DNA of 64,000 nucleotides from contig JAICOU010000002.1 of assembly GCA_025930495.1 (NCBI GenBank), forward strand, positions 1 to 64,000. The letters run 5' to 3'. A program made the position numbers and the translations under genes. Positions 1-64,000 of the stretch are shown in pieces. This stretch comes from Nitrososphaeraceae archaeon. Lineage in GTDB: Archaea > Thermoproteota > Nitrososphaeria > Nitrososphaerales > Nitrosopumilaceae. Each line of letters opens with the position of its first letter. Positions within the stretch are counted from its first letter, which is position 1. The notes below the pieces were generated by a model that was not told the DNA's origin, ran no database searches, and was given only the letters and a program-made list of their open reading frames with translations.

Positions 1-76
1 CAGTAGAATCAGGATTTTTTGGATCCAAGTATACTCTTCTCCCATCAATCTCACAGAGGATACCATTTTTTGTCAT
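1..76 (-). CDS. 5' end of an MBL-fold metallohydrolase-like protein (partial, runs off window)
   Basis: Reverse strand reads MTKNGILCEIDGRRVYLDPKNPDST; N-terminal pattern resembles archaeal MBL-fold hydrolases/RNases. Confidence 0.45.
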   Translation of the reverse strand, partial: MTKNGILCEIDGRRVYLDPKNPDST

Positions 77-152
77 CTTAATAGAACGAGGCAATGTCAA
101 ACAAAATAATTAGATTTGATATAAATTGCAGGTTTAGTCTACTATTGACTAG

Positions 153-770
153 TTGCTAAATCTGGGAATTTTAATTTCAGGTCGTGGGAGCAATATGGAA
201 GCTATTTTAAAATCAATTAAACGTAAAAAAATTCCCATAAATCCAGCTGTCATCATATCAAACAAATCAGATGCAAAAGGTTTGAAGATTGCACAAAGAT
301 TAGGGATCAAAACAGAAGTAATTGAAAGCAAAGATTTCAAAGGAAGTAGATTAGATTATGATAAAAAAATAATATCAACACTAGAAAAGTATGGAGTTAC
401 ACCAAAAAATGGGCTGGTATGTTTAGCAGGATTCATGAGAATAATTAGTCCTGAATTTGTGAAAAAATACAAAAATAGAATTATCAACATTCATCCAGCT
501 TTACTTCCATCTTTTCCAGGACTTGATGCACAAAAACAGGCAATAGAGTATGGCTCAAAATATTCAGGATGTACAGTACATTTTGTAGATTCAGGTGTGG
601 ATACAGGACCAATAATTTTGCAATCAATAGTCAAAATAAGAAAAGAGGATACAGAAAAAACATTGTCTAAACGTATTTTGGCAAAAGAACATCAGACATA
701 TCCTGAAGCCATCAGGTTATTTGCAGAAAAGAAAATAAAAATTTCAGGCAGAAAAACAATAATCAGCTAA
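153..770 (+). CDS. purN: Phosphoribosylglycinamide formyltransferase
   Basis: ISGRGSNMEAIL, LAGFMRIISPEFV, NIHPALLPSFPG, GCTVHFVDSGVDTGPII motifs. Confidence 0.93.
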   Translation: MLNLGILISGRGSNMEAILKSIKRKKIPINPAVIISNKSDAKGLKIAQRLGIKTEVIESKDFKGSRLDYDKKIISTLEKYGVTPKNGLVCLAGFMRIISPEFVKKYKNRIINIHPALLPSFPGLDAQKQAIEYGSKYSGCTVHFVDSGVDTGPIILQSIVKIRKEDTEKTLSKRILAKEHQTYPEAIRLFAEKKIKISGRKTIIS

Positions 771-1087
771 GAGTCAGGTCCGCCAAAAAAATACAACACA
801 GTTAGTTCTTTGGAATTTCCATGAAAAAAATGCTCTACTTTTTTTCCCACAAAATACATTTTATTTTCAGAGATAGGATAATCCACATCTTTGATTTTTA
901 AAAACCCGTCACCCTTGAGAACAAAATATACTTCATCACTATCATGGGGTTCTTGTGTATCTTTTTCTCCAGGTTGCAATACCAACACACCTGCAGCCAG
1001 ACTTTCATTATTGATAAAAGTATGAAAATAATTATTGCTTTTTTTTATTTTTTCAATGTATTCATTTACGTTAAAAACTAATTTCAT
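767..1087 (-). CDS. Cupin-domain protein
   Basis: EPHDSDEVYFVLKGDGFLKI...VEHFFHGNSKELTVLYFFGG cupin motifs; likely start MKLVFNVNEY internal to the listed ORF. Confidence 0.75.
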   Translation of the reverse strand: MKLVFNVNEYIEKIKKSNNYFHTFINNESLAAGVLVLQPGEKDTQEPHDSDEVYFVLKGDGFLKIKDVDYPISENKMYFVGKKVEHFFHGNSKELTVLYFFGGPDS

Positions 1088-1088
1088 G

Positions 1089-1373
1089 TTATTGTGAAGA
1101 TACAGTGTAAAATTTTGGCTCTGGTAGTTTTTCCATGTATGATATAGCCAGGGAGTGAAGTTTTTCGTGTTCTGGACTTTGATGCATTTTACTAAATTTT
1201 TCAAGATTCTCAAATTCTACTAACACACGATGTTTACCATCTTTAGTTTCCAAAAGGCGCCTATTTACAAATCCATCAAATTTTGATATGGTTTTGTTTG
1301 ATTCAGAAAACCATTTTTTAAAGTTAACAACAGAATCGGGTTTTATTTGGATATCAGATATCACTATAAACAT
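1089..1373 (-). CDS. Antibiotic biosynthesis monooxygenase (ABM)-like small protein
   Basis: 94 aa, dimeric alpha-beta barrel pattern (FKKWFSESNKTISKFDGFVNRRLLE...VLVEFENLEKF). Confidence 0.6.
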   Translation of the reverse strand: MFIVISDIQIKPDSVVNFKKWFSESNKTISKFDGFVNRRLLETKDGKHRVLVEFENLEKFSKMHQSPEHEKLHSLAISYMEKLPEPKFYTVSSQ

Positions 1374-1474
1374 GATACCACCTTCAAATGCTCACATAAT
1401 TTTGTTTCTCAGATTTTCAAATTCAGATTAATGTGTTTCAAGGATTAAATATCTACAAGCCAGAAATATTCTTA

Positions 1475-2338
1475 ATGGCAGGCATCAAAATAGACGGAAT
1501 AAAGATTGCCCAAGATGTAAAAGACAGAGTCAGAAAAGCTGTCGAAGAATTAAAGACTCATGGAATTAACCCATGTTTAGCAACTGTTCTGGTTGGAGAT
1601 AATCAAGCATCTGCCACATATGTAAAAAATAAACACAAAGCATGCGAAGAAGTAGGAATTATCACCAAAGATTTCAAGCTGGCATCAAATATCACACAAT
1701 CAGAATTAAATAAAATAATTGATGAGTTAAATAAGGACAGATCAGTTCATGGAATTTTAGTTCAATTACCATTACCTAATCAATTAGATGAATTTGTCAT
1801 AACATCTAGAATTTCTCCACTAAAAGATGTTGATGGTCTTACACCACACAATGCAGGTTTACTTGCAATGAAAAAAGCAGCACTTGTTGCTTGCACACCG
1901 CTTGGAGTAATGGAAATGTTTGATTATCATAATATAGAGTTGAAAGGAAAAAACATCGTTCTGATAAATCGTAGTAATTTAGTAGGAAAACCACTATACC
2001 ATTTACTTTTGGCAAGAGATGCAACGGTAATTACATGTCATTCTAAAACAAAAAATATCAATGAATTGTGTCAGTTAGCAGACATTATAATTACAGCAGT
2101 TGGGGATAGAAGCAAATTTACATTAACACCAGATATGATAAAAAAAGATGCAATTGTAATCGATGTTGCAATCTCAAAAGATAAAGAAAAACTGATTGGA
2201 GATGCAGATTATGATCAGATTATCCAAAAAGCATCTTATGCAACACCGGTTCCAGGAGGAGTTGGCCCCATGACAGTTGCAATGTTATTGAAAAATACAA
2301 TAACAGCTGCATCATTGAGCAGTCAGATTGAAAGATAA
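1475..2338 (+). CDS. folD: Bifunctional methylenetetrahydrofolate dehydrogenase/cyclohydrolase
   Basis: VGDNQASATYVKNKHKACEEVGI, GILVQLPLP, DVDGLTPHNAG, INRSNLVGKPL, TPVPGGVGPMTVAML; likely start MAGIKIDG inside the 1433 ORF. Confidence 0.95.
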   Translation: MAGIKIDGIKIAQDVKDRVRKAVEELKTHGINPCLATVLVGDNQASATYVKNKHKACEEVGIITKDFKLASNITQSELNKIIDELNKDRSVHGILVQLPLPNQLDEFVITSRISPLKDVDGLTPHNAGLLAMKKAALVACTPLGVMEMFDYHNIELKGKNIVLINRSNLVGKPLYHLLLARDATVITCHSKTKNINELCQLADIIITAVGDRSKFTLTPDMIKKDAIVIDVAISKDKEKLIGDADYDQIIQKASYATPVPGGVGPMTVAMLLKNTITAASLSSQIER

Positions 2339-2897
2339 TTCTGAGAAAACATCATTACGAAGATTACTCCTTGAGAAAAGAGATGGGACATCTTTTGATT
2401 TAATGAAAATTGCAAGCAAATCAATATTAAAAAAACTAAAAAAAATAGAATCATTTAGAGATGCACAAAAAATAGGTGCGTATTATCCAATAGGCAGTGA
2501 AGTATTGACACAAGATATAATGCAAGAAGCCCTAAGTGAGGGAAAGGAGATATTTTTGCCCAAAGTAGTGGGTAAAAACATAGAATTTAGAAAAATTATG
2601 AATTTGAGCAATCTAGAAAACGGTAGTTTTGATATAATGGAGCCTCGTAACGAATGTCCTGTGGATAACAATCTGGATGTGATACTTGTTCCGACAGTAG
2701 GGATATCTCCAAAAGGAGTAAGATTAGGATATGGATATGGATTTTATGACAGATTTTTAGCTGAGAATAAAATCAAAACAATATCGTTGACATTTGAAAA
2801 ACAAATTGTAAAAAACATTCCACAATCAGAACATGATGTAATTATAAACTGGATCGTTACTGAAGATAGAATAATAGACACATCAAAGATAAGATAA
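2328..2897 (+). CDS. 5-formyltetrahydrofolate cyclo-ligase
   Basis: IGAYYPIGSEV, DVILVPTVGISPKGVRLGYGYGFYDRFL signature; overlaps folD 3' end. Confidence 0.9.
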   Translation: MKDNSEKTSLRRLLLEKRDGTSFDLMKIASKSILKKLKKIESFRDAQKIGAYYPIGSEVLTQDIMQEALSEGKEIFLPKVVGKNIEFRKIMNLSNLENGSFDIMEPRNECPVDNNLDVILVPTVGISPKGVRLGYGYGFYDRFLAENKIKTISLTFEKQIVKNIPQSEHDVIINWIVTEDRIIDTSKIR

Positions 2898-4145
2898 CCC
2901 TTTTTTGCCGATATCTTTTCTATAGTATTTGTGGGACCATGAAATTTTTTCTGCAGCAATGTATGCATTTGAAATTGCAGATGCCAAAGTATCACCAAGT
3001 GCAGTAACTCCTAAAACTCTTCCACCGTTTGATAAGATTTTTCCATCTTGTTTTTTTGTTCCTGCATGAAAGACCATAACATTTTTAGGAATTAAATCAA
3101 ATCCGGTAATCTCTTCATTTTGTGGATATGATTCAGGATAACCTTCAGATGCCAAAACAATACAAACTGCAGATTGATCCTTCCAAGTTATTTTTGGCAT
3201 CATAGAGAGGGTTCCATCTACACTTGCAACAAAATAATCATACAAATCAAAATCCATTCTCATTGTAATTGGCTGACATTCAGGATCACCCATTCGTGCG
3301 TTATACTCTAAGACATAGGGTTCATTGTCTCTAATCATCACTCCAGCATAGAGAAATCCTTTGAAGATAATACCCTCATTTTTTAATGATTGTATTGTTT
3401 TATTGATAATTTTATTTTGGATTTTTTCAGCAAGTACATCATCAATAACAGGAGTTGGAGAATAGGCACCCATTCCACCTGTATTAGGACCTTTATCATC
3501 ATCAAAAATTCTTTTGTGATCCTGGCTTGATGCCATAGGTATTGCAATCATACCATCACATAATGCAATGTAAGATGCTTCAATTCCATCAATTCTCTCT
3601 TCTACAATAATGCGATTACCCGCATCGCCAAATGTCTTTTTTACCAATATTGTATTAATTGCAGCAATTGCCTCATCGGCATTATTACAAACAATCACAC
3701 CCTTTCCAGAAGCTAGACCATCTGCCTTGACTACAACATTGTAATCAAGGGATTTGGCATATTCTTCAGCTTTTTTTGGATCATCAAAGATTTCAAATTT
3801 TGCAGTTTGTATGCCATTTCTTTTCATGAAATTTTTTGCCCAGATTTTACTGGATTCTAGTTGTGCTGCTTTTTGAGATGGACCGAAAATTTTGAGATTC
3901 ATTTGGGTAAATTTATCTACAATTCCTGCAGCTAAAGGAGCTTCAGGACCAACTATCGTAAAGCAGTTATTTTTTTGTGCAAATTCTACTAGTGCATTTA
4001 AATCATTAATATCAATTAGAATATTATTTTCTGTCCCACCATTTCCAGGGGCTGTAAAAACTTTGTCAACTTTGGAGCTTTGGGATAATTTCCAAGATAA
4101 GGCATGTTCGCGTCCACCAGAACCGATAACTAAAACATTAACCAA
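2883..4145 (-). CDS. purD: Phosphoribosylamine-glycine ligase
   Basis: VLVIGSGGREHALSWKL, VVKADGLASGKGVIV, DDDKGPNTGGMGAYSP, LEYNARMGDPECQ. Confidence 0.96.
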   Translation of the reverse strand: MVNVLVIGSGGREHALSWKLSQSSKVDKVFTAPGNGGTENNILIDINDLNALVEFAQKNNCFTIVGPEAPLAAGIVDKFTQMNLKIFGPSQKAAQLESSKIWAKNFMKRNGIQTAKFEIFDDPKKAEEYAKSLDYNVVVKADGLASGKGVIVCNNADEAIAAINTILVKKTFGDAGNRIIVEERIDGIEASYIALCDGMIAIPMASSQDHKRIFDDDKGPNTGGMGAYSPTPVIDDVLAEKIQNKIINKTIQSLKNEGIIFKGFLYAGVMIRDNEPYVLEYNARMGDPECQPITMRMDFDLYDYFVASVDGTLSMMPKITWKDQSAVCIVLASEGYPESYPQNEEITGFDLIPKNVMVFHAGTKKQDGKILSNGGRVLGVTALGDTLASAISNAYIAAEKISWSHKYYRKDIGKKGLSYL

Positions 4146-4199
4146 TAGAAATTATCTTTCACTCAATTATATAATGCCACTCCCATATCAAAATCTAAG

Positions 4200-7100
4200 A
4201 TGAAACTTTCATCAAAATTTGATGCAAAAGCAATTGAATCAGAGGTAAAAGAATACATCAAATCAATTGATGTTGAAAGACTAATCTTTGAATCAGATAA
4301 GCCTGAGAAAATAATGTTTATCGAAGGCCCACCTACTATGAACGGGGTTCCACACGCAGGGCATCTAAGAGGACGTGTGATTAAGGATCTATGGTACAGA
4401 TTCAATACATTACAAGGAAAAAAAATTGTGTTCAATGGAGGATGGGACACACAAGGACTTCCAGTTGAATTACAAGCAGAAAAAGAGCTTGGTGTAACTG
4501 GTGGCAAGTCAGAAGTCATAGAAAAAGTTGGCATTGAAAAACTAGTTGAGGAATGTAAACGCATTGTAAAAAAATTCAACGCCAAATGGATTGAAGTAGA
4601 TAATTCACTTGGAATGTCATTTAACCATAACAAAGCATATTGGACTTATCGGGATGAATTTATTGAAAGAGAATGGCAGATTCTCAAAAAAGCACATGAA
4701 AATAAAATACTAGAAGAAGACTTTACAGTAATTGCATATTGTCCAAGTTGCCAGACATCACTTAGTCATGCCGAAGTCAACCAAGGATACGAAGAAGTAA
4801 AAGATCCATCATTATATTACAAGGTTAAACTTGCAGATGAAGACGCACATCTGATTGTTTGGACAACAATGCCATTTACTTTGGTCACAGATGCAATGGT
4901 GGGATTGAATCCAGATGAAGATTATACATATCTCAAAGTAGAAAATGAAACGTGGGTTGTTGGAAAAACAAGGCTGGAAGAATTTTTCAAAGAAGTAAAC
5001 ATTGAAAAATATGAAATTGTAAAGACTGCAAAAGGCTCACAATTTGAGGGGAAAAAATACATCCATCCGCTTTTGAGTTTAATTCCAGGATTGGACGAAT
5101 GTGCAAAAGAAAATAATTATCATGTTGCAGTGTCAGAAGAATTTGTAGAAATCACAACAGGTAGCGGTCTAGTTCACTTGTCTCCGGCAAATGGTGAAGA
5201 AGACATTAAAATTGCAAATAAAAGAAAAGTCAAAGTATTCAACCCCATTAATGATCAGGTAAAGTTCACCAATTTAGCTGGAAAGTATGAAGGAATGTTT
5301 GTCAGAGATGCAGATAAAATAATTGTGGAAGATCTCAAAGAACGTAATGCGCTGGTAAAAATTGGAAAAATCAAGCACAAATATCCGCTATGCTGGAGAT
5401 CTCATCATCCAATTGTATGGCTTGCACGAAAAGGCTGGTTTTACAAACTAGATAGATTAGGAGACAAGGCAATCAATGCAGCAGAAAGTGTAGAGTATTT
5501 TTTTGAGCAGCCAAAAAATAGATTTTTAGGAATTATTAAAGAAAGACACCCATGGTGCATATCTAGAGAAAGAATTTGGGGATGTCCATTACCAGTTTGG
5601 GTATGCAGTGATTGCAAAAAACAAAACTGGTTCTTTACAAGAAAAGAAATCATAGAATCGGCAGCAAAATTACCAGATGGACCAAATTTTGAATTACATC
5701 GCCCATGGATTGATAACATAACAATAAAATGCAAACAATGTAACAGCACAAATACAAAAAGAGAAGAATATGTTTTAGATACATGGCACAATAGTGGCTC
5801 AGCTCCATATTCATCATTAACAGATGAAGAATATTCCAAAGGAATACCTGCGCCATTTTTCACAGAAGGCATTGATCAAACAAGAGGGTGGGCATATACT
5901 CTATTGATAGAAAATGTAATCTTAAACAACGGTCCAATTCCACCATTCAAGTCATTTTTGTTCCAAGGTCATGTACTTGATGAAAAGGGAGGCAAGATGA
6001 GCAAAAGTTTAGGAAATGTGATAGACGGTGCAGAATTGCTTGAAAAATATCCTGCGGATTTGATCAGGTTTTATTTTATCTGGAAAGCAAGTCCAATAGA
6101 GCCACTTAGCTTCAGTACTGATGAGTTAATGTCACGCCCGTATCAGGTACTCAATACATTATTTAATTTACATCTGTATTTTAAACAAAATAGCGAATAT
6201 GATAATTTTGATGAGACAAAAACAATATCATGGGCAAAAGAAAATAAATTGCTGACATCGCCAGACATATGGCTTTTATCAAAATTACAAAAATTAATCA
6301 AAAAAATAACAGAGCGTAATGAGACGTGTAAATTCCATGAAGCCGCAAAAGCAGTGGATGATTTTATCATAAACAACCTAAGTCAGATATACATTCCAAT
6401 TACCAGAGGGGAATTATGGGACGAAGAGGAGTCAAAAAAGAACAGAAGGTTAGCAATTTATGCAGTCTTAAAAGATGTGCTCAAGACATTAGATATTTTG
6501 ATTCACCCGCTTTGTCCATTTACCAGTGAACATCTCTATCAAACAGTATTTGATGGCAAACAGAGTATTTTGCTAGATAAATGGCCACAATACCAAGAGA
6601 GTTTAGTCAATGAAGAAATCGAAGAATCATTTGACATCATGAAAGATGTTGTTTCAGTTTCATCTGCTGCAAGAATGAAAGAAAAGCTAAAACGCAGATG
6701 GCCACTAAATGAAGCGTTAATTTGTGTAAGTAAGGATCAAAAACAAAAACTAGAATCACTTTCTCCTTTACTAATGTCACAGCTCAATGTAGAAAAATTT
6801 ACAATTTTTGAAATAGAAAAAGAATCAGGATTAGAACAAATCCTAGAGTTAAAACAGATGGGATTACCGCTCAGATCAGTTGTTGAATTGGAAAGAAAAC
6901 GAATAGGGCCCAAAGCAAAACAACACATGGGAAAACTTGTTAATGTATTTTCAGAAACTAACAAAGAAGAAATCATCACATCACTCCAAAAAGAAGGGCA
7001 ATACAATTATGAAATTGACGGTGAAAAAATTTCATTAGACAAAGAAGATTTCATAGTGGATTTTGATGCAAGTGAAGAATTTGCAGTATCAAAACGAGAC

Positions 7101-7397
7101 AACTACATTGTATTTGTATCTACTTCAAGAAACAAAGAGATGATGGCAAAAGGTTTGATAAAAGATATTGCCAGAAGACTACAAACACTAAGAAAAGAAA
7201 GAGGATACAATCCAACAGATATTCTTAGTGTTGCATCAATACTTGATTTAGATGATGAATCATTAGAAATGATAAAAGAAAAATCAGAAGAATTGGCATT
7301 TTTAGTTAGAGTAAAACAGGTAAATTTTACAGAATCATGCAAAGAATACAAAGATGATGACATTGACGGTCAAAAAATAAGAATTTCAGTAGAATAA
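4200..7397 (+). CDS. ileS: Isoleucyl-tRNA synthetase
   Basis: Class I aaRS; GPPTMNGVPHAGHLRGRVIKD (HIGH-like) and GGKMSKSLGN (KMSKS) motifs, 1065 aa. Confidence 0.95.
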   Translation: MKLSSKFDAKAIESEVKEYIKSIDVERLIFESDKPEKIMFIEGPPTMNGVPHAGHLRGRVIKDLWYRFNTLQGKKIVFNGGWDTQGLPVELQAEKELGVTGGKSEVIEKVGIEKLVEECKRIVKKFNAKWIEVDNSLGMSFNHNKAYWTYRDEFIEREWQILKKAHENKILEEDFTVIAYCPSCQTSLSHAEVNQGYEEVKDPSLYYKVKLADEDAHLIVWTTMPFTLVTDAMVGLNPDEDYTYLKVENETWVVGKTRLEEFFKEVNIEKYEIVKTAKGSQFEGKKYIHPLLSLIPGLDECAKENNYHVAVSEEFVEITTGSGLVHLSPANGEEDIKIANKRKVKVFNPINDQVKFTNLAGKYEGMFVRDADKIIVEDLKERNALVKIGKIKHKYPLCWRSHHPIVWLARKGWFYKLDRLGDKAINAAESVEYFFEQPKNRFLGIIKERHPWCISRERIWGCPLPVWVCSDCKKQNWFFTRKEIIESAAKLPDGPNFELHRPWIDNITIKCKQCNSTNTKREEYVLDTWHNSGSAPYSSLTDEEYSKGIPAPFFTEGIDQTRGWAYTLLIENVILNNGPIPPFKSFLFQGHVLDEKGGKMSKSLGNVIDGAELLEKYPADLIRFYFIWKASPIEPLSFSTDELMSRPYQVLNTLFNLHLYFKQNSEYDNFDETKTISWAKENKLLTSPDIWLLSKLQKLIKKITERNETCKFHEAAKAVDDFIINNLSQIYIPITRGELWDEEESKKNRRLAIYAVLKDVLKTLDILIHPLCPFTSEHLYQTVFDGKQSILLDKWPQYQESLVNEEIEESFDIMKDVVSVSSAARMKEKLKRRWPLNEALICVSKDQKQKLESLSPLLMSQLNVEKFTIFEIEKESGLEQILELKQMGLPLRSVVELERKRIGPKAKQHMGKLVNVFSETNKEEIITSLQKEGQYNYEIDGEKISLDKEDFIVDFDASEEFAVSKRDNYIVFVSTSRNKEMMAKGLIKDIARRLQTLRKERGYNPTDILSVASILDLDDESLEMIKEKSEELAFLVRVKQVNFTESCKEYKDDDIDGQKIRISVE

Positions 7398-7501
7398 ACA
7401 CTCACTATATTGTCAGATAAGGGCGCGCTAGAAATTGAATTTACAAAAATGATCTTTTACAAAATGCAATATTTTTATTAGAACAAATAATTTAAACAGA
7501 C

Positions 7502-8089
7502 ATGACTGAATCAAAAACGCCAACAGTTGTTGGGATCAATGTTCTAAAACAAAATGGCTTGGATGTAGAGGAATTAAAAAAACTATTGATTCAGAACGCT
7601 TCAGTAGAATTTACTGCCTACTACTATTTCACCAATTTGAGAGCACATTGTACGGGTTTGGAAGGAGAAGGGCTCAAAGGAATTATCGAAGACGCTAGAT
7701 TAGAAGATCTTAGTCATTTTGAAGCATGTCTTGAGAGAATATACCAATTAGGAGGCGCTCTTCCAAATGATGCAATAGAATTCATCAAAATGTCAGGATG
7801 TGAATTCTTACAGCTTCCAGCAAATCCAACAGATCACAAGGCAATACTAGAAAAATGTCTCAAAGCCGAACAAGGTGCAATTGTCAACTGGGACAAAATA
7901 TGTAAGATGACTTTTGGAAAAGACCCCACAACATATGATATTGCAAAAGATATTTTGGCAGAAGAGATCGAACATGAGTCGTGGTTCCTAGAATTAATCT
8001 ATGGAAGACCATCAGGACACATGAGAAGAAAATATTCTGGAGAAAGACCACACACCAGAAAACATTCTAGAGCACTTGATATGGCATAA
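7502..8089 (+). CDS. Dps/ferritin-like protein (DPSL family)
   Basis: Four-helix ferritin-like pattern: NASVEFTAYYYFTNLRAH, EDARLEDLSHFEACLERIYQLGG, DILAEEIEHESWFLELIYG. Confidence 0.8.
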   Translation: MTESKTPTVVGINVLKQNGLDVEELKKLLIQNASVEFTAYYYFTNLRAHCTGLEGEGLKGIIEDARLEDLSHFEACLERIYQLGGALPNDAIEFIKMSGCEFLQLPANPTDHKAILEKCLKAEQGAIVNWDKICKMTFGKDPTTYDIAKDILAEEIEHESWFLELIYGRPSGHMRRKYSGERPHTRKHSRALDMA

Positions 8090-8186
8090 AGCCAGATCAC
8101 ATTCTTTTCTTTTAATTAAAAATGAACTAAATAGCTAGCTTTTAGCTAATCAGGCATAATAAATAGAAAAAACGTGTAATGATTAC

Positions 8187-8516
8187 ATGGTAAAACAGAT
8201 TAGTCTTGATGCTTGGCAAATTCAGCATCTAACAGATCTGTTAAAAAAGGGCTCAGAGATTGTTGCAAAGACCAATAAACCAATTGTACTGTATAGGCAA
8301 ACATTAGAAGAAGAAGAAGAATCCTACGAAGAAATTGTATGTACACTTGTCAAAGATTATGTGATTGAACAGTTAGTTATATCTGGAGGGGTACTAGTTC
8401 CAAGTTTTCATCAACAGTTTGTTTTTACAATTGCAGAATTTCCACAAGAGTTGTTAAGAAAAAGCCGGGATCGATTTTTGCAGGTAATTGATTTTCTTGA
8501 AGAGCAGATAAATTAG
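8187..8516 (+). CDS. Hypothetical protein
   Basis: Uninterrupted 109-aa ORF between conserved genes. Confidence 0.6.
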   Translation: MVKQISLDAWQIQHLTDLLKKGSEIVAKTNKPIVLYRQTLEEEEESYEEIVCTLVKDYVIEQLVISGGVLVPSFHQQFVFTIAEFPQELLRKSRDRFLQVIDFLEEQIN

Positions 8517-8556
8517 CGTCATAATTAATAAAGATCGTAAAATTGATGGCTTTTGC

Positions 8557-9663
8557 ATGCGTTTACTAGAGTTTCAGGCAAAAGAATTATTCAGAGAATA
8601 TGGAATTAATCTACTCCCAAGCAAGGCATCAACTACTATTGAAGAAGGGAGAAAACATGCAAAAGAGTTGGGATATCCATTTGTGATTAAAATTCAGGTT
8701 CCAGTAGGAGGTAGAGGAAAAGCTGGAGGCATTCAAAAATGTCAAAATGATGATGAATTTGAGCTAAAATATCCTCAAGTGTTAGGGTTGACAATCAAAG
8801 GAGAAAAGGCACGAGCAATTTTGCTAGAAAAGATGGCAGATATCAAAAAAGAGTTGTACCTTTCATTGTTTTTGAATCGTTCAAAAAGATGCTACACAAT
8901 TATTGCATCACCAGAGGGAGGAGTTGAAATTGAATCAGTTAAAAATCAAATCATAAAGGAAGTAGGACTAGGAAATGTTTCAGAACAAGTTGCAAGAGAG
9001 GTTGCAAAAGAGATGAAATTGGATGGAAAAGCAGCAGATGACTTTGTAAACATTTTACAAAAACTAGCAAAATTAACAGTTGAAAAAGAAGCTGAACTGG
9101 CAGAAATAAATCCACTTGCAATTATGCAGGATGGTTCTTTGATGGCATTGGATGGAAAAGTTGTAACAGATGACAATAGTAATTTTAGACACGGGGAATT
9201 ACAAAAATATCAAGAAAAAACAGAGATTGAAGAAAGAGCAGAAAAAAGTGGATTTTCACTAGTAGAATTAGATGGAAATATCGCAGTTGTTGGAAATGGG
9301 GCAGGACTGGTAATGTCCACATTAGATATGTTATCAGATAACGGTGGCAAGCCAGCATGTTTCTTAGATGTTGGGGGTGGAGCAACAACTGAATCTGTCT
9401 ACGAAGCACTTACTTTGATTAGCAAAATGAACAGAGTCAAAGGAATTTTGGTTAACCTGTATGGAGGAATTGTAAAAACAACTGTAGTTGCAGAAGCATT
9501 TCTAAAAGCATATGATGGTAATCTGATCAATCTTCCAGTATTTGCAAGACTAAAAGGCACTGAATCGGAAAAAGCAAAAGAGATGCTAAAAGGGTCTAAA
9601 ACCAAAATTTATGATTCAGTAGAAGAGGCAATTAATGCATCAGTCATGGGGATTAAAAAATGA
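8557..9663 (+). CDS. sucC: Succinyl-CoA ligase beta subunit (ADP-forming type)
   Basis: ATP-grasp LLEFQAKELFREYGI; PVGGRGKAGG; EINPLAIM; FLDVGGGATTESVYEAL; followed by alpha subunit. Confidence 0.88.
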   Translation: MRLLEFQAKELFREYGINLLPSKASTTIEEGRKHAKELGYPFVIKIQVPVGGRGKAGGIQKCQNDDEFELKYPQVLGLTIKGEKARAILLEKMADIKKELYLSLFLNRSKRCYTIIASPEGGVEIESVKNQIIKEVGLGNVSEQVAREVAKEMKLDGKAADDFVNILQKLAKLTVEKEAELAEINPLAIMQDGSLMALDGKVVTDDNSNFRHGELQKYQEKTEIEERAEKSGFSLVELDGNIAVVGNGAGLVMSTLDMLSDNGGKPACFLDVGGGATTESVYEALTLISKMNRVKGILVNLYGGIVKTTVVAEAFLKAYDGNLINLPVFARLKGTESEKAKEMLKGSKTKIYDSVEEAINASVMGIKK

Positions 9664-10577
9664 TAGATATTTTCAAACTATTAAGAGGAACTCCAGACGA
9701 GTCAGATTACAAGAAAAAAGGTGTAATTGTTCAGGGAATCACTGGAGCGTATGGATCAGTGCATGCAAGAAATATGATATCATATGGGACAAATATCATT
9801 GCAGGAGTTACACCTGGAAAAGGAGGTCAGAAATTTGAAGGCAAAGTTCCAATTTACAATACAGTCAAAGAAGCAGTAGATGTAAGCGGTGCAAAAATTT
9901 CAATTATTTTTGTGCCAGCAAAATTCTTTTTGGGAGCTGCAAAAGAAGCACTAGAAGCAGGAATTAAACTACTTGTGGCAATACCAGAACATGTCCCGGT
10001 AAGAGACACGATGGAAGTTTTGGATTTAGCAAACAAAAAAGGCGCCATAATCATTGGACCAAACACTCCAGGAATAATGATTCCAGAATTAATAAAAATA
10101 GGAATTATGCCACCCATGCCATTTAAGGCAGGAAATATTGCAGTACTATCAAAAAGTGGCACATTACTTTATGAGATTGCAGATGCACTAACAAATGCAG
10201 GATTTGGGCAATCAATAACCATAGGAATTGGCGGAGACCCAATTAATGGCACACGGATGATTGATGCATTTGACATGATCAAAGACATTCCAGATTTGGA
10301 AGGATTGGTAATAGTAGGAGAAATTGGAGGAGATTCAGAAGAAATTTTGGCTCAACGTATAATAGATATTGGATTCAAAAAACCAACTGTCGCATACATT
10401 GCAGGAAGAGCAGCACCAAAAGAAAAGAGAATGGGCCATGCAGGAGCTATAGTAATGGGAACGTATGGCTCTGCAGAATCCAAGGTATCGATGTTTAACA
10501 AGGCAAACGTACCAGTAGCAAATAGACCTTCTCAAGTACCAGTATTACTAGCAGGAAAAATGCAACAATCCGATTAG
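9660..10577 (+). CDS. sucD: Succinyl-CoA ligase alpha subunit
   Basis: VIVQGITGAYGSVHARNM, GVTPGKGGQ, IGPNTPGIM, SKSGTLLYEIADAL, GHAGAIV active-site His region. Confidence 0.9.
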   Translation: MIDIFKLLRGTPDESDYKKKGVIVQGITGAYGSVHARNMISYGTNIIAGVTPGKGGQKFEGKVPIYNTVKEAVDVSGAKISIIFVPAKFFLGAAKEALEAGIKLLVAIPEHVPVRDTMEVLDLANKKGAIIIGPNTPGIMIPELIKIGIMPPMPFKAGNIAVLSKSGTLLYEIADALTNAGFGQSITIGIGGDPINGTRMIDAFDMIKDIPDLEGLVIVGEIGGDSEEILAQRIIDIGFKKPTVAYIAGRAAPKEKRMGHAGAIVMGTYGSAESKVSMFNKANVPVANRPSQVPVLLAGKMQQSD

Positions 10578-10607
10578 AATAAAAGAGAGAGATTAAGGAG
10601 AAAATTA

Positions 10608-10775
10608 ATGCCTATTACTGATCCGGAGAAAAAACGCATTGCACAAACTGCTCGTCTAGTTATGAGAATATGCTTTAACTGTGGATGCAGAAACGACATC
10701 AATGCAACCAGATGCAGAAAATGCAGAAATCCATACTTGAGACTAAAGAACAGAAACCTCGGCGTCAAAAAGTAG
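10608..10775 (+). CDS. rpl40e: 50S ribosomal protein L40e
   Basis: Manual translation MPITDPEKKRIAQTARLVMRICFNCGCRNDINATRCRKCRNPYLRLKNRNLGVKK; C4 zinc motif typical of L40e; absent from the ORF track because it is short. Confidence 0.93.
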   Translation: MPITDPEKKRIAQTARLVMRICFNCGCRNDINATRCRKCRNPYLRLKNRNLGVKK

Positions 10776-10777
10776 AA

Positions 10778-11026
10778 TTAGAAATTCATCAATCTTTGTC
10801 TATATTCAACAATTGAAGATTTTATTTTGGGTTGGTATTTGGATATAAATAATCTTACAGCATCTTCATTTTCTAATTCCTCAAGATGTAACTGCAAGTC
10901 ATCAGGTAATTGATCATTCATTTGATAAAGTACTTTGGCAGCTTCGATATATTGACCTAAATTTGCTGCATAATCAAATGCCAATTGCATTCGTTGAGCT
11001 AACGCATCAAATTCATGTAAAGACAT
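10778..11026 (-). CDS. Small helical hypothetical protein
   Basis: 82-aa ORF between L40e and tRNA. Confidence 0.6.
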   Translation of the reverse strand: MSLHEFDALAQRMQLAFDYAANLGQYIEAAKVLYQMNDQLPDDLQLHLEELENEDAVRLFISKYQPKIKSSIVEYRQRLMNF

Positions 11027-11123
11027 GTTTAGTTTTTTGATTTTTAGTAGAAAAGACCAAGGTTATCATGATATAAGAACCAAAACCTAAAGACAAAAAA
11101 GATGCTTGTTTTGTAACTTTGTT

Positions 11124-11214
11124 GGACCGGTTGTCTAGTGGTTAGGATGACGCACTCACACTGCGTAAGGAAATATTCCCGCAAAGGTCGTGGGTTCAAA
11201 TCCCATCCGGTCCA
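11124..11214 (+). tRNA. tRNA-Val (anticodon CAC), with about 18 nt extra sequence before the T-arm
   Basis: Acceptor GGACCGG/CCGGTCC; D-arm TTGTCTAGTGGTTAGGAT; anticodon arm ACGCA-CTCACAC-TGCGT; T-arm GTGGG-TTCAAAT-CCCAT. Confidence 0.85.
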
Positions 11215-11281
11215 CTACTCTAGTGTCCTTTTTTAAGTTCCAAAACCATATGAGGAAAAGATAAGATAACAAAAGAACAGA

Positions 11282-12016
11282 TTAAGCATTTTTTACATAA
11301 TGTATTGGCAAATCAATCAATATGATTTCGGAATCTCGTAATGCTGTTACTGAAATCTCTGAATCGTTAATCTCTGCAGAATCTCCTTCATCTAGTTGTT
11401 GATCATTTACTTTGATTGTACCCTTTATTGCATACAGGTATGATTGTCTATTTTCTTTGTTATTGTATTTTATAGTACGATTTACAGTCAAATTTGAAAC
11501 ATAAAATAAGACATCTTGATGTATTGAAAGTGTATTTTTGTTAGAATTAACAGGATTAATTACGGACAAAAATTTATCTTGTCTTTCTTCTTTTGAGAAT
11601 TTTTGTTGTGCCCAAGAGGGCTTGAGATCTTTATGATCTGAAAAAATCCACATTTGCAATAATCGAAGTGGCTCTTTAGTAGAATGATTATACTCTGAAT
11701 GAAATACTCCGGTTCCTGCACTCATGGTTTGAATCTCACCGGGTTCAATGATACCATGATTTCCAAAATTATCCTTGTGTTCTAGTGTTCCATCAATAAC
11801 ATATGTCACAATCTCCATGTCATGATGTTGATGAAAATCAAACCCAGATGCAGGTTTTATTGTATCATCATTGAATACACGTAATGGTCCAAAATTCATT
11901 CGTTGTGGATCATAATATTCTCCGAAAGAAAAATGATGAGTAGTTTTTAGCCAATCATGTTCTAATATACGGTGTTCGTTTTTTCGAATTATTTTCATGT
12001 CTCTATGACTCTTCAT
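11282..12016 (-). CDS. Pirin-family (bicupin) protein
   Basis: HHFSFGEYYDPQRMNFGPLRVFNDDTIKPASGFDFHQHHDMEIVTYVIDGTLEHKDNFGN. Confidence 0.92.
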   Translation of the reverse strand: MKSHRDMKIIRKNEHRILEHDWLKTTHHFSFGEYYDPQRMNFGPLRVFNDDTIKPASGFDFHQHHDMEIVTYVIDGTLEHKDNFGNHGIIEPGEIQTMSAGTGVFHSEYNHSTKEPLRLLQMWIFSDHKDLKPSWAQQKFSKEERQDKFLSVINPVNSNKNTLSIHQDVLFYVSNLTVNRTIKYNNKENRQSYLYAIKGTIKVNDQQLDEGDSAEINDSEISVTALRDSEIILIDLPIHYVKNA

Positions 12017-12066
12017 TGATTGTAAGATGTACTCTACTTAAAATTAGATGAAGATAAGACACAGTC

Positions 12067-12198
12067 ATGAAAGCAAGATTTAATGGAAAATGTGTAGAGT
12101 GTGGGGAAGAGATCAAGACAGGAAAAGAGATCGTAAAAAACTCCAAGGAAAAGTGGGTTCACAAGGCATGCTCTGATGTAGAAGAGAAATTACCATAA
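12067..12198 (+). CDS. Small zinc-finger-like protein (43 aa)
   Basis: Manual translation MKARFNGKCVECGEEIKTGKEIVKNSKEKWVHKACSDVEEKLP; CxxC...HxxC. Confidence 0.7.
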   Translation: MKARFNGKCVECGEEIKTGKEIVKNSKEKWVHKACSDVEEKLP

Positions 12199-12264
12199 CT
12201 AGAAAATAATTCAAGATAGCACATAGAATTCATATACAGAACACATAGTTTTTAGAACTAGCAA

Positions 12265-12804
12265 ATGAGTAAAAATTTTTGGCATGACATAGAAACAGGT
12301 GCAGATATTCCAGAGATAGTTAATGTCATAGTAGAAATTCCAAAAGGATCCATGAACAAATATGAATATGATAAAAAGCACAACATGATAAAACTAGACA
12401 GGGTATTGTTTTCGCCATTTCATTATCCAGGGGACTATGGTCTGATTCCTCAAACATTATCTGAGGATGGAGATCCGCTTGATGCACTAGTATTAGTAAC
12501 AAATCCCACATATCCAGGAATACTAATTGAGGCAAGACCAATTGGGGTACTACAAATGAAAGATGATGAAAAATCAGATGATAAAATTATCTGTGTTTCA
12601 ATAAATGATCCAAGATATCTTCACACTGTAGACATTACAGATATGGAAGACCATTACCGCTCAGAGATTGGACATTTTTTCCAAGTTTACAAAGACTTGG
12701 AAGGAAAAAAAGTGGAGATTTTAGGATGGAAAGGATCCAAAGAAGCAAAAGGAATCATAGTAGAAGCTGTCAAAAGATACAAAGACACTTTGAAAAAATA
12801 CTAG
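12265..12804 (+). CDS. ppa: Inorganic pyrophosphatase
   Basis: EIPKGSMNKYEYDK, DYGLIPQTLSEDGDPLDALVLV. Confidence 0.96.
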   Translation: MSKNFWHDIETGADIPEIVNVIVEIPKGSMNKYEYDKKHNMIKLDRVLFSPFHYPGDYGLIPQTLSEDGDPLDALVLVTNPTYPGILIEARPIGVLQMKDDEKSDDKIICVSINDPRYLHTVDITDMEDHYRSEIGHFFQVYKDLEGKKVEILGWKGSKEAKGIIVEAVKRYKDTLKKY

Positions 12805-12866
12805 AATTTGAGTATTTAATTAAACCAATGATGCATTTTTTAATAGTTGCAAAATAAGACAGTCAT

Positions 12867-14639
12867 ATGTCAGAGTATAAACTTGACAGATGGGATCTGT
12901 CAGAGCTAGCAAAAGATCCAAAGAGTCCTGCATTTCAAAAACAAATTAGAGATTTAGAAGCACTTGCTAAAAAATTTGAAAAGATAAAATTAAAACTAGA
13001 ACCTAAAATGTCATCAAAAAAATTTATGAGCATTTTACACGAAGTTGAAGAAATTTCTGAAAAAATGAGTATCATTGGGGGTTATGCGTCATTGTCATAT
13101 TCTGCAGATACACAGTCAGATGAGGCTACATCTCTTATGACAAGAATGTCAAAGATTGGATCAGAGATTTCCAATAAAATTTTATTTTTTGATTTATGGT
13201 GGAAAACACAAGTAGATGACAAAAATGCAAAAAGATTGATTAAAGATTCAGGAGAACTTGCAGAGTATCTTAGGCACAAAAGACTATTTGCCAAATATGC
13301 ACTTTCTGAACCGGAAGAGAAAATCATCAATACTTTGGATGTTACAGGAATTTCTGCACTAGTAAAGCTGTATGATAAGATGACTAGTGCATATGAGTAC
13401 AAAATGAAAATTGGAAATAAAATAAAAAAGATGACACGTGAGGAAATTACAAATTACATTAGAAGTACAAATCCAAAAATTAGAGAAGCAGCATACAAGA
13501 CAATCCTAACAAAATACACAGAAAACAAAGGAGTGATAGGAGAGATTTACCAAAACATTGTTTTGAATTGGAAAGATGAAGGAATTGAGATTCGAGGTTA
13601 CAAATCTCCAATTTCAATGAGAAATATTGGAAATGATGTAGATGACAAAACTATAGAATCGCTTCTTACAGTGTGTAAGAGAAATTCTCCGGTGTTTCAA
13701 AAATTCTTTATGCAAAAAGCAAAAATGCTAAAAATGAAAAAATTACGCAGGTACGATCTATATGCACCGGCAGCAGCTAACATAAAAGAAAAAAATTATC
13801 AATATGATAAATCAGTCAAGATTGTTTTTGAATCACTACGGAGATTTAGCCCAAAATTAGAAGAGTTTGCCAAAAAAGTATTCAATGAGAAACATGTAGA
13901 TTCATCTATCAGAGTTGGAAAAAGAGATGGGGCATTTTGCAGTACGTTAACTCCAAAGATCACACCATACGTCCTAGTCAACTTTACAGGAAAAACAAGA
14001 GATGTTTTCACATTAGCCCATGAATTAGGTCATGCCGTACACAGCCAAACAGCACAAGATAGATCAATTCTGGTTCAAGATGCACCATTGCCATTGGCAG
14101 AAACAGCATCTACTTTTTCAGAATTATTACTATATGACAATTTATCAGACAAAATAACAGATGATGAGAAAAAAATTATGCTTTCAGAAAAAATCGATGA
14201 TCTATACGCAACAATTATGCGCCAATCATTTTTCACTATTTTTGAAGTAGCAGCACATGAACAGATTGGAAAAGGAACGACCATCGATGAGATCTCAAAA
14301 ACATACATTCAAAATCTCAAAGAACAGTTTGGCAATTCAGTTGCGGTTTCAGAAGATTTTGCAATAGAATGGATCTGTATCCCTCATTTTTATCACACGC
14401 CGTTTTACTGCTATGCATACTCATTTGGAAATTTACTGGCATTATCATTATTTCAAAGATATAAAAAAGAAGGAATGGATTTTGTTTCTTCATACATCAA
14501 TATTCTTGCTGCAGGTGGATCTAAAAAACCAGAAAAATTATTGGCAGAGCACGGGTTTGATATCAGTTCTCAAAGGTTTTGGCAGGAAGGATTTGATTAT
14601 GTTGAGAGCCAAGTGAAGGCTCTTGCAGCATTAAACTAG
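12867..14639 (+). CDS. M3-family oligoendopeptidase (PepF-like)
   Basis: HELGHAVHSQ (HExxH) zinc site, 590 aa. Confidence 0.92.
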   Translation: MSEYKLDRWDLSELAKDPKSPAFQKQIRDLEALAKKFEKIKLKLEPKMSSKKFMSILHEVEEISEKMSIIGGYASLSYSADTQSDEATSLMTRMSKIGSEISNKILFFDLWWKTQVDDKNAKRLIKDSGELAEYLRHKRLFAKYALSEPEEKIINTLDVTGISALVKLYDKMTSAYEYKMKIGNKIKKMTREEITNYIRSTNPKIREAAYKTILTKYTENKGVIGEIYQNIVLNWKDEGIEIRGYKSPISMRNIGNDVDDKTIESLLTVCKRNSPVFQKFFMQKAKMLKMKKLRRYDLYAPAAANIKEKNYQYDKSVKIVFESLRRFSPKLEEFAKKVFNEKHVDSSIRVGKRDGAFCSTLTPKITPYVLVNFTGKTRDVFTLAHELGHAVHSQTAQDRSILVQDAPLPLAETASTFSELLLYDNLSDKITDDEKKIMLSEKIDDLYATIMRQSFFTIFEVAAHEQIGKGTTIDEISKTYIQNLKEQFGNSVAVSEDFAIEWICIPHFYHTPFYCYAYSFGNLLALSLFQRYKKEGMDFVSSYINILAAGGSKKPEKLLAEHGFDISSQRFWQEGFDYVESQVKALAALN

Positions 14640-14802
14640 AATTTTTAAAATATGCATTTTTGAATGATTAATGCTTGTATAACGGGCTAATTTGTTTAAA
14701 ATTATTTCACATTTATTTAATTTCTCATATAATTTTTGGAGAATTTACAACAGAGACAAATAATTACTAATCGTAAAATCTAACCTAGTTAATTTTTTTA
14801 TT

Positions 14803-14982
14803 TTATTGTCTTGGTAATCCGTCATCCTTAGTATTTTTCCACTTTTCTTTTTCCTTTAATTTTGTTTCAGTCAAATAGCTTGGTGGGGTTTTCATTGCTT
14901 TTTTCATCCTCTTCATTCGTGATTTTTTTTGTCCCTCTGTTACACGTATTGGTTGTTTGTCCTCATTGATCTTACTTATCAT
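14803..14982 (-). CDS. Small basic protein (59 aa)
   Basis: Manual translation MISKINEDKQPIRVTEGQKKSRMKRMKKAMKTPPSYLTETKLKEKEKWKNTKDDGLPRQ. Confidence 0.5.
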   Translation of the reverse strand: MISKINEDKQPIRVTEGQKKSRMKRMKKAMKTPPSYLTETKLKEKEKWKNTKDDGLPRQ

Positions 14983-15036
14983 TGGTTTCTCTATCCATAC
15001 TTTATCATGTCATGGATTTATCAATAGTTTTTTGTT

Positions 15037-15050
15037 TGCGGTATGCCTTT
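15037..15050 (+). repeat. TGCGGYATGCCTTT repeat, copy 1
   Basis: Exact string TGCGGTATGCCTTT followed by GATTAA. Confidence 0.8.
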
Positions 15051-15092
15051 GATTAACAAATGATGTTACAAATATCTGTGAGTGTTTTGCTT

Positions 15093-15179
15093 TTACTCTG
15101 AACAATTCATTGCACATTCTATTGAACAAAATTCAGACTTTCTATTCTTGAACTCTTTATTACAATTTTTGCATTTCAT
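15093..15179 (-). CDS. Micro zinc-finger protein (28 aa)
   Basis: Manual translation MKCKNCNKEFKNRKSEFCSIECAMNCSE; CxxC...CxxxC. Confidence 0.5.
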   Translation of the reverse strand: MKCKNCNKEFKNRKSEFCSIECAMNCSE

Positions 15180-15294
15180 ATTAATCACACATTAGGGAAT
15201 GATTGATCTAGTCAACCATCCCCAATGAAGACACATAAGCTCGTTACACACATAACTACTCTTCTTATCAAATATTAACTCATTATTGTAAGAT

Positions 15295-15308
15295 TGCGGC
15301 ATGCCTTT
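15295..15308 (+). repeat. TGCGGYATGCCTTT repeat, copy 2
   Basis: TGCGGCATGCCTTT followed by GATTAA, preceded by ATTGTAAGAT. Confidence 0.8.
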
Positions 15309-15310
15309 GA

Positions 15311-15757
15311 TTAATAGTAACCAAGAATGAACTTGTATCTATTTACCTCAGGCCAGTTGATACTGTCACGTTTTCCCTGTTTGGATGCAACTATTTTTTC
15401 TACCGCTTCAGAAGATGTTGTTATTTTATATCCTAAAGTATTGCCATTTTTTGCTTTCATCACTGCACCATAAGTACTGCAATCATTTTTTGGAATGCTC
15501 TTATTTACGCCTAGATACATCGTTTCCACATCTGAACTCAGTATGACCTCGGTAATTCCAATATTATGAGTATCTGCACATACTTTTAGAATGTAAATCC
15601 ACCATCCACTCTTTCCGGGATATGGTTTTACAATTTTTTCCTTGACATATTTCGAATCAGCTTGTTTCTCGTATGGGGCAGGAGCAGCGTCTGTATGTAC
15701 AAAAGTGCCAGCCATAACAAGTAGTGCCATTAGTAAAATTCCCAATAATTTTATCAT
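15311..15757 (-). CDS. Small secreted protein
   Basis: N-terminal signal peptide (MIKLLGILLMALLVMAGTFVHTDAAPAP). Confidence 0.65.
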   Translation of the reverse strand: MIKLLGILLMALLVMAGTFVHTDAAPAPYEKQADSKYVKEKIVKPYPGKSGWWIYILKVCADTHNIGITEVILSSDVETMYLGVNKSIPKNDCSTYGAVMKAKNGNTLGYKITTSSEAVEKIVASKQGKRDSINWPEVNRYKFILGYY

Positions 15758-16026
15758 TATTTTTTCATATCCAAGTCTTCAAAGCATCTGTTATCAGCAA
15801 TCTTGCATGAAATGTGAGCAGTGTTAAAGACAGCATTACAACTAACGCAAACTCGCAAGATAGTTCTCTTGCATGCAATACATACTGCTAATTGCACTAA
15901 AGCCCCATCACATTTTTCACATGCATAACATAATTTTTTTATTAAATTCTCATATTGAGAAATTTTTTCCTTTCCAGAATGTGAAGTTAATGAATTATTT
16001 CTAACATATTCTGTTTTTACATTCAT
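15757..16026 (-). CDS. Cysteine-rich, probable zinc-binding protein
   Basis: CYACEKCDGALVQLAVCIACKRTILRVCVSCNAV. Confidence 0.6.
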   Translation of the reverse strand: MNVKTEYVRNNSLTSHSGKEKISQYENLIKKLCYACEKCDGALVQLAVCIACKRTILRVCVSCNAVFNTAHISCKIADNRCFEDLDMKK

Positions 16027-16070
16027 GAAAGTTATTTGTACATATTGTTATTAGTCCATAACGAATGATC

Positions 16071-16084
16071 TGCGGTATGCCTTT
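16071..16084 (+). repeat. TGCGGYATGCCTTT repeat, copy 3
   Basis: Exact string TGCGGTATGCCTTT. Confidence 0.8.
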
Positions 16085-16138
16085 GCGATAATGTAAAAAC
16101 TAGAGTTTAAATGTAAAAAAAGATCAGAACAGACATAA

Positions 16139-17995
16139 TTGAAAATTTCATATTTGTTAATAATATCAATCACGGTTTTATTTTTGGTATATGCTACTCA
16201 TAGTTATTTTACCTATGAATTCACAATTAATGAAGCGAAAACAACAACTCTGCTAAGAAGTGAGGCACAAGCAAATAACATCATACAAGATCTTGACAAG
16301 TACATAAATTCAAGAACTATGGAATTTCAAGATCTAACAAAAATAGAACAAATTCAATTATACGTACAGGAATCAAACAAGCAATTTGCAGATGTTAATT
16401 CTAAAGACTTGGCAGACATATTAGATGTGACAAATGACTCTAATAGCAAAATATATTTTTTGAAGAATACTATGAAAAAGGAAATTTCTGATGAATTAAA
16501 TAATTTTATCTCATCGTATGAAAACGTGTATAATTACAACATAGTAAAAGAATTGTTTGTAACAAATCAATATGGAGTAACTATTGCATCAGCCACAGAC
16601 AAATTAGATCATTTACACTCAGATGAAGAGTGGTGGCAAATTACACAAAACAAGCAAAAATATGTTAGCCAGATTTACTATGATGAAAATTATAATGATT
16701 ATATAATATCAATGGCATTTCCAATCTTGGACGAATCTTCTAATTATATAGGCACACTAAGAATTACAATAATATCTAATGTTTTATTTCATGATTTTTT
16801 AAATGATGTTGACGTATTACAAGAAAGTAAAAAAAATGTCATCCTTGTTGATGAAAATGGAAAAATTATATATGAAAAGGGAGAATTTTTTCCACAAAAA
16901 CCTCCAAAAGAATATGTTTCCAAAATAACATCCAATAACGGCGTATTTGAAATTGATGTTCCAGATACGATTCTAATTTCTTATGCATCATCCATAGGAT
17001 ACAGAGACTTTAGCGGTTTTGGGTGGATTGTCATAATAGAGCAAGAGTCATCTGTAATAGAAGAATTTGAAACCCTTGAAAGAAACTTTCTAATCTCAAC
17101 AATGATCGGAGTGATCTCTGCTATCATTCTAGGTATTATTTTATCTCGTTTAGTAACAAACCCGCTTGGAAAACTCTCAAAGATGACAGCAATGCTTGGA
17201 AAAGGAGACTTTGATGCAAAGATACAGAAGAGCAGCATTACTGAGATTAACACCATAATGAACTCCTTTAGGGAAATGGAAATCGCTCTAAAGAAGATAG
17301 TGGAGATGGAAAAAAATCTAGCAGAGGCAAACACACGCATAAAAAATGAAAGACTGACCGCAATTGGTGAACTTGCAGCTAGTATGGCTCATGACATGAA
17401 AAATCCTCTCGGGACAATTAGAACTGGGATAGATATTCTAAAAAGAAACATAGAGAACAAACCGGAAATCGATGATGTAATACATCGTATGGATAGAGCT
17501 GTTTCCAGAATGTCTCATCAAGTAGAAGATGTTTTGAACTATGTCAAAAAAACTCCCCTTGCAGTTAAACCAATTCAGATAAAATCAATAATTAAATCTG
17601 CAATTGATTCACTGAATATTCTAAAAACAATTCAGATAACTGTAGAAGGGGATGATATTACAATCAATTGTGATGAAAAAAAGATGGAAATAGTATTCAT
17701 CAACTTGCTTTTGAATTCCATACAATCTATTGATCAAAACCAAGGAACAATCTCAATTAGGATAAAACAAATAGATAAAAATGCAATAATAGAGATAGAG
17801 GACAATGGATTAGGAATTCCAGAAGAGGTAATCCACGATATCTTCAAACCGCTTGTCACTACAAAACAAAAAGGTACAGGTCTTGGTCTAGCAAGCTGCA
17901 AAAATATTATAGAACAACATGGTGGTTCCATTTCATTTCAAAATAATCCTACCGTTTTCACAATTATAATTCCAATAAAACAAGATACACAATGA
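16139..17995 (+). CDS. Membrane sensor histidine kinase (extracellular Cache-like, HAMP, HisKA, HATPase_c); TTG start
   Basis: TM segments, SRLVTNPLGKLSKM HAMP, ELAASMAHDMKNPLGTIRTG H-box, DNGLGIPEEV and GTGLGLASCKNIIEQHGG ATP lid. Confidence 0.93.
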   Translation: MKISYLLIISITVLFLVYATHSYFTYEFTINEAKTTTLLRSEAQANNIIQDLDKYINSRTMEFQDLTKIEQIQLYVQESNKQFADVNSKDLADILDVTNDSNSKIYFLKNTMKKEISDELNNFISSYENVYNYNIVKELFVTNQYGVTIASATDKLDHLHSDEEWWQITQNKQKYVSQIYYDENYNDYIISMAFPILDESSNYIGTLRITIISNVLFHDFLNDVDVLQESKKNVILVDENGKIIYEKGEFFPQKPPKEYVSKITSNNGVFEIDVPDTILISYASSIGYRDFSGFGWIVIIEQESSVIEEFETLERNFLISTMIGVISAIILGIILSRLVTNPLGKLSKMTAMLGKGDFDAKIQKSSITEINTIMNSFREMEIALKKIVEMEKNLAEANTRIKNERLTAIGELAASMAHDMKNPLGTIRTGIDILKRNIENKPEIDDVIHRMDRAVSRMSHQVEDVLNYVKKTPLAVKPIQIKSIIKSAIDSLNILKTIQITVEGDDITINCDEKKMEIVFINLLLNSIQSIDQNQGTISIRIKQIDKNAIIEIEDNGLGIPEEVIHDIFKPLVTTKQKGTGLGLASCKNIIEQHGGSISFQNNPTVFTIIIPIKQDTQ

Positions 17996-18042
17996 AACAC
18001 TTGGCAGTAAGTCTTTTATGATATCAAAATCATTTAACAAGA

Positions 18043-18411
18043 ATGGCTGCAACTCAGAAGACAATATTGATTGTTGATGATGATGTAGATTTGTTGGAAA
18101 ACACCGCTTTTATGATTAAGGGAATGGGTTATGATGTTTTTACTGCAAGAGATGGTGATGAGGGAGTAACAAGATACAAGGATGTAAAGCCAAATTTGAC
18201 GTTTATGGACATCAGGATGCCTAAAATGGATGGATATGATGCCTTTTTCAAAATCAAACAATATGATCCGCATGCAAAAGTTATTCTCATTACAGCATAT
18301 AATCAGGATGAAAAAAAATACCTCAAAGCCAAAAGTATGTCCCTTGTGGATGCTATATCAAAGCCATATTCTTTTGATACGCTAGAAGAATTAATCAATA
18401 AACATGCATAG
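18043..18411 (+). CDS. Single-domain response regulator (CheY-like receiver)
   Basis: ILIVDDDVDLLE, TFMDIRMPKMDGYDA, LITAYNQ, DAISKPYS. Confidence 0.92.
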   Translation: MAATQKTILIVDDDVDLLENTAFMIKGMGYDVFTARDGDEGVTRYKDVKPNLTFMDIRMPKMDGYDAFFKIKQYDPHAKVILITAYNQDEKKYLKAKSMSLVDAISKPYSFDTLEELINKHA

Positions 18412-18412
18412 A

Positions 18413-19258
18413 TTACATTTTTCCCATCTTTTTGATTATCGTAAATCTATCTTCATAGAATTTTATTGATTCTTTTACAAATCCATAATACCAATTTTTG
18501 ATTTCTTTATCTTCAAAGATTTTTTTCAGTTTTGAATTTTCAAGGGGTTTAGATTTTGGTCCTGACGGAAGAAAAAGATGAGTGTAAAACCAACAAGATA
18601 GTTGCTCAGCTAGTTTTTTTTCCATTATTGATTCAAAATGTTCCTGATATTTTATGGATAAATACGTAAGAAGTTCAAAGACTGGAAATTTTGATAATTT
18701 TGTCACTTGAATATTGTCAAGAAAAATACCATTTGCCAATGTTTTTAATCTATATGCGTCATTGCCAACGATTGATTTTAGATATTCCCATTTTCCAAAC
18801 ACCCAAGGCAAAACATGGCAATAGTGTTTTGCCATAATGTCTATTTCCTTGTTTGTCAACTCCAACACATCAAGACAATATAATACACCGTGAATTGATA
18901 GTCGATAGACATCAGATGGCGCACGATCATGGTTCTTACCTTCAACTACCACCAAGCCCACATCTAAAACTCCAAGAGAGTGTCTTCCACGATCCTTTCT
19001 TCCTTTTAGTAGTCTTCGATACTCTTTTTCTTTTGTTCTGATACCAGAAGTTTCATTATGTAATGCTATTTTTGCAATGCCCCAAGTAGTAAGTGGACCA
19101 TGTAGTGCTAGAATTTCTAACATTTTTTGTACATTAGAGTGATGTTTTATAGTTGATTTTCTTCTAAATGAATAGCTGCCAAAAAGCTGTTTTGCCTTGG
19201 GTAGAACATACATCTTGTATGACTGCAAATTGCCATAAACTATAGGTTCTAAAGGCAT
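18413..19258 (-). CDS. Hypothetical protein with winged-helix-like N-terminal region
   Basis: MLEILALHGPLTTWGIAKIALHNET... helix-turn-helix-like segment; start codon lies inside repeat copy 4. Confidence 0.65.
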   Translation of the reverse strand: MPLEPIVYGNLQSYKMYVLPKAKQLFGSYSFRRKSTIKHHSNVQKMLEILALHGPLTTWGIAKIALHNETSGIRTKEKEYRRLLKGRKDRGRHSLGVLDVGLVVVEGKNHDRAPSDVYRLSIHGVLYCLDVLELTNKEIDIMAKHYCHVLPWVFGKWEYLKSIVGNDAYRLKTLANGIFLDNIQVTKLSKFPVFELLTYLSIKYQEHFESIMEKKLAEQLSCWFYTHLFLPSGPKSKPLENSKLKKIFEDKEIKNWYYGFVKESIKFYEDRFTIIKKMGKM

Positions 19259-19264
19259 ACCGCA
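19251..19264 (-). repeat. TGCGGYATGCCTTT repeat, copy 4 (contains ATG of the 18413-19258 gene)
   Basis: + strand AAAGGCATACCGCA. Confidence 0.8.
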
Positions 19265-19440
19265 TTTCTCATCTTCTACTTTATAACAATACAGTAAATG
19301 ATTTTTGAGATGCCAAAATGCAATTTAAAAAATGTATATTTTTTGTAGGTAAATAATATTGGAATAATTATGCTTTAATTGTCTTTATAAGTTGAAATAT
19401 TCCCAAATTATTTATCAAAAAATCATAACAACAATGTGGA

Positions 19441-19454
19441 AAAGGCATACCGCA
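19441..19454 (-). repeat. TGCGGYATGCCTTT repeat, copy 5
   Basis: + strand AAAGGCATACCGCAATCTTACAAT. Confidence 0.8.
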
Positions 19455-19753
19455 ATCTTACAATTACGCACTAATACCATTATTTAATCAAACTAACATG
19501 AACACAAACAACGATTTTGAAACAATTGATTGTACATTAGCCAGTCTCAAGTCTTGTGTCATTTTATCCCCAACCATCGGTAGTTTGTGTTCTTGTTTTT
19601 TTCAAGTGATCTAATGATAATAAATCAAAAATCAAATTATTCAGAAACTACCAATTTATTGATATTTGTATTGATTATTCTTGTTTACACAAATCAATCA
19701 AAATACACGTACACAATTCTATGATGAATGCATGAATTAAGAGAGTAAGAATT

Positions 19754-20560
19754 ATGAAGATGATAATTATTATTGGATTTTTGATTTTTCTAACCGTTTT
19801 TACATTATCATCATTTGCAGAATCTATAATTTCTGTAAAAACCAATGCAAATTCCTACAAAGAAGGAGAAACTATAGTAATTTCAGGTAAAGTAAGTACT
19901 ATCATAACAGGTACTCCTGTAACAATGCAAATTTTCAGCCAAGGTAATTTGGCAGATATTGCACAGGTTACAGTAGCAGAAGATAGTAATTATTCACACA
20001 CAGTAATCGCAGAAGGACCGCTATGGTCTAAAGCAGGAGATTACACAATAAGAGTATCATATGGGGAAGGTAATATTGCCGAGACCCAATTTACTTTTTC
20101 GCCAAAAACAAATGTTCCTATTACAAGTACATTTGAGATAGACGTTGGTAGTTCTGGTACATCAGATGTGCAATACTCCATAGAAGGTGGAATTGTAAAG
20201 AATATGGTGTTAAACAAGAATAATCTTGCATTAATGGTAATAATTGAGTCTGTTGATGATGGTTCCATTTCATTAGATATTCCAAGAGAAATGTTAGATG
20301 CAAAAAAGCAAGATAACACAGATGAGACATTCATAATATTGATAGACGGTATAGAAGTTCCACACAGAGAAACGATTACAGATTTAGATTCTAGAGTAAT
20401 TACAATCAAGTTTGAAAAAGGTGATTCAGATATTGAAATAATAGGCACTACAATAATTCCTGAATTTGGCTCAATTGTAGTAATGATCCTCATAGTTGGA
20501 ATGATCAGCATAATTACGATATCAAAAAATAAAACAATGACAATATTGTCACGAATCTAA
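19754..20560 (+). CDS. Secreted surface protein with PEFG-CTERM sorting signal
   Basis: Signal peptide, Ig-like region (SYKEGETIVISGKVS), C-terminal IIPEFGSIVVMILIVGMISIITISKNK. Confidence 0.85.
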   Translation: MKMIIIIGFLIFLTVFTLSSFAESIISVKTNANSYKEGETIVISGKVSTIITGTPVTMQIFSQGNLADIAQVTVAEDSNYSHTVIAEGPLWSKAGDYTIRVSYGEGNIAETQFTFSPKTNVPITSTFEIDVGSSGTSDVQYSIEGGIVKNMVLNKNNLALMVIIESVDDGSISLDIPREMLDAKKQDNTDETFIILIDGIEVPHRETITDLDSRVITIKFEKGDSDIEIIGTTIIPEFGSIVVMILIVGMISIITISKNKTMTILSRI

Positions 20561-20723
20561 TTTACAATACTTTTTCATTTTTATTGCATCCTCTCTAAAT
20601 TTTTTTAGGTGGAATCTACACATACAATTTTCTTCATGTACCAAGTACTTGTTATTCTTAGAAAATGATGACATTTTTTTAATTAACTGAGATACAACGT
20701 TGCTTAAGAAATCAGGAATAAAC

Positions 20724-20751
20724 TAATCGTACATTTTACTATGTTTTAAAA
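20724..20751. repeat. 28-nt repeat copy A
   Basis: TAATCGTACATTTTACTATGTTTTAAAA; one mismatch to 35025-35052. Confidence 0.85.
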
Positions 20752-20760
20752 CATGAATAA

Positions 20761-21228
20761 TCAATTGTAAGGGCTGTATTGTTTGTACACTTTGATTACT
20801 GATTCATGATACATTTTTCTAATATCTTCATTTGTGGATGTGGCAAGCTGATTTACAAGATCAGTAGAAGTAATAATTCCTATCACTTTATCATCTTCTA
20901 TAACTGGCAACTTTCGAATACCTCGAGTATACATTAGATCAGCGACCATCCATACTGATTCATCTGGACCGATTGCAATTAGTGGAGTGGACATGATCTG
21001 TTTTACTGGAGTTGTGATCTGATAAGCATGAGCTACAATTTTTACTGCAAAATCCCTATCAGTGATTATTCCCATTGGAGTATTGGTTTCCATCACTATA
21101 ATTGCACCAACCTTTGCATCTTCCATCATTTTTGCTGCTTCATTTACAGTAAGTGATGAATCTACTGCAATTACGGATTTTGTCATAATATCTCTAGACG
21201 TGATTTTAGATGCATCTTTCATTTTCAA
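20761..21228 (-). CDS. CBS-pair protein
   Basis: DIMTKSVIAVDSSLTVNEAAKMMEDAKVGAIIVMETNTPMGIITDRDF...GIITSTDLVNQL. Confidence 0.93.
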   Translation of the reverse strand: MKMKDASKITSRDIMTKSVIAVDSSLTVNEAAKMMEDAKVGAIIVMETNTPMGIITDRDFAVKIVAHAYQITTPVKQIMSTPLIAIGPDESVWMVADLMYTRGIRKLPVIEDDKVIGIITSTDLVNQLATSTNEDIRKMYHESVIKVYKQYSPYN

Positions 21229-21335
21229 ATAAAGATTAAATTTTTAGTATATAGTGACTTTGTATAATATCATGGTTGAAAATCAAATCCGAGAATGCAT
21301 AAATATCTTAAATTCGATCCTTTTCTGAATTAAAC

Positions 21336-21758
21336 ATGCAAAACATAAAGAAAATCCTTGTTCCCATGGATGGTTCTAAGAATTCTATGAGGGGATTGGA
21401 TGAAGCAATTTATCTTGCAAGACAATGCCATGCAATAATTACTGGTTTGTATGTAATTCCATTATCCAAACCCGTCGCAGATTCACAAATTTCCCATCTT
21501 GAAAAATATCTACTTAATAATGCCTCCAAATTCATGTCAAAAGCAAAAACACGTGCTGCACAAAACGGCATTCTTTTTGATAGTGTCATAATTCATGGTG
21601 ATGAAGGACCAAAAATCATAAGCTATGCAAATGACAAATCATTCGATATTATTGTAATAGGCTCAAGAGGAATGGGTTCTATGAAAGAAATTTTTCTTGG
21701 AAGTACTTCAAATTATGTTTTACATAAATCCAAAATTCCTGTTTTAATAGTAAAATAA
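21336..21758 (+). CDS. Universal stress protein (UspA family)
   Basis: KKILVPMDGSKNS...IIVIGSRGMGSMKEIFLGSTSNYVLHKSKIPVLIV. Confidence 0.95.
   Translation: MQNIKKILVPMDGSKNSMRGLDEAIYLARQCHAIITGLYVIPLSKPVADSQISHLEKYLLNNASKFMSKAKTRAAQNGILFDSVIIHGDEGPKIISYANDKSFDIIVIGSRGMGSMKEIFLGSTSNYVLHKSKIPVLIVK
21340..21461 (+). repeat. 122-bp perfect inverted repeat, left arm (5' part of uspA)
   Basis: Identical to reverse complement of 23654-23775 by block-wise comparison. Confidence 0.9.
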
Positions 21759-21836
21759 CTAATTTTTTAATATCAGATAATTTCGTGATATGAAAATCAG
21801 GATCTTGTTTATTAGAAGAAAATTCTAGATAATGAT

Positions 21837-22277
21837 ATGGCACATACGTTTGTAAAAGATGTAATGATTAGTGATTTGATCACATTAGATGTGTCTACTT
21901 CGATTAAAGATGCGGCTAAACTGATGGATGGAAACAATATTGGTTGTATCATTGTAACTAAAAATCAATTACCAATAGGCATCTTGACAGAGAGAGATTT
22001 TGTTAAACGAATAGCTGCTAAAGAAAGGCCATTAACTACATCATTAGAAGAAGTAATGTCTTCGCCATTAATTGAAGTAAATCCAAACGAAACAGTTTGG
22101 GAAGCTGCACAAATTATGAAAACAAATAGCATCCACAAACTACCTGTCAAAAAAGATAATCAAATTATTGGAATAGTGACAGCAACTGATTTAGTAAAAA
22201 TTTGCAGTATGGGTTCTGATTCTGAAATGAGAAAAATTTGTGATCAGATAATTACCAGAATGCAAAAAAAACAATGA
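21837..22277 (+). CDS. CBS-pair protein
   Basis: VKDVMISDLITLDVSTSIKDAAKLMDGNNIGCIIVTKNQLPIGILTERDF. Confidence 0.93.
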   Translation: MAHTFVKDVMISDLITLDVSTSIKDAAKLMDGNNIGCIIVTKNQLPIGILTERDFVKRIAAKERPLTTSLEEVMSSPLIEVNPNETVWEAAQIMKTNSIHKLPVKKDNQIIGIVTATDLVKICSMGSDSEMRKICDQIITRMQKKQ

Positions 22278-22858
22278 ATTCCAAACAATATCACATCAAA
22301 TCAAAATTATGTCTTATCATGATATTTCTTACATTAATCCCAACTAGCACCGCTTTTGGTAGCCATATTTTTGATGATAGAGATGCATTTGCCCAGTATC
22401 TGGATATTGCACAACTCTCATCTGAGAAATACCTGCTAAAAATCGATGACAAAACATATGATGTCTATTATGGGTATCATGGAAGCTTTGAAGCGGATGT
22501 CAAAAAAATAGACGAATTGCCAAAACTAGCATATATGAATATCAATCAGGATAGAAAATCCATTGAAATCACTATGGAAAGCGTTCCATCAAATAGTGTC
22601 TTATGGTTACGATTACCCATTGAGGTGATTTATGCCGAAAATGAGCAATACAGACTGGTAATTGACGGTATAGATACAAAATATGATCTCACTAAATTTC
22701 CTGATCAATATGCAGTGGGAATGATAATTCCTAAAGACACAAAATACATTGAAATTATTGGGACTTCTGTTGTTCCTGAATTTGGATCATTTTCAATTGC
22801 AATTTTGGGAATTTCTTTTATTGGCATAATTCATTTTGTTAGAAAGATACATTTTTGA
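22274..22858 (+). CDS. Secreted surface protein with PEFG-CTERM sorting signal
   Basis: Signal peptide and C-terminal VVPEFGSFSIAILGISFIGIIHFVRKIHF. Confidence 0.82.
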   Translation: MNSKQYHIKSKLCLIMIFLTLIPTSTAFGSHIFDDRDAFAQYLDIAQLSSEKYLLKIDDKTYDVYYGYHGSFEADVKKIDELPKLAYMNINQDRKSIEITMESVPSNSVLWLRLPIEVIYAENEQYRLVIDGIDTKYDLTKFPDQYAVGMIIPKDTKYIEIIGTSVVPEFGSFSIAILGISFIGIIHFVRKIHF

Positions 22859-22880
22859 TCTAGACAAAGTATTCTGAAGC

Positions 22881-23357
22881 TTATCTAACTAATAACACAG
22901 GACATTTAGCTTGTTCGGAAACCCTTCTGCTTACACTGCCCAAGGTCTTTAGTTTCCCAATTCCATGCAATCCATGACTGCCAATTATTATTAATGAAAT
23001 TCTTTTCTTTTTTGCAAAGCTCAAAATTTCATTTGCCACATTACCTTGTGTGATAGTATATGATGTGGAAACTCCTTTTTGTTCACATCTTTTAACAGCC
23101 AATTTTAACATTTTTTCAGTATTTCCTCTAACTGATTCAGTCCATTTTTTTATAGCCTCTGTTTCGGATCTTGTTCTAGTTAGTCCTAGAATTCCAGGTG
23201 GCGCAATATAGTCTACATAAACAACCGAAAATAAAAAAATCTCAGAGTCAAGATTGTGCGAAAGTTCCATAGCTCTAGTTAATGCCTTTACTGAATATTT
23301 AGAGCCATCATATGGAACAAGAATTCTAGTTAGCATTTTTGAAAACATTCTAATCAC
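22881..23357 (-). CDS. Universal stress protein (UspA family)
   Basis: RILVPYDGSKYSVKAL...LIIIGSHGLHGIGKLKTLGSVSRRVSEQAKCPVLLVR. Confidence 0.94.
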   Translation of the reverse strand: MIRMFSKMLTRILVPYDGSKYSVKALTRAMELSHNLDSEIFLFSVVYVDYIAPPGILGLTRTRSETEAIKKWTESVRGNTEKMLKLAVKRCEQKGVSTSYTITQGNVANEILSFAKKKRISLIIIGSHGLHGIGKLKTLGSVSRRVSEQAKCPVLLVR

Positions 23358-23785
23358 TACTTTATGACTAACACTGGAATTTTGGATTTATGCACTATAG
23401 CGTTTGCAACACTGCCCAAGAAAACTTCTTTCAGTCCACTTTGGCCTCGGGATCCGATAACAATGATATCAAATTTTTTGTTTCTTGCCATTTCATCAAT
23501 TTCCACAGTTGGGCTTCCAAAAATTATTTTATATTTAAACACAATTCCTTTTTGAGCACAAATAGTCTTTGCAGATTCCATAAATTTTTTAGCTGATTTA
23601 GTAAGATGAATTTGATACGGCATCATAGCATCAGTAAAATTTCTTGGATATATTGGAATTACATACAAACCAGTAATTATTGCATGGCATTGTCTTGCAA
23701 GATAAATTGCTTCATCCAATCCCCTCATAGAATTCTTAGAACCATCCATGGGAACAAGGATTTTCTTTATGTTTTTTCTAATCAT
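23357..23785 (-). CDS. Universal stress protein (UspA family)
   Basis: KKILVPMDGSKNSMRGLDEAIYLARQ...IVIGSRGQSGLKEVFLGSVANAIVHKSKIPVLVIK. Confidence 0.95.
   Translation of the reverse strand: MIRKNIKKILVPMDGSKNSMRGLDEAIYLARQCHAIITGLYVIPIYPRNFTDAMMPYQIHLTKSAKKFMESAKTICAQKGIVFKYKIIFGSPTVEIDEMARNKKFDIIVIGSRGQSGLKEVFLGSVANAIVHKSKIPVLVIK
23654..23775 (-). repeat. 122-bp perfect inverted repeat, right arm
   Basis: Reverse complement identical to 21340-21461. Confidence 0.9.
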
Positions 23786-23844
23786 GTATGATCAATTCAC
23801 TCTTTTGGGATTTAACACCAAAGTAAGATTATCAATCATAATAA

Positions 23845-24738
23845 TTAAGATTCTGCAATAGCATTTACAATATCGGTCTTGGTGATAATTCCTACAAGTT
23901 TTGACTTTTTAACAACTGGCAGACCACTAATCCCATTTCTTATCATCAGTAATACTGCCACTCCAGCATCCTTATCAAATTCAATTGTAATTGGATTTGG
24001 AGACATTATATCCACAGCTTTGAAATGAAGGAGATGATTCATTTGATTTACTTGAAATTCATCAAGATTGCTTTTCATTTTATAATTTTCAACTTCTTTT
24101 GGATCAGCTGATTGAGATAACCAATAAGGTAATTTTGCTGGAACAAAATCTCTGTATGTAATAATTCCCACAGGTATCCTATTACGCTGAATAACAATTC
24201 TTGCAATTCTATTATGAATTAACAAGCTTTCTACATACAATAATGAATCTCCAGGCATAGCCGTAACTACATTTCTAGTCATGATCTTTGAAATCTTTAG
24301 AGGAGATGTTGCATGTGTCAAAAAAATAGATGCAAGATCAGTTTTTGTAACTAGCCCCTCCAAAATACCGTTGTTGCCTAAAACAATTATGGAGCTGATG
24401 TGATTTTTTTTCATTAATTTAGCACAATCATAAATTGAATCTGTTTTCTTTACTGTGATTAATTTTTTAGACATAAAACCAGAAATTTTGACAGATTTTA
24501 TTGGTTTATCTCCAAGTGTGTAGATCGTTTTTGCGATGTCTTTTTCTGTAATTATTCCAACCGGATGTTTTTTTGAATCTGTAACTACAAGTCTTTTTAA
24601 ATTATGTCTGAGCAAAACTTCCCTAGCATCCAATAGGCTGGCATTTGGGCTAATGGTGATAGCTCTTTTAATTATTTTATTAAGATCTGCATTTTTTAAC
24701 AACATCAATCGTAAATTGATTTTACGGGTTAAATACAT
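23845..24738 (-). CDS. Multi-CBS-domain protein
   Basis: Repeated GIITxxD motifs (HPVGIITEKDIA, LEGLVTKTDLA, PVGIITYRDF, LVGIITKTDIV). Confidence 0.92.
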   Translation of the reverse strand: MYLTRKINLRLMLLKNADLNKIIKRAITISPNASLLDAREVLLRHNLKRLVVTDSKKHPVGIITEKDIAKTIYTLGDKPIKSVKISGFMSKKLITVKKTDSIYDCAKLMKKNHISSIIVLGNNGILEGLVTKTDLASIFLTHATSPLKISKIMTRNVVTAMPGDSLLYVESLLIHNRIARIVIQRNRIPVGIITYRDFVPAKLPYWLSQSADPKEVENYKMKSNLDEFQVNQMNHLLHFKAVDIMSPNPITIEFDKDAGVAVLLMIRNGISGLPVVKKSKLVGIITKTDIVNAIAES

Positions 24739-24826
24739 CTACTCAAATATCAGTTATGAATATCAATCATGAAAATCTAGCTTTTCTTTTAATTTAAAAT
24801 GGGGGAATTCTGCAATAGGTATAACA

Positions 24827-25993
24827 ATGATTACAGACACAATTCACGCCCATATGAGAGATATTCAATCTACTAAAATAAAATCTCTGATTTCAAAAGC
24901 AACCACCATAGAACCCACAGATACACTTGCACATGTAATCGGTAAAATTACTAAGAATAATTCTTATGACGTTTTTTATCTTAAAGGTAAAAGTGTGCTT
25001 TCTACAAATACTAGGGCACTACTAAATGCCAAAAATATCAACAACATGAAAGTAGAGTCATTTCTTTATCCAATTCCACATGTGACACAAAATGATTCTG
25101 TCCAGAAAGTAGCAAACATAATCACTCATTATAGAATAAGAGAAGTACCTGTAGTAGACAAGAACAGAATAATTGGTGTGGTAACAGCCAAACAAATCAT
25201 CAAACTACTATCATCAAAGGATAACAAATGGATTAAAGCTAATCTGATTTACACTCAAAATCCAATCACAGTACCTTCTGATGAATCTATTAGCAATGCA
25301 AGACGAATTATGACTACTAAACGAATTGATCATCTCCCGGTATTGAATCAAGGTAAAATTAAACAGGTTCTCACGTCATATCATATACTGCAATCAATTA
25401 TGCCATCAGAAAAACAAGGACGAAAATCCATGGTTACAAGAACTGAACATTCATTAGAACTTAAAATTGGCAACACAGGAAGTACTAGAATTCCTCAATG
25501 CTTGGCTAATGATGATTTAAACAAAGTTATCAATTCAATGCTCAAAGCAGACACTACGTGTTGTTTAGTTAATCTACATGATACTCTTCAAGGTATTATC
25601 ACTTTTAGAGACATACTGAGTTTACTTGCATCCAAATTAGAAACTCCAATCCCGTTATACATTGTTGGCATGCCAGATGATCAACAAAATGTAAATTTGA
25701 TTAGTTCAAAATTTGGAAAAACTCTTAAAAGATTACAACAAGTGTATTCAGAAATACATGAAGCTAGAGTTTCAATAAAACAGCAAAGAACTGGGAATAA
25801 AAAAGAAGGAAAATACGAAGTATCCATTATGATTATTACTCCTCACCACACTCCACTAATTTACAATTCAGTTGGATTTGATCTAAGTGAAGTTTTAGAA
25901 GATCTAAGTGACAAATTGTTAAGAGTTTTATCCAAACGGGCAAAAAATAGAACTAAAGATAGTATCAGGAAAATCGGATTACCCATATTCTAA
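24827..25993 (+). CDS. CBS-domain protein with C-terminal HPF/RaiA (S30AE)-like domain
   Basis: CBS motifs (IIGVVTAKQII, LQGIITFRDIL) then SSKFGKTLKRLQQVYSEIHEARVSIKQQ...YEVSIMIITPHHTPLIYNSVGFDLSEVLEDLSDKLLRVLSKRAKNR. Confidence 0.85.
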   Translation: MITDTIHAHMRDIQSTKIKSLISKATTIEPTDTLAHVIGKITKNNSYDVFYLKGKSVLSTNTRALLNAKNINNMKVESFLYPIPHVTQNDSVQKVANIITHYRIREVPVVDKNRIIGVVTAKQIIKLLSSKDNKWIKANLIYTQNPITVPSDESISNARRIMTTKRIDHLPVLNQGKIKQVLTSYHILQSIMPSEKQGRKSMVTRTEHSLELKIGNTGSTRIPQCLANDDLNKVINSMLKADTTCCLVNLHDTLQGIITFRDILSLLASKLETPIPLYIVGMPDDQQNVNLISSKFGKTLKRLQQVYSEIHEARVSIKQQRTGNKKEGKYEVSIMIITPHHTPLIYNSVGFDLSEVLEDLSDKLLRVLSKRAKNRTKDSIRKIGLPIF

Positions 25994-26140
25994 TTAATAA
26001 AATTGATTCCAAAAATGTCATGAATGATTCATGGAAGAATTAACTAAATATTTTCGCAAAAAATAATTATAAAAGATGACGATTTTATTTTCTCATTACT
26101 CTAAATTTTGTTTTAACTGATAGTATAAATTCCTGGACAC

Positions 26141-26572
26141 TCATTTTACTATTAAAACAGGAATCTTTGCTTTATGCATTACATAATTTGACGTACTTCC
26201 CAGAAATGCTTCTTTAGCACCACCCATGCCTCTGGCACCTAGAACAATCATGTCATACTTTCCTGTCTGTGCAAACTTGACAATTTCAGAACCTGTGTGA
26301 CCGCCTCCAGTTTTGTACTTGAATGATGCTCCTGCTTTTTGAGCCCGTCTCATTGCTGGTCCAATTGCTTTGATAGCTTTTGTTTGTGCGTCATCTTTCA
26401 TTTTTTGCGTATATTTTATTCCAGCAGCTAGGGGTAAATGAAATACATAGAATCCAGTAATTTCTGCACCACCACCTTTTGCAATTTCAATTGCTCGATC
26501 TAATCCTCTAATAGAATTATTAGAGCCATCCAGTGGAACAAGGATCTTGTTAAATTTTACCATGTTTTTCAA
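26141..26572 (-). CDS. Universal stress protein (UspA family)
   Basis: NKILVPLDGSNNSIRGLDRAIEIA...IVLGARGMGGAKEAFLGSTSNYVMHKAKIPVLIVK. Confidence 0.95.
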   Translation of the reverse strand: MKNMVKFNKILVPLDGSNNSIRGLDRAIEIAKGGGAEITGFYVFHLPLAAGIKYTQKMKDDAQTKAIKAIGPAMRRAQKAGASFKYKTGGGHTGSEIVKFAQTGKYDMIVLGARGMGGAKEAFLGSTSNYVMHKAKIPVLIVK

Positions 26573-26730
26573 TTTATTTCTTCAAATATAAAAAATAGCA
26601 TGATTTTCACAGATGATATTGATGAAAATACTCTTGCATAAATAATCAATAAAATAGATATTACAAGACATTTAGAATTTATGCAGATTTGAAGAATATA
26701 TTAAAACAAGTAATACTCTAAATTGTAAAC

Positions 26731-27414
26731 ATGAAACTACATTTTGAGGATTTTATTTATGGGTCTATTGATGGTTCAGTTACAACTTTTGCAATTGTGG
26801 CAGGAGTTATTGGTGCTTCATTATCACCTGGAATCATTTTGATTTTAGGTTTTGGTAATTTGTTTGCAGATGGATTTGCAATGGCTGCAGGAAGTTATCA
26901 TGCATCAAAGGCTAGAAATCAATTCATCGAGATGAAAAGAAAACAAGAAGAATGGGAAATTGACAATATGACAGAACAGGAAAAAGATGAAATCAGAGAG
27001 ATTTACAAAAAGAAAGGATTCAAAGACGAATTATTAGAAGAGATAGTTAAAACAATCACATCAAGACGAAAAGTTTGGGTAGATACAATGATGAAAGAAG
27101 AATTAGGATTAATTGAGGATGGAAAAAAACCATTGGATAGTTCAGTAAGTACTTTTATTGGATTTAATTTGATTGGAGTAATTCCGTTAATTCCATTTAT
27201 GATTTTAATTTTTATGGGAATTAATACAACTTCAGAATCTTTCGTTTATTCAGTAATCTCTGTAATTGTTGCATTTTTTCTTGTAGGTATGATTAAAGGT
27301 AAAATTGTTAAAAAATCAAAAATAAAATCAGGATTCTACACATTAATCATTGGTGGGATTGCAGCTTTGGTTGCATATTTTGTAGGATATGGGTTGCACT
27401 TTTTAGTTCAGTAA
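26731..27414 (+). CDS. VIT1/CCC1-family (iron/manganese) transporter
   Basis: YGSIDGSVTTFAIVAGVIGASLSPGIILILGFGNLFADGFAMAAGSY. Confidence 0.9.
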   Translation: MKLHFEDFIYGSIDGSVTTFAIVAGVIGASLSPGIILILGFGNLFADGFAMAAGSYHASKARNQFIEMKRKQEEWEIDNMTEQEKDEIREIYKKKGFKDELLEEIVKTITSRRKVWVDTMMKEELGLIEDGKKPLDSSVSTFIGFNLIGVIPLIPFMILIFMGINTTSESFVYSVISVIVAFFLVGMIKGKIVKKSKIKSGFYTLIIGGIAALVAYFVGYGLHFLVQ

Positions 27415-27426
27415 TTTGGCGTGCGT

Positions 27427-28329
27427 TTAAAGTGATTTTATATAATCTCGTATAGTTTGGGCGGATATTTTTAATAAGTTACTCTCAGATTCGTTTAATT
27501 TGATTTCTATGATTTCTTTAACTCCAGTTTTGTTTATTTTTATAGGAATTCCCATGGAAACATCTTTTTCACCGTATTCGCCGTTTAATACAATTGATGC
27601 AGGTATGATTAGCTCATCATTTTTGATTATTGAACTAATCACATCAAAAGTATTCTTGGCAATACCAAACTGTGATCTGCCACCTAAAATTCTTAGAGAT
27701 TTCCAATAATCTCTAATTTCTGTTGAAATTGTTTGTTTTTCTGCCTCATTAATTATCTCAAGTGCGTTTTTTTCACTAACTTTTACTCGGGAAAAGATAG
27801 GCACCATGGAATCACCATGTTCACCCATTACTAGGGCATCGGTAATTTGTGATTGTTTAGTTCTAAATTTTTCTGAAAGCAAGTATCTAAATCTACTAGA
27901 GTCCAAACTAGATGCAATTCCTATTACTTTATTTCTTGATAATTGAGTTTCTTTCTGAAAAATAAACGTAAGAACATCTAATGGATTAGAAACTATTAGC
28001 ACGATTGCAAAAGGACAGTATTTTTTTATTTGATTTGCAATTTCTTTAATCATTTTAACTTGAGCATCCATCAATTCAATTCGACTTTTTAGATATACTC
28101 CTATACTAGCTGTAATTACAACAATATCTGAACCAGTTATTTTAGAAAAATCATCAGTGCCATGAATTGAAACATTTGAGTTTTTAGGAATGGCGTTGGA
28201 TATATCTAAAGCCTTGCCAATTGCTTTGTCTTTTGTATGATTTACTAATAGAACATCATCTAATGAATTAGAGATGCAAAGAAAAGCAATCGCGGAACCA
28301 ACCTTGCCACTACCTATTATGGAGATCAC
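27427..28329 (-). CDS. Malate/lactate dehydrogenase family
   Basis: ISIIGSGKVGSAIAF, VSNPLDVLTFI, VMGEHGDSMVPIFS. Confidence 0.92.
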   Translation of the reverse strand: MISIIGSGKVGSAIAFLCISNSLDDVLLVNHTKDKAIGKALDISNAIPKNSNVSIHGTDDFSKITGSDIVVITASIGVYLKSRIELMDAQVKMIKEIANQIKKYCPFAIVLIVSNPLDVLTFIFQKETQLSRNKVIGIASSLDSSRFRYLLSEKFRTKQSQITDALVMGEHGDSMVPIFSRVKVSEKNALEIINEAEKQTISTEIRDYWKSLRILGGRSQFGIAKNTFDVISSIIKNDELIIPASIVLNGEYGEKDVSMGIPIKINKTGVKEIIEIKLNESESNLLKISAQTIRDYIKSL

Positions 28330-28345
28330 TTTGGTCTCATCTCTT

Positions 28346-28816
28346 TTATTTAATAATTAATACTGGACAACTAGATTTTTGGAGGACTCCATTTGCAACG
28401 CTTCCAAGAATCAATTTATCTATTCCAGTTCGTCCATACGACCCCATTACGATGAGATCAAATTTACGAGATTTTGCATATGTTGTTATGTCTTTAACAA
28501 TAGAAATCGATCTTAAAATTTGTGATTTCATTGAAATGTTTGATTTGTTTGCAAGATTCTCTAGTTTTTCTATGTGAGGAATTATGGCTTTTTTCTGTTT
28601 TTTTAATAATTCAGCATCTGCTCTAGAATCATAGAATTTGTGATGCCATGTATCTACTTGAATGCATGTCAAAATTGTAATTTTAGAATCATATTTTTTT
28701 GCCATATCCAATGCAATTTTGAAGGCGTGAAGTGATTTATTAGATAGATCAAATGGAACTAGAATATTTTTGAACAACATTGTTTGCAATAATGCAAGTA
28801 TGTTATTAAAACTCAT
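28346..28816 (-). CDS. Universal stress protein (UspA family)
   Basis: LFKNILVPFDLSNKSLHAF...IVMGSYGRTGIDKLILGSVANGVLQKSSCPVLIIK; true start may be internal (MLFKN). Confidence 0.93.
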   Translation of the reverse strand: MSFNNILALLQTMLFKNILVPFDLSNKSLHAFKIALDMAKKYDSKITILTCIQVDTWHHKFYDSRADAELLKKQKKAIIPHIEKLENLANKSNISMKSQILRSISIVKDITTYAKSRKFDLIVMGSYGRTGIDKLILGSVANGVLQKSSCPVLIIK

Positions 28817-28910
28817 AGGACATTTTTAGAATTGAATATATGCCTAAAATGAGTGCAGTGCATTGCAATGTGGACTTACTTGTTATATCAAAAGGTGATG
28901 TTGGCATTCT

Positions 28911-29240
28911 ATGCAAGCATTAATTTCAGGAAGAAAGATAGAAGATGACTCAAGAAAAGACGCCATTCTTGAAGTTGTATCGGATAAATACTGTCGGGCT
29001 ATTTTAGAAAATACGATGGAAAAACCAAAATCTGCAATAGAGATAAGCGCTGAAACCAAAATTCCAATAAGTACTGTTTACAGAAGACTGCAAACTTTAC
29101 ATGATAACAAACTATTAGGTATTTCAGGTTCCATTAGTGCTGATGGTAAGAAATACTTTCTGTACAAGAGTAGAGTCAAAGCCATAGCTACATCATTTAA
29201 TGGCGGCAATATCGAAATTGAAGTTGTTCCTAATACTTAG
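28911..29240 (+). CDS. ArsR/TrmB-like winged-helix regulator
   Basis: SAIEISAETKIPISTVYRRLQTLHDNKLLGISG wHTH. Confidence 0.8.
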   Translation: MQALISGRKIEDDSRKDAILEVVSDKYCRAILENTMEKPKSAIEISAETKIPISTVYRRLQTLHDNKLLGISGSISADGKKYFLYKSRVKAIATSFNGGNIEIEVVPNT

Positions 29241-29268
29241 TATAGGTTCTTTTCATTTTGGTGAAATC

Positions 29269-30174
29269 ATGTCTGATAATCAAAGTTCTATTTTAAATCA
29301 AAAAATAATAGAGATACAGAATATGGAAAAAAAGTATTCATTCCCTGTTATTACCATTAAACCAGAATCATCAATTTTTGATGCATTGTTACAAATGCAA
29401 ACAAATTTTGTTAAACACATAGTAATTGCTACTAGAAACAAACCTGTTGGAATTGTTACTGAAAGAGACATCAATAGATTTCTTGGAGACGATAAAACTG
29501 CACATGCAATAGATGAGATCCCAATTAAACATGTCATGCAAAAAAATGTAATCACAATACATGATGACATGGAAGATTGTTTTGATCAATGTGCTGCAAG
29601 AATGGAAACTTTCAAAATTGGTGCAATTGTAATTGTCAATGACATTGGAGAATTGACAGGCATTATTTCAAGAACAGATTTGGCAAAATCTTATTCGGAG
29701 GTATTTGGTGGAAACTACTTGGTGAAAAATTTTATGAATAAGAAAGTAGTAACTTGTAGAAGAACAGATTCTCTTAAATTTGCATTAAATTTAATGAATA
29801 AAAATCAAGTTTCAAGGTTGATTGTAACTGATGAAGATGGCTATCCTGTTGGTCTTATTAGCACAAACACATTGTTGACACATAGTGATTATTTTACTAA
29901 AGGCAAAACACGATCTAGAGATTATTTACTTCCAACAAATGGAGAAAAACTTACTGTGAGTGATCTACTAACTGATGAACTTTTAACAATAAATGAAGAA
30001 GATGATCTGGCAGTAGCAGCAAGTAAAATGATAAAAAATAATATCGGCGGGATTCCAGTAGTTGATTCAAATCAAAATTTGATTGGAATTGTAAGTAAAA
30101 CAGATGTCGTAAGGGCTTTTTCTATTGTAGGGGCTCATAAAGAATTAAAGTCAAAGTACAAAGAATTGTATTGA
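29269..30174 (+). CDS. Multi-CBS-domain protein
   Basis: PVGIVTERDINRF, LTGIISRTDLAKS, PVGLISTNTLL, LIGIVSKTDVVRAF; likely start MSDNQSS at 29269. Confidence 0.93.
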   Translation: MSDNQSSILNQKIIEIQNMEKKYSFPVITIKPESSIFDALLQMQTNFVKHIVIATRNKPVGIVTERDINRFLGDDKTAHAIDEIPIKHVMQKNVITIHDDMEDCFDQCAARMETFKIGAIVIVNDIGELTGIISRTDLAKSYSEVFGGNYLVKNFMNKKVVTCRRTDSLKFALNLMNKNQVSRLIVTDEDGYPVGLISTNTLLTHSDYFTKGKTRSRDYLLPTNGEKLTVSDLLTDELLTINEEDDLAVAASKMIKNNIGGIPVVDSNQNLIGIVSKTDVVRAFSIVGAHKELKSKYKELY

Positions 30175-30238
30175 AAACTAATTTTATACTTAAAGATTGA
30201 AGTAATTATCTTGTTTTACAAATTATTGGAGGGTTAAG

Positions 30239-31528
30239 ATGTTTGAACTAAAGCGTGGGATGGGACTTTTTCATCTAACTATGTATGGAATAGGATTAAT
30301 TCTTGGAGCTGGAATTTATGTACTAATAGGAGAAGCTGCAGGCTTTGCAGGAGATTCTTTGTGGATTGCATTTGTTTTGGGTTCTGTTGTTGCATTGTTT
30401 GCGGGACTTAGTTATGCAGAATTATCATCAGTATTTCCTAAAGCAGCTGCAGAATATACATTCGTAAAGAATGCATTCAAAAATAATTTTTTTGCTTTTA
30501 TTATTGGATGGTTAACGGCAATTACATCTATGATCATGGCGGCAACTGTTGCCTTGGGATTTGGGGGTTATTTTTCAGAATTTTTGAACATTTCAATAGT
30601 TGTATCTGCAATTGCACTGATAGGGATACTTTCAATAATAAATTTTATAGGTATTAGAGAATCATCATGGACAAATACAGTTTTTACAATAATTGAAGTT
30701 GCTGGATTAATTCTAATCATCATAATTGGTTTTACCATCAGTGAACCAGAATCAGTTAATTATTTTGAAAGCCCAACCGGATTTTCAGGGATTATTATTG
30801 CTTTTGTATTGATTTTTTTTGCGTTTATTGGATTTGAAGATATTGCAAATATTGCAGAAGAAGTACGAAATCCCAAAAAGGTGATCCCAAGAGCAATAAT
30901 GTTGTCAGTCATGATATCAGGAATAATCTATGTACTGGTTTCATTAGCAGTAGTCAGAGTAATTAATTGGGAAGATCTTTCATTATCAGCTGCACCGTTG
31001 GCAGATGTTGCAAAAAGAGGGTTAGGCGCACAAGGTCACATCATATTTTCTGGAATTGCACTTTTTGCCATAACAAATACAGTTTTGATTACACTTGTAG
31101 CTGGCTCTAGAATGATTTATGGAATGGCAAGAGAAAAATCATTTCCAGATATTCTTGCAAAAATTCATTTTAAAACTAAAACACCATGGATAGCAATTAT
31201 TGTAATCATGTTGATATCTATGGGTTTTTCTTTTATTGGCGATATTGTAATTGTAGCAAACATTACAGTTTTTGCAGTTGTAATCACTTTTGCAGCAGTG
31301 AATCTCAGTGTAATAGTATTACGATATACAGAACCAAATATTGAACGAAAATTTAGAATTCCTATCAATATTGGTAAATTTCCAATTTTACCACTGTTTG
31401 GATTAGGAATTTCAGTGTATATGGCAATTCAGTTTCAAATTCAAGTAGTTCTTGTAGGTCTTGCAATAATAGGAATTGGTGCCATTTTTTATATATTATA
31501 TGAAAAACGTAACGTAAGATCAGAATAA
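30239..31528 (+). CDS. APC-family amino acid permease
   Basis: MGLFHLTMYGIGLILGAGIYVLIGEAAG, GFEDIANIAEEVRNPKKVIPRAI; multiple TM segments. Confidence 0.93.
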   Translation: MFELKRGMGLFHLTMYGIGLILGAGIYVLIGEAAGFAGDSLWIAFVLGSVVALFAGLSYAELSSVFPKAAAEYTFVKNAFKNNFFAFIIGWLTAITSMIMAATVALGFGGYFSEFLNISIVVSAIALIGILSIINFIGIRESSWTNTVFTIIEVAGLILIIIIGFTISEPESVNYFESPTGFSGIIIAFVLIFFAFIGFEDIANIAEEVRNPKKVIPRAIMLSVMISGIIYVLVSLAVVRVINWEDLSLSAAPLADVAKRGLGAQGHIIFSGIALFAITNTVLITLVAGSRMIYGMAREKSFPDILAKIHFKTKTPWIAIIVIMLISMGFSFIGDIVIVANITVFAVVITFAAVNLSVIVLRYTEPNIERKFRIPINIGKFPILPLFGLGISVYMAIQFQIQVVLVGLAIIGIGAIFYILYEKRNVRSE

Positions 31529-31603
31529 AATTGAATTTACAGGAATCAGTAATTAATCGATTTAATATAATATGATATATACTAAATACTGAAGTCAAAT
31601 TCA

Positions 31604-32188
31604 ATGAAAATTACAACCAATAGACAACCTCATACTCCAAAAAAAGAGACAACACGTAGTATCACTTATCGACTGCCATCTAAAATTGTAGAAGAACTAG
31701 AAACAGAGGCAATGAACAAAAATATATCACACAATGTTTTGGTAAAACAAATTCTTGAGAAATATGTAGCATGGGATCGTTTTGGTGCTCAGATGGGCAT
31801 GATTCCAATTCCTAAAGGGATTCTAGATGCTCTTGGCAATGACATGAGCGGAGAAGATATCAGTGAAATTATTAAAATGATTTTACCGTTTATCAAAGAT
31901 ACCGTTCTTTTTATGAAAGGAAAATATGATTTGAAACGATGTATTGAAACATTAGAAGATTATATGCGCGCATCTGGAATGAAATCAGATCATAGAACTG
32001 AGGGAGAATTACATCATTTTTTTATCCAACATGAATTAGGTATGAATTGGTCATTTTTCACTGAACAGCTATTAAAAGAAATTTTTAATCAATTTATGCC
32101 AACCAAAAATATCAAATTTCAAACCACTAAAACTACGGTAATCGCAACAATAGCATTGGGCTCAGATTTTAATGAACACGATTACTAG
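31604..32188 (+). CDS. Ribbon-helix-helix-like N-terminus fused to conserved unknown domain
   Basis: TTRSITYRLPSKIVEELETEAMNKNISHNVLVKQILEKYV resembles RHH; C-terminal domain unassigned. Confidence 0.6.
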   Translation: MKITTNRQPHTPKKETTRSITYRLPSKIVEELETEAMNKNISHNVLVKQILEKYVAWDRFGAQMGMIPIPKGILDALGNDMSGEDISEIIKMILPFIKDTVLFMKGKYDLKRCIETLEDYMRASGMKSDHRTEGELHHFFIQHELGMNWSFFTEQLLKEIFNQFMPTKNIKFQTTKTTVIATIALGSDFNEHDY

Positions 32189-32261
32189 TATTTGTCATAG
32201 TTATTTTCAACTTTAAAAATTGTATTTTGTTTAAAAATAAGTGTGATAACTACACTATACC

Positions 32262-32738
32262 ATGGTATCAAAGGACAAATCAATAATACTTGTTGCAGTT
32301 GTGATATGCATTATAGTTTTAGTAGGAATGATGATATTCATTGGACAAGGAAATATTCGACATGTACCTATCTCGTGGCAAGAAAAAATTGAACAAACTG
32401 TTGCTTTTGAAGATATTGATGGAAATGTTCAACTAAAAGGGATTTCTGGAATAGATGGAGACCCTAATCCTCATCTTGTAACTAGAACAAATTTTGCATA
32501 CATCTTAACTGTAATTAATAATGGGGATAAACATCATAGGTTATACATTGAAGGATTGGATATTCAGACAGAACTTTTAGAACCTGGACAACAAGACACT
32601 TTAACAATTTATCCTACAGAAGAAGGAATCTACAAATATTATGATAAACAACAAGCACATGAATCATTAGGATATCTTGAAGTGCGTACTGTAATTCCTA
32701 GTGATGAGTTTACAGGATTTCTGCGTGATCTCATATGA
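32262..32738 (+). CDS. Membrane-anchored cupredoxin-like protein
   Basis: N-terminal TM; NNGDKHHRLYIEGLDIQTELLEPGQQDTLTIYPTEEGIYKYYD beta-sandwich pattern. Confidence 0.65.
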   Translation: MVSKDKSIILVAVVICIIVLVGMMIFIGQGNIRHVPISWQEKIEQTVAFEDIDGNVQLKGISGIDGDPNPHLVTRTNFAYILTVINNGDKHHRLYIEGLDIQTELLEPGQQDTLTIYPTEEGIYKYYDKQQAHESLGYLEVRTVIPSDEFTGFLRDLI

Positions 32739-32886
32739 TTAGTTTTTTGTTCATACCAGCAGTAAAAGCAAAATTTAGTTAATAACTTCCACAAGTAAAT
32801 TTTGCTGTAAATTTCTAAATCTCACTAAATGATTTCATTTTAACGTGATGTTTAACTAATCATCTTAAAATTTGATTGTTAATGGA

Positions 32887-33357
32887 TCACTTTTGAAATA
32901 AATGTGTAGAATCAATATCTGCCCCTATACACATATCACTAAACTCTTCAGGATTTAATGAATAGCATACTTTTGGCTCAAATAATATGACTTGAACTTC
33001 ATTTTTCTCACTTAGTTTTTTTATTTTCTCTGATGAATTTTTTTCTAATACTTTTTTAATAATGTCTTCTTTGATTTCTGTTTTTTTGGGTTCATCTGTT
33101 ATAAAACTCACGATTCCCCTAAATTGAAATCCTTTCAACTCATCTTTGTTAAAAACTGAAATTGTGACCCAGGGATTTGTTTGGATATTCTTGTAAGATT
33201 TGTGTTTGAAAAAATCTAACCAATATATCACATTTTCATCAACTTTAAAGAAAATTCTAGGAGACACATTTGCTAAATTATTTTCCCCTACAGTTCCTAC
33301 TGCAAAAATTCCCTGTTTCTCGATGAATTCTTTGATCTCATTTGGAATTTTTATCAT
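32887..33357 (-). CDS. Pyridoxamine 5'-phosphate oxidase-like flavin-binding protein
   Basis: FAVGTVGENNLANVSPRIFFKVDENVIYWLDFFKHKSYKNIQTNPWVTISV. Confidence 0.82.
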   Translation of the reverse strand: MIKIPNEIKEFIEKQGIFAVGTVGENNLANVSPRIFFKVDENVIYWLDFFKHKSYKNIQTNPWVTISVFNKDELKGFQFRGIVSFITDEPKKTEIKEDIIKKVLEKNSSEKIKKLSEKNEVQVILFEPKVCYSLNPEEFSDMCIGADIDSTHLFQK

Positions 33358-33367
33358 ATATTATAAA

Positions 33368-33721
33368 TCAGCGTAATCTTTTGTAGACTTCTTGAAATTC
33401 TTTGGAGATATTGTATGCAATATTTTCTATATGAGTTATTTCCGTCACTGATTTTTTATCTTTAGATATGACTCTCATCATCGTCATACATTTGTGAATT
33501 TGGTTATGCTCCGGTTCTTTATTGTCAGTCCAAGTTTTAAAACAATCTTCAAAATCCAAACAAAACTTGAGAATTATAATTTCCCAATCGCTTGTGGTAG
33601 GCGATATGCTTAGGGAATCAGATAATTCCTTAAATTCATTTTTTCTATCTCTTAGTAAAAGATCCAATGCACGTCTTGCTCGCTCTTCTTCAAATCCAGT
33701 GATTAATTTGATTCGATCCAT
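33368..33721 (-). CDS. Hypothetical protein
   Basis: Likely start MDRIKLITGFEEERARRALDLLLRD within the longer listed ORF. Confidence 0.6.
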   Translation of the reverse strand: MDRIKLITGFEEERARRALDLLLRDRKNEFKELSDSLSISPTTSDWEIIILKFCLDFEDCFKTWTDNKEPEHNQIHKCMTMMRVISKDKKSVTEITHIENIAYNISKEFQEVYKRLR

Positions 33722-33839
33722 GATATAGCAAGAATAATTCCAATAATTAAAAGATAAGGTGATAATTCTCACAACTGATAGGCAGTGGTTAAGTAAATCA
33801 ATCACATTTAAGACAAAATATTTAAAAAAATAAGAAAAG

Positions 33840-34322
33840 TTACTGGACGGATATTGATTTTTTCTTTTGTGTTTCGGTTGGTTTTGATTTTGGTAGGGTA
33901 ATATCCAATACTCCATCAGTGAGTTTTGCTATTACTTTACTCGCTATTATTTTCTCAGACAGAGGTAATGATCTGTAATAAGATACCTGACTTCGCTCTT
34001 TGTGAAGATAATTCTTTTTCTTTTCTTCAGCTTCTGCTTTATGCTCTGCTGATACTTCTAAAGAATTATCAGTGACATTAAGCTTGACTTCATTTTTCTT
34101 TATGCCAGGTACATCTATTTTCACTCGAAACTGATTACCTTCATCTATAACATCACAAGATGTATGGGGCATTTTTGACATGTGTGTTGAGGGAAATGAT
34201 GAAAAAGTTTTTTCCATGTCTTTACGTAGATTTTCGATTGATCTGTCAATGTCTATCCAACTAGATGCCCAAAAAGGAGCAATTCCGGCTGATTTTTTTG
34301 GTAGATTTTTTGTTTCTGCCAT
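33840..34322 (-). CDS. Hsp20/alpha-crystallin small heat-shock protein
   Basis: FRVKIDVPGIKKNEVKLNVTDNSLEVSAEHK...YRSLPLSEKIIASKVIAKLTDGVLDITLPK. Confidence 0.94.
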   Translation of the reverse strand: MAETKNLPKKSAGIAPFWASSWIDIDRSIENLRKDMEKTFSSFPSTHMSKMPHTSCDVIDEGNQFRVKIDVPGIKKNEVKLNVTDNSLEVSAEHKAEAEEKKKNYLHKERSQVSYYRSLPLSEKIIASKVIAKLTDGVLDITLPKSKPTETQKKKSISVQ

Positions 34323-34359
34323 GAGAGAAAATCATACTTGAATTATTTAAGATGCAAAT

Positions 34360-34860
34360 ATGATTCCTGATTTTGAAAATTACGTAAATATTATAATAGC
34401 ATACACACTAAAAATATCCATGGTTAACCAGTACGTTTGGATTGGTATTGTAATTGGTGTTTTCTTTGTAGGAATTGGAATAGGGTATACAGGTTTTTCG
34501 ACAAATCAATCTTTCAACTTTATGCATATGTCACCACAGCAGATGCAACAAATGATGAATGATCCACAAACGATGACACAATGGCATCAAACCATGATGA
34601 ATGATCCACAAGCTATGAACAGCTGGAGGAATACTGTGATGCAAAATCCAAATATGATGAATCAGATGATGGGAACCATGATGAATGATCCACAATTCAG
34701 TCAACAGATGTACTCTCAGATGATGCAAAATAATCAATTCATGCAAGGGATGATGGGGAATCAACAGTTTCAAAATCAGTGGATGGGTCCATGGATGATG
34801 CAGAACAATTCTACGTGGAGTGGAATGATGGATAATTCTATGATGGGAAACTATCCATAG
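34360..34860 (+). CDS. Membrane-anchored Met/Gln/Asn-rich protein (start may be 34420)
   Basis: TM helix then MMNDPQ repeats (MSPQQMQQMMNDPQTMTQWHQTMMNDPQAMNSW...). Confidence 0.75.
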   Translation: MIPDFENYVNIIIAYTLKISMVNQYVWIGIVIGVFFVGIGIGYTGFSTNQSFNFMHMSPQQMQQMMNDPQTMTQWHQTMMNDPQAMNSWRNTVMQNPNMMNQMMGTMMNDPQFSQQMYSQMMQNNQFMQGMMGNQQFQNQWMGPWMMQNNSTWSGMMDNSMMGNYP

Positions 34861-35024
34861 GAAAATAAACTAACACCAATTTTAGATTTTAATAAGAGCC
34901 GACATTACAATTTTTGAAAGATAATCTGCTGTGTTTAATCTGATGATAATTTCTCGCATGGATTAGTAGGATTTAGGAAATTAATTCTATCACGTCTTGG
35001 CTGTACAAATATTTTATGATAAAT

Positions 35025-35052
35025 TAATCGTACATTTTACCATGTTTTAAAA
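35025..35052. repeat. 28-nt repeat copy B
   Basis: TAATCGTACATTTTACCATGTTTTAAAA; one mismatch to 20724-20751. Confidence 0.85.
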
Positions 35053-35066
35053 TTTTATAATAATAT

Positions 35067-35160
35067 GGGGCTGGCAGTCCAACGCATGGACTGCCAGCTT
35101 GTTCCCCGAACGGTTTGAATTCGATGTCAATTTGAGGTTCAGAATTATCTGATTTAAATG
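35067..35160 (+). ncRNA. Candidate structured RNA downstream of 28-nt repeat B
   Basis: 12-bp perfect stem GCTGGCAGTCCA-ACGCA-TGGACTGCCAGC (35070-35098), flanked by GGGG/CCCC and a TCAGA-ATTA-TCTGA hairpin; strand and ends inferred. Confidence 0.35.
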
Positions 35161-35167
35161 TTTGAAA

Positions 35168-35743
35168 TTATCCCCAGTCAAGTTTTTTTGATTTGATCTT
35201 TCTTGCAGAGCCAGCCAAAACTCCAATCGTAATTCCAAGATGATAAAGAAAATACAAAAAAACCTCAAAAGTACTAGGAGTTAAATCAGTAAACCTACTA
35301 AGACCAGTTAACAGTAAGATAAGCAAACTAAAAAAGAGAACAAAGATTTTGGCAACACCATGAATATGAGTAAATTTTAGCAATACAAAGGTCATAACGG
35401 TTATAGAAATTGCAAGTACTGCAAAAAATCCTGCATTCAGTCCAAATACAAGAAAAAGCAATGATGCCAATTCTCCAGGGGTGTTAGCTTGAAAGACATT
35501 AGAAAGAAGGATTTTGTCAGGAGATGCAAAACGAGGTACGCTTAAAATCGCATTTACAAGAAACAAGAAAAATAAAGATATTGAAACAGTTTTTACGTGA
35601 TTTTGTAGACGTGGGAATCGTAAAAGTATTGCTCTACCCAAAACAATACCTTGAAAAATTCCGATTACAAATGCACTTAAAATTGCAATTACTGAAAAGA
35701 CAGGATCTTGAAAGACCTCAACTAAAAATTGAAACAATGCCAT
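35168..35743 (-). CDS. Multi-pass membrane protein
   Basis: Several hydrophobic helices over 191 aa. Confidence 0.7.
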   Translation of the reverse strand: MALFQFLVEVFQDPVFSVIAILSAFVIGIFQGIVLGRAILLRFPRLQNHVKTVSISLFFLFLVNAILSVPRFASPDKILLSNVFQANTPGELASLLFLVFGLNAGFFAVLAISITVMTFVLLKFTHIHGVAKIFVLFFSLLILLLTGLSRFTDLTPSTFEVFLYFLYHLGITIGVLAGSARKIKSKKLDWG

Positions 35744-35884
35744 AGTTAGAAAATCATCCCAATTACAATATTAGTTGCTAGATACAGGGTTTTGGTAAAA
35801 TGAGCAAAATAATTTCAGCAAAGACAAGAATCTAAAAAAATAAATGAACAATACAAGAGTAAATTTAATAATTTCATCTCTGAA

Positions 35885-37051
35885 ATGGCACCTATGCGAA
35901 AAATCATGATTTTGTTGGGGTTAATTGGAGTACTAGTTTTTACAACAAACTATGCATATTCGCAAGAAATGAGTCTTGCCACATTTCAAGAAACAGCACA
36001 AGTAATAATTGATAAAAGCATATCACAAAATGTCACAGCGTCAATTGCTCTACAAAGTACAAGTATACAAGAAATAAAAATTCCTGCCGAATTAGAACAA
36101 AAAATTAGAGAAAACAATAGAATAACAGCCATAGTTTTGACAAACCAAAATCAATGCATTTTGGGCGTATATGATGAATCATGTATCATCATAAATGTTG
36201 CAAGAGACCCAGCAGACAAAAACTTTTCAGCAATTCAAAACTCAACAAAAAATATTGCAGAGTTATTCATTGATGAGGTGAATCAAACATTTGATACAAA
36301 TGCAAAATTTCATTCTATATTTATTCAAAGTAATGATGAGATTGGCAGAGCCCTTGAGACATTAGGGACAATTTCAGGTAGGGGTACAATATCTGCAGTG
36401 TATACAATGCCTATGGAAGATACAGAATCCATGTATGAAAAAATCTCAGCGTTGTTACTCCCAAAAGTCATTAGAGAATCAGGAGGATTTTATGACATAG
36501 CAAAGAATCTATCCAAAGAAGAAAAATCAAAGATGACATTTTCAATCATACCATTGGAAAATAAATCATTACTACAATTGAAATTATCAGTAGATTATCC
36601 AAATACGGCCTCATCAGTTAAGGAAATCAGTCCACTAGAGTTTTTGAAAGCAGATGAATTGAAAAGATCAGACTATTTTGCAACAGGATTTTATCCATTA
36701 AATTCAATATTACAAGTTGTAATACTATCTCCAGAATCCACTAATGTATCAGATGTGAGAGGAAACATAATTCCGACTCAGATAACAGATGGTGAAAAAA
36801 TCCCAAAAGAAATTACAAAAGAGGGATGGATTTTTGATCCAGAGCAAGGAAAAAGAATTCAAGGTAAATACATTTTTGGTGAGAGAACATCAATTAACAA
36901 AGATGAATTAGTTTTTTCATTAGGCGGTAGTGAGTTAGTAGCACCAAAAAATATTGGAACAACATTTGATGAATCAATTATTATTGTAATAATTATCACA
37001 GCAATAGCAATTGCTGTAGCATTATTTTATCTCAAAGGATATAAAAAATAA
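35885..37051 (+). CDS. Secreted/membrane-anchored conserved protein of unknown function
   Basis: N-terminal signal sequence and C-terminal TM (SIIIVIIITAIAIAVALFYLKGYKK). Confidence 0.75.
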   Translation: MAPMRKIMILLGLIGVLVFTTNYAYSQEMSLATFQETAQVIIDKSISQNVTASIALQSTSIQEIKIPAELEQKIRENNRITAIVLTNQNQCILGVYDESCIIINVARDPADKNFSAIQNSTKNIAELFIDEVNQTFDTNAKFHSIFIQSNDEIGRALETLGTISGRGTISAVYTMPMEDTESMYEKISALLLPKVIRESGGFYDIAKNLSKEEKSKMTFSIIPLENKSLLQLKLSVDYPNTASSVKEISPLEFLKADELKRSDYFATGFYPLNSILQVVILSPESTNVSDVRGNIIPTQITDGEKIPKEITKEGWIFDPEQGKRIQGKYIFGERTSINKDELVFSLGGSELVAPKNIGTTFDESIIIVIIITAIAIAVALFYLKGYKK

Positions 37052-37053
37052 AA

Positions 37054-37605
37054 CTAGACTAGTAAAACAGCAGCAGCAAATACAGTAGTCCACTTACCAT
37101 CTTTATCACCTGTTGCTGATTGAGTAATATTTTGTGTTTTGTATATCTGACCAGAGATTGTCCATTGTTGTCTTTTTTCATTCCAGTTTTTATCAATATC
37201 AAATGGAATTCCAAGAGATGATGCTAGCATTTGTGCTGCAATATCTTCAGCATAATCACCTGATTGCTGTTCATTTTGCCCATATGATTCGTATTCTGAA
37301 AGATAGCCGTATCGATTCGTATCTTTTGGACGTGCAATACCAACTGAAGCAGAACATAATCTATGAGTCTCATTTGTTTGATTCTTTGAATAAATTGTAA
37401 ACAAAATCTGGCCCGGCATTATTTGTTTGAGACCCTCATTTCTGGAAATCAATTTTGCGTTTGGCGGAAATATACTTGAAATTAAAACAAGATTAGTACC
37501 AGCAATTCCAGCATCTCTTAAGGCATATTCAAAACTCGTCAATCTATCTTCATGAACGCCTTTGCCTTTTGTGAGGAATAATTTTTTGGCAACTAAATCT
37601 AGCAA
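37054..37605 (-). CDS. pdaD: Pyruvoyl-dependent arginine decarboxylase
   Basis: GTNLVLISSIFPPNAKLI (Ser-Ser self-cleavage region), PGQILFTIYSKNQTNE, SVGIARPKD, YAEDIAAQMLASSLG. Confidence 0.92.
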   Translation of the reverse strand: MLDLVAKKLFLTKGKGVHEDRLTSFEYALRDAGIAGTNLVLISSIFPPNAKLISRNEGLKQIMPGQILFTIYSKNQTNETHRLCSASVGIARPKDTNRYGYLSEYESYGQNEQQSGDYAEDIAAQMLASSLGIPFDIDKNWNEKRQQWTISGQIYKTQNITQSATGDKDGKWTTVFAAAVLLV

Positions 37606-37811
37606 TTCTTTCTTGATGAAACTGTGTTAATATTTATACTTTTGAAACCTCAAAAAATATTTTCAGAAAATATGCGATCTCCGCATATCATGTTTTTCTA
37701 TGTATTTCAAAATATTTTTTTAATCACATCACTTTTGTCAATAGTCAGTGTATCAAGGCAAATTGAGCTTTAATGAGTTAGATTTTTTTATAATGCATAT
37801 CAACAGAGATT

Positions 37812-38360
37812 ATGTTAGAAGAGTTTTTTCAGACAGATAGTTTTGTAATTGGGTACTATATTCTAACAGTGGGAGCATCGCTTCTTCTTATCAAAGAGAC
37901 GAAAAAAAGAGTCAAGGATCTAAAAATAGGGATTAATTCAATAAAGTATGCACCAATACCATTCGGAATTTTATTTGCATACATTATTTTAGCGCATGAT
38001 TTTGTCGAGACAATACCGATTCTGAATTGGAGTTGGCTTGGATACAACATTGCATTTGGTCCATTTGCAGATCAGGGATTTTGGGGCATAATTCCTTTCA
38101 TTCCATTACTAGTGTACATGTTTATTCACATTAACTATGTAGAAGAATTGTATTTTAGAAAATCAAAAAAGATGGTAGTGGTATGGGCGTTTGTCCATAT
38201 TGCAATGGGAGTAAAAGTACACATGGCAATATTATTGCTGCCAATCGGGTTTTTGTTCAAATACATTTATGACAAAAAAGGAATAAATCATTCATATGCA
38301 ATGCATTTTGCAACAAATATACTAGTTGTTATTGCGCTTTTTCTTTCTTTTATCATCTGA
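37812..38360 (+). CDS. CPBP-type (CAAX protease/Abi) intramembrane protease-like protein
   Basis: EELYFRK (EExxxR), FVHIAMGVKVH, HSYAMHFATN motifs with TM helices. Confidence 0.7.
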   Translation: MLEEFFQTDSFVIGYYILTVGASLLLIKETKKRVKDLKIGINSIKYAPIPFGILFAYIILAHDFVETIPILNWSWLGYNIAFGPFADQGFWGIIPFIPLLVYMFIHINYVEELYFRKSKKMVVVWAFVHIAMGVKVHMAILLLPIGFLFKYIYDKKGINHSYAMHFATNILVVIALFLSFII

Positions 38361-38561
38361 TTCTGGTGTCTGAGTAAGAAAGACCCAACCAAAAAATGCA
38401 CCTAATGATAAATTGATTACTCCTAGAAAGGTAATCAACAGTGGTGCGTAAGAGGTTGCTGAAGGTTGCGCAACATACAAGCCAACAATAATCCCAACAA
38501 TACCAGTACCAAAAAACATAGCCATCATAACTTTAAGTCGGAAAGGTTTAACGTATTTCAT
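38322..38561 (-). CDS. Small two-TM membrane protein
   Basis: MMAMFFGTGIVGIIVGLYVAQ...LLITFLGVINLSLGAFFGWVFLTQ. Confidence 0.65.
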   Translation of the reverse strand: MKYVKPFRLKVMMAMFFGTGIVGIIVGLYVAQPSATSYAPLLITFLGVINLSLGAFFGWVFLTQTPESDDKRKKKRNNN

Positions 38562-38749
38562 GAATTATTCACAGATTCACAGTATTATAATCTGATGGGC
38601 CAATACACCAAATAAGAAAATAGATATTTTTAAAAAATTATAGATCATCTAAAAATAAACTCAGTTTCAAGACACATTTGTCAAAGTTTTATTTCAAATA
38701 CCTTTAGCTGGTAACACTTTAAAGATCCAGAATATTTATTGGATTTTGT

Positions 38750-38824
38750 GCCAATATAGCTCAGCCTGGTTAGAGCATCAGATTTGTAATCTGAGGGTCG
38801 TGGGTTCGGATCCCATTATTGGCT
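38750..38824 (+). tRNA. tRNA-Thr (anticodon TGT)
   Basis: Acceptor GCCAATA/TATTGGC, anticodon arm TCAGA-TTTGTAA-TCTGA, T-arm GTGGG-TTCGGAT-CCCAT; no intron. Confidence 0.92.
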
Positions 38825-38896
38825 TTTTAACTTTTATAAAAATAACTTCGAAAGAGTAAGAAAAAACGACGTTAAGCGTATTTCAGCCTAATATCT

Positions 38897-39046
38897 TCAT
38901 CTATTTTCAAATCTTGGTTTTCTATGTTTTGGTAAACATTCTTTGCAGAAAACATCTCTACCTTCAATTGGTTGAAAAGGCACCTGTGATTCTTTTCCGC
39001 AATCAGAACATGTACATGGGTACATTTTACGATCGTCTGTTGACAT
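38897..39046 (-). CDS. Small CxxC-CxxC zinc-ribbon protein (49 aa)
   Basis: Manual translation MSTDDRKMYPCTCSDCGKESQVPFQPIEGRDVFCKECLPKHRKPRFENR; same fold pattern as the 51966-52346 protein. Confidence 0.75.
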   Translation of the reverse strand: MSTDDRKMYPCTCSDCGKESQVPFQPIEGRDVFCKECLPKHRKPRFENR

Positions 39047-39145
39047 TATTTTGGATAATTATAATGGAATATAAGAACTGTGAGAATAAAAATGAGGTAA
39101 AATGTGGCAATACGAATAAGTATGTTATAATTTAAACAAGCCCAA

Positions 39146-39955
39146 ATGGATTCTGATGAAATAAAACCAAAGCAAAATGAAACTGGCGGAAAAATTTCCA
39201 TTAAAAAATCAACTTTTAATGCTTTAGTAATTTCAGTAGTAGCAGTTAGTTTGATAGCTGTATTTTTTGCAGGTTCGTATACTAGCTTAAAATCAGATGA
39301 AATAACAAAATCTGAATTAAACGAGGCAATTTCAAAACTTGAAGCAAAGATTTTGAAAAATCAACAAGTAATGGAACAACCTAACGTACAGCCAATTAGG
39401 GTATCCATAAATGACGATCCAGTTAGAGGGGATCAAGATGCGCCAATTACAATTGTAGAGTTTTCTGATTTTCAATGTCCATTTTGTGCTCGATTCCAGA
39501 TTCAGACATTACCATTAATTTTAGAACAATATGTAGAAACAGGTAAAGTAAAATTCGTATACAGGGATTTCCCAATACAAAATAGTCATCCTAATGCAAT
39601 GCCAGCAGCTGCAGCATCAGAATGTGCACATGAACAAGACAAATATTGGGAATATCATGATGCATTATTTGAAAATCAAGGAGTTTGGAATAAGATGGAA
39701 ATTACATCTGCAATTACACTCTTTAAAGAATTTGCAACAGAGTTAGATTTGAATCAAGAGCAATTCGATTCTTGTCTGGATTCAGGAAAATACATCGAAG
39801 AGATCAACAATGATCTAAATGATGGAAGAGGGTATGGAATATCTGGCACTCCTGGATTTTTCATAGGAAATGAAAAAATAGGATTTGTAAAACTAGATGG
39901 AGCCCAACCTTTTGAAGTATTCAAGAGTATAATTGATTCTCAGCTAAACACATGA
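39146..39955 (+). CDS. Membrane-anchored DsbA-like thiol oxidoreductase
   Basis: TM anchor; EFSDFQCPFCARFQ, GTPGFFIGNEKI. Confidence 0.92.
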   Translation: MDSDEIKPKQNETGGKISIKKSTFNALVISVVAVSLIAVFFAGSYTSLKSDEITKSELNEAISKLEAKILKNQQVMEQPNVQPIRVSINDDPVRGDQDAPITIVEFSDFQCPFCARFQIQTLPLILEQYVETGKVKFVYRDFPIQNSHPNAMPAAAASECAHEQDKYWEYHDALFENQGVWNKMEITSAITLFKEFATELDLNQEQFDSCLDSGKYIEEINNDLNDGRGYGISGTPGFFIGNEKIGFVKLDGAQPFEVFKSIIDSQLNT

Positions 39956-40062
39956 GAAATAAGAACAAGCGTTTATTAGACCTAAAATGGATTTAGATAT
40001 ATCGGAATAATGACGAGCAGGCAATGAGCTTTTTCGTCATTGCTTAAGAGAAGAAAAACAAA

Positions 40063-41403
40063 ATGACAAAATTTCAAGATTTAGGATTAAAAGAAGAGAT
40101 ACTGAAAGGAATTCGTGAAATGGGATTTGACGAAGCATTTCCTATTCAAGAAGCAGTAATTCCAGTACTACTTAGCGGAAGAGATGTTGTAGGACAGGCA
40201 CATACTGGTTCTGGTAAAACAGCAGCATTTGCTTTATCTATGCTACAACAAATACAACCAAAAAAAGGCATACAGGGTTTGATCATGGCCCCAACAAGAG
40301 AGCTTGCAATGCAAATTTCTGGAGAGATAAAGAAATTTGGCAAGTATACAGGAATTAGAGTAGCAACAGTATACGGAGGTCAGGGAATGGGCTTACAGCT
40401 AGATGCGTTAGATAGAGGTGTAGAGATAGTAGTTGCAACACCTGGAAGATTAATTGATCATCTCAAACGTGGTTCAATAGAACTTGGGGATATTACCCAC
40501 ATTGTGTTAGATGAGGCAGATACAATGCTAGACATGGGATTTATTGACGATATTCAGTTTATTTTAGATCTTGCACCAGAAGACAGAGTCATGTCATTGT
40601 TTTCAGCAACAATGCCAACTACAATACTCAGACTTTCTGAAGATTACTTGAAAAATCCAAAACAGTTTCTGCTGGATGCAGATGATCTTAGTGGAGAGGG
40701 AATAGATCAGGCATTTCTTGTAATTAAAGACAGAGACAAAATGAAGTATCTTATTGATTTTATAAAACCAGTGAAAGGACAAATCATAGTTTTCTGTTCT
40801 ACAAAATACAGAACTCGAGATGTCGCTAAATTTCTCCATCAAGAAAAATTTGATGCAGTAGCAATCGAAGGAGACATGTCACAAAGTAGACGAGAGCAAT
40901 CAATGTCAAAATTCAGAAGTGGTAAAGTGGATATTCTTGTTGCAACAGATGTTGCTTCTAGAGGAATTGATGTTCCAAGAGTAGAATTGGTAGTAAATTA
41001 TGATGTGCCAAATCAAGAGATGGTTTATTTTCATAGAATTGGAAGAACAGCAAGAGCAGGTGCAAAGGGGAGAGCAATTACACTAGTATCATATTCATCT
41101 GTTGGGGATTGGAATTTAGTTAAGCGTCAAATCAAAGTGGAATTGACAGACTTGAATAAAGAGATGGGAATAGAAATTTCAATTCCTGATCCTCTAAAAA
41201 GACAAGTTCCATCTAGAAGATATGGTGGTGGAAGCTCATCAAGATCTGGAGGATATTCTAGAGGTCGCTCTGGTGGATATGGAAGATCCGGTGGATATGG
41301 AGGATCAAGTAGAGGAGATGCAAGAGACGATAGAAGTGGTGGAAGAAAAAAATACGGAGACCGTGGCGGCAGAAATAGCTATGGTGGACGTAGCAGATGG
41401 TAA
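40063..41403 (+). CDS. DEAD-box RNA helicase with RGG/GGY-rich tail
   Basis: AHTGSGKTAAF, PTRELAMQ, VLDEADTMLDMGF, SAT, HRIGRTARAG; tail RRYGGGSSSRSGGYSRGRSGGYGRSGGYGG. Confidence 0.96.
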   Translation: MTKFQDLGLKEEILKGIREMGFDEAFPIQEAVIPVLLSGRDVVGQAHTGSGKTAAFALSMLQQIQPKKGIQGLIMAPTRELAMQISGEIKKFGKYTGIRVATVYGGQGMGLQLDALDRGVEIVVATPGRLIDHLKRGSIELGDITHIVLDEADTMLDMGFIDDIQFILDLAPEDRVMSLFSATMPTTILRLSEDYLKNPKQFLLDADDLSGEGIDQAFLVIKDRDKMKYLIDFIKPVKGQIIVFCSTKYRTRDVAKFLHQEKFDAVAIEGDMSQSRREQSMSKFRSGKVDILVATDVASRGIDVPRVELVVNYDVPNQEMVYFHRIGRTARAGAKGRAITLVSYSSVGDWNLVKRQIKVELTDLNKEMGIEISIPDPLKRQVPSRRYGGGSSSRSGGYSRGRSGGYGRSGGYGGSSRGDARDDRSGGRKKYGDRGGRNSYGGRSRW

Positions 41404-41455
41404 TAGATGTAAAACTTAAAGACAAGTATCAGAACAAGTATTCTAAGAAAAAATA

Positions 41456-41689
41456 ATGCATAACGGATTTATTTTATTAAATTGTGATCTTGGCTCAGAA
41501 GAGTACATCATAGAAGAATTAAGACAAACGCCTAATGTCAAAAACGCATATCTTACATTTGGTGCATATGATGTAATTGTAGAGATAAATGCAAAAGATC
41601 AGCAAGAATTTGATAAAGCAGTGGCGGGAATTAGAAAATTATCAAGAGTAGAAAGCACAATGACACTAAGTGTCATAAACTCCGAATAA
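41456..41689 (+). CDS. Stand-alone Lrp/AsnC ligand-binding (RAM) domain protein
   Basis: Lacks HTH; GAYDVIVEINAKDQQEFDKAVAGIRKLSRVESTMTLSVI. Confidence 0.88.
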   Translation: MHNGFILLNCDLGSEEYIIEELRQTPNVKNAYLTFGAYDVIVEINAKDQQEFDKAVAGIRKLSRVESTMTLSVINSE

Positions 41690-41714
41690 TTGAAAATCAA
41701 TACAGCAGCAATAT

Positions 41715-42542
41715 TTATGAAATTTTAAACAATTCTTTTGCATTTTTGTACATGAAATTGTCTATAAACTCCTGTTTGATTTTCAGCTTTGCGACAAAGT
41801 TAAGATATGAATCCATCGAACTAATTGGCCAATCGGTTCCATAAAGTAAGTATTTTGGCTCACCTGCATAATTAATTAGCTCAGCAACTTTTTCTTTAAT
41901 CATTTTTTCAAAAAAGTGATCAAAGCTGCCTATAACTAAACCGGAAATATCTGCATAGACATTTTTATTTTTATAAATCACTTCCTGAGCATCCTGAATC
42001 CATGGATTTCCTAAATGACACATTATCATTTTTAGTTCAGGATTATCTACTGCAACATCATCAAGGTTTAGTGGACGTGCATAACGAAGTTTTCCTTTTG
42101 GACTATAAGTATCTCCAGTGTGAAACATTGCAGGGATGCCAAATTCTACACAAGTGTCATAGATTTTTTGATATCTTGCATCATATGGATAATAATGCTC
42201 ATAGCCTGAATAGATTTTAAGACCTTTGACTAGACCATCTTTAATCCATTTTCGGTAATTTTGAAAATCCTCATCAGTATGATTATCAATTGAAAATCCT
42301 GCAATTACACCAAGATTATCATATTCTTTGATTGCATCGATGATCTGTTTTGCAGAAGGTCTATCAGAATTTGTTTTGTATGAGGATAAAATTAGGGCAT
42401 AATCTACATTATTACTTGCCATCTCTTTTTGAAGTTCATGAATTCTAGCATCCAAAGAAGGAATGTGCTGTATTAGCTCGTATTGATTAACATGAACGTG
42501 GCAGTCAACAATCATTTTGCAGTATAGTTCGGATTTATCCAT
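41715..42542 (-). CDS. Amidohydrolase (TIM-barrel metal-dependent hydrolase)
   Basis: MIVDCHVHVNQYE, MFHTGDTYSPKG, MIMCHLGNPWIQDAQEVIYKNKNVYADISG, LLYGTDWPISSMDSYL. Confidence 0.9.
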   Translation of the reverse strand: MDKSELYCKMIVDCHVHVNQYELIQHIPSLDARIHELQKEMASNNVDYALILSSYKTNSDRPSAKQIIDAIKEYDNLGVIAGFSIDNHTDEDFQNYRKWIKDGLVKGLKIYSGYEHYYPYDARYQKIYDTCVEFGIPAMFHTGDTYSPKGKLRYARPLNLDDVAVDNPELKMIMCHLGNPWIQDAQEVIYKNKNVYADISGLVIGSFDHFFEKMIKEKVAELINYAGEPKYLLYGTDWPISSMDSYLNFVAKLKIKQEFIDNFMYKNAKELFKIS

Positions 42543-43162
42543 TCAATAAAAGTGGCATGGTTTAGGGAACGTGAATCATTCATGTAATTGTCAAGTATTT
42601 TTATAAATTTGAAACCGTTTCTTAGTTGAAATTCTAATACAGGTTCTTTGATCTCATGCTTTTTTACTTTTTGAACATATTCTAAAGGAGTAAATTCTTT
42701 TGCGAATTCACAATAGTTGAACAATCTTGCACCGGCAATTATTCGTCTTAAATTGAGTTTTATTGCAAGTATTTTTCGGGCATCATATAGTTTGGTTGCA
42801 ACTCCCAATCTTCGATTATCTGGATGTGTTGAGACATCTGCACCATACAAAGAATCACCTTTTGGGTCATGACCTTTAAAGTGACTGTCACCACAAACTT
42901 CTTTCCAAGAGTGTTCTTTGTATTCAGGATCAAATCTTACAATTAAACTGCTGCACGAGCCAACAATTTTGCCATTATAATCTGCAACAAACTGACCTTC
43001 TGGGAATATCTTAAGATGTGCCTCCAATTGGTCAGGTTTCCAGTAAACACCCTCTGCTGCCATATGTGGAAATGCAGCCTTCTGCAATTCAACTATTTTA
43101 GGAATATCATCTTTTGTCATATTTCTGATGATTACTCTACTATGGCGAGTCTGATTTGACAT
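42512..43162 (-). CDS. GNAT-family acetyltransferase
   Basis: VIIRNMTKDDIPKIVELQKAAFP, DVSTHPDNRRLGVATKLYDARK. Confidence 0.88.
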   Translation of the reverse strand: MSNQTRHSRVIIRNMTKDDIPKIVELQKAAFPHMAAEGVYWKPDQLEAHLKIFPEGQFVADYNGKIVGSCSSLIVRFDPEYKEHSWKEVCGDSHFKGHDPKGDSLYGADVSTHPDNRRLGVATKLYDARKILAIKLNLRRIIAGARLFNYCEFAKEFTPLEYVQKVKKHEIKEPVLEFQLRNGFKFIKILDNYMNDSRSLNHATFIEWINPNYTAK

Positions 43163-43226
43163 GTACCACTTAAAGAGAGGCTAAGACTATTTAATGAATC
43201 GAAATTATATTGCAGATTCAGAGTCA

Positions 43227-43508
43227 TCAATCTTGGATTTTTTCTCTGTGAAAAAATCTAATTTTAATTAAATAAATTGCGCTAAGAACGATTTCAACAA
43301 GCATTACTACAATCATAAATGCCGCAATTTGTGTGATAAATGATGGTATCTCAGATAATCTTTTGAGAACGTCAACAAGCGAATAAAATTGAGAATTGAA
43401 AAGAAAAATAGCAAGCGATGCCAATGGAAGTAATTTTGCAATGTCTCGTGAAAGATCTTCTCTGTAATATGCCGAAATTCTAATTGCAATAATCAGAGCT
43501 AGAAACAA
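43227..43508 (-). CDS. Small membrane protein, adjacent to antiporter gene
   Basis: TM-rich 93 aa, stop/start contiguous with 43509-45113. Confidence 0.65.
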   Translation of the reverse strand: MFLALIIAIRISAYYREDLSRDIAKLLPLASLAIFLFNSQFYSLVDVLKRLSEIPSFITQIAAFMIVVMLVEIVLSAIYLIKIRFFHREKIQD

Positions 43509-45113
43509 TTAAGATTGTTTTGTTTCAGTTAGTAGATTCATTATACTGTGTGTTGTTACAATTCCAACTAGACGGTCGTCTTTAGGATCAACAACAGGAA
43601 TAATATCAAAATGATGTGAATTCATTTTTTGAATTACAGAGTAAAGATATTCATCAGGAGATACGGTATGAAATTTTTTAAACATTACATCGTTAATTGT
43701 TAGTGCATCAAAAGTTTTTTTATTGAATTTGTCAATTTCTCGTTTTGAGACAAGTCCTACAAGTTTGTCATTAGAATCAATTACCAGAAACGGTTTTTTG
43801 TTAACATTATTTTGTTCTAGAAATGCCTTAATTGTCAGCAAAGGGGTTGTTTTTGGAAAATCAGTAACAATTACTGCAATTGCAGGTACGTCAGATACTA
43901 CCTTTCTAAAATAAATTGGCATTAATCCAAGCTCTAGTGTACCTACTTTCACATGAATTATTTTCTTTAACTTACGTTGAAGTTCAACGCTAGATATCAC
44001 CATAGTCAAAAGAGTACCAAATACCAGAAGCGAAAACAAGTCATCCTCCAAGATATGGGCCTGCAACAAAGATAACATCAGTGCTAAATCGACTGCACCT
44101 TTTGCCATTACACCATATGCCACAGTTGTAGCAGGACGCATCTTTGCAATACGAACAGCAATGTAAGAGCTGACAAATTTGACACCAATGATTATTCCAA
44201 TAAACACAGCAATAACCCACAAGTCTAGATTTAGAAAACCAAAACTAAAGTGAAGACCTATGCCTGCAAAAAATATTGGAATAAAAATTCCATGCCCTAT
44301 TACACCAATATTTTTTGAAATATCAGAATATTCGTCTTTAGCCATTCTAGATACAGCAATTCCCAAAAGAAGTGCACCTATTGCCCCATGAATTCCACTA
44401 ACCTCAGCAAAATATGCTACAAGCAAAATAATTCCAATTACAATACCAAAATAAATTTGCTGACCGGGAAGATGTTTTTTCAACATACGGAAAAATCGAG
44501 GCAAAACAATAACTGAAAGCAAACCGGCAACTGCAAAAAATATGATCATCTTTGCAAACAACCAGAAAAATTCTGAAATCATTGGTGTGTCACTTGAATT
44601 TACTTGAATCAGCACGCTAGTGACAATGATTGCAATAAATTCTACAATTGCAGTAACTGTGAAGATCTCAAGACCTATTGCAGACTTTAGTTTGCCAAGA
44701 TCACTGAGTATCTTTGCAGTGACACCAAGACTAGATGCGGCAATTACACTTCCAATAGCAAAAGATTGTGTAAAATTCATGTCCAGTGACAATCCAAAAA
44801 AGCCTGCAACAAAAAATGGAATCAAAAAGGCTACGGCAGAACCGGCAAATATTCTACCTTTCATCACGCTAAATATTCCAGCCAAATCAATCTCTTCAAG
44901 ACCTATTAAGAAGAATAAGAAAAACACCCCAATCGAGGTAAAAAGCTCAATTGCATCAACGGGTTCAACAATAGCTAAAAGCGCAGGACCCACTATAATC
45001 CCGGCAAGGACATTTCCTATTATCGTAGGCTGATTAATTCTATGCATGAGTTCGCCAAACAATTTGGCAGCAATTATTAGCACTGCAAGATACAAAATTG
45101 CTTCAAAGACCAA
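43509..45113 (-). CDS. CPA2/KefB-type cation:proton antiporter with C-terminal CBS domains
   Basis: KLFGELMHRINQPTIIGNVLAGIIVGPALL..., many TM helices, LVGLVSKREIDKF, LVGIVTTHSIMNLL. Confidence 0.93.
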   Translation of the reverse strand: MVFEAILYLAVLIIAAKLFGELMHRINQPTIIGNVLAGIIVGPALLAIVEPVDAIELFTSIGVFFLFFLIGLEEIDLAGIFSVMKGRIFAGSAVAFLIPFFVAGFFGLSLDMNFTQSFAIGSVIAASSLGVTAKILSDLGKLKSAIGLEIFTVTAIVEFIAIIVTSVLIQVNSSDTPMISEFFWLFAKMIIFFAVAGLLSVIVLPRFFRMLKKHLPGQQIYFGIVIGIILLVAYFAEVSGIHGAIGALLLGIAVSRMAKDEYSDISKNIGVIGHGIFIPIFFAGIGLHFSFGFLNLDLWVIAVFIGIIIGVKFVSSYIAVRIAKMRPATTVAYGVMAKGAVDLALMLSLLQAHILEDDLFSLLVFGTLLTMVISSVELQRKLKKIIHVKVGTLELGLMPIYFRKVVSDVPAIAVIVTDFPKTTPLLTIKAFLEQNNVNKKPFLVIDSNDKLVGLVSKREIDKFNKKTFDALTINDVMFKKFHTVSPDEYLYSVIQKMNSHHFDIIPVVDPKDDRLVGIVTTHSIMNLLTETKQS

Positions 45114-45218
45114 GGTACAATATTCAAGTTGGTTCTTTTCATATCCTTTTCGGAAAAAATCACACTTGTGTGCAGAACAGAATAATTGTTATAGGAGATA
45201 ATTCAGATTTATTTTAAA

Positions 45219-45506
45219 ATGGAAAAAATAGACTACGAGGGAACGGTTTGGGCAATTAATCACAATAATCCAGAGCCACTAGTTGAACATACTCTGCACG
45301 TATTGGAAAAGTATGGAGTAAAAAAAGAAGACATTCAATTAACAGATGCTCCAGAGAATGTCAAAGTAGGTGCAATTGTAGTTGAGATTTGGCCTTACCA
45401 TCTAGATGTTGCAAGAGTAAGAACTATTCGCAATGAATCATTTATCAGCGGTACTGTTATGACAATTGAGTTAAAGTTAGATGCAGAAGGTAACTATACA
45501 GATTAG
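45219..45506 (+). CDS. Hypothetical protein
   Basis: 95-aa ORF, AT-rich upstream. Confidence 0.65.
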   Translation: MEKIDYEGTVWAINHNNPEPLVEHTLHVLEKYGVKKEDIQLTDAPENVKVGAIVVEIWPYHLDVARVRTIRNESFISGTVMTIELKLDAEGNYTD

Positions 45507-45508
45507 TT

Positions 45509-46000
45509 TTGAAAAAATCAAAGAAACAAAATATCATTATTGTCGCCATTGCAGTTATCATCATAGGAGCAATAGCAGGTTACAATTATTCAGTGGAACA
45601 AACTAAACAAAAAGGACTCAAGTTTGGAAACGAACTTCAGCAAATTCAAGAAGAGGTCAAGCAGTTACAAACAGAATTTAATTCAAAAATCACGCAGTGG
45701 GAAGAAGGGGATTTGAGTCAGCAGGAATTATCAGAATATTCAAAAAATCATGTTGAAAAAATGCAAAATGTGGTTTTAAAATATGATGATTTAACCCCAC
45801 CAAAACAATTTGCTTCATCAGTGGAATTATTCAAGCTTTCAACACAGACACAGTTAGACAGTGACAAGGAATTCATAGAATGGGTAAAAACAAGTGATGA
45901 TTCTCACAATATTAGATCAGATTCATTGTTACAAGAATCGTTTGAGTATGAGATGATGGCTTTGGGAGAATTCAATGCAGCAAAATCAGGATTAAGATAG
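45509..46000 (+). CDS. Membrane-anchored hypothetical protein (TTG start)
   Basis: N-terminal TM IIIVAIAVIIIGAIAGYNYS, helical ectodomain. Confidence 0.65.
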   Translation: MKKSKKQNIIIVAIAVIIIGAIAGYNYSVEQTKQKGLKFGNELQQIQEEVKQLQTEFNSKITQWEEGDLSQQELSEYSKNHVEKMQNVVLKYDDLTPPKQFASSVELFKLSTQTQLDSDKEFIEWVKTSDDSHNIRSDSLLQESFEYEMMALGEFNAAKSGLR

Positions 46001-46013
46001 ATAAAAGACAGAA

Positions 46014-46469
46014 TTATAACAAATTTAATTTCTGCAATAAATCCAATATGGGTGAAAGTTCTTTTAGAATTTCTGTTTTATCTAAAGAAGTAGGTTCTGA
46101 AAATTTAATTGGGAATGTAATTGTAAGCATGTCGTGATCAGTGTGAGATATTCTAATAGAGTGAACAGTGTTGTTGGTTTTTGCGATGAAATCCTTCCAT
46201 TTTTTTAGGTGTTCTCCAACACGATTTACGTGATTCTCTAATTCATCAATATCAATATCTAAATCAGAATCAAATAATCCAAACTTAACAAGAGGGATCA
46301 TGACAAGTCCGCCCGAAATTTTATCATGATTTTTTAGCATTTGAAGAATAATTTCTGCCGAGTTTTCTTTTGGAAATATATCACCATAATCAGGATCAAA
46401 GTATCCAGCTACGAGTTTATTAGAATCAAATATTCGAAAATATTCATCATCTAGATCTAATTTCCACAA
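46014..46469 (-). CDS. Hypothetical protein
   Basis: 151-aa ORF with good coding bias. Confidence 0.6.
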   Translation of the reverse strand: MWKLDLDDEYFRIFDSNKLVAGYFDPDYGDIFPKENSAEIILQMLKNHDKISGGLVMIPLVKFGLFDSDLDIDIDELENHVNRVGEHLKKWKDFIAKTNNTVHSIRISHTDHDMLTITFPIKFSEPTSLDKTEILKELSPILDLLQKLNLL

Positions 46470-46540
46470 TAACTAGGCAACATAGGATAAATAAATAAAC
46501 AATTTACCATAGTTAAATAAACAAGGACGCAAAGAAAAAC

Positions 46541-46828
46541 ATGGCAATATCCAAAGAGAACAAAGATTTCATCGATAGTTTGATTGATTACTATATCAAT
46601 GAATCAGAGTCATACAGACAAATTGCAGAAAACTTTGCTCCAGAAGTAGAATCAATTCCGGACACAGCATTTGGAATTATTACAGGATGTGTATATTCTG
46701 GATTTTTACAGGCTTATCAAAACCAACAACAAATCCCAGGATTGGAAGATATTAGAGAATTCAATCAAATTCTAAAGGACCGTGCACCGTTAATCAAAAA
46801 GGCGATTCTTGAACCCATCAAACAATAA
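46541..46828 (+). CDS. Hypothetical protein
   Basis: 95-aa ORF. Confidence 0.65.
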   Translation: MAISKENKDFIDSLIDYYINESESYRQIAENFAPEVESIPDTAFGIITGCVYSGFLQAYQNQQQIPGLEDIREFNQILKDRAPLIKKAILEPIKQ

Positions 46829-46918
46829 AGATGATTAAAATTATCTAAAACAAAAATTATTAGTCAATGTTTTACAAAAATAGCTAGAGTTTAATTTGAT
46901 TTTATTGTATCAAAAAAC

Positions 46919-47011
46919 ATGAAGATAGACGGAAGTAAAGTCATCTTTGGTTTAGGAGTAGCATCTGCTGTGGCGATGGCAGTAATAGCACTCTATTTTT
47001 CAATACGTTGA
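46919..47011 (+). CDS. 30-aa single-TM micropeptide
   Basis: Manual translation MKIDGSKVIFGLGVASAVAMAVIALYFSIR. Confidence 0.45.
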   Translation: MKIDGSKVIFGLGVASAVAMAVIALYFSIR

Positions 47012-47037
47012 TAAATCAACAGGTGCAATAAACAGCA

Positions 47038-47358
47038 TTGTCAGCTACAGATGAATTCAAAATTACACAAATAGTAGACAATGGCCAAATAGTGCAATTA
47101 ACATTAATTGAAAATGTATCAACTGAGCCAATATCACAAAAACAGATGATTATTGAAAATGTTTCAAAAAGACTAGATGCTGAAACTAAAGAACAGGTCA
47201 TGCCATTATTAGAGGCAATTTTACAAGCTCAGCCAACAGTTAACATCAAAAGCTATCAACAGACCCAAATTACAATTACAATGCCAAGATCAAGATATGA
47301 AAATATGGGCAGACCACAAGTTGGAAATGTTATTGGAATAAACCTAAAAAAACTCTAA
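47038..47358 (+). CDS. Hypothetical protein (TTG start)
   Basis: 106-aa ORF downstream of the micropeptide. Confidence 0.6.
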
Positions 47359-49382
47359 AGATGAGAATCTATTTCAGCAATAGAGCTTAAAGGTAATGAA
47401 CAGGTAAAATCTTTACAAACAAAAACAGAAGTCTTGTCACTAAAAACTTTACCGGCAAAAAATGGAAATTTTGCAAGATTTTCTAATTGAGTTTTATTGT
47501 TTATTGTCACCAAAATTGATTCAGGCAAGAATTTACCAGAAAGAAACTTGCAAATTTCAGAATTTTCAGAATTAATAATTGTAATTTCAGTGGGCTTTTG
47601 CAAGTAAGTGTAAATTGTATTTAGTAAATAACCAAATCCAAAGGGATTTTCTGCTGCAATTTGTGCCTGAGATTCCATAATTTGAGTTGCGATTTTTAGG
47701 AATTTTTCTTCTTGGGTTAGATGGAATAGTCTAAGCATCACAAGACACGAAACAGAATTGCCAGATGGTAACGATAAATCATAATTGCTCTTTGGTCGTA
47801 TGATTAATTTTTCATGATCATCCGATGTCATAAAAAAGCTGCTATTTTCAGAATCCCAAAAGTGGTCAACTAGATAATGCCCTAATTTTAAAGACAAGTC
47901 TAGATATTTTGGTTCAGGTTCAATCTCAAATACGTCAAGCAACGCATTTGCAAAATAAGAATAATCTTCCAGATACCCATTTATTTTTGCGGTATTATTT
48001 TTGTATGTTCGTAGTAATTTGTCACCAGAGAGAAGATTTTTTTCAATAAAAGATACGCAGTTTTTTGCAGCATCCAAGTATTTGGTTTCGCTAGTTACAT
48101 GATACCCTTTAGCAAATGCTGTGATCATCAAAGAGTTCCAAGATGTGAGAATTTTATCATCTAGTCCAGGTGCAATTCTTTTGGAGCGAACATTTAATAA
48201 TTTTTCAGAACATCTTGCAAGAATTTCACGAATTTTATCTTCAGATATGCCAAAATGAAATGCTACTGCAGAGATGTTGATGTTATTGCACAAAATACTA
48301 TTACCTTCCCAATTTCCGCCATCAGTCACATCATAGTATAGACAAAATAGATCAGTGTCATCTCCAAGAATCTTTTTGATTTCACTTTTCTTCCACACAT
48401 AGAATTTTCCTTCAACACCTTCTGAATCAGCATCATATGCAGAAAAAAATCCGCCTCTACTTGATGTCATTTCTCGTAAGACATAACCTAGTGTTTTATG
48501 AAGAATTTCAAGATAGAAAGGATCTTTTGTAATTTGAAATGCTTCAGCATAATTTACAGGAATCAAGGCATTATCATAAAGCATCTTTTCAAAATGAGGT
48601 ACTAGCCACCTAGCATCTGTAGAATATCTATGAAAACCACCACCAATTTGGTCAAATATGCCGCCTTTAGCCATTTTATTTAGGGTTTTAAGCGCAAATT
48701 CATTAAATTTTGAAAGCCCAGTAAGCTTTGCATACCGAAACAAAAATGACATATTGGCAGCATTTGGAAATTTTGGCGCAGAACCAAATCCGCCATATGA
48801 AGAATCACCAAGTTGAAATAAATTCATAGCTGCCTCATCTAAAATAATTCGTTCTAGTTTTGATGGAACTTTTACTGTCTCTGTTTTTTGTAATGCCACA
48901 AGAAAATTATCAGCGGCTTTTTCAATGTCTTTTGGTTTTTCTTTCCAAGCTTGCGCTAATTGCCTAGAGATACTTCCAAACCCAGGGCGACCATAAGAAT
49001 CCAAAACCGGAAAATAAGTTCCAACATAGAACGGTTTTTGATCAGGAGTTAGAAAAATACTAAGAGGCCATCCACCCTGTCCTGTTGCTATTTGGCAAAC
49101 TTTTTGATAAATATCGTCAAGATCAGGTCTTTCTTCCCTGTCTACTTTGATATTTACAAAATTCTCATTTATGAATTTGGCAACTTCTTCATTTTCAAAT
49201 GATTCGTGTGCCATCACATGACACCAGTGACAAGCGCTATACCCTACACTAAGAAAGATGGGTTTGTTTTCATCTTTTGCTTTTTTTAGAGACTCATCAT
49301 TCCAAGCATACCAGTTAACAGGATTATGTGCATGTTGAAGTAAATACGGGCTAGTTTCATTTATCAGATTATTTTCTGCCAC
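47355..49382 (-). CDS. Thioredoxin-domain protein, YyaL/SSP411 family
   Basis: [62 protein letters not shown]. Confidence 0.95.
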
Positions 49383-49426
49383 AATGAATCACATCTGTAT
49401 TGGTATTTGTACCTAATTGGCATAAT

Positions 49427-49663
49427 TTAGTAAAAGATTCCTTTACCTTCTTCTAACTCATAAATTCGGACATTGATTTTTGCTAATAGTTTGACTTTTG
49501 ATTTATGGGCTTTTTTGTCATGACTGTAATCTTTTTTCTCTACTAATTCTTGCATTCGCTTTAATTGTTCTAGCGAAAGTTTTTTGAATTCACTTTTTGA
49601 GCTTGAAACACGTTGAAGCAGAGTTATTCGTTCACGATCCTCAGCAGAGATATCTTTAGACAT
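49427..49663 (-). CDS. Hypothetical small helical protein
   Basis: 78-aa ORF. Confidence 0.6.
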   Translation of the reverse strand: MSKDISAEDRERITLLQRVSSSKSEFKKLSLEQLKRMQELVEKKDYSHDKKAHKSKVKLLAKINVRIYELEEGKGIFY

Positions 49664-49918
49664 GTATTGCTATGAAATTAGGATCTTTATTTTTCTAATG
49701 AATACTAGCAAATCTTAGACTTTTTCTTGTAACCACCAATCATATCTAAAATAGGCATGTCTGACATCCGAGACTGAAACCAGAGAATTTGTGGCCAGTC
49801 TCAAAAGGGATTGGAGAAAAGTTGCCAAATCTACTTTAAGGGTGTTTGATTTAGGCTCAATTTCTCATGGGGTTAATGGGACATACTAATTTTAATAGGA
49901 TAATAGAGATTTCCAATT

Positions 49919-50227
49919 ATGGATTCGGAATATGTCGATGAAGAGGGACTACTCAAAGTCATAAGAGCTTTCGAGTTATCTGAAGCAATTACAAAACTCA
50001 ACTGGAATTGGGATAGTTATTCAGATGCCATTATACAATCACATGAATTAATGGAAAAGAGTCAAAAACTTTTCATAGAAATTTCAGAATATGAACAAAG
50101 AATGGGTTCTAAACTTACCAAATATCAAAAAAATAAGATCAATAGTGCAGTAGAAGATTTAGGAAAGATAGTTTCATACATGAAAAACAAAATCAAACCT
50201 ACTGAAATTTTAGAAAGATTAGATTAA
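49919..50227 (+). CDS. Hypothetical helical protein
   Basis: 102-aa ORF. Confidence 0.65.
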   Translation: MDSEYVDEEGLLKVIRAFELSEAITKLNWNWDSYSDAIIQSHELMEKSQKLFIEISEYEQRMGSKLTKYQKNKINSAVEDLGKIVSYMKNKIKPTEILERLD

Positions 50228-50266
50228 TGAACGAATCTTAAAATTTCGTGTTGCAAATAGGTAAAT

Positions 50267-51298
50267 ATGAAAAAAATGCGAGCCATGGTACTATCTGAAT
50301 GTGCTCTAATTGAAACTAGACCGTTAAAATTAACCGAAATTGACAGACATGAAATCAAAAAACCAGACGAGATTTTAATAAAAATTGAAGCCTGTGGAGT
50401 TTGTCATTCGCAATTACATGGAATTGAAGGAGATTGGAAAGAGATTGGAATTCCACCAACTTTGCCTACAGTTCCAGGTCATGAGGTGGTAGGAAAAATT
50501 GTTGAAATCGGCAGTAATGTTACCAAATTCAAAATTGGAGACAGGGCAGGAATAACACCATTACTTGAAGCTTGTAAAGTATGTCAATATTGTAAAGAAG
50601 GAAAAGAACAACTTTGTGAATCATCAATAATTACAGGAGAGTCACTCAAAGGAGGATATGCAGAATACATTACAGTGTCAGAAGATTTTGCAACAAAAAT
50701 TCCGGAAAACATGAAATCAGAATATGCAGCTCCGTTGTTCTGTGCAGGGATTACAGCATACAAAGCAGTAAAAGCTGCAGAACCGCAATCGCATAAAAAA
50801 ATCGGCATATTTGGAATTGGTGGTGTTGGCCATATGGCAGTACAGTTTGCAAAAGTAGAAGGGTGTGAGGTTATTGCATTTTCACGCAGTAAAAGTCATC
50901 TGGATGTGGCAAAGAGATTAGGGGCAATAGATATTATGACTTTTTCTGAAAATCAAGGATTTCTAGATGAACTAAAAAAAAGACATGGGATGTTGGATGC
51001 TGCAATAGTTTTTGCCCCAGCAGACATAGTAACAGATGTTGCAATCAAGTCAGTAAAGAGAGGGGGATTAATTGTAATTGCGACAGTTGGTAAAAATCCA
51101 ACATTTTTTGCATTTGATGAAAAAACAATTCGTGGAACTGTGATTGGGTCAACAAAAGATATGGAGCAGGTAATCAAAATATGTGATGAAAAAAAATTCA
51201 CAGTGATAACAGAGACATATCCATTAGAAAAAGCAAATGAAGTTCTCAAAAAACTAAAAGATTCCCAAATTCAAGCAAGAGCAGTATTGATGCCATAA
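50267..51298 (+). CDS. Zinc-dependent alcohol dehydrogenase (MDR family)
   Basis: EACGVCHSQLHGIEGDW, PGHEVVGKIVEIG, CKVCQYCKEGKEQLC, GIFGIGGVGHMAVQFAK. Confidence 0.93.
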   Translation: MKKMRAMVLSECALIETRPLKLTEIDRHEIKKPDEILIKIEACGVCHSQLHGIEGDWKEIGIPPTLPTVPGHEVVGKIVEIGSNVTKFKIGDRAGITPLLEACKVCQYCKEGKEQLCESSIITGESLKGGYAEYITVSEDFATKIPENMKSEYAAPLFCAGITAYKAVKAAEPQSHKKIGIFGIGGVGHMAVQFAKVEGCEVIAFSRSKSHLDVAKRLGAIDIMTFSENQGFLDELKKRHGMLDAAIVFAPADIVTDVAIKSVKRGGLIVIATVGKNPTFFAFDEKTIRGTVIGSTKDMEQVIKICDEKKFTVITETYPLEKANEVLKKLKDSQIQARAVLMP

Positions 51299-51322
51299 CT
51301 TTGAAACCATATAATACGAAAA

Positions 51323-51820
51323 TCACGTAATTCTTTCTATTGCATCAAATCCCTCATCGATTGTAGGTATGTTAAAGGAATTGATTTGTTCAAGTATCAC
51401 CTCTTTTGGTATAAATTTTCCAGTTTTCTTTTCTCTGTTCTTTAATCTCTCAAATATTGTGGCTTTAGGTAATTCAAAACTCACTGCAAGTAACTCCAAG
51501 TGTTTTCCATTCTCTATTGCAAATGTCTTTAATTCGTTAATTAATGAAATTCTAATGTGGCGTTTTAAGTGGGTTCTATCTATTACAAAGTCCTTGTCAC
51601 TTAAGATACATTCATGTATTTTTTCAAAGAATTTAGTTGTAATGTAATCAAATTTTTTTGTATTTTGAATATAATTAAATGCCTCAGTGTAAGAAATGTC
51701 CATTTTTTCTGCTAATTGTTCAATTATGGAATCGGTGGAACAGACAATGTATTCCTTGTGCGAATTGACCCAAGTGGTTTTGCCAGAACCTGAAACTCCG
51801 ACCATGAGTATTCCTTTCAT
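51323..51820 (-). CDS. P-loop kinase (polynucleotide-kinase-like AAA_33)
   Basis: MVGVSGSGKTTWVNSH, DFVIDRTHLKRHIR. Confidence 0.85.
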   Translation of the reverse strand: MKGILMVGVSGSGKTTWVNSHKEYIVCSTDSIIEQLAEKMDISYTEAFNYIQNTKKFDYITTKFFEKIHECILSDKDFVIDRTHLKRHIRISLINELKTFAIENGKHLELLAVSFELPKATIFERLKNREKKTGKFIPKEVILEQINSFNIPTIDEGFDAIERIT

Positions 51821-51965
51821 AGTTTAACATGAATTTTGGCAATTATTTGGGTATCCCCAATTACTACAAAATGCCAGGTTAGAACTAAATCATGCCAATT
51901 TTGATTTAAAAAGCAATTTTACAATAGTTTAATTACAACACGATTTCACCAAGTTTTAGAAAGAT

Positions 51966-52346
51966 ATGCCATTTGATGGACCAAGAGAAATGTTCACCGC
52001 AACATGTGGTGACTGTGGAAATGAATGTCAAATACCATTCAAGCCAAAAGACGACAGACCTGTTTATTGCAGAGAATGTTTCCAAAAGCACAAACCACAA
52101 GAACGCAGCGGTGGCTCTAGATTTGGCGGTAGATCGAGTTATGGTAGAGGATCAAGTGACAGAGGTTCTAGTTATGGTAGAGGATCAAGCGACAGAGGTT
52201 CCAGGTTTAGCAGAGACGATAGACCAAGAGAAATGTTCACCGCAACATGTGGTGACTGTGGAAATGAATGTCAAATACCATTCAAGCCAAAAGACGACAG
52301 ACCTGTTTATTGCAGAGAATGTTTCCAAAATCACAGACAAAACTAG
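51966..52346 (+). CDS. Duplicated CxxC-CxxC zinc-ribbon protein with RGG/SYGRGSSDRGS linker
   Basis: Two identical MFTATCGDCGNECQIPFKPKDDRPVYCRECFQ modules around a low-complexity linker. Confidence 0.88.
   Translation: MPFDGPREMFTATCGDCGNECQIPFKPKDDRPVYCRECFQKHKPQERSGGSRFGGRSSYGRGSSDRGSSYGRGSSDRGSRFSRDDRPREMFTATCGDCGNECQIPFKPKDDRPVYCRECFQNHRQN
51979..52087 (+). repeat. 109-bp direct repeat, copy 1
   Basis: Identical to 52222-52330 (offset 243 bp, in frame). Confidence 0.88.
52222..52330 (+). repeat. 109-bp direct repeat, copy 2
   Basis: Identical to 51979-52087. Confidence 0.88.
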
Positions 52347-52355
52347 TAAATCGTT

Positions 52356-52628
52356 TTGAGTAACTCTCAAAACTCCGTATTTTTATCAAAACAAAGATTT
52401 AGAATCAATTATCAGTACCAAAGATCATTGAATGCGGTACCGTCAAGAGATAAAATAAAAATTGGAATAACAGTACAGATAGTACAAAAACAAGATCAAC
52501 GTACAGGAAATTTGACTGAAGGAATAGTTAAGAGAATTCTTACTTCTAGTAAGTTTCATCCTCATGGAATTAAAGTTGAATTGGATAATGGAAAAATAGG
52601 GCGCGTTCAGAACATAATACACAAATGA
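52356..52628 (+). CDS. YwbE-like (DUF2196) protein
   Basis: GITVQIVQKQDQRTGNLTEGIVKRILTSSKFHPHGIKVELDNGKIGRVQNI. Confidence 0.85.
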   Translation: MSNSQNSVFLSKQRFRINYQYQRSLNAVPSRDKIKIGITVQIVQKQDQRTGNLTEGIVKRILTSSKFHPHGIKVELDNGKIGRVQNIIHK

Positions 52629-52713
52629 AGACAGATGATTCAATTACAATCTGTTGATGTTTGAATTGTAATTTGTTTACTGGCTTAAATAACAGAGGAA
52701 CAAAATTTTTCCT

Positions 52714-52866
52714 ATGAACTGCAAACGATGCCATCACACTAGTGAAGCCCATATCCCATCAAAGGAGAGTAAATCGTTAATGAAAATCGGTAAATGTAAG
52801 ATTCCTAATTGTACCTGTCAGCAATATCTAGAGCCAATTCAAGAAATAGACGAAGATCTATTGTAA
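52714..52866 (+). CDS. Small cysteine/histidine-rich zinc-finger-like protein (50 aa)
   Basis: Manual translation MNCKRCHHTSEAHIPSKESKSLMKIGKCKIPNCTCQQYLEPIQEIDEDLL. Confidence 0.65.
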   Translation: MNCKRCHHTSEAHIPSKESKSLMKIGKCKIPNCTCQQYLEPIQEIDEDLL

Positions 52867-52902
52867 CTATAATTCATATACTAAATTCTTTTGAGATAAT
52901 TT

Positions 52903-53136
52903 ATGAACAAACATGCGCCAGCTGATGAAATGAGAAAAGAATTGGACAATCTTTTGTCTAAACTCAATGCAATGGAAATTATCGCATCAGATGAATTTCA
53001 AAAAGGTTCAGTCAAAGTGCTAAGAGCACTAGTAGAAGGACAAATTCATTCAATTAATGAATTTGAGCATTTAAAAAAAGCAATAGATTTGCTTACATTG
53101 GAATTATTTAAGATTCAAGATAAAATCAAGAATTAA
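52903..53136 (+). CDS. Hypothetical helical protein
   Basis: 77-aa ORF. Confidence 0.6.
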   Translation: MNKHAPADEMRKELDNLLSKLNAMEIIASDEFQKGSVKVLRALVEGQIHSINEFEHLKKAIDLLTLELFKIQDKIKN

Positions 53137-53671
53137 GTCTAGTATCACTCAAACCACATTCAATGCAGCGAATAATTGTTGTAGTTTCAAGCACTTTGTC
53201 GACTTTCATCTCAGAGCCACAGCAAGGACAAGGAGTTTTAGTATTTTGTGAATCAGATTTAGAGTGTATTTTATAGTCAGGTTTAACGTCGTAGTTGATT
53301 CCTAGATTACAGATTGGACGATAGCGAGCAAGTATTTTATCTAAGATTTTTTTTCTCTCATCGTTTCCAGATTCAAATAGTGGCAAAATGGCAAGATACA
53401 GTGATTTCTCAGAGCCAGATTTTTCAATCCAGCATTTGAAACTAGAATTGCTAGTGAAAAATTTCTCATCAGAAGTCTGTTCACAGTCGCCAGCATAAAT
53501 TATGTTAAAAGAGTCTTTTTGGCGAGACATTATCAAGTATACTACTTTTTCCATTGGTGGTCCCCATTCTTGAAGCTTGATTGGACCTAGAAACTCATAC
53601 TGAAGAATTTGAATGCTCAATGAATATAGATGTGATTGCTGGCTTTTGTTTTTTTCTGATACTGATACCAA
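53126..53671 (-). CDS. Hypothetical protein with C-terminal zinc ribbon
   Basis: CPCCGSEMKVDKVLETTTIIRCIECGLSDT. Confidence 0.75.
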   Translation of the reverse strand: MVSVSEKNKSQQSHLYSLSIQILQYEFLGPIKLQEWGPPMEKVVYLIMSRQKDSFNIIYAGDCEQTSDEKFFTSNSSFKCWIEKSGSEKSLYLAILPLFESGNDERKKILDKILARYRPICNLGINYDVKPDYKIHSKSDSQNTKTPCPCCGSEMKVDKVLETTTIIRCIECGLSDTRLNS

Positions 53672-53731
53672 TATTTGATCGCATTTTACTTCTTGAAAAG
53701 AATAAATTCAAGAGAATTTGATTTGCGTTGA

Positions 53732-53980
53732 ATGAAAGATCCTCACAATCATGCCCATGTAGGTTATAGCATGATTCTAGTTGCTGCAAGTCTTACAGCA
53801 ATTGCACTTGTTGCATTAGCAATAGGCTCAAATGTACTATTTGGAGATAACATCCAAAGAGAAAATACGGCTCACTTCAAAGAATGCAAAGCAAATGATT
53901 TCAAAACAGAAGATTGTGAAAGATATTGGGACAGAATCAACAATGATGTGTCTGGAATTTATGTAGATTTAGAGAAATAA
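53732..53980 (+). CDS. Single-TM hypothetical protein
   Basis: MILVAASLTAIALVALAIGSNVLFG TM. Confidence 0.65.
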   Translation: MKDPHNHAHVGYSMILVAASLTAIALVALAIGSNVLFGDNIQRENTAHFKECKANDFKTEDCERYWDRINNDVSGIYVDLEK

Positions 53981-53983
53981 TAT

Positions 53984-54670
53984 TTAATATCCATTTGCAA
54001 AATCTTCCATAGTGTTTAGATTTTTTGTTAGTCTATTCATGGCATAAAATGCACCGCCAACAATTCCTGCATGATAAAATGTATACAAAAACACGGCTGA
54101 AGAAGTATGATCAGATTGTGTAAAGCTGAGAATAAGCATTGTAAAGAAAACAAATGTACTAACACATGTAACCAGTCTATCGATAATTCCAGAGCCCAGT
54201 CCAACAATTCTTTTTGTTGCTCCTGCCATCAAAGCAATGCTAGTAATTATTAGAAATGTAGCACCACCGTTTGTAATCACATATTCATTTAGCCAAGGGA
54301 GTAAACCATCAGCTAAGATGGCAGATTCAGGCATCATACTACCATTATTTAATGCAAAATTAACAGAACCAAACATACTACCTATGACAAAAAAGAACAA
54401 GAGAGTTTTAACAATTGATCTTTTGAGTGGACTACGTATTTCGCTTGGCTTTACAGCTCTTTCGGTAATTCTAACACCATAAAGAAATCCTATTGCAGCA
54501 GCAGGAAGAAACATGAGATTAATTAAAATCGATGATTCTTGATTTATCGCATCAATTTGAGGGAAAAATATCAAAAACAAAAGTACAGCAGCAGATGCGG
54601 ATAATACAAATAATATCAGATTAAGATACTTACGGTCCCCTGACTCTGTATTATATTCCCAATTGTACAT
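53984..54670 (-). CDS. Multi-pass membrane protein
   Basis: Six or so hydrophobic helices. Confidence 0.7.
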   Translation of the reverse strand: MYNWEYNTESGDRKYLNLILFVLSASAAVLLFLIFFPQIDAINQESSILINLMFLPAAAIGFLYGVRITERAVKPSEIRSPLKRSIVKTLLFFFVIGSMFGSVNFALNNGSMMPESAILADGLLPWLNEYVITNGGATFLIITSIALMAGATKRIVGLGSGIIDRLVTCVSTFVFFTMLILSFTQSDHTSSAVFLYTFYHAGIVGGAFYAMNRLTKNLNTMEDFANGY

Positions 54671-54774
54671 TTTTTAGAATCAGAAGTAAATAATTAAAGA
54701 ACAAATCGAGAAATCATTTGGTCAAATTATCAATTCTCTTTACTCTTTTTACTGGTATCAGCCTAGAAAGCATA

Positions 54775-54984
54775 ATGAAAGGCAAAAAAGCAGTCATAAT
54801 CACAGGTATTGGCATTATGATTATGGGGATGATCTTTCATCTTCAAGGACAATCAATAGTTGGACCAGAAACATCATTTATGTATTCAAATCCACATTGG
54901 GTCACATATGGAATTCAGATAGCTGTTGCAGGAGGCATTATTCTGATAATAGGAATAGGTTTGAATTTTATCAAAAAAAGCTAA
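54775..54984 (+). CDS. Small two-TM membrane protein
   Basis: MKGKKAVIITGIGIMIMGMIFHLQ...IQIAVAGGIILIIGIGLNFIKKS; start chosen within the 54718 ORF. Confidence 0.6.
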   Translation: MKGKKAVIITGIGIMIMGMIFHLQGQSIVGPETSFMYSNPHWVTYGIQIAVAGGIILIIGIGLNFIKKS

Positions 54985-55208
54985 ATCACACGAAGTGTTA
55001 TGGTACTACGAATTTTATCTAACTTTCTAATCTTAGATGAAATAACTGTATTTAGCTCCTCTGCAGTACTAGTTTCAAATTTAACAACAAGATCATAACT
55101 ACCATAAGTAATAATACAATCTTTAATCTCTGGAATTTCTTTTAGTTGTGAATAAAGTGAATGCTCTTCTCCCATTTCACAGCTAATCAACATGTATGCT
55201 TGTTCCAT
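54981..55208 (-). CDS. Stand-alone Lrp/AsnC ligand-binding (RAM) domain protein
   Basis: CEMGEEHSLYSQLKEIPEIKDCIITYGSYDLVVKFE...STITLRVI. Confidence 0.87.
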   Translation of the reverse strand: MEQAYMLISCEMGEEHSLYSQLKEIPEIKDCIITYGSYDLVVKFETSTAEELNTVISSKIRKLDKIRSTITLRVI

Positions 55209-55270
55209 TATAATTGCACTTTCTAAAAAAGACTGTAACTTAAAGACATCTGAAAATATTTTTACAGATC

Positions 55271-56464
55271 TTAAAATCCTGCAAGAATTGGATCTTCAGG
55301 TTTCATTATTTCACGTAATAGTATGGTAGCAAATGAACCTCTGGAAAGAGTAAACTCTACAGTGGCATCATGTGATGAATAATCAGTGCATTGTATTGCG
55401 GCTTGTCTGAATCCACCTTCACTACTAATTTCCTGCATTTCTTTAATGAAAAAATCCTTTGGCGCAATCTCTTCAGCTTTTAAAATTTTAGATATTTGAA
55501 AATCAAAGCGAGTTTTTTTGTAATACGAATATCCTACAAAAGGCAATGCAAGATGTTGGTCTAGACCTTTGACATATTTTCCAATTATCCCATGAAAATC
55601 ATAGCAAACATCACCTTCTTGTGCCTCAAAGAGATTTTCTCCGTCTGTAAATGCGGCACTTAACGCATGATTGAAAAGAAAAGATTGGTACGCTTGAACA
55701 TAGAATCTTCTAAGGGGCAAGGGTATTGCATGAATTGCTTTTTGCTCATCATCATGCTCAATTATTTCTTGTAACACAATTCTTTCAATGTCCATTTGTG
55801 GTGGAACTTGCTTGAGATATTTTTGGTAGTTTGACTTGTCAGCTAATTTTTCTCTTATTTCGGTATTTTCTTTAGAGTCATAAGAAGATGTAAAAGATAC
55901 AATCAATTCAACTGCCTTTTTGAAATTACGCTGTAAAAGTGCCTTACCAATGAGATGAGTAACAGGTCTTTTAGAGCCAAATCTTTGATAACCATAGAAA
56001 TTTAGGATTTTATCATATTCTGTAAAGTTAGAGATATTACCACACCCAGAAATTTTTATGCTAAAATGATTAGCAAGCATGTCTTTTTTGGATAAGGGTT
56101 TTTTGACAAACCCAATTTTTTCAAGGGAGTATTTCTCAGAGGAATAGTTTTCTATGAATTTGCCTTTACTATCAGAGCAGACAAATTGTTCAGTTACTGC
56201 AGATGCATCTTTTAGTCCAAGTGCTTTTAATCGAATTCCTTTTTTTTTAAAAATATCAGAAAGGGCATGGTTTGTATCTATTTTTTTCTTTTTTAATTTG
56301 TAAACAGCGTAACCGTCTTGTTGATTAATTGATTTTAATGATTTCTCAGAGAGAACTTCATCGACCTTAAAGTCCTCAGCTTCGGTTCTAATTTGTCCGC
56401 CAATCCCAGTAAATTTTGTACTATAAACAGAGATACCTATTTGAGAATCTATTTTAGGTATCAC
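55271..56464 (-). CDS. truD: tRNA pseudouridine synthase D
   Basis: IRTEAEDFKVDEV, LGLKDASAVTEQFV, NFYGYQRFGSKRPVTHLIG. Confidence 0.92.
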   Translation of the reverse strand: MIPKIDSQIGISVYSTKFTGIGGQIRTEAEDFKVDEVLSEKSLKSINQQDGYAVYKLKKKKIDTNHALSDIFKKKGIRLKALGLKDASAVTEQFVCSDSKGKFIENYSSEKYSLEKIGFVKKPLSKKDMLANHFSIKISGCGNISNFTEYDKILNFYGYQRFGSKRPVTHLIGKALLQRNFKKAVELIVSFTSSYDSKENTEIREKLADKSNYQKYLKQVPPQMDIERIVLQEIIEHDDEQKAIHAIPLPLRRFYVQAYQSFLFNHALSAAFTDGENLFEAQEGDVCYDFHGIIGKYVKGLDQHLALPFVGYSYYKKTRFDFQISKILKAEEIAPKDFFIKEMQEISSEGGFRQAAIQCTDYSSHDATVEFTLSRGSFATILLREIMKPEDPILAGF

Positions 56465-58041
56465 GGCAATATTGTCACTGTAACAAATTTACTAATTGAG
56501 ACATCCTCGATTTGTGCACCTAACAATATTTTGTATTTTCCAGGAGTTGCATCATCAGATGCAGAAATTGTTACCTCCACAGATCTAGGAGCATCAAAAT
56601 CTAATTGGAAAGAATCAGATACATTTGATGTGACATCCAAAAAGTTGTAAGGGTTTGATAATATCAAAGACATGTCAGACAAGTCTTGCTGTGAAGGCCA
56701 TATTACAAAAGACAAATTCGTTGATTCACCTGATACAAGTGAAATATCTTTAGAGTCAAGTTCAATTCTAAATGGAAGTGCAATAGAAGTATCAATGACA
56801 CCAATGTTATTTTCCACCCATTCAGTAAACCAGATTTTATCATTGTGTATGGCAAAATCAAAGATTTGAGCCAAGCCACAATCAGAATCAGGAGCACAGT
56901 CACCCCAAGACGGATTTTTTGATGGAATCATATATTCTACAAGTGATTCAGATTTGGGATCTAAGAGTGCAATGCTATTTGAAGTCTGTTCATTGAAAAC
57001 TAGTTGTCCAACAGAATTAGTTTCAATCCAATAGGGTCTAGATATTGGAGATTTTATGATTCCAGTAGAGTTACCGTATGTGGATATTTTTGGTTCGGAT
57101 GTGACATACTGAGTAAATTGTTGTGTGACAGGATCAAAGTTAAAGACAGCAGAGCTTGACGTGTCTGCTATCCAAATCATACCATCAGATACAGCAACTC
57201 CGTTTGGAGTAAGCAGTTCAAATGGCAGTTGGAATATTTCAATATAATCAAGAACTGGAAGAGAATTTCCATTAACATTAGCTACAGAATTACGATAGCC
57301 TTCTTGATCAAATTTTATCAAAATTCCTCCTTGTTGAAAAATCCAATTAGTATACCAGACATTTTTATCAGCATCAATTGCAAAATCACCAGTTACAGAA
57401 CCGTTAACAGGCGAAGGAAGATGAAGATATCTCAAGTTATCATTAGACTGAGTGGGATCTAAAAAGGTGATTTTGTTTCCAGTAAAATCATTTATCACTA
57501 TTTGTGAACCATCAACTTTCAATTTTTGTGGCAATGAGTCACCTTCAGAAGGATAACCTATTCGTTGATATTTTTCATCTTGTGTGGAGAATTTCCACAC
57601 AGAATCAAAAGATTCATCTGTAAACCACAATGAACCGTCAGGAGAATAATCAATTCCCCAAATCATCGAGCGGCCATTTTTTGGCCACATGGGATTATCA
57701 AATTCAGTAAAGGACGTAGTATTAGGATCAAATTTTGCTAGTTTACCAGTGTTGGTTTGTGCAAACCACACATTTCCATCATAATCAGTAACTATTGCCA
57801 AAGGATTTGTACAAGCAGTTGGAATTGTGTATTCTTTGACAAATGTTGTAGATTTTGCATCTCCTGAACCACAGAATTGTGCACGTTGAGCATCAGGAAA
57901 ATTATCAGCTGGAGTACCGGTGAGAGTTACTTCAGCATTTTCAGATGGTGGCGGAGTGTTGTTAAGAAGTACACCGGCAGCCAAAGACGTCAGCATTATT
58001 GTTCCAAAAAAAATAGCAACAATTAGTCCTTTTTTCTTCAC
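56461..58041 (-). CDS. Secreted beta-propeller (virginiamycin B lyase/NHL-like) protein
   Basis: Signal/TM; repeated VWFAQTNTGKLAKFDP, LWFTDESFDSVWKF, IWFTEWVENNIGVID blades. Confidence 0.85.
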   Translation of the reverse strand: MKKKGLIVAIFFGTIMLTSLAAGVLLNNTPPPSENAEVTLTGTPADNFPDAQRAQFCGSGDAKSTTFVKEYTIPTACTNPLAIVTDYDGNVWFAQTNTGKLAKFDPNTTSFTEFDNPMWPKNGRSMIWGIDYSPDGSLWFTDESFDSVWKFSTQDEKYQRIGYPSEGDSLPQKLKVDGSQIVINDFTGNKITFLDPTQSNDNLRYLHLPSPVNGSVTGDFAIDADKNVWYTNWIFQQGGILIKFDQEGYRNSVANVNGNSLPVLDYIEIFQLPFELLTPNGVAVSDGMIWIADTSSSAVFNFDPVTQQFTQYVTSEPKISTYGNSTGIIKSPISRPYWIETNSVGQLVFNEQTSNSIALLDPKSESLVEYMIPSKNPSWGDCAPDSDCGLAQIFDFAIHNDKIWFTEWVENNIGVIDTSIALPFRIELDSKDISLVSGESTNLSFVIWPSQQDLSDMSLILSNPYNFLDVTSNVSDSFQLDFDAPRSVEVTISASDDATPGKYKILLGAQIEDVSISKFVTVTILP

Positions 58042-58094
58042 GGTTTAAAAAATATTAAACCAAGTTATATCTCATTCCAAGAATTAATGAAAAT

Positions 58095-58466
58095 CTAAAG
58101 CAATTTCAAATCGCCAGTTATTTTATCTATAAGATTCTCAGGAGCTGGACCAATAGAAATGCAAGTTACGGTACCTGGTGCAATTTGAGTATGGCCTGCA
58201 TCTGTAACTTCAGACCATGGAAGATCTAAATCGATTGCATGTTTTTTTACTTCTTGTAATTCTTTAATGCCTGAAACTTTGAGTACAACTTTCTCTTGAC
58301 CGCCCCACCATTTATTGAACCACTCAGGATGAGATTTTCTGACATGTTCAGCTCCTAAAACACAGGCATGCCCTACTTGTGCAGCAATCTTTCCTTTTCC
58401 CATTTCAAGATCAGTTCGAATCACAATTACTTGTTTAATATCGCCCATAAAGATACCAAAAACCAT
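58095..58466 (-). CDS. pth2: Peptidyl-tRNA hydrolase, Pth2 family
   Basis: VIRTDLEMGKGKIAAQVGHACVLG, WSEVTDAGHTQIAPGTVTCISIGP. Confidence 0.95.
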   Translation of the reverse strand: MVFGIFMGDIKQVIVIRTDLEMGKGKIAAQVGHACVLGAEHVRKSHPEWFNKWWGGQEKVVLKVSGIKELQEVKKHAIDLDLPWSEVTDAGHTQIAPGTVTCISIGPAPENLIDKITGDLKLL

Positions 58467-58515
58467 ACTTAATGAAAAACTTTTGAATTAAATAATTGAC
58501 AAAGAAACAAAATAT

Positions 58516-59652
58516 GTGTACTTTGATGTAGTGATTGCTGGTGGAAGTGTTGCAGGATTAATCTGTGCAAGAGAAATTGCCAGCAATAATCACAGTGTTC
58601 TTGTTATAGAAGAAGATTATGAGATTGGTACCCCGGAGCACTGCGGAGGATTAGTCAGCACTGCAGGATTGGAAGAACTTGGCATAATTCCATTTAGAAA
58701 AACTTTTGATCATTTAATAGAGTCTGCAGAAATTCATGCGCCAAATGGAAATAGTTTTTCCATAAATTCAAAGAGACAAAGAGTTGCAGAAATTAGCAGA
58801 AGAGAATTAGATAAACAAATAGCACATCAAGCACAAAAAAATGGCGCCATAATCAAAGTAAGAACTAGTTTTCAAGAATTAACAGATAAAGGAGTAAGAA
58901 CCAGTGAAGGAGAAATAGAATGCCAGATTTTTGTTGATGCAAGAGGAGTATCATCTCTTATTCATAAAGACAGGACAGGAATTTTATCATCTGCACAATA
59001 TGAAATTTATGCAGATTGGATAAAAAAAGGAAATGTGCAAGTATTTTTTGATCAAGAAAAATATCCAGGATTTTTTGCATGGGTGATACCATCTGATCAA
59101 GGCAAAGGAAAGATAGGAGTTGCAGGAAAAGGAATCAATGTTGTAGAGGCAATAGAAAAATTTCTTGAGACAATGGGAAATTATTCTACAATTAGGAAAA
59201 TTTATGCCCCTATTTGGATCAAAGGACCAATTGACAAGTTCATTGATGGAAAAACAGTAATAGTTGGTGACGCAGCAGGACAAGCAAAACCAACTACTGC
59301 GGGAGGAATTTACTCTAGTGGAATGGGAGGACTGTATGCAGGACAAGCAATCTCAAAATTCTTAGAAACAAAAAACAAGTCAGATTTAGAAGAGTATCAA
59401 AAAAGATGGACAGAAAAATTTGGAAAAGAATTTGAAAAACAATTATTTGCAAGAAAAATTTTAGAAAGATTAGACAACAATACCATCAATAAATTATTTG
59501 AATCAGTTACACCTGAAATCACAAAAGAGATTTCTGAAAAAGAGGATTTTGATTTTCACACTGGCTCCATAATAAAATTACTTGGGATCAAAGGTTCGCT
59601 CAAAACTGCTCAAGCCATAATTGGCGGAGAATTTAAAAAACTTCTGAGTTGA
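58516..59652 (+). CDS. Geranylgeranyl reductase family FAD-dependent oxidoreductase
   Basis: FDVVIAGGSVAGLICAREIA, HCGGLVS, VGDAAGQAKPTTAGGIYSSG. Confidence 0.92.
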   Translation: MYFDVVIAGGSVAGLICAREIASNNHSVLVIEEDYEIGTPEHCGGLVSTAGLEELGIIPFRKTFDHLIESAEIHAPNGNSFSINSKRQRVAEISRRELDKQIAHQAQKNGAIIKVRTSFQELTDKGVRTSEGEIECQIFVDARGVSSLIHKDRTGILSSAQYEIYADWIKKGNVQVFFDQEKYPGFFAWVIPSDQGKGKIGVAGKGINVVEAIEKFLETMGNYSTIRKIYAPIWIKGPIDKFIDGKTVIVGDAAGQAKPTTAGGIYSSGMGGLYAGQAISKFLETKNKSDLEEYQKRWTEKFGKEFEKQLFARKILERLDNNTINKLFESVTPEITKEISEKEDFDFHTGSIIKLLGIKGSLKTAQAIIGGEFKKLLS

Positions 59653-59680
59653 AAGCACCCAGATTCTGGGCAAGATATAA

Positions 59681-59884
59681 ATGATGTTTACAGAAAGTTG
59701 TGGCATGTCATCTACTATTTCGTTACCATTGTGTAGTTGTTGCCACAGACATATTATGCCTAATGATAAATGTGTAAAATTCAATTGCCCAAATTGCGGC
59801 GAGGAATTAATATGGAGATGTGAAAGTTGCAGAGAATCCGCAAAAACATACACTTGTGGCTCATGTAATTTTCAGGGACCTTAG
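59681..59884 (+). CDS. Small Zn-ribbon RNA-binding-like protein (HVO_2753-type)
   Basis: CCHRHIMPNDKCVKFNCPNCGEELIWRCESCRESAKTYTCGSCNFQGP. Confidence 0.88.
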   Translation: MMFTESCGMSSTISLPLCSCCHRHIMPNDKCVKFNCPNCGEELIWRCESCRESAKTYTCGSCNFQGP

Positions 59885-59887
59885 AAA

Positions 59888-60169
59888 TTGACTCAGCTAC
59901 TACTAGTTACTAAAATTCTTCCAACTGGAATGGATGTAGATCTTGACAAGCTATCTGAAACCATCAAAGGTGCATTAAAAGAAGGAATACAAATGAAAAG
60001 ACATGCAAAAGAGCCACTAGCATTTGGATTAGAATTTCTTAAAGCGGAATTTATTTTAGAAGACAAAGAAGGTCAGATGGATTCTCTAGAAGATTCTGTT
60101 AAATCTGTTGAGGGTGTTAGTGAATTTGAAGTACTCAACATGAGCAGAATGTCAGTAGACATGAAATAG
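59888..60169 (+). CDS. ef1b: Elongation factor 1-beta
   Basis: 93 aa, [24 protein letters not shown]...[20 protein letters not shown]...[14 protein letters not shown]. Confidence 0.9.
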
Positions 60170-60177
60170 GTGATTTC

Positions 60178-62346
60178 TTGGTACGCAAAGATGAACCTTT
60201 GCAGATGCGAGTGGGAGAAGCTAAACAAAGAGACGTTGGTAAAAAACGTGCTAGAATTGGACCAGATGCTATGGATCAACTCAAAGTCACACCAGGGGAC
60301 ATTATCGAAGTCATGGGGTCAAGAACTAGTTGTGCAGTTGTTTGGCCAGTAGATGAAGATGAAAAATCTGCAGATATAATAAGAATTGATGGACAGACAA
60401 GAAAAAATGTCGGTGCATCATTAAATGATATAGTAAAAATAAGAAAAGCTACATCAAAAATTGCAAAATCAGTTGTGCTAATACCAGTTAATGATTCTGT
60501 AACAGTTGACAAAGAGTTTACAGATTTTGTAAAAAACAGATTGAAAGGATTGCCAATTACTCATGGTGATGAAATTTCTGTAATGATCTTAGGAAACTCA
60601 ATGGACTTTAAGATTAGCAAGACATCTCCAAAGCACATAGTCAAAATCGACAGAGCCACAAATCTCACAATCTCAACAGAAGCATCAGGCGATAGAAAAA
60701 CCAGAGTGACTTATGAGGAAGTTGGTGGTCTTGGGCACGAAATAAAATCAATGCGAGAAATTGTGGAACTACCATTAAAGCATCCAGAATTATTTGTAAG
60801 ATTAGGTGTAGAGCCACATAGTGGAATTTTGCTGTATGGTCCTCCAGGATGTGGCAAGACATTGATTGCAAAAGTTCTTGCAAGTGAATCAGAGGCAAAC
60901 ATGTTTTCAATTAACGGTCCAGAAATAATGAACAAGTATTACGGTGAGACAGAAGCAAAATTAAGAGACATCTTCAAGGAAGCAAAAGACAATTCCCCAA
61001 GCATAATATTCATTGATGAAATTGATGCCATTGCTCCAAAAAGAGAGGAAGCTTATGGAGATGTGGAAAAAAGAGTCGTTGCACAATTGTTAGCTCTAAT
61101 GGATGGTCTAAATGATAGAGGAAACGTAATTGTTCTTGGAGCAACTAACAGACCTGAAAGTATAGATCCTGCACTTAGAAGACCAGGAAGATTTGACAGA
61201 GAATTTGAGATATCAGTTCCAAATGAAGACGGCAGATTAGAGATTCTCATCATACACACAAGAGGAATGCCTGTTGCAGATGATGTAGATCTTAAAGACT
61301 TGGCATCAGAATTGCACGGATATACTGGTGCCGATATCAAATCACTTTGCAGAGAAGCAGCATTAAAATCAATTCGACGTTATCTACCTGAGATAGATCT
61401 CGAAACTGAAAAAATCCCATCAGATGTATTGCAATCAATGCAGATAAAATTAATCGATTTTTACGATGCCATGCATGATGTAATACCTACAGCAATGAGA
61501 GAGTTTTACGTAGAAAGACCAAAGGTATGGTGGCAAGATGTTGGAGGACTGGAGGAGATTAAAAAAACATTAACAGATAATTTGATTGTGGCCATGAGAG
61601 AGCCAAGCAAATTCACTAAAATGGGAATCAAGCCTCCAAAGGGGGCACTAATCTATGGACCACCAGGCTGTGGTAAAACACTCATTGCACGAGCACTTGC
61701 TACTGAGACAGGGGCTAACATGATTTTGGTCAAAGGTCCAGAAATTCTTTCAAAGTGGATTGGTGAATCAGAAAAAGCAGTCAGAGAGATTTTCAGAAAG
61801 GCAAAAACATCATCACCATGTGTGGTAATTTTTGATGAACTTGATTCGCTTGCACGCTACAAATCAGGAGAGGGCGGAGTAGGTGAAACGGTTCTCAGTC
61901 AACTACTAACAGAAATTGAGGAAGGAACATCATCACGAGTAGTTGTAATAGGAATTACAAATAGACCAGATGTATTAGATAATTCACTACTCAGAACAGG
62001 AAGGTTAGATCTTGTGCTATATGTTCCACCACCAGATGATAAAGGTAGATTAGAAATCATCAAAATACTAACAAAGAAAATGCCATTGGCAGGAGATGTC
62101 AAACTACAAGAGATTGCAGTTGCGACTCAAAATTACACAGGTGCAGACTTGGCAGCACTTTGCAGAGAAGCTGCAGTTCAAGCAATGAGAAACAATGCTG
62201 TAAAGATTTCTAGTTCAGACTTTGCAAACGGCATGAAGCAAATAAAACCATCAATTACCAAAGAGGTGGATCAATGGTATAATACAGTAAGAGAAAGTAT
62301 ATCTAACGTGGTGCCCAAGTCAGGAGATAAATCATTTTACGGATAA
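60178..62346 (+). CDS. cdc48: CDC48/VCP-type AAA ATPase (TTG start)
   Basis: Two AAA modules: LLYGPPGCGKTLIAKVLA and LIYGPPGCGKTLIARALA; IIFIDEIDAIAPKREE; N-domain RVGEAKQRDVGKKRARIGPDAMDQL. Confidence 0.96.
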   Translation: MVRKDEPLQMRVGEAKQRDVGKKRARIGPDAMDQLKVTPGDIIEVMGSRTSCAVVWPVDEDEKSADIIRIDGQTRKNVGASLNDIVKIRKATSKIAKSVVLIPVNDSVTVDKEFTDFVKNRLKGLPITHGDEISVMILGNSMDFKISKTSPKHIVKIDRATNLTISTEASGDRKTRVTYEEVGGLGHEIKSMREIVELPLKHPELFVRLGVEPHSGILLYGPPGCGKTLIAKVLASESEANMFSINGPEIMNKYYGETEAKLRDIFKEAKDNSPSIIFIDEIDAIAPKREEAYGDVEKRVVAQLLALMDGLNDRGNVIVLGATNRPESIDPALRRPGRFDREFEISVPNEDGRLEILIIHTRGMPVADDVDLKDLASELHGYTGADIKSLCREAALKSIRRYLPEIDLETEKIPSDVLQSMQIKLIDFYDAMHDVIPTAMREFYVERPKVWWQDVGGLEEIKKTLTDNLIVAMREPSKFTKMGIKPPKGALIYGPPGCGKTLIARALATETGANMILVKGPEILSKWIGESEKAVREIFRKAKTSSPCVVIFDELDSLARYKSGEGGVGETVLSQLLTEIEEGTSSRVVVIGITNRPDVLDNSLLRTGRLDLVLYVPPPDDKGRLEIIKILTKKMPLAGDVKLQEIAVATQNYTGADLAALCREAAVQAMRNNAVKISSSDFANGMKQIKPSITKEVDQWYNTVRESISNVVPKSGDKSFYG

Positions 62347-62348
62347 AA

Positions 62349-62645
62349 ATGGCAATTCCACTAAAAAATATAATACATGAAAAAATCAAGGAAGTAAATT
62401 CCCTTACAGATGTAGAGCTGTACAAATCTCTGACAAAAGACGGGATGATCATTACAGAGGATAAATTCAATAAATTATTACTAGATCTAGAAATTTTGGG
62501 ATTGATTAAAGTTGCATGGATAACAAAAGAGGCACGCAGAATAGAGATAGTCACAATAAAAGAGGAAATAGACATAGTTGATGAACAAAATCAAGAAATG
62601 ATGGAAAAAGACTATGAAGCTAGTTTTCCTGGCTTTGAAAAATAA
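62349..62645 (+). CDS. Winged-helix-like small protein downstream of cdc48
   Basis: LTDVELYKSLTKDGMIITEDKFNKLLLDLEILGLIKVAWITKEARRIEIV. Confidence 0.75.
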   Translation: MAIPLKNIIHEKIKEVNSLTDVELYKSLTKDGMIITEDKFNKLLLDLEILGLIKVAWITKEARRIEIVTIKEEIDIVDEQNQEMMEKDYEASFPGFEK

Positions 62646-62653
62646 TTAAATTT

Positions 62654-63562
62654 CTAAAATAGCGGGAAATGAAATGCAGCATCTAATGCAACTGCAACAA
62701 AAATTATTGTAAGATAGGGGGCAGTTACTTTGTATGCTTTCCATGCAAATTCAGATGTAGGATTCTTTGTGAGTTTGTAGTGATAAGATAACATCAATCC
62801 GCCTGAAACTGCTGCAATTACAGTGTATACAATTCCCATACCAAATGCAGAAAGCATCAGAGAGTATGGAAGTAAAATTAGAGTATTTCCCAAAATGTAT
62901 TTTGATGTTCTTTGCATTCCAATTACAACTGGGAGCATTGGAATTTTGGCTTGGGCATATTCATCTTTTATTTTCATTGCAAGACACCAAAAGTGTGATG
63001 GAGTCCATACAAATACTAAAAATCCTACCAGAAATCCCAACAAATCCATACTGCCAGTTGCAGCTGACCAACCTGCCCAAGCTGCAGCACTGCCAGCAAT
63101 GCCGCCAATAACAATATTTGACGCGTTTAATCGTTTAAGCCATACTGTGTATATTATGACATAGGAAAATATTCCCAACGCAATAAAAAATGCAGAGACA
63201 GCATTTAGTGCAAAATATCCATAAATTACAGAAACACAACTTACTACCAATCCATAAATCAAAACATGTGATGCTTTCATTCTACCAGAAGGTATTGGTC
63301 TAGTACTGGTTCTCGTCATTTTTGGATCAATGTCTTTGTCATAGTAGTGATTCAAAGCACTAGAACCGGCAGAAGCCAATGCACCTGCTATTATAATATG
63401 CAGATATGCCCAATTGTTAAAGGAATAATCAGTTGGAACTAGTTTGTTTGCAGCATACATTGAGGTTACAGCAGTAATCACTAGTAAAACAACAATTCGT
63501 GGTTTGGAGATTTCCATTATTTCCTTAAAGCCCAATCTTACTCTATGCAAATCAGAAGCCAT
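62654..63562 (-). CDS. ctaB: Protoheme IX farnesyltransferase (UbiA family)
   Basis: NHYYDKDIDPKMTRTSTRPIPSGRM, WTPSHFWCLAMKIKDEYAQAKIPMLPVV. Confidence 0.93.
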   Translation of the reverse strand: MASDLHRVRLGFKEIMEISKPRIVVLLVITAVTSMYAANKLVPTDYSFNNWAYLHIIIAGALASAGSSALNHYYDKDIDPKMTRTSTRPIPSGRMKASHVLIYGLVVSCVSVIYGYFALNAVSAFFIALGIFSYVIIYTVWLKRLNASNIVIGGIAGSAAAWAGWSAATGSMDLLGFLVGFLVFVWTPSHFWCLAMKIKDEYAQAKIPMLPVVIGMQRTSKYILGNTLILLPYSLMLSAFGMGIVYTVIAAVSGGLMLSYHYKLTKNPTSEFAWKAYKVTAPYLTIIFVAVALDAAFHFPLF

Positions 63563-63635
63563 TTAATTTATTCGACGTTGATGATCTATGTTATTTCAAA
63601 AGGAATAAGTATCTCAGTCCTAACAGCTAGCTTGA

Positions 63636-64000
63636 ATGAGTAATTGGGACCTCATGATGCCAGGCATGGGATTAACAGCTATAGGTTTAGCCGGTGTAAC
63701 AATATCGTATGCGGGAATAGCTCATACATTTATCGATGGAATGCATGCATTGACAGGTCTAACTATGTTTATTGGACTGATATTTCTATCAGTAGGCATC
63801 TTAGATGGAGGCGTCTCAACTAGCAACAGAGCCAAAGCAACTACACTAGTAATAATATCAATTGCGCTTGGATTTGGAACATTTGCATTAACAATGAATT
63901 CATCAAATTATACAATTACATTAATCGGATTATTAATGGCAATTGCATTTCCATCAATAATCATAGCATATCTTGCAATGAAGATGCCACAATATGCTAA
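63636..64000 (+). CDS. Multi-pass membrane protein (partial at window end)
   Basis: Manual translation MSNWDLMMPGMGLTAIGLAGVTISYAGIAHTFIDGMHALTGLTMFIGLIFLSVGILDGG... Confidence 0.75.
   Translation, partial: MSNWDLMMPGMGLTAIGLAGVTISYAGIAHTFIDGMHALTGLTMFIGLIFLSVGILDGGVSTSNRAKATTLVIISIALGFGTFALTMNSSNYTITLIGLLMAIAFPSIIIAYLAMKMPQYA

Follow-up and report, generated by a model that had tools for sequence, protein, structure and literature searches.

The hibA-like gene at positions 24827..25993 (+ strand, stop codon included) of the window, by which we mean the whole 64,000-nucleotide stretch of DNA analysed here, encodes a 388-aa Nitrosarchaeum protein that belongs, with a probability of about 0.9, to HibA, a family of ribosome hibernation factors in archaea. 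It has the domain architecture of HibA, an HPF fold at its C-terminus, colinear homology to the ribosome-bound protein, the PTC-loop region and the conserved Asp of CBS4. HibA was described by Madru et al. (Nat Commun, 27 April 2026; PMC13324472) by means of cryo-EM, translation-inhibition and knockout data, and the same fusion was noted in 2025 in the Haloferax protein HVO_2384 (PMC12607858). The design of a CBS module joined to an HPF domain is already known; new here are a clear member of the family from a lineage in which HibA was reported to be lacking, and a survey of that lineage. An earlier note, made from the letters of this DNA, had proposed a candidate hibernation factor and left it uncertain whether such a protein had been described; the functional guess stands, while the word candidate is outdated because the exact architecture is that of the published HibA family (PMC13324472).

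The hibA-like gene and its homology to HibA

The open reading frame is intact and contains no internal stop codons, and the frame antisense to it contains many. The host genome (1.4 Mb, 99% complete) has its closest named relatives in Nitrosarchaeum, an ammonia-oxidising archaeon of the Nitrosopumilaceae. Orthologues were gathered from whole genomes and 31 sequences were aligned; the frame is conserved over 30 relatives with identities of 29-95%. It is a real gene, far beyond chance. Nitrosarchaeum sp. BD3 has an additional copy of hibA (locus L054, 5980-7163) that is broken into two overlapping frames of 323 and 127 aa, the result of either the decay of a paralogue or a fault in the assembly.

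Comparison of a full-length wide profile, to which relatives from across the phylum had been added, with the PDB placed P. abyssi HibA (9sr9_H; 208 bits, E 1.6e-60) ahead of all other chains. The alignment is colinear, positions 8-376 lying on residues 5-387, and 9sr9_H has the same sequence as 9SRB-9SRF and 9T7H, the PDB codes deposited for HibA. A single-sequence search matches HibA mainly over the CBS part. The second-best full-length profile match, again with the C-terminal domain included, is 9l96_a, a 406-aa CBS protein present in four PDB entries. Similarly to the HibA proteins of P. abyssi (Q9UYR4) and T. barophilus (F0LKU5) (PMC13324472), the present protein consists of a four-CBS module and a C-terminal HPF/RaiA domain in ~390 aa and is colinear with them over the full length; unlike them, it is distant in sequence, comes from Nitrosopumilaceae and is known here from sequence and models. 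HVO_2384 of Haloferax volcanii shares tandem CBS domains and a C-terminal hibernation-factor-like domain, but is haloarchaeal and acidic, and was reported to co-purify with a Pat2 variant (PMC12607858).

The C-terminal domain

The C-terminal domain (residues ~268-388; 25628..25990, + strand) has an HPF/RaiA fold according to family profiles, the predicted structure and Foldseek. The stock models Pfam and NCBIfam are too weak to decide on it. Pfam PF02482 (Ribosomal_S30AE) scores 17.5 bits (E 0.007) with the whole protein and 19.9 bits (E 0.0012) with the C-terminus alone, both below the curated cut-off of 23.7, therefore the stock model was insufficient for accepting the HPF/RaiA-like assignment of the C-terminal ~100 aa made in the earlier note, which quoted the sequence exactly. 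The assignment is borne out by the fold and by the family profiles. When the domain was modelled alone, each of the 14 Foldseek matches below E 0.001 was an HPF/RaiA/pY or related ribosome-bound hibernation chain, and the next match (E 0.0027) is an unrelated protein. Identities to the HPFs are low (12-19%). A weak NCBIfam match (E 0.013) to a 6-pyruvoyl-tetrahydropterin-related domain was rejected, since the significant matches in the fold search were all HPF/RaiA. The comparison of the C-terminus with S30AE, which the note had put forward as a check, gave significant fold and family-profile matches while PF02482 itself stayed below 23.7 bits.

A narrow C-terminal profile (A2, a CBS-free query) run against the PDB ranks bacterial HPFs first (best E 0.0017) and does not reach Pyrococcus HibA at E<=10, and stand-alone HPF-like proteins are common in Nitrosopumilaceae. 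Both facts would suit a fusion of CBS and HPF domains that arose independently in ammonia-oxidising archaea, HibA-like in function and not orthologous. We consider this very unlikely: the domain order, length and boundaries are the same as those of HibA, the full-length alignment of the wider profile to HibA is colinear (1e-60), and with the wider C-terminal profile P. abyssi HibA comes first (E 1.9e-5), ahead of many bacterial HPF/RaiA chains. Moreover, full-length intermediate relatives occur across the phylum, and the HibA CBS modules are monophyletic in the published tree (PMC13324472). An hhalign comparison between the narrow C-terminal alignment and the lone E. coli HPF sequence aligned the last helix only, at a probability of 5%; with just one sequence on one side, this comparison lacks power. 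Bacterial HPF/RaiA/YfiA proteins (PF02482) differ from the present HibA-like protein in lacking the CBS module, and the present protein scores below the Pfam cut-off for them.

The subthreshold S30AE score and the low Foldseek identity to HPFs could also be read as signs of a domain that no longer serves hibernation and has taken another role, e.g. the binding of nucleic acids or protein partners, as the replication and recombination proteins reported in HibA pulldowns of Thermococcales (PMC13324472) might suggest. This is the least probable of the readings, and we give it hardly any weight: the domain is conserved and basic (net positive in 31 out of 31 relatives), has the HPF fold and is part of a complete HibA layout. 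The isolated N-terminal domain of P. abyssi HibA gave no significant inhibition of translation (PMC13324472), therefore the C-terminal domain is needed.

The CBS module

The N-terminal module (residues 1-267; 24827..25627, + strand) comprises four CBS units, i.e. two Bateman pairs. Pfam recognizes three CBS stretches (E 3e-28), and the AlphaFold2 secondary structure, with pLDDT mostly ~90 in this part and a mean of 82.6 for the full model, delimits four; CBS1 is degenerate in sequence, yet folded in the model. The CBS motifs that had been noticed in the N-terminal ~260 aa are confirmed by both. Foldseek matches of the module include AMPK-gamma, MJ1225, the Methanosarcina Sri proteins and Dri. 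The CBS modules of Dri (Pyrobaculum) and SriA-D (M. acetivorans) have been seen on ribosomes, but these proteins lack an HPF/RaiA domain, and the layout of Dri, two fused CBS modules with no HPF domain, is not that of the 388-aa protein. The CBS modules of HibA and Dri are reported to lie at the PTC in opposite orientations (PMC13324472).

CBS3 and CBS4 are linked by a basic, low-confidence loop (residues ~192-209; 25400..25453, + strand; pLDDT <50 at residues 196-204), which aligns with residues 190-207 of 9sr9_H, the PTC loop of P. abyssi HibA as defined in PMC13324472. The region between CBS3 and CBS4 that holds the PTC loop in HibA is kept, and is 25-31 residues long in 31/31 relatives. 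The long loop matches the HibA PTC loop in position and is of similar length, and it may contact the PTC.

Asp262 of CBS4 (25610..25612, + strand), the residue that usually binds the ribose in a CBS nucleotide site, is invariant in the 31 aligned relatives, and the equivalent acidic residue is mostly absent from CBS1, CBS2 and CBS3. This pattern fits the single AMP or ATP that P. abyssi HibA binds at the CBS3/CBS4 interface (PMC13324472). The Thr-Ser pair of CBS3 (T183/S184) is almost invariant in the same alignment, and the near-invariance of the CBS4 Asp and of this pair makes the putative nucleotide site plausible. The conserved Asp262, the loop length and the basic C-terminal domain are consistent with the proposed function and are no proof of it.

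Proposed function and adenylate control

HibA was found on idle P. abyssi ribosomes with its C-terminal domain in the mRNA/tRNA channel of the 30S subunit and its CBS module docked on the large subunit, at the PTC, uL5 or the L1 stalk; it inhibits translation, and a T. barophilus knockout shows a longer lag and has ~60% fewer 70S ribosomes (PMC13324472). The earlier note had not foreseen the docking role of the CBS module on the large subunit. A protein that joins a CBS module to a domain of HPF/RaiA fold is likely to be a ribosome hibernation factor, as that note had concluded and as the fold and the colinear HibA homology now support. By analogy with P. abyssi and T. barophilus, the present protein would bind ribosomes (30S/70S), inhibit translation and preserve the 70S pool in stationary phase. 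We propose that the HPF domain and the CBS module together would hold the 70S ribosome locked in an inactive state, shielded during starvation or stress; the HibA-like protein probably plugs idle ribosomes under stress and thereby protects them against destruction.

Whether AMP or ATP at the CBS3/CBS4 interface directly sets ribosome binding on or off, as the earlier note had proposed, is a natural hypothesis that has already been tested on P. abyssi HibA (PMC13324472). The plausible nucleotide site speaks for such an energy-gated switch, and so do the affinities of the P. abyssi CBS module, with a Kd of 12 uM for AMP, 65 uM for ADP and 113 uM for ATP (PMC13324472). However, in the reconstituted HibA complexes neither AMP nor ATP had much effect on ribosome binding or on the conformations, and the native complexes are described as nucleotide-free (PMC13324472). 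Direct coupling of the adenylate state to ribosome inactivation is thus not what was found for P. abyssi HibA in spite of its binding of AMP, and we regard the switch as unlikely; some adenylate control is possible and unproven.

The upstream region and the gene neighbourhood

The 88-bp divergent promoter region before hibA contains the conserved element TGAAAATCTAGCTTTTCTTTTAATTTAAAA (24770..24799, + strand), with a TATA-like ATTTAAAA ~30 bp before the ATG. The element is conserved upstream of hibA in most of the relatives inspected and occurs as a single copy in the genome, its chance expectation in the window being none. It is probably the hibA promoter. Beside the TATA-like box it has GAAAA...TTTTC arms, hence TGAAAATCTAGCTTTTCTTTTAATTTAAAA may also be an operator.

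hibA lies in a dense cluster (20761-30174) that comprises two short CBS proteins, two four-CBS proteins and five universal stress proteins; most of it is kept in Nitrosarchaeum and in some Nitrosopumilus. One four-CBS gene (297 aa; 23845..24738, - strand), divergent and stand-alone, adjoins hibA in ~20 of 28 named loci; the other (324 aa, also stand-alone) lies at 29200..30174 on the + strand. The top PDB match of both is 9zni_6, the chain of a CBS protein that is bound, alongside SriC and SriD, to the 70S ribosome of M. acetivorans. The classes considered for the two proteins were the hibernation classes CM-1/2/4/5 and CM-3 (HhpR-like regulator); with the HhpR model they score 56-59 bits against a cut-off of 520. 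In many ammonia-oxidising archaea HibA might act with adjacent ribosome-binding stand-alone CBS proteins as one stress-induced hibernation island, a proposal that we regard as doubtful. If true, it would go against the published statement that Nitrosopumilaceae lack such factors, and also against the mutual exclusion that is reported as a tendency for HibA and most other CBS hibernation factors.

Distribution in Nitrosopumilaceae

The text of the HibA paper lists Nitrosopumilaceae among the lineages without identifiable factors, and reports HPF/RaiA-like proteins in Nitrososphaerales (PMC13324472). Our survey covered 185 Nitrosopumilaceae genomes, each at least 80% complete. An HPF-like domain is present in 110 of these (86 of the 131 genomes of good quality) and in 11 of 20 genera. 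A genome-wide search for CBS and S30AE fusions had been suggested on first inspection of the sequence. An open frame of full HibA length (>=381 aa) surrounds the domain in 65/185 genomes; a PF02482 search of the protein's own genome missed the gene at 24827-25993. Only a short form of ~112-134 aa was found in ~43 of the 185 genomes, mostly of one large genus (g12, e.g. G094, G112 and G163), where stand-alone HPF/RaiA-like proteins of this size, with no CBS module, are the usual form; two genomes contain fragments only. The full-length and the stand-alone forms occur together in at least four genomes.

The HPF-like domain is absent from all eight listed members of a small-genome genus (g19). 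It is also absent altogether from two genomes of one genus, G003 and G007 (99% complete), which suggests recent losses. According to the record titles, the named full-length carriers include isolates from lakes, groundwater and other places than the open ocean. The conflict with the text of the HibA paper may be one of wording only, if planktonic members were meant. HibA is not missing from Nitrosopumilaceae overall: Nitrosarchaeum and a number of further genera have it, much of g12 has the domain on its own, and in other genera it was undetected. If confirmed, this distribution would make it possible to test whether ribosome hibernation is linked to habitat, freshwater and sediment versus the open ocean, in abundant ammonia oxidisers.
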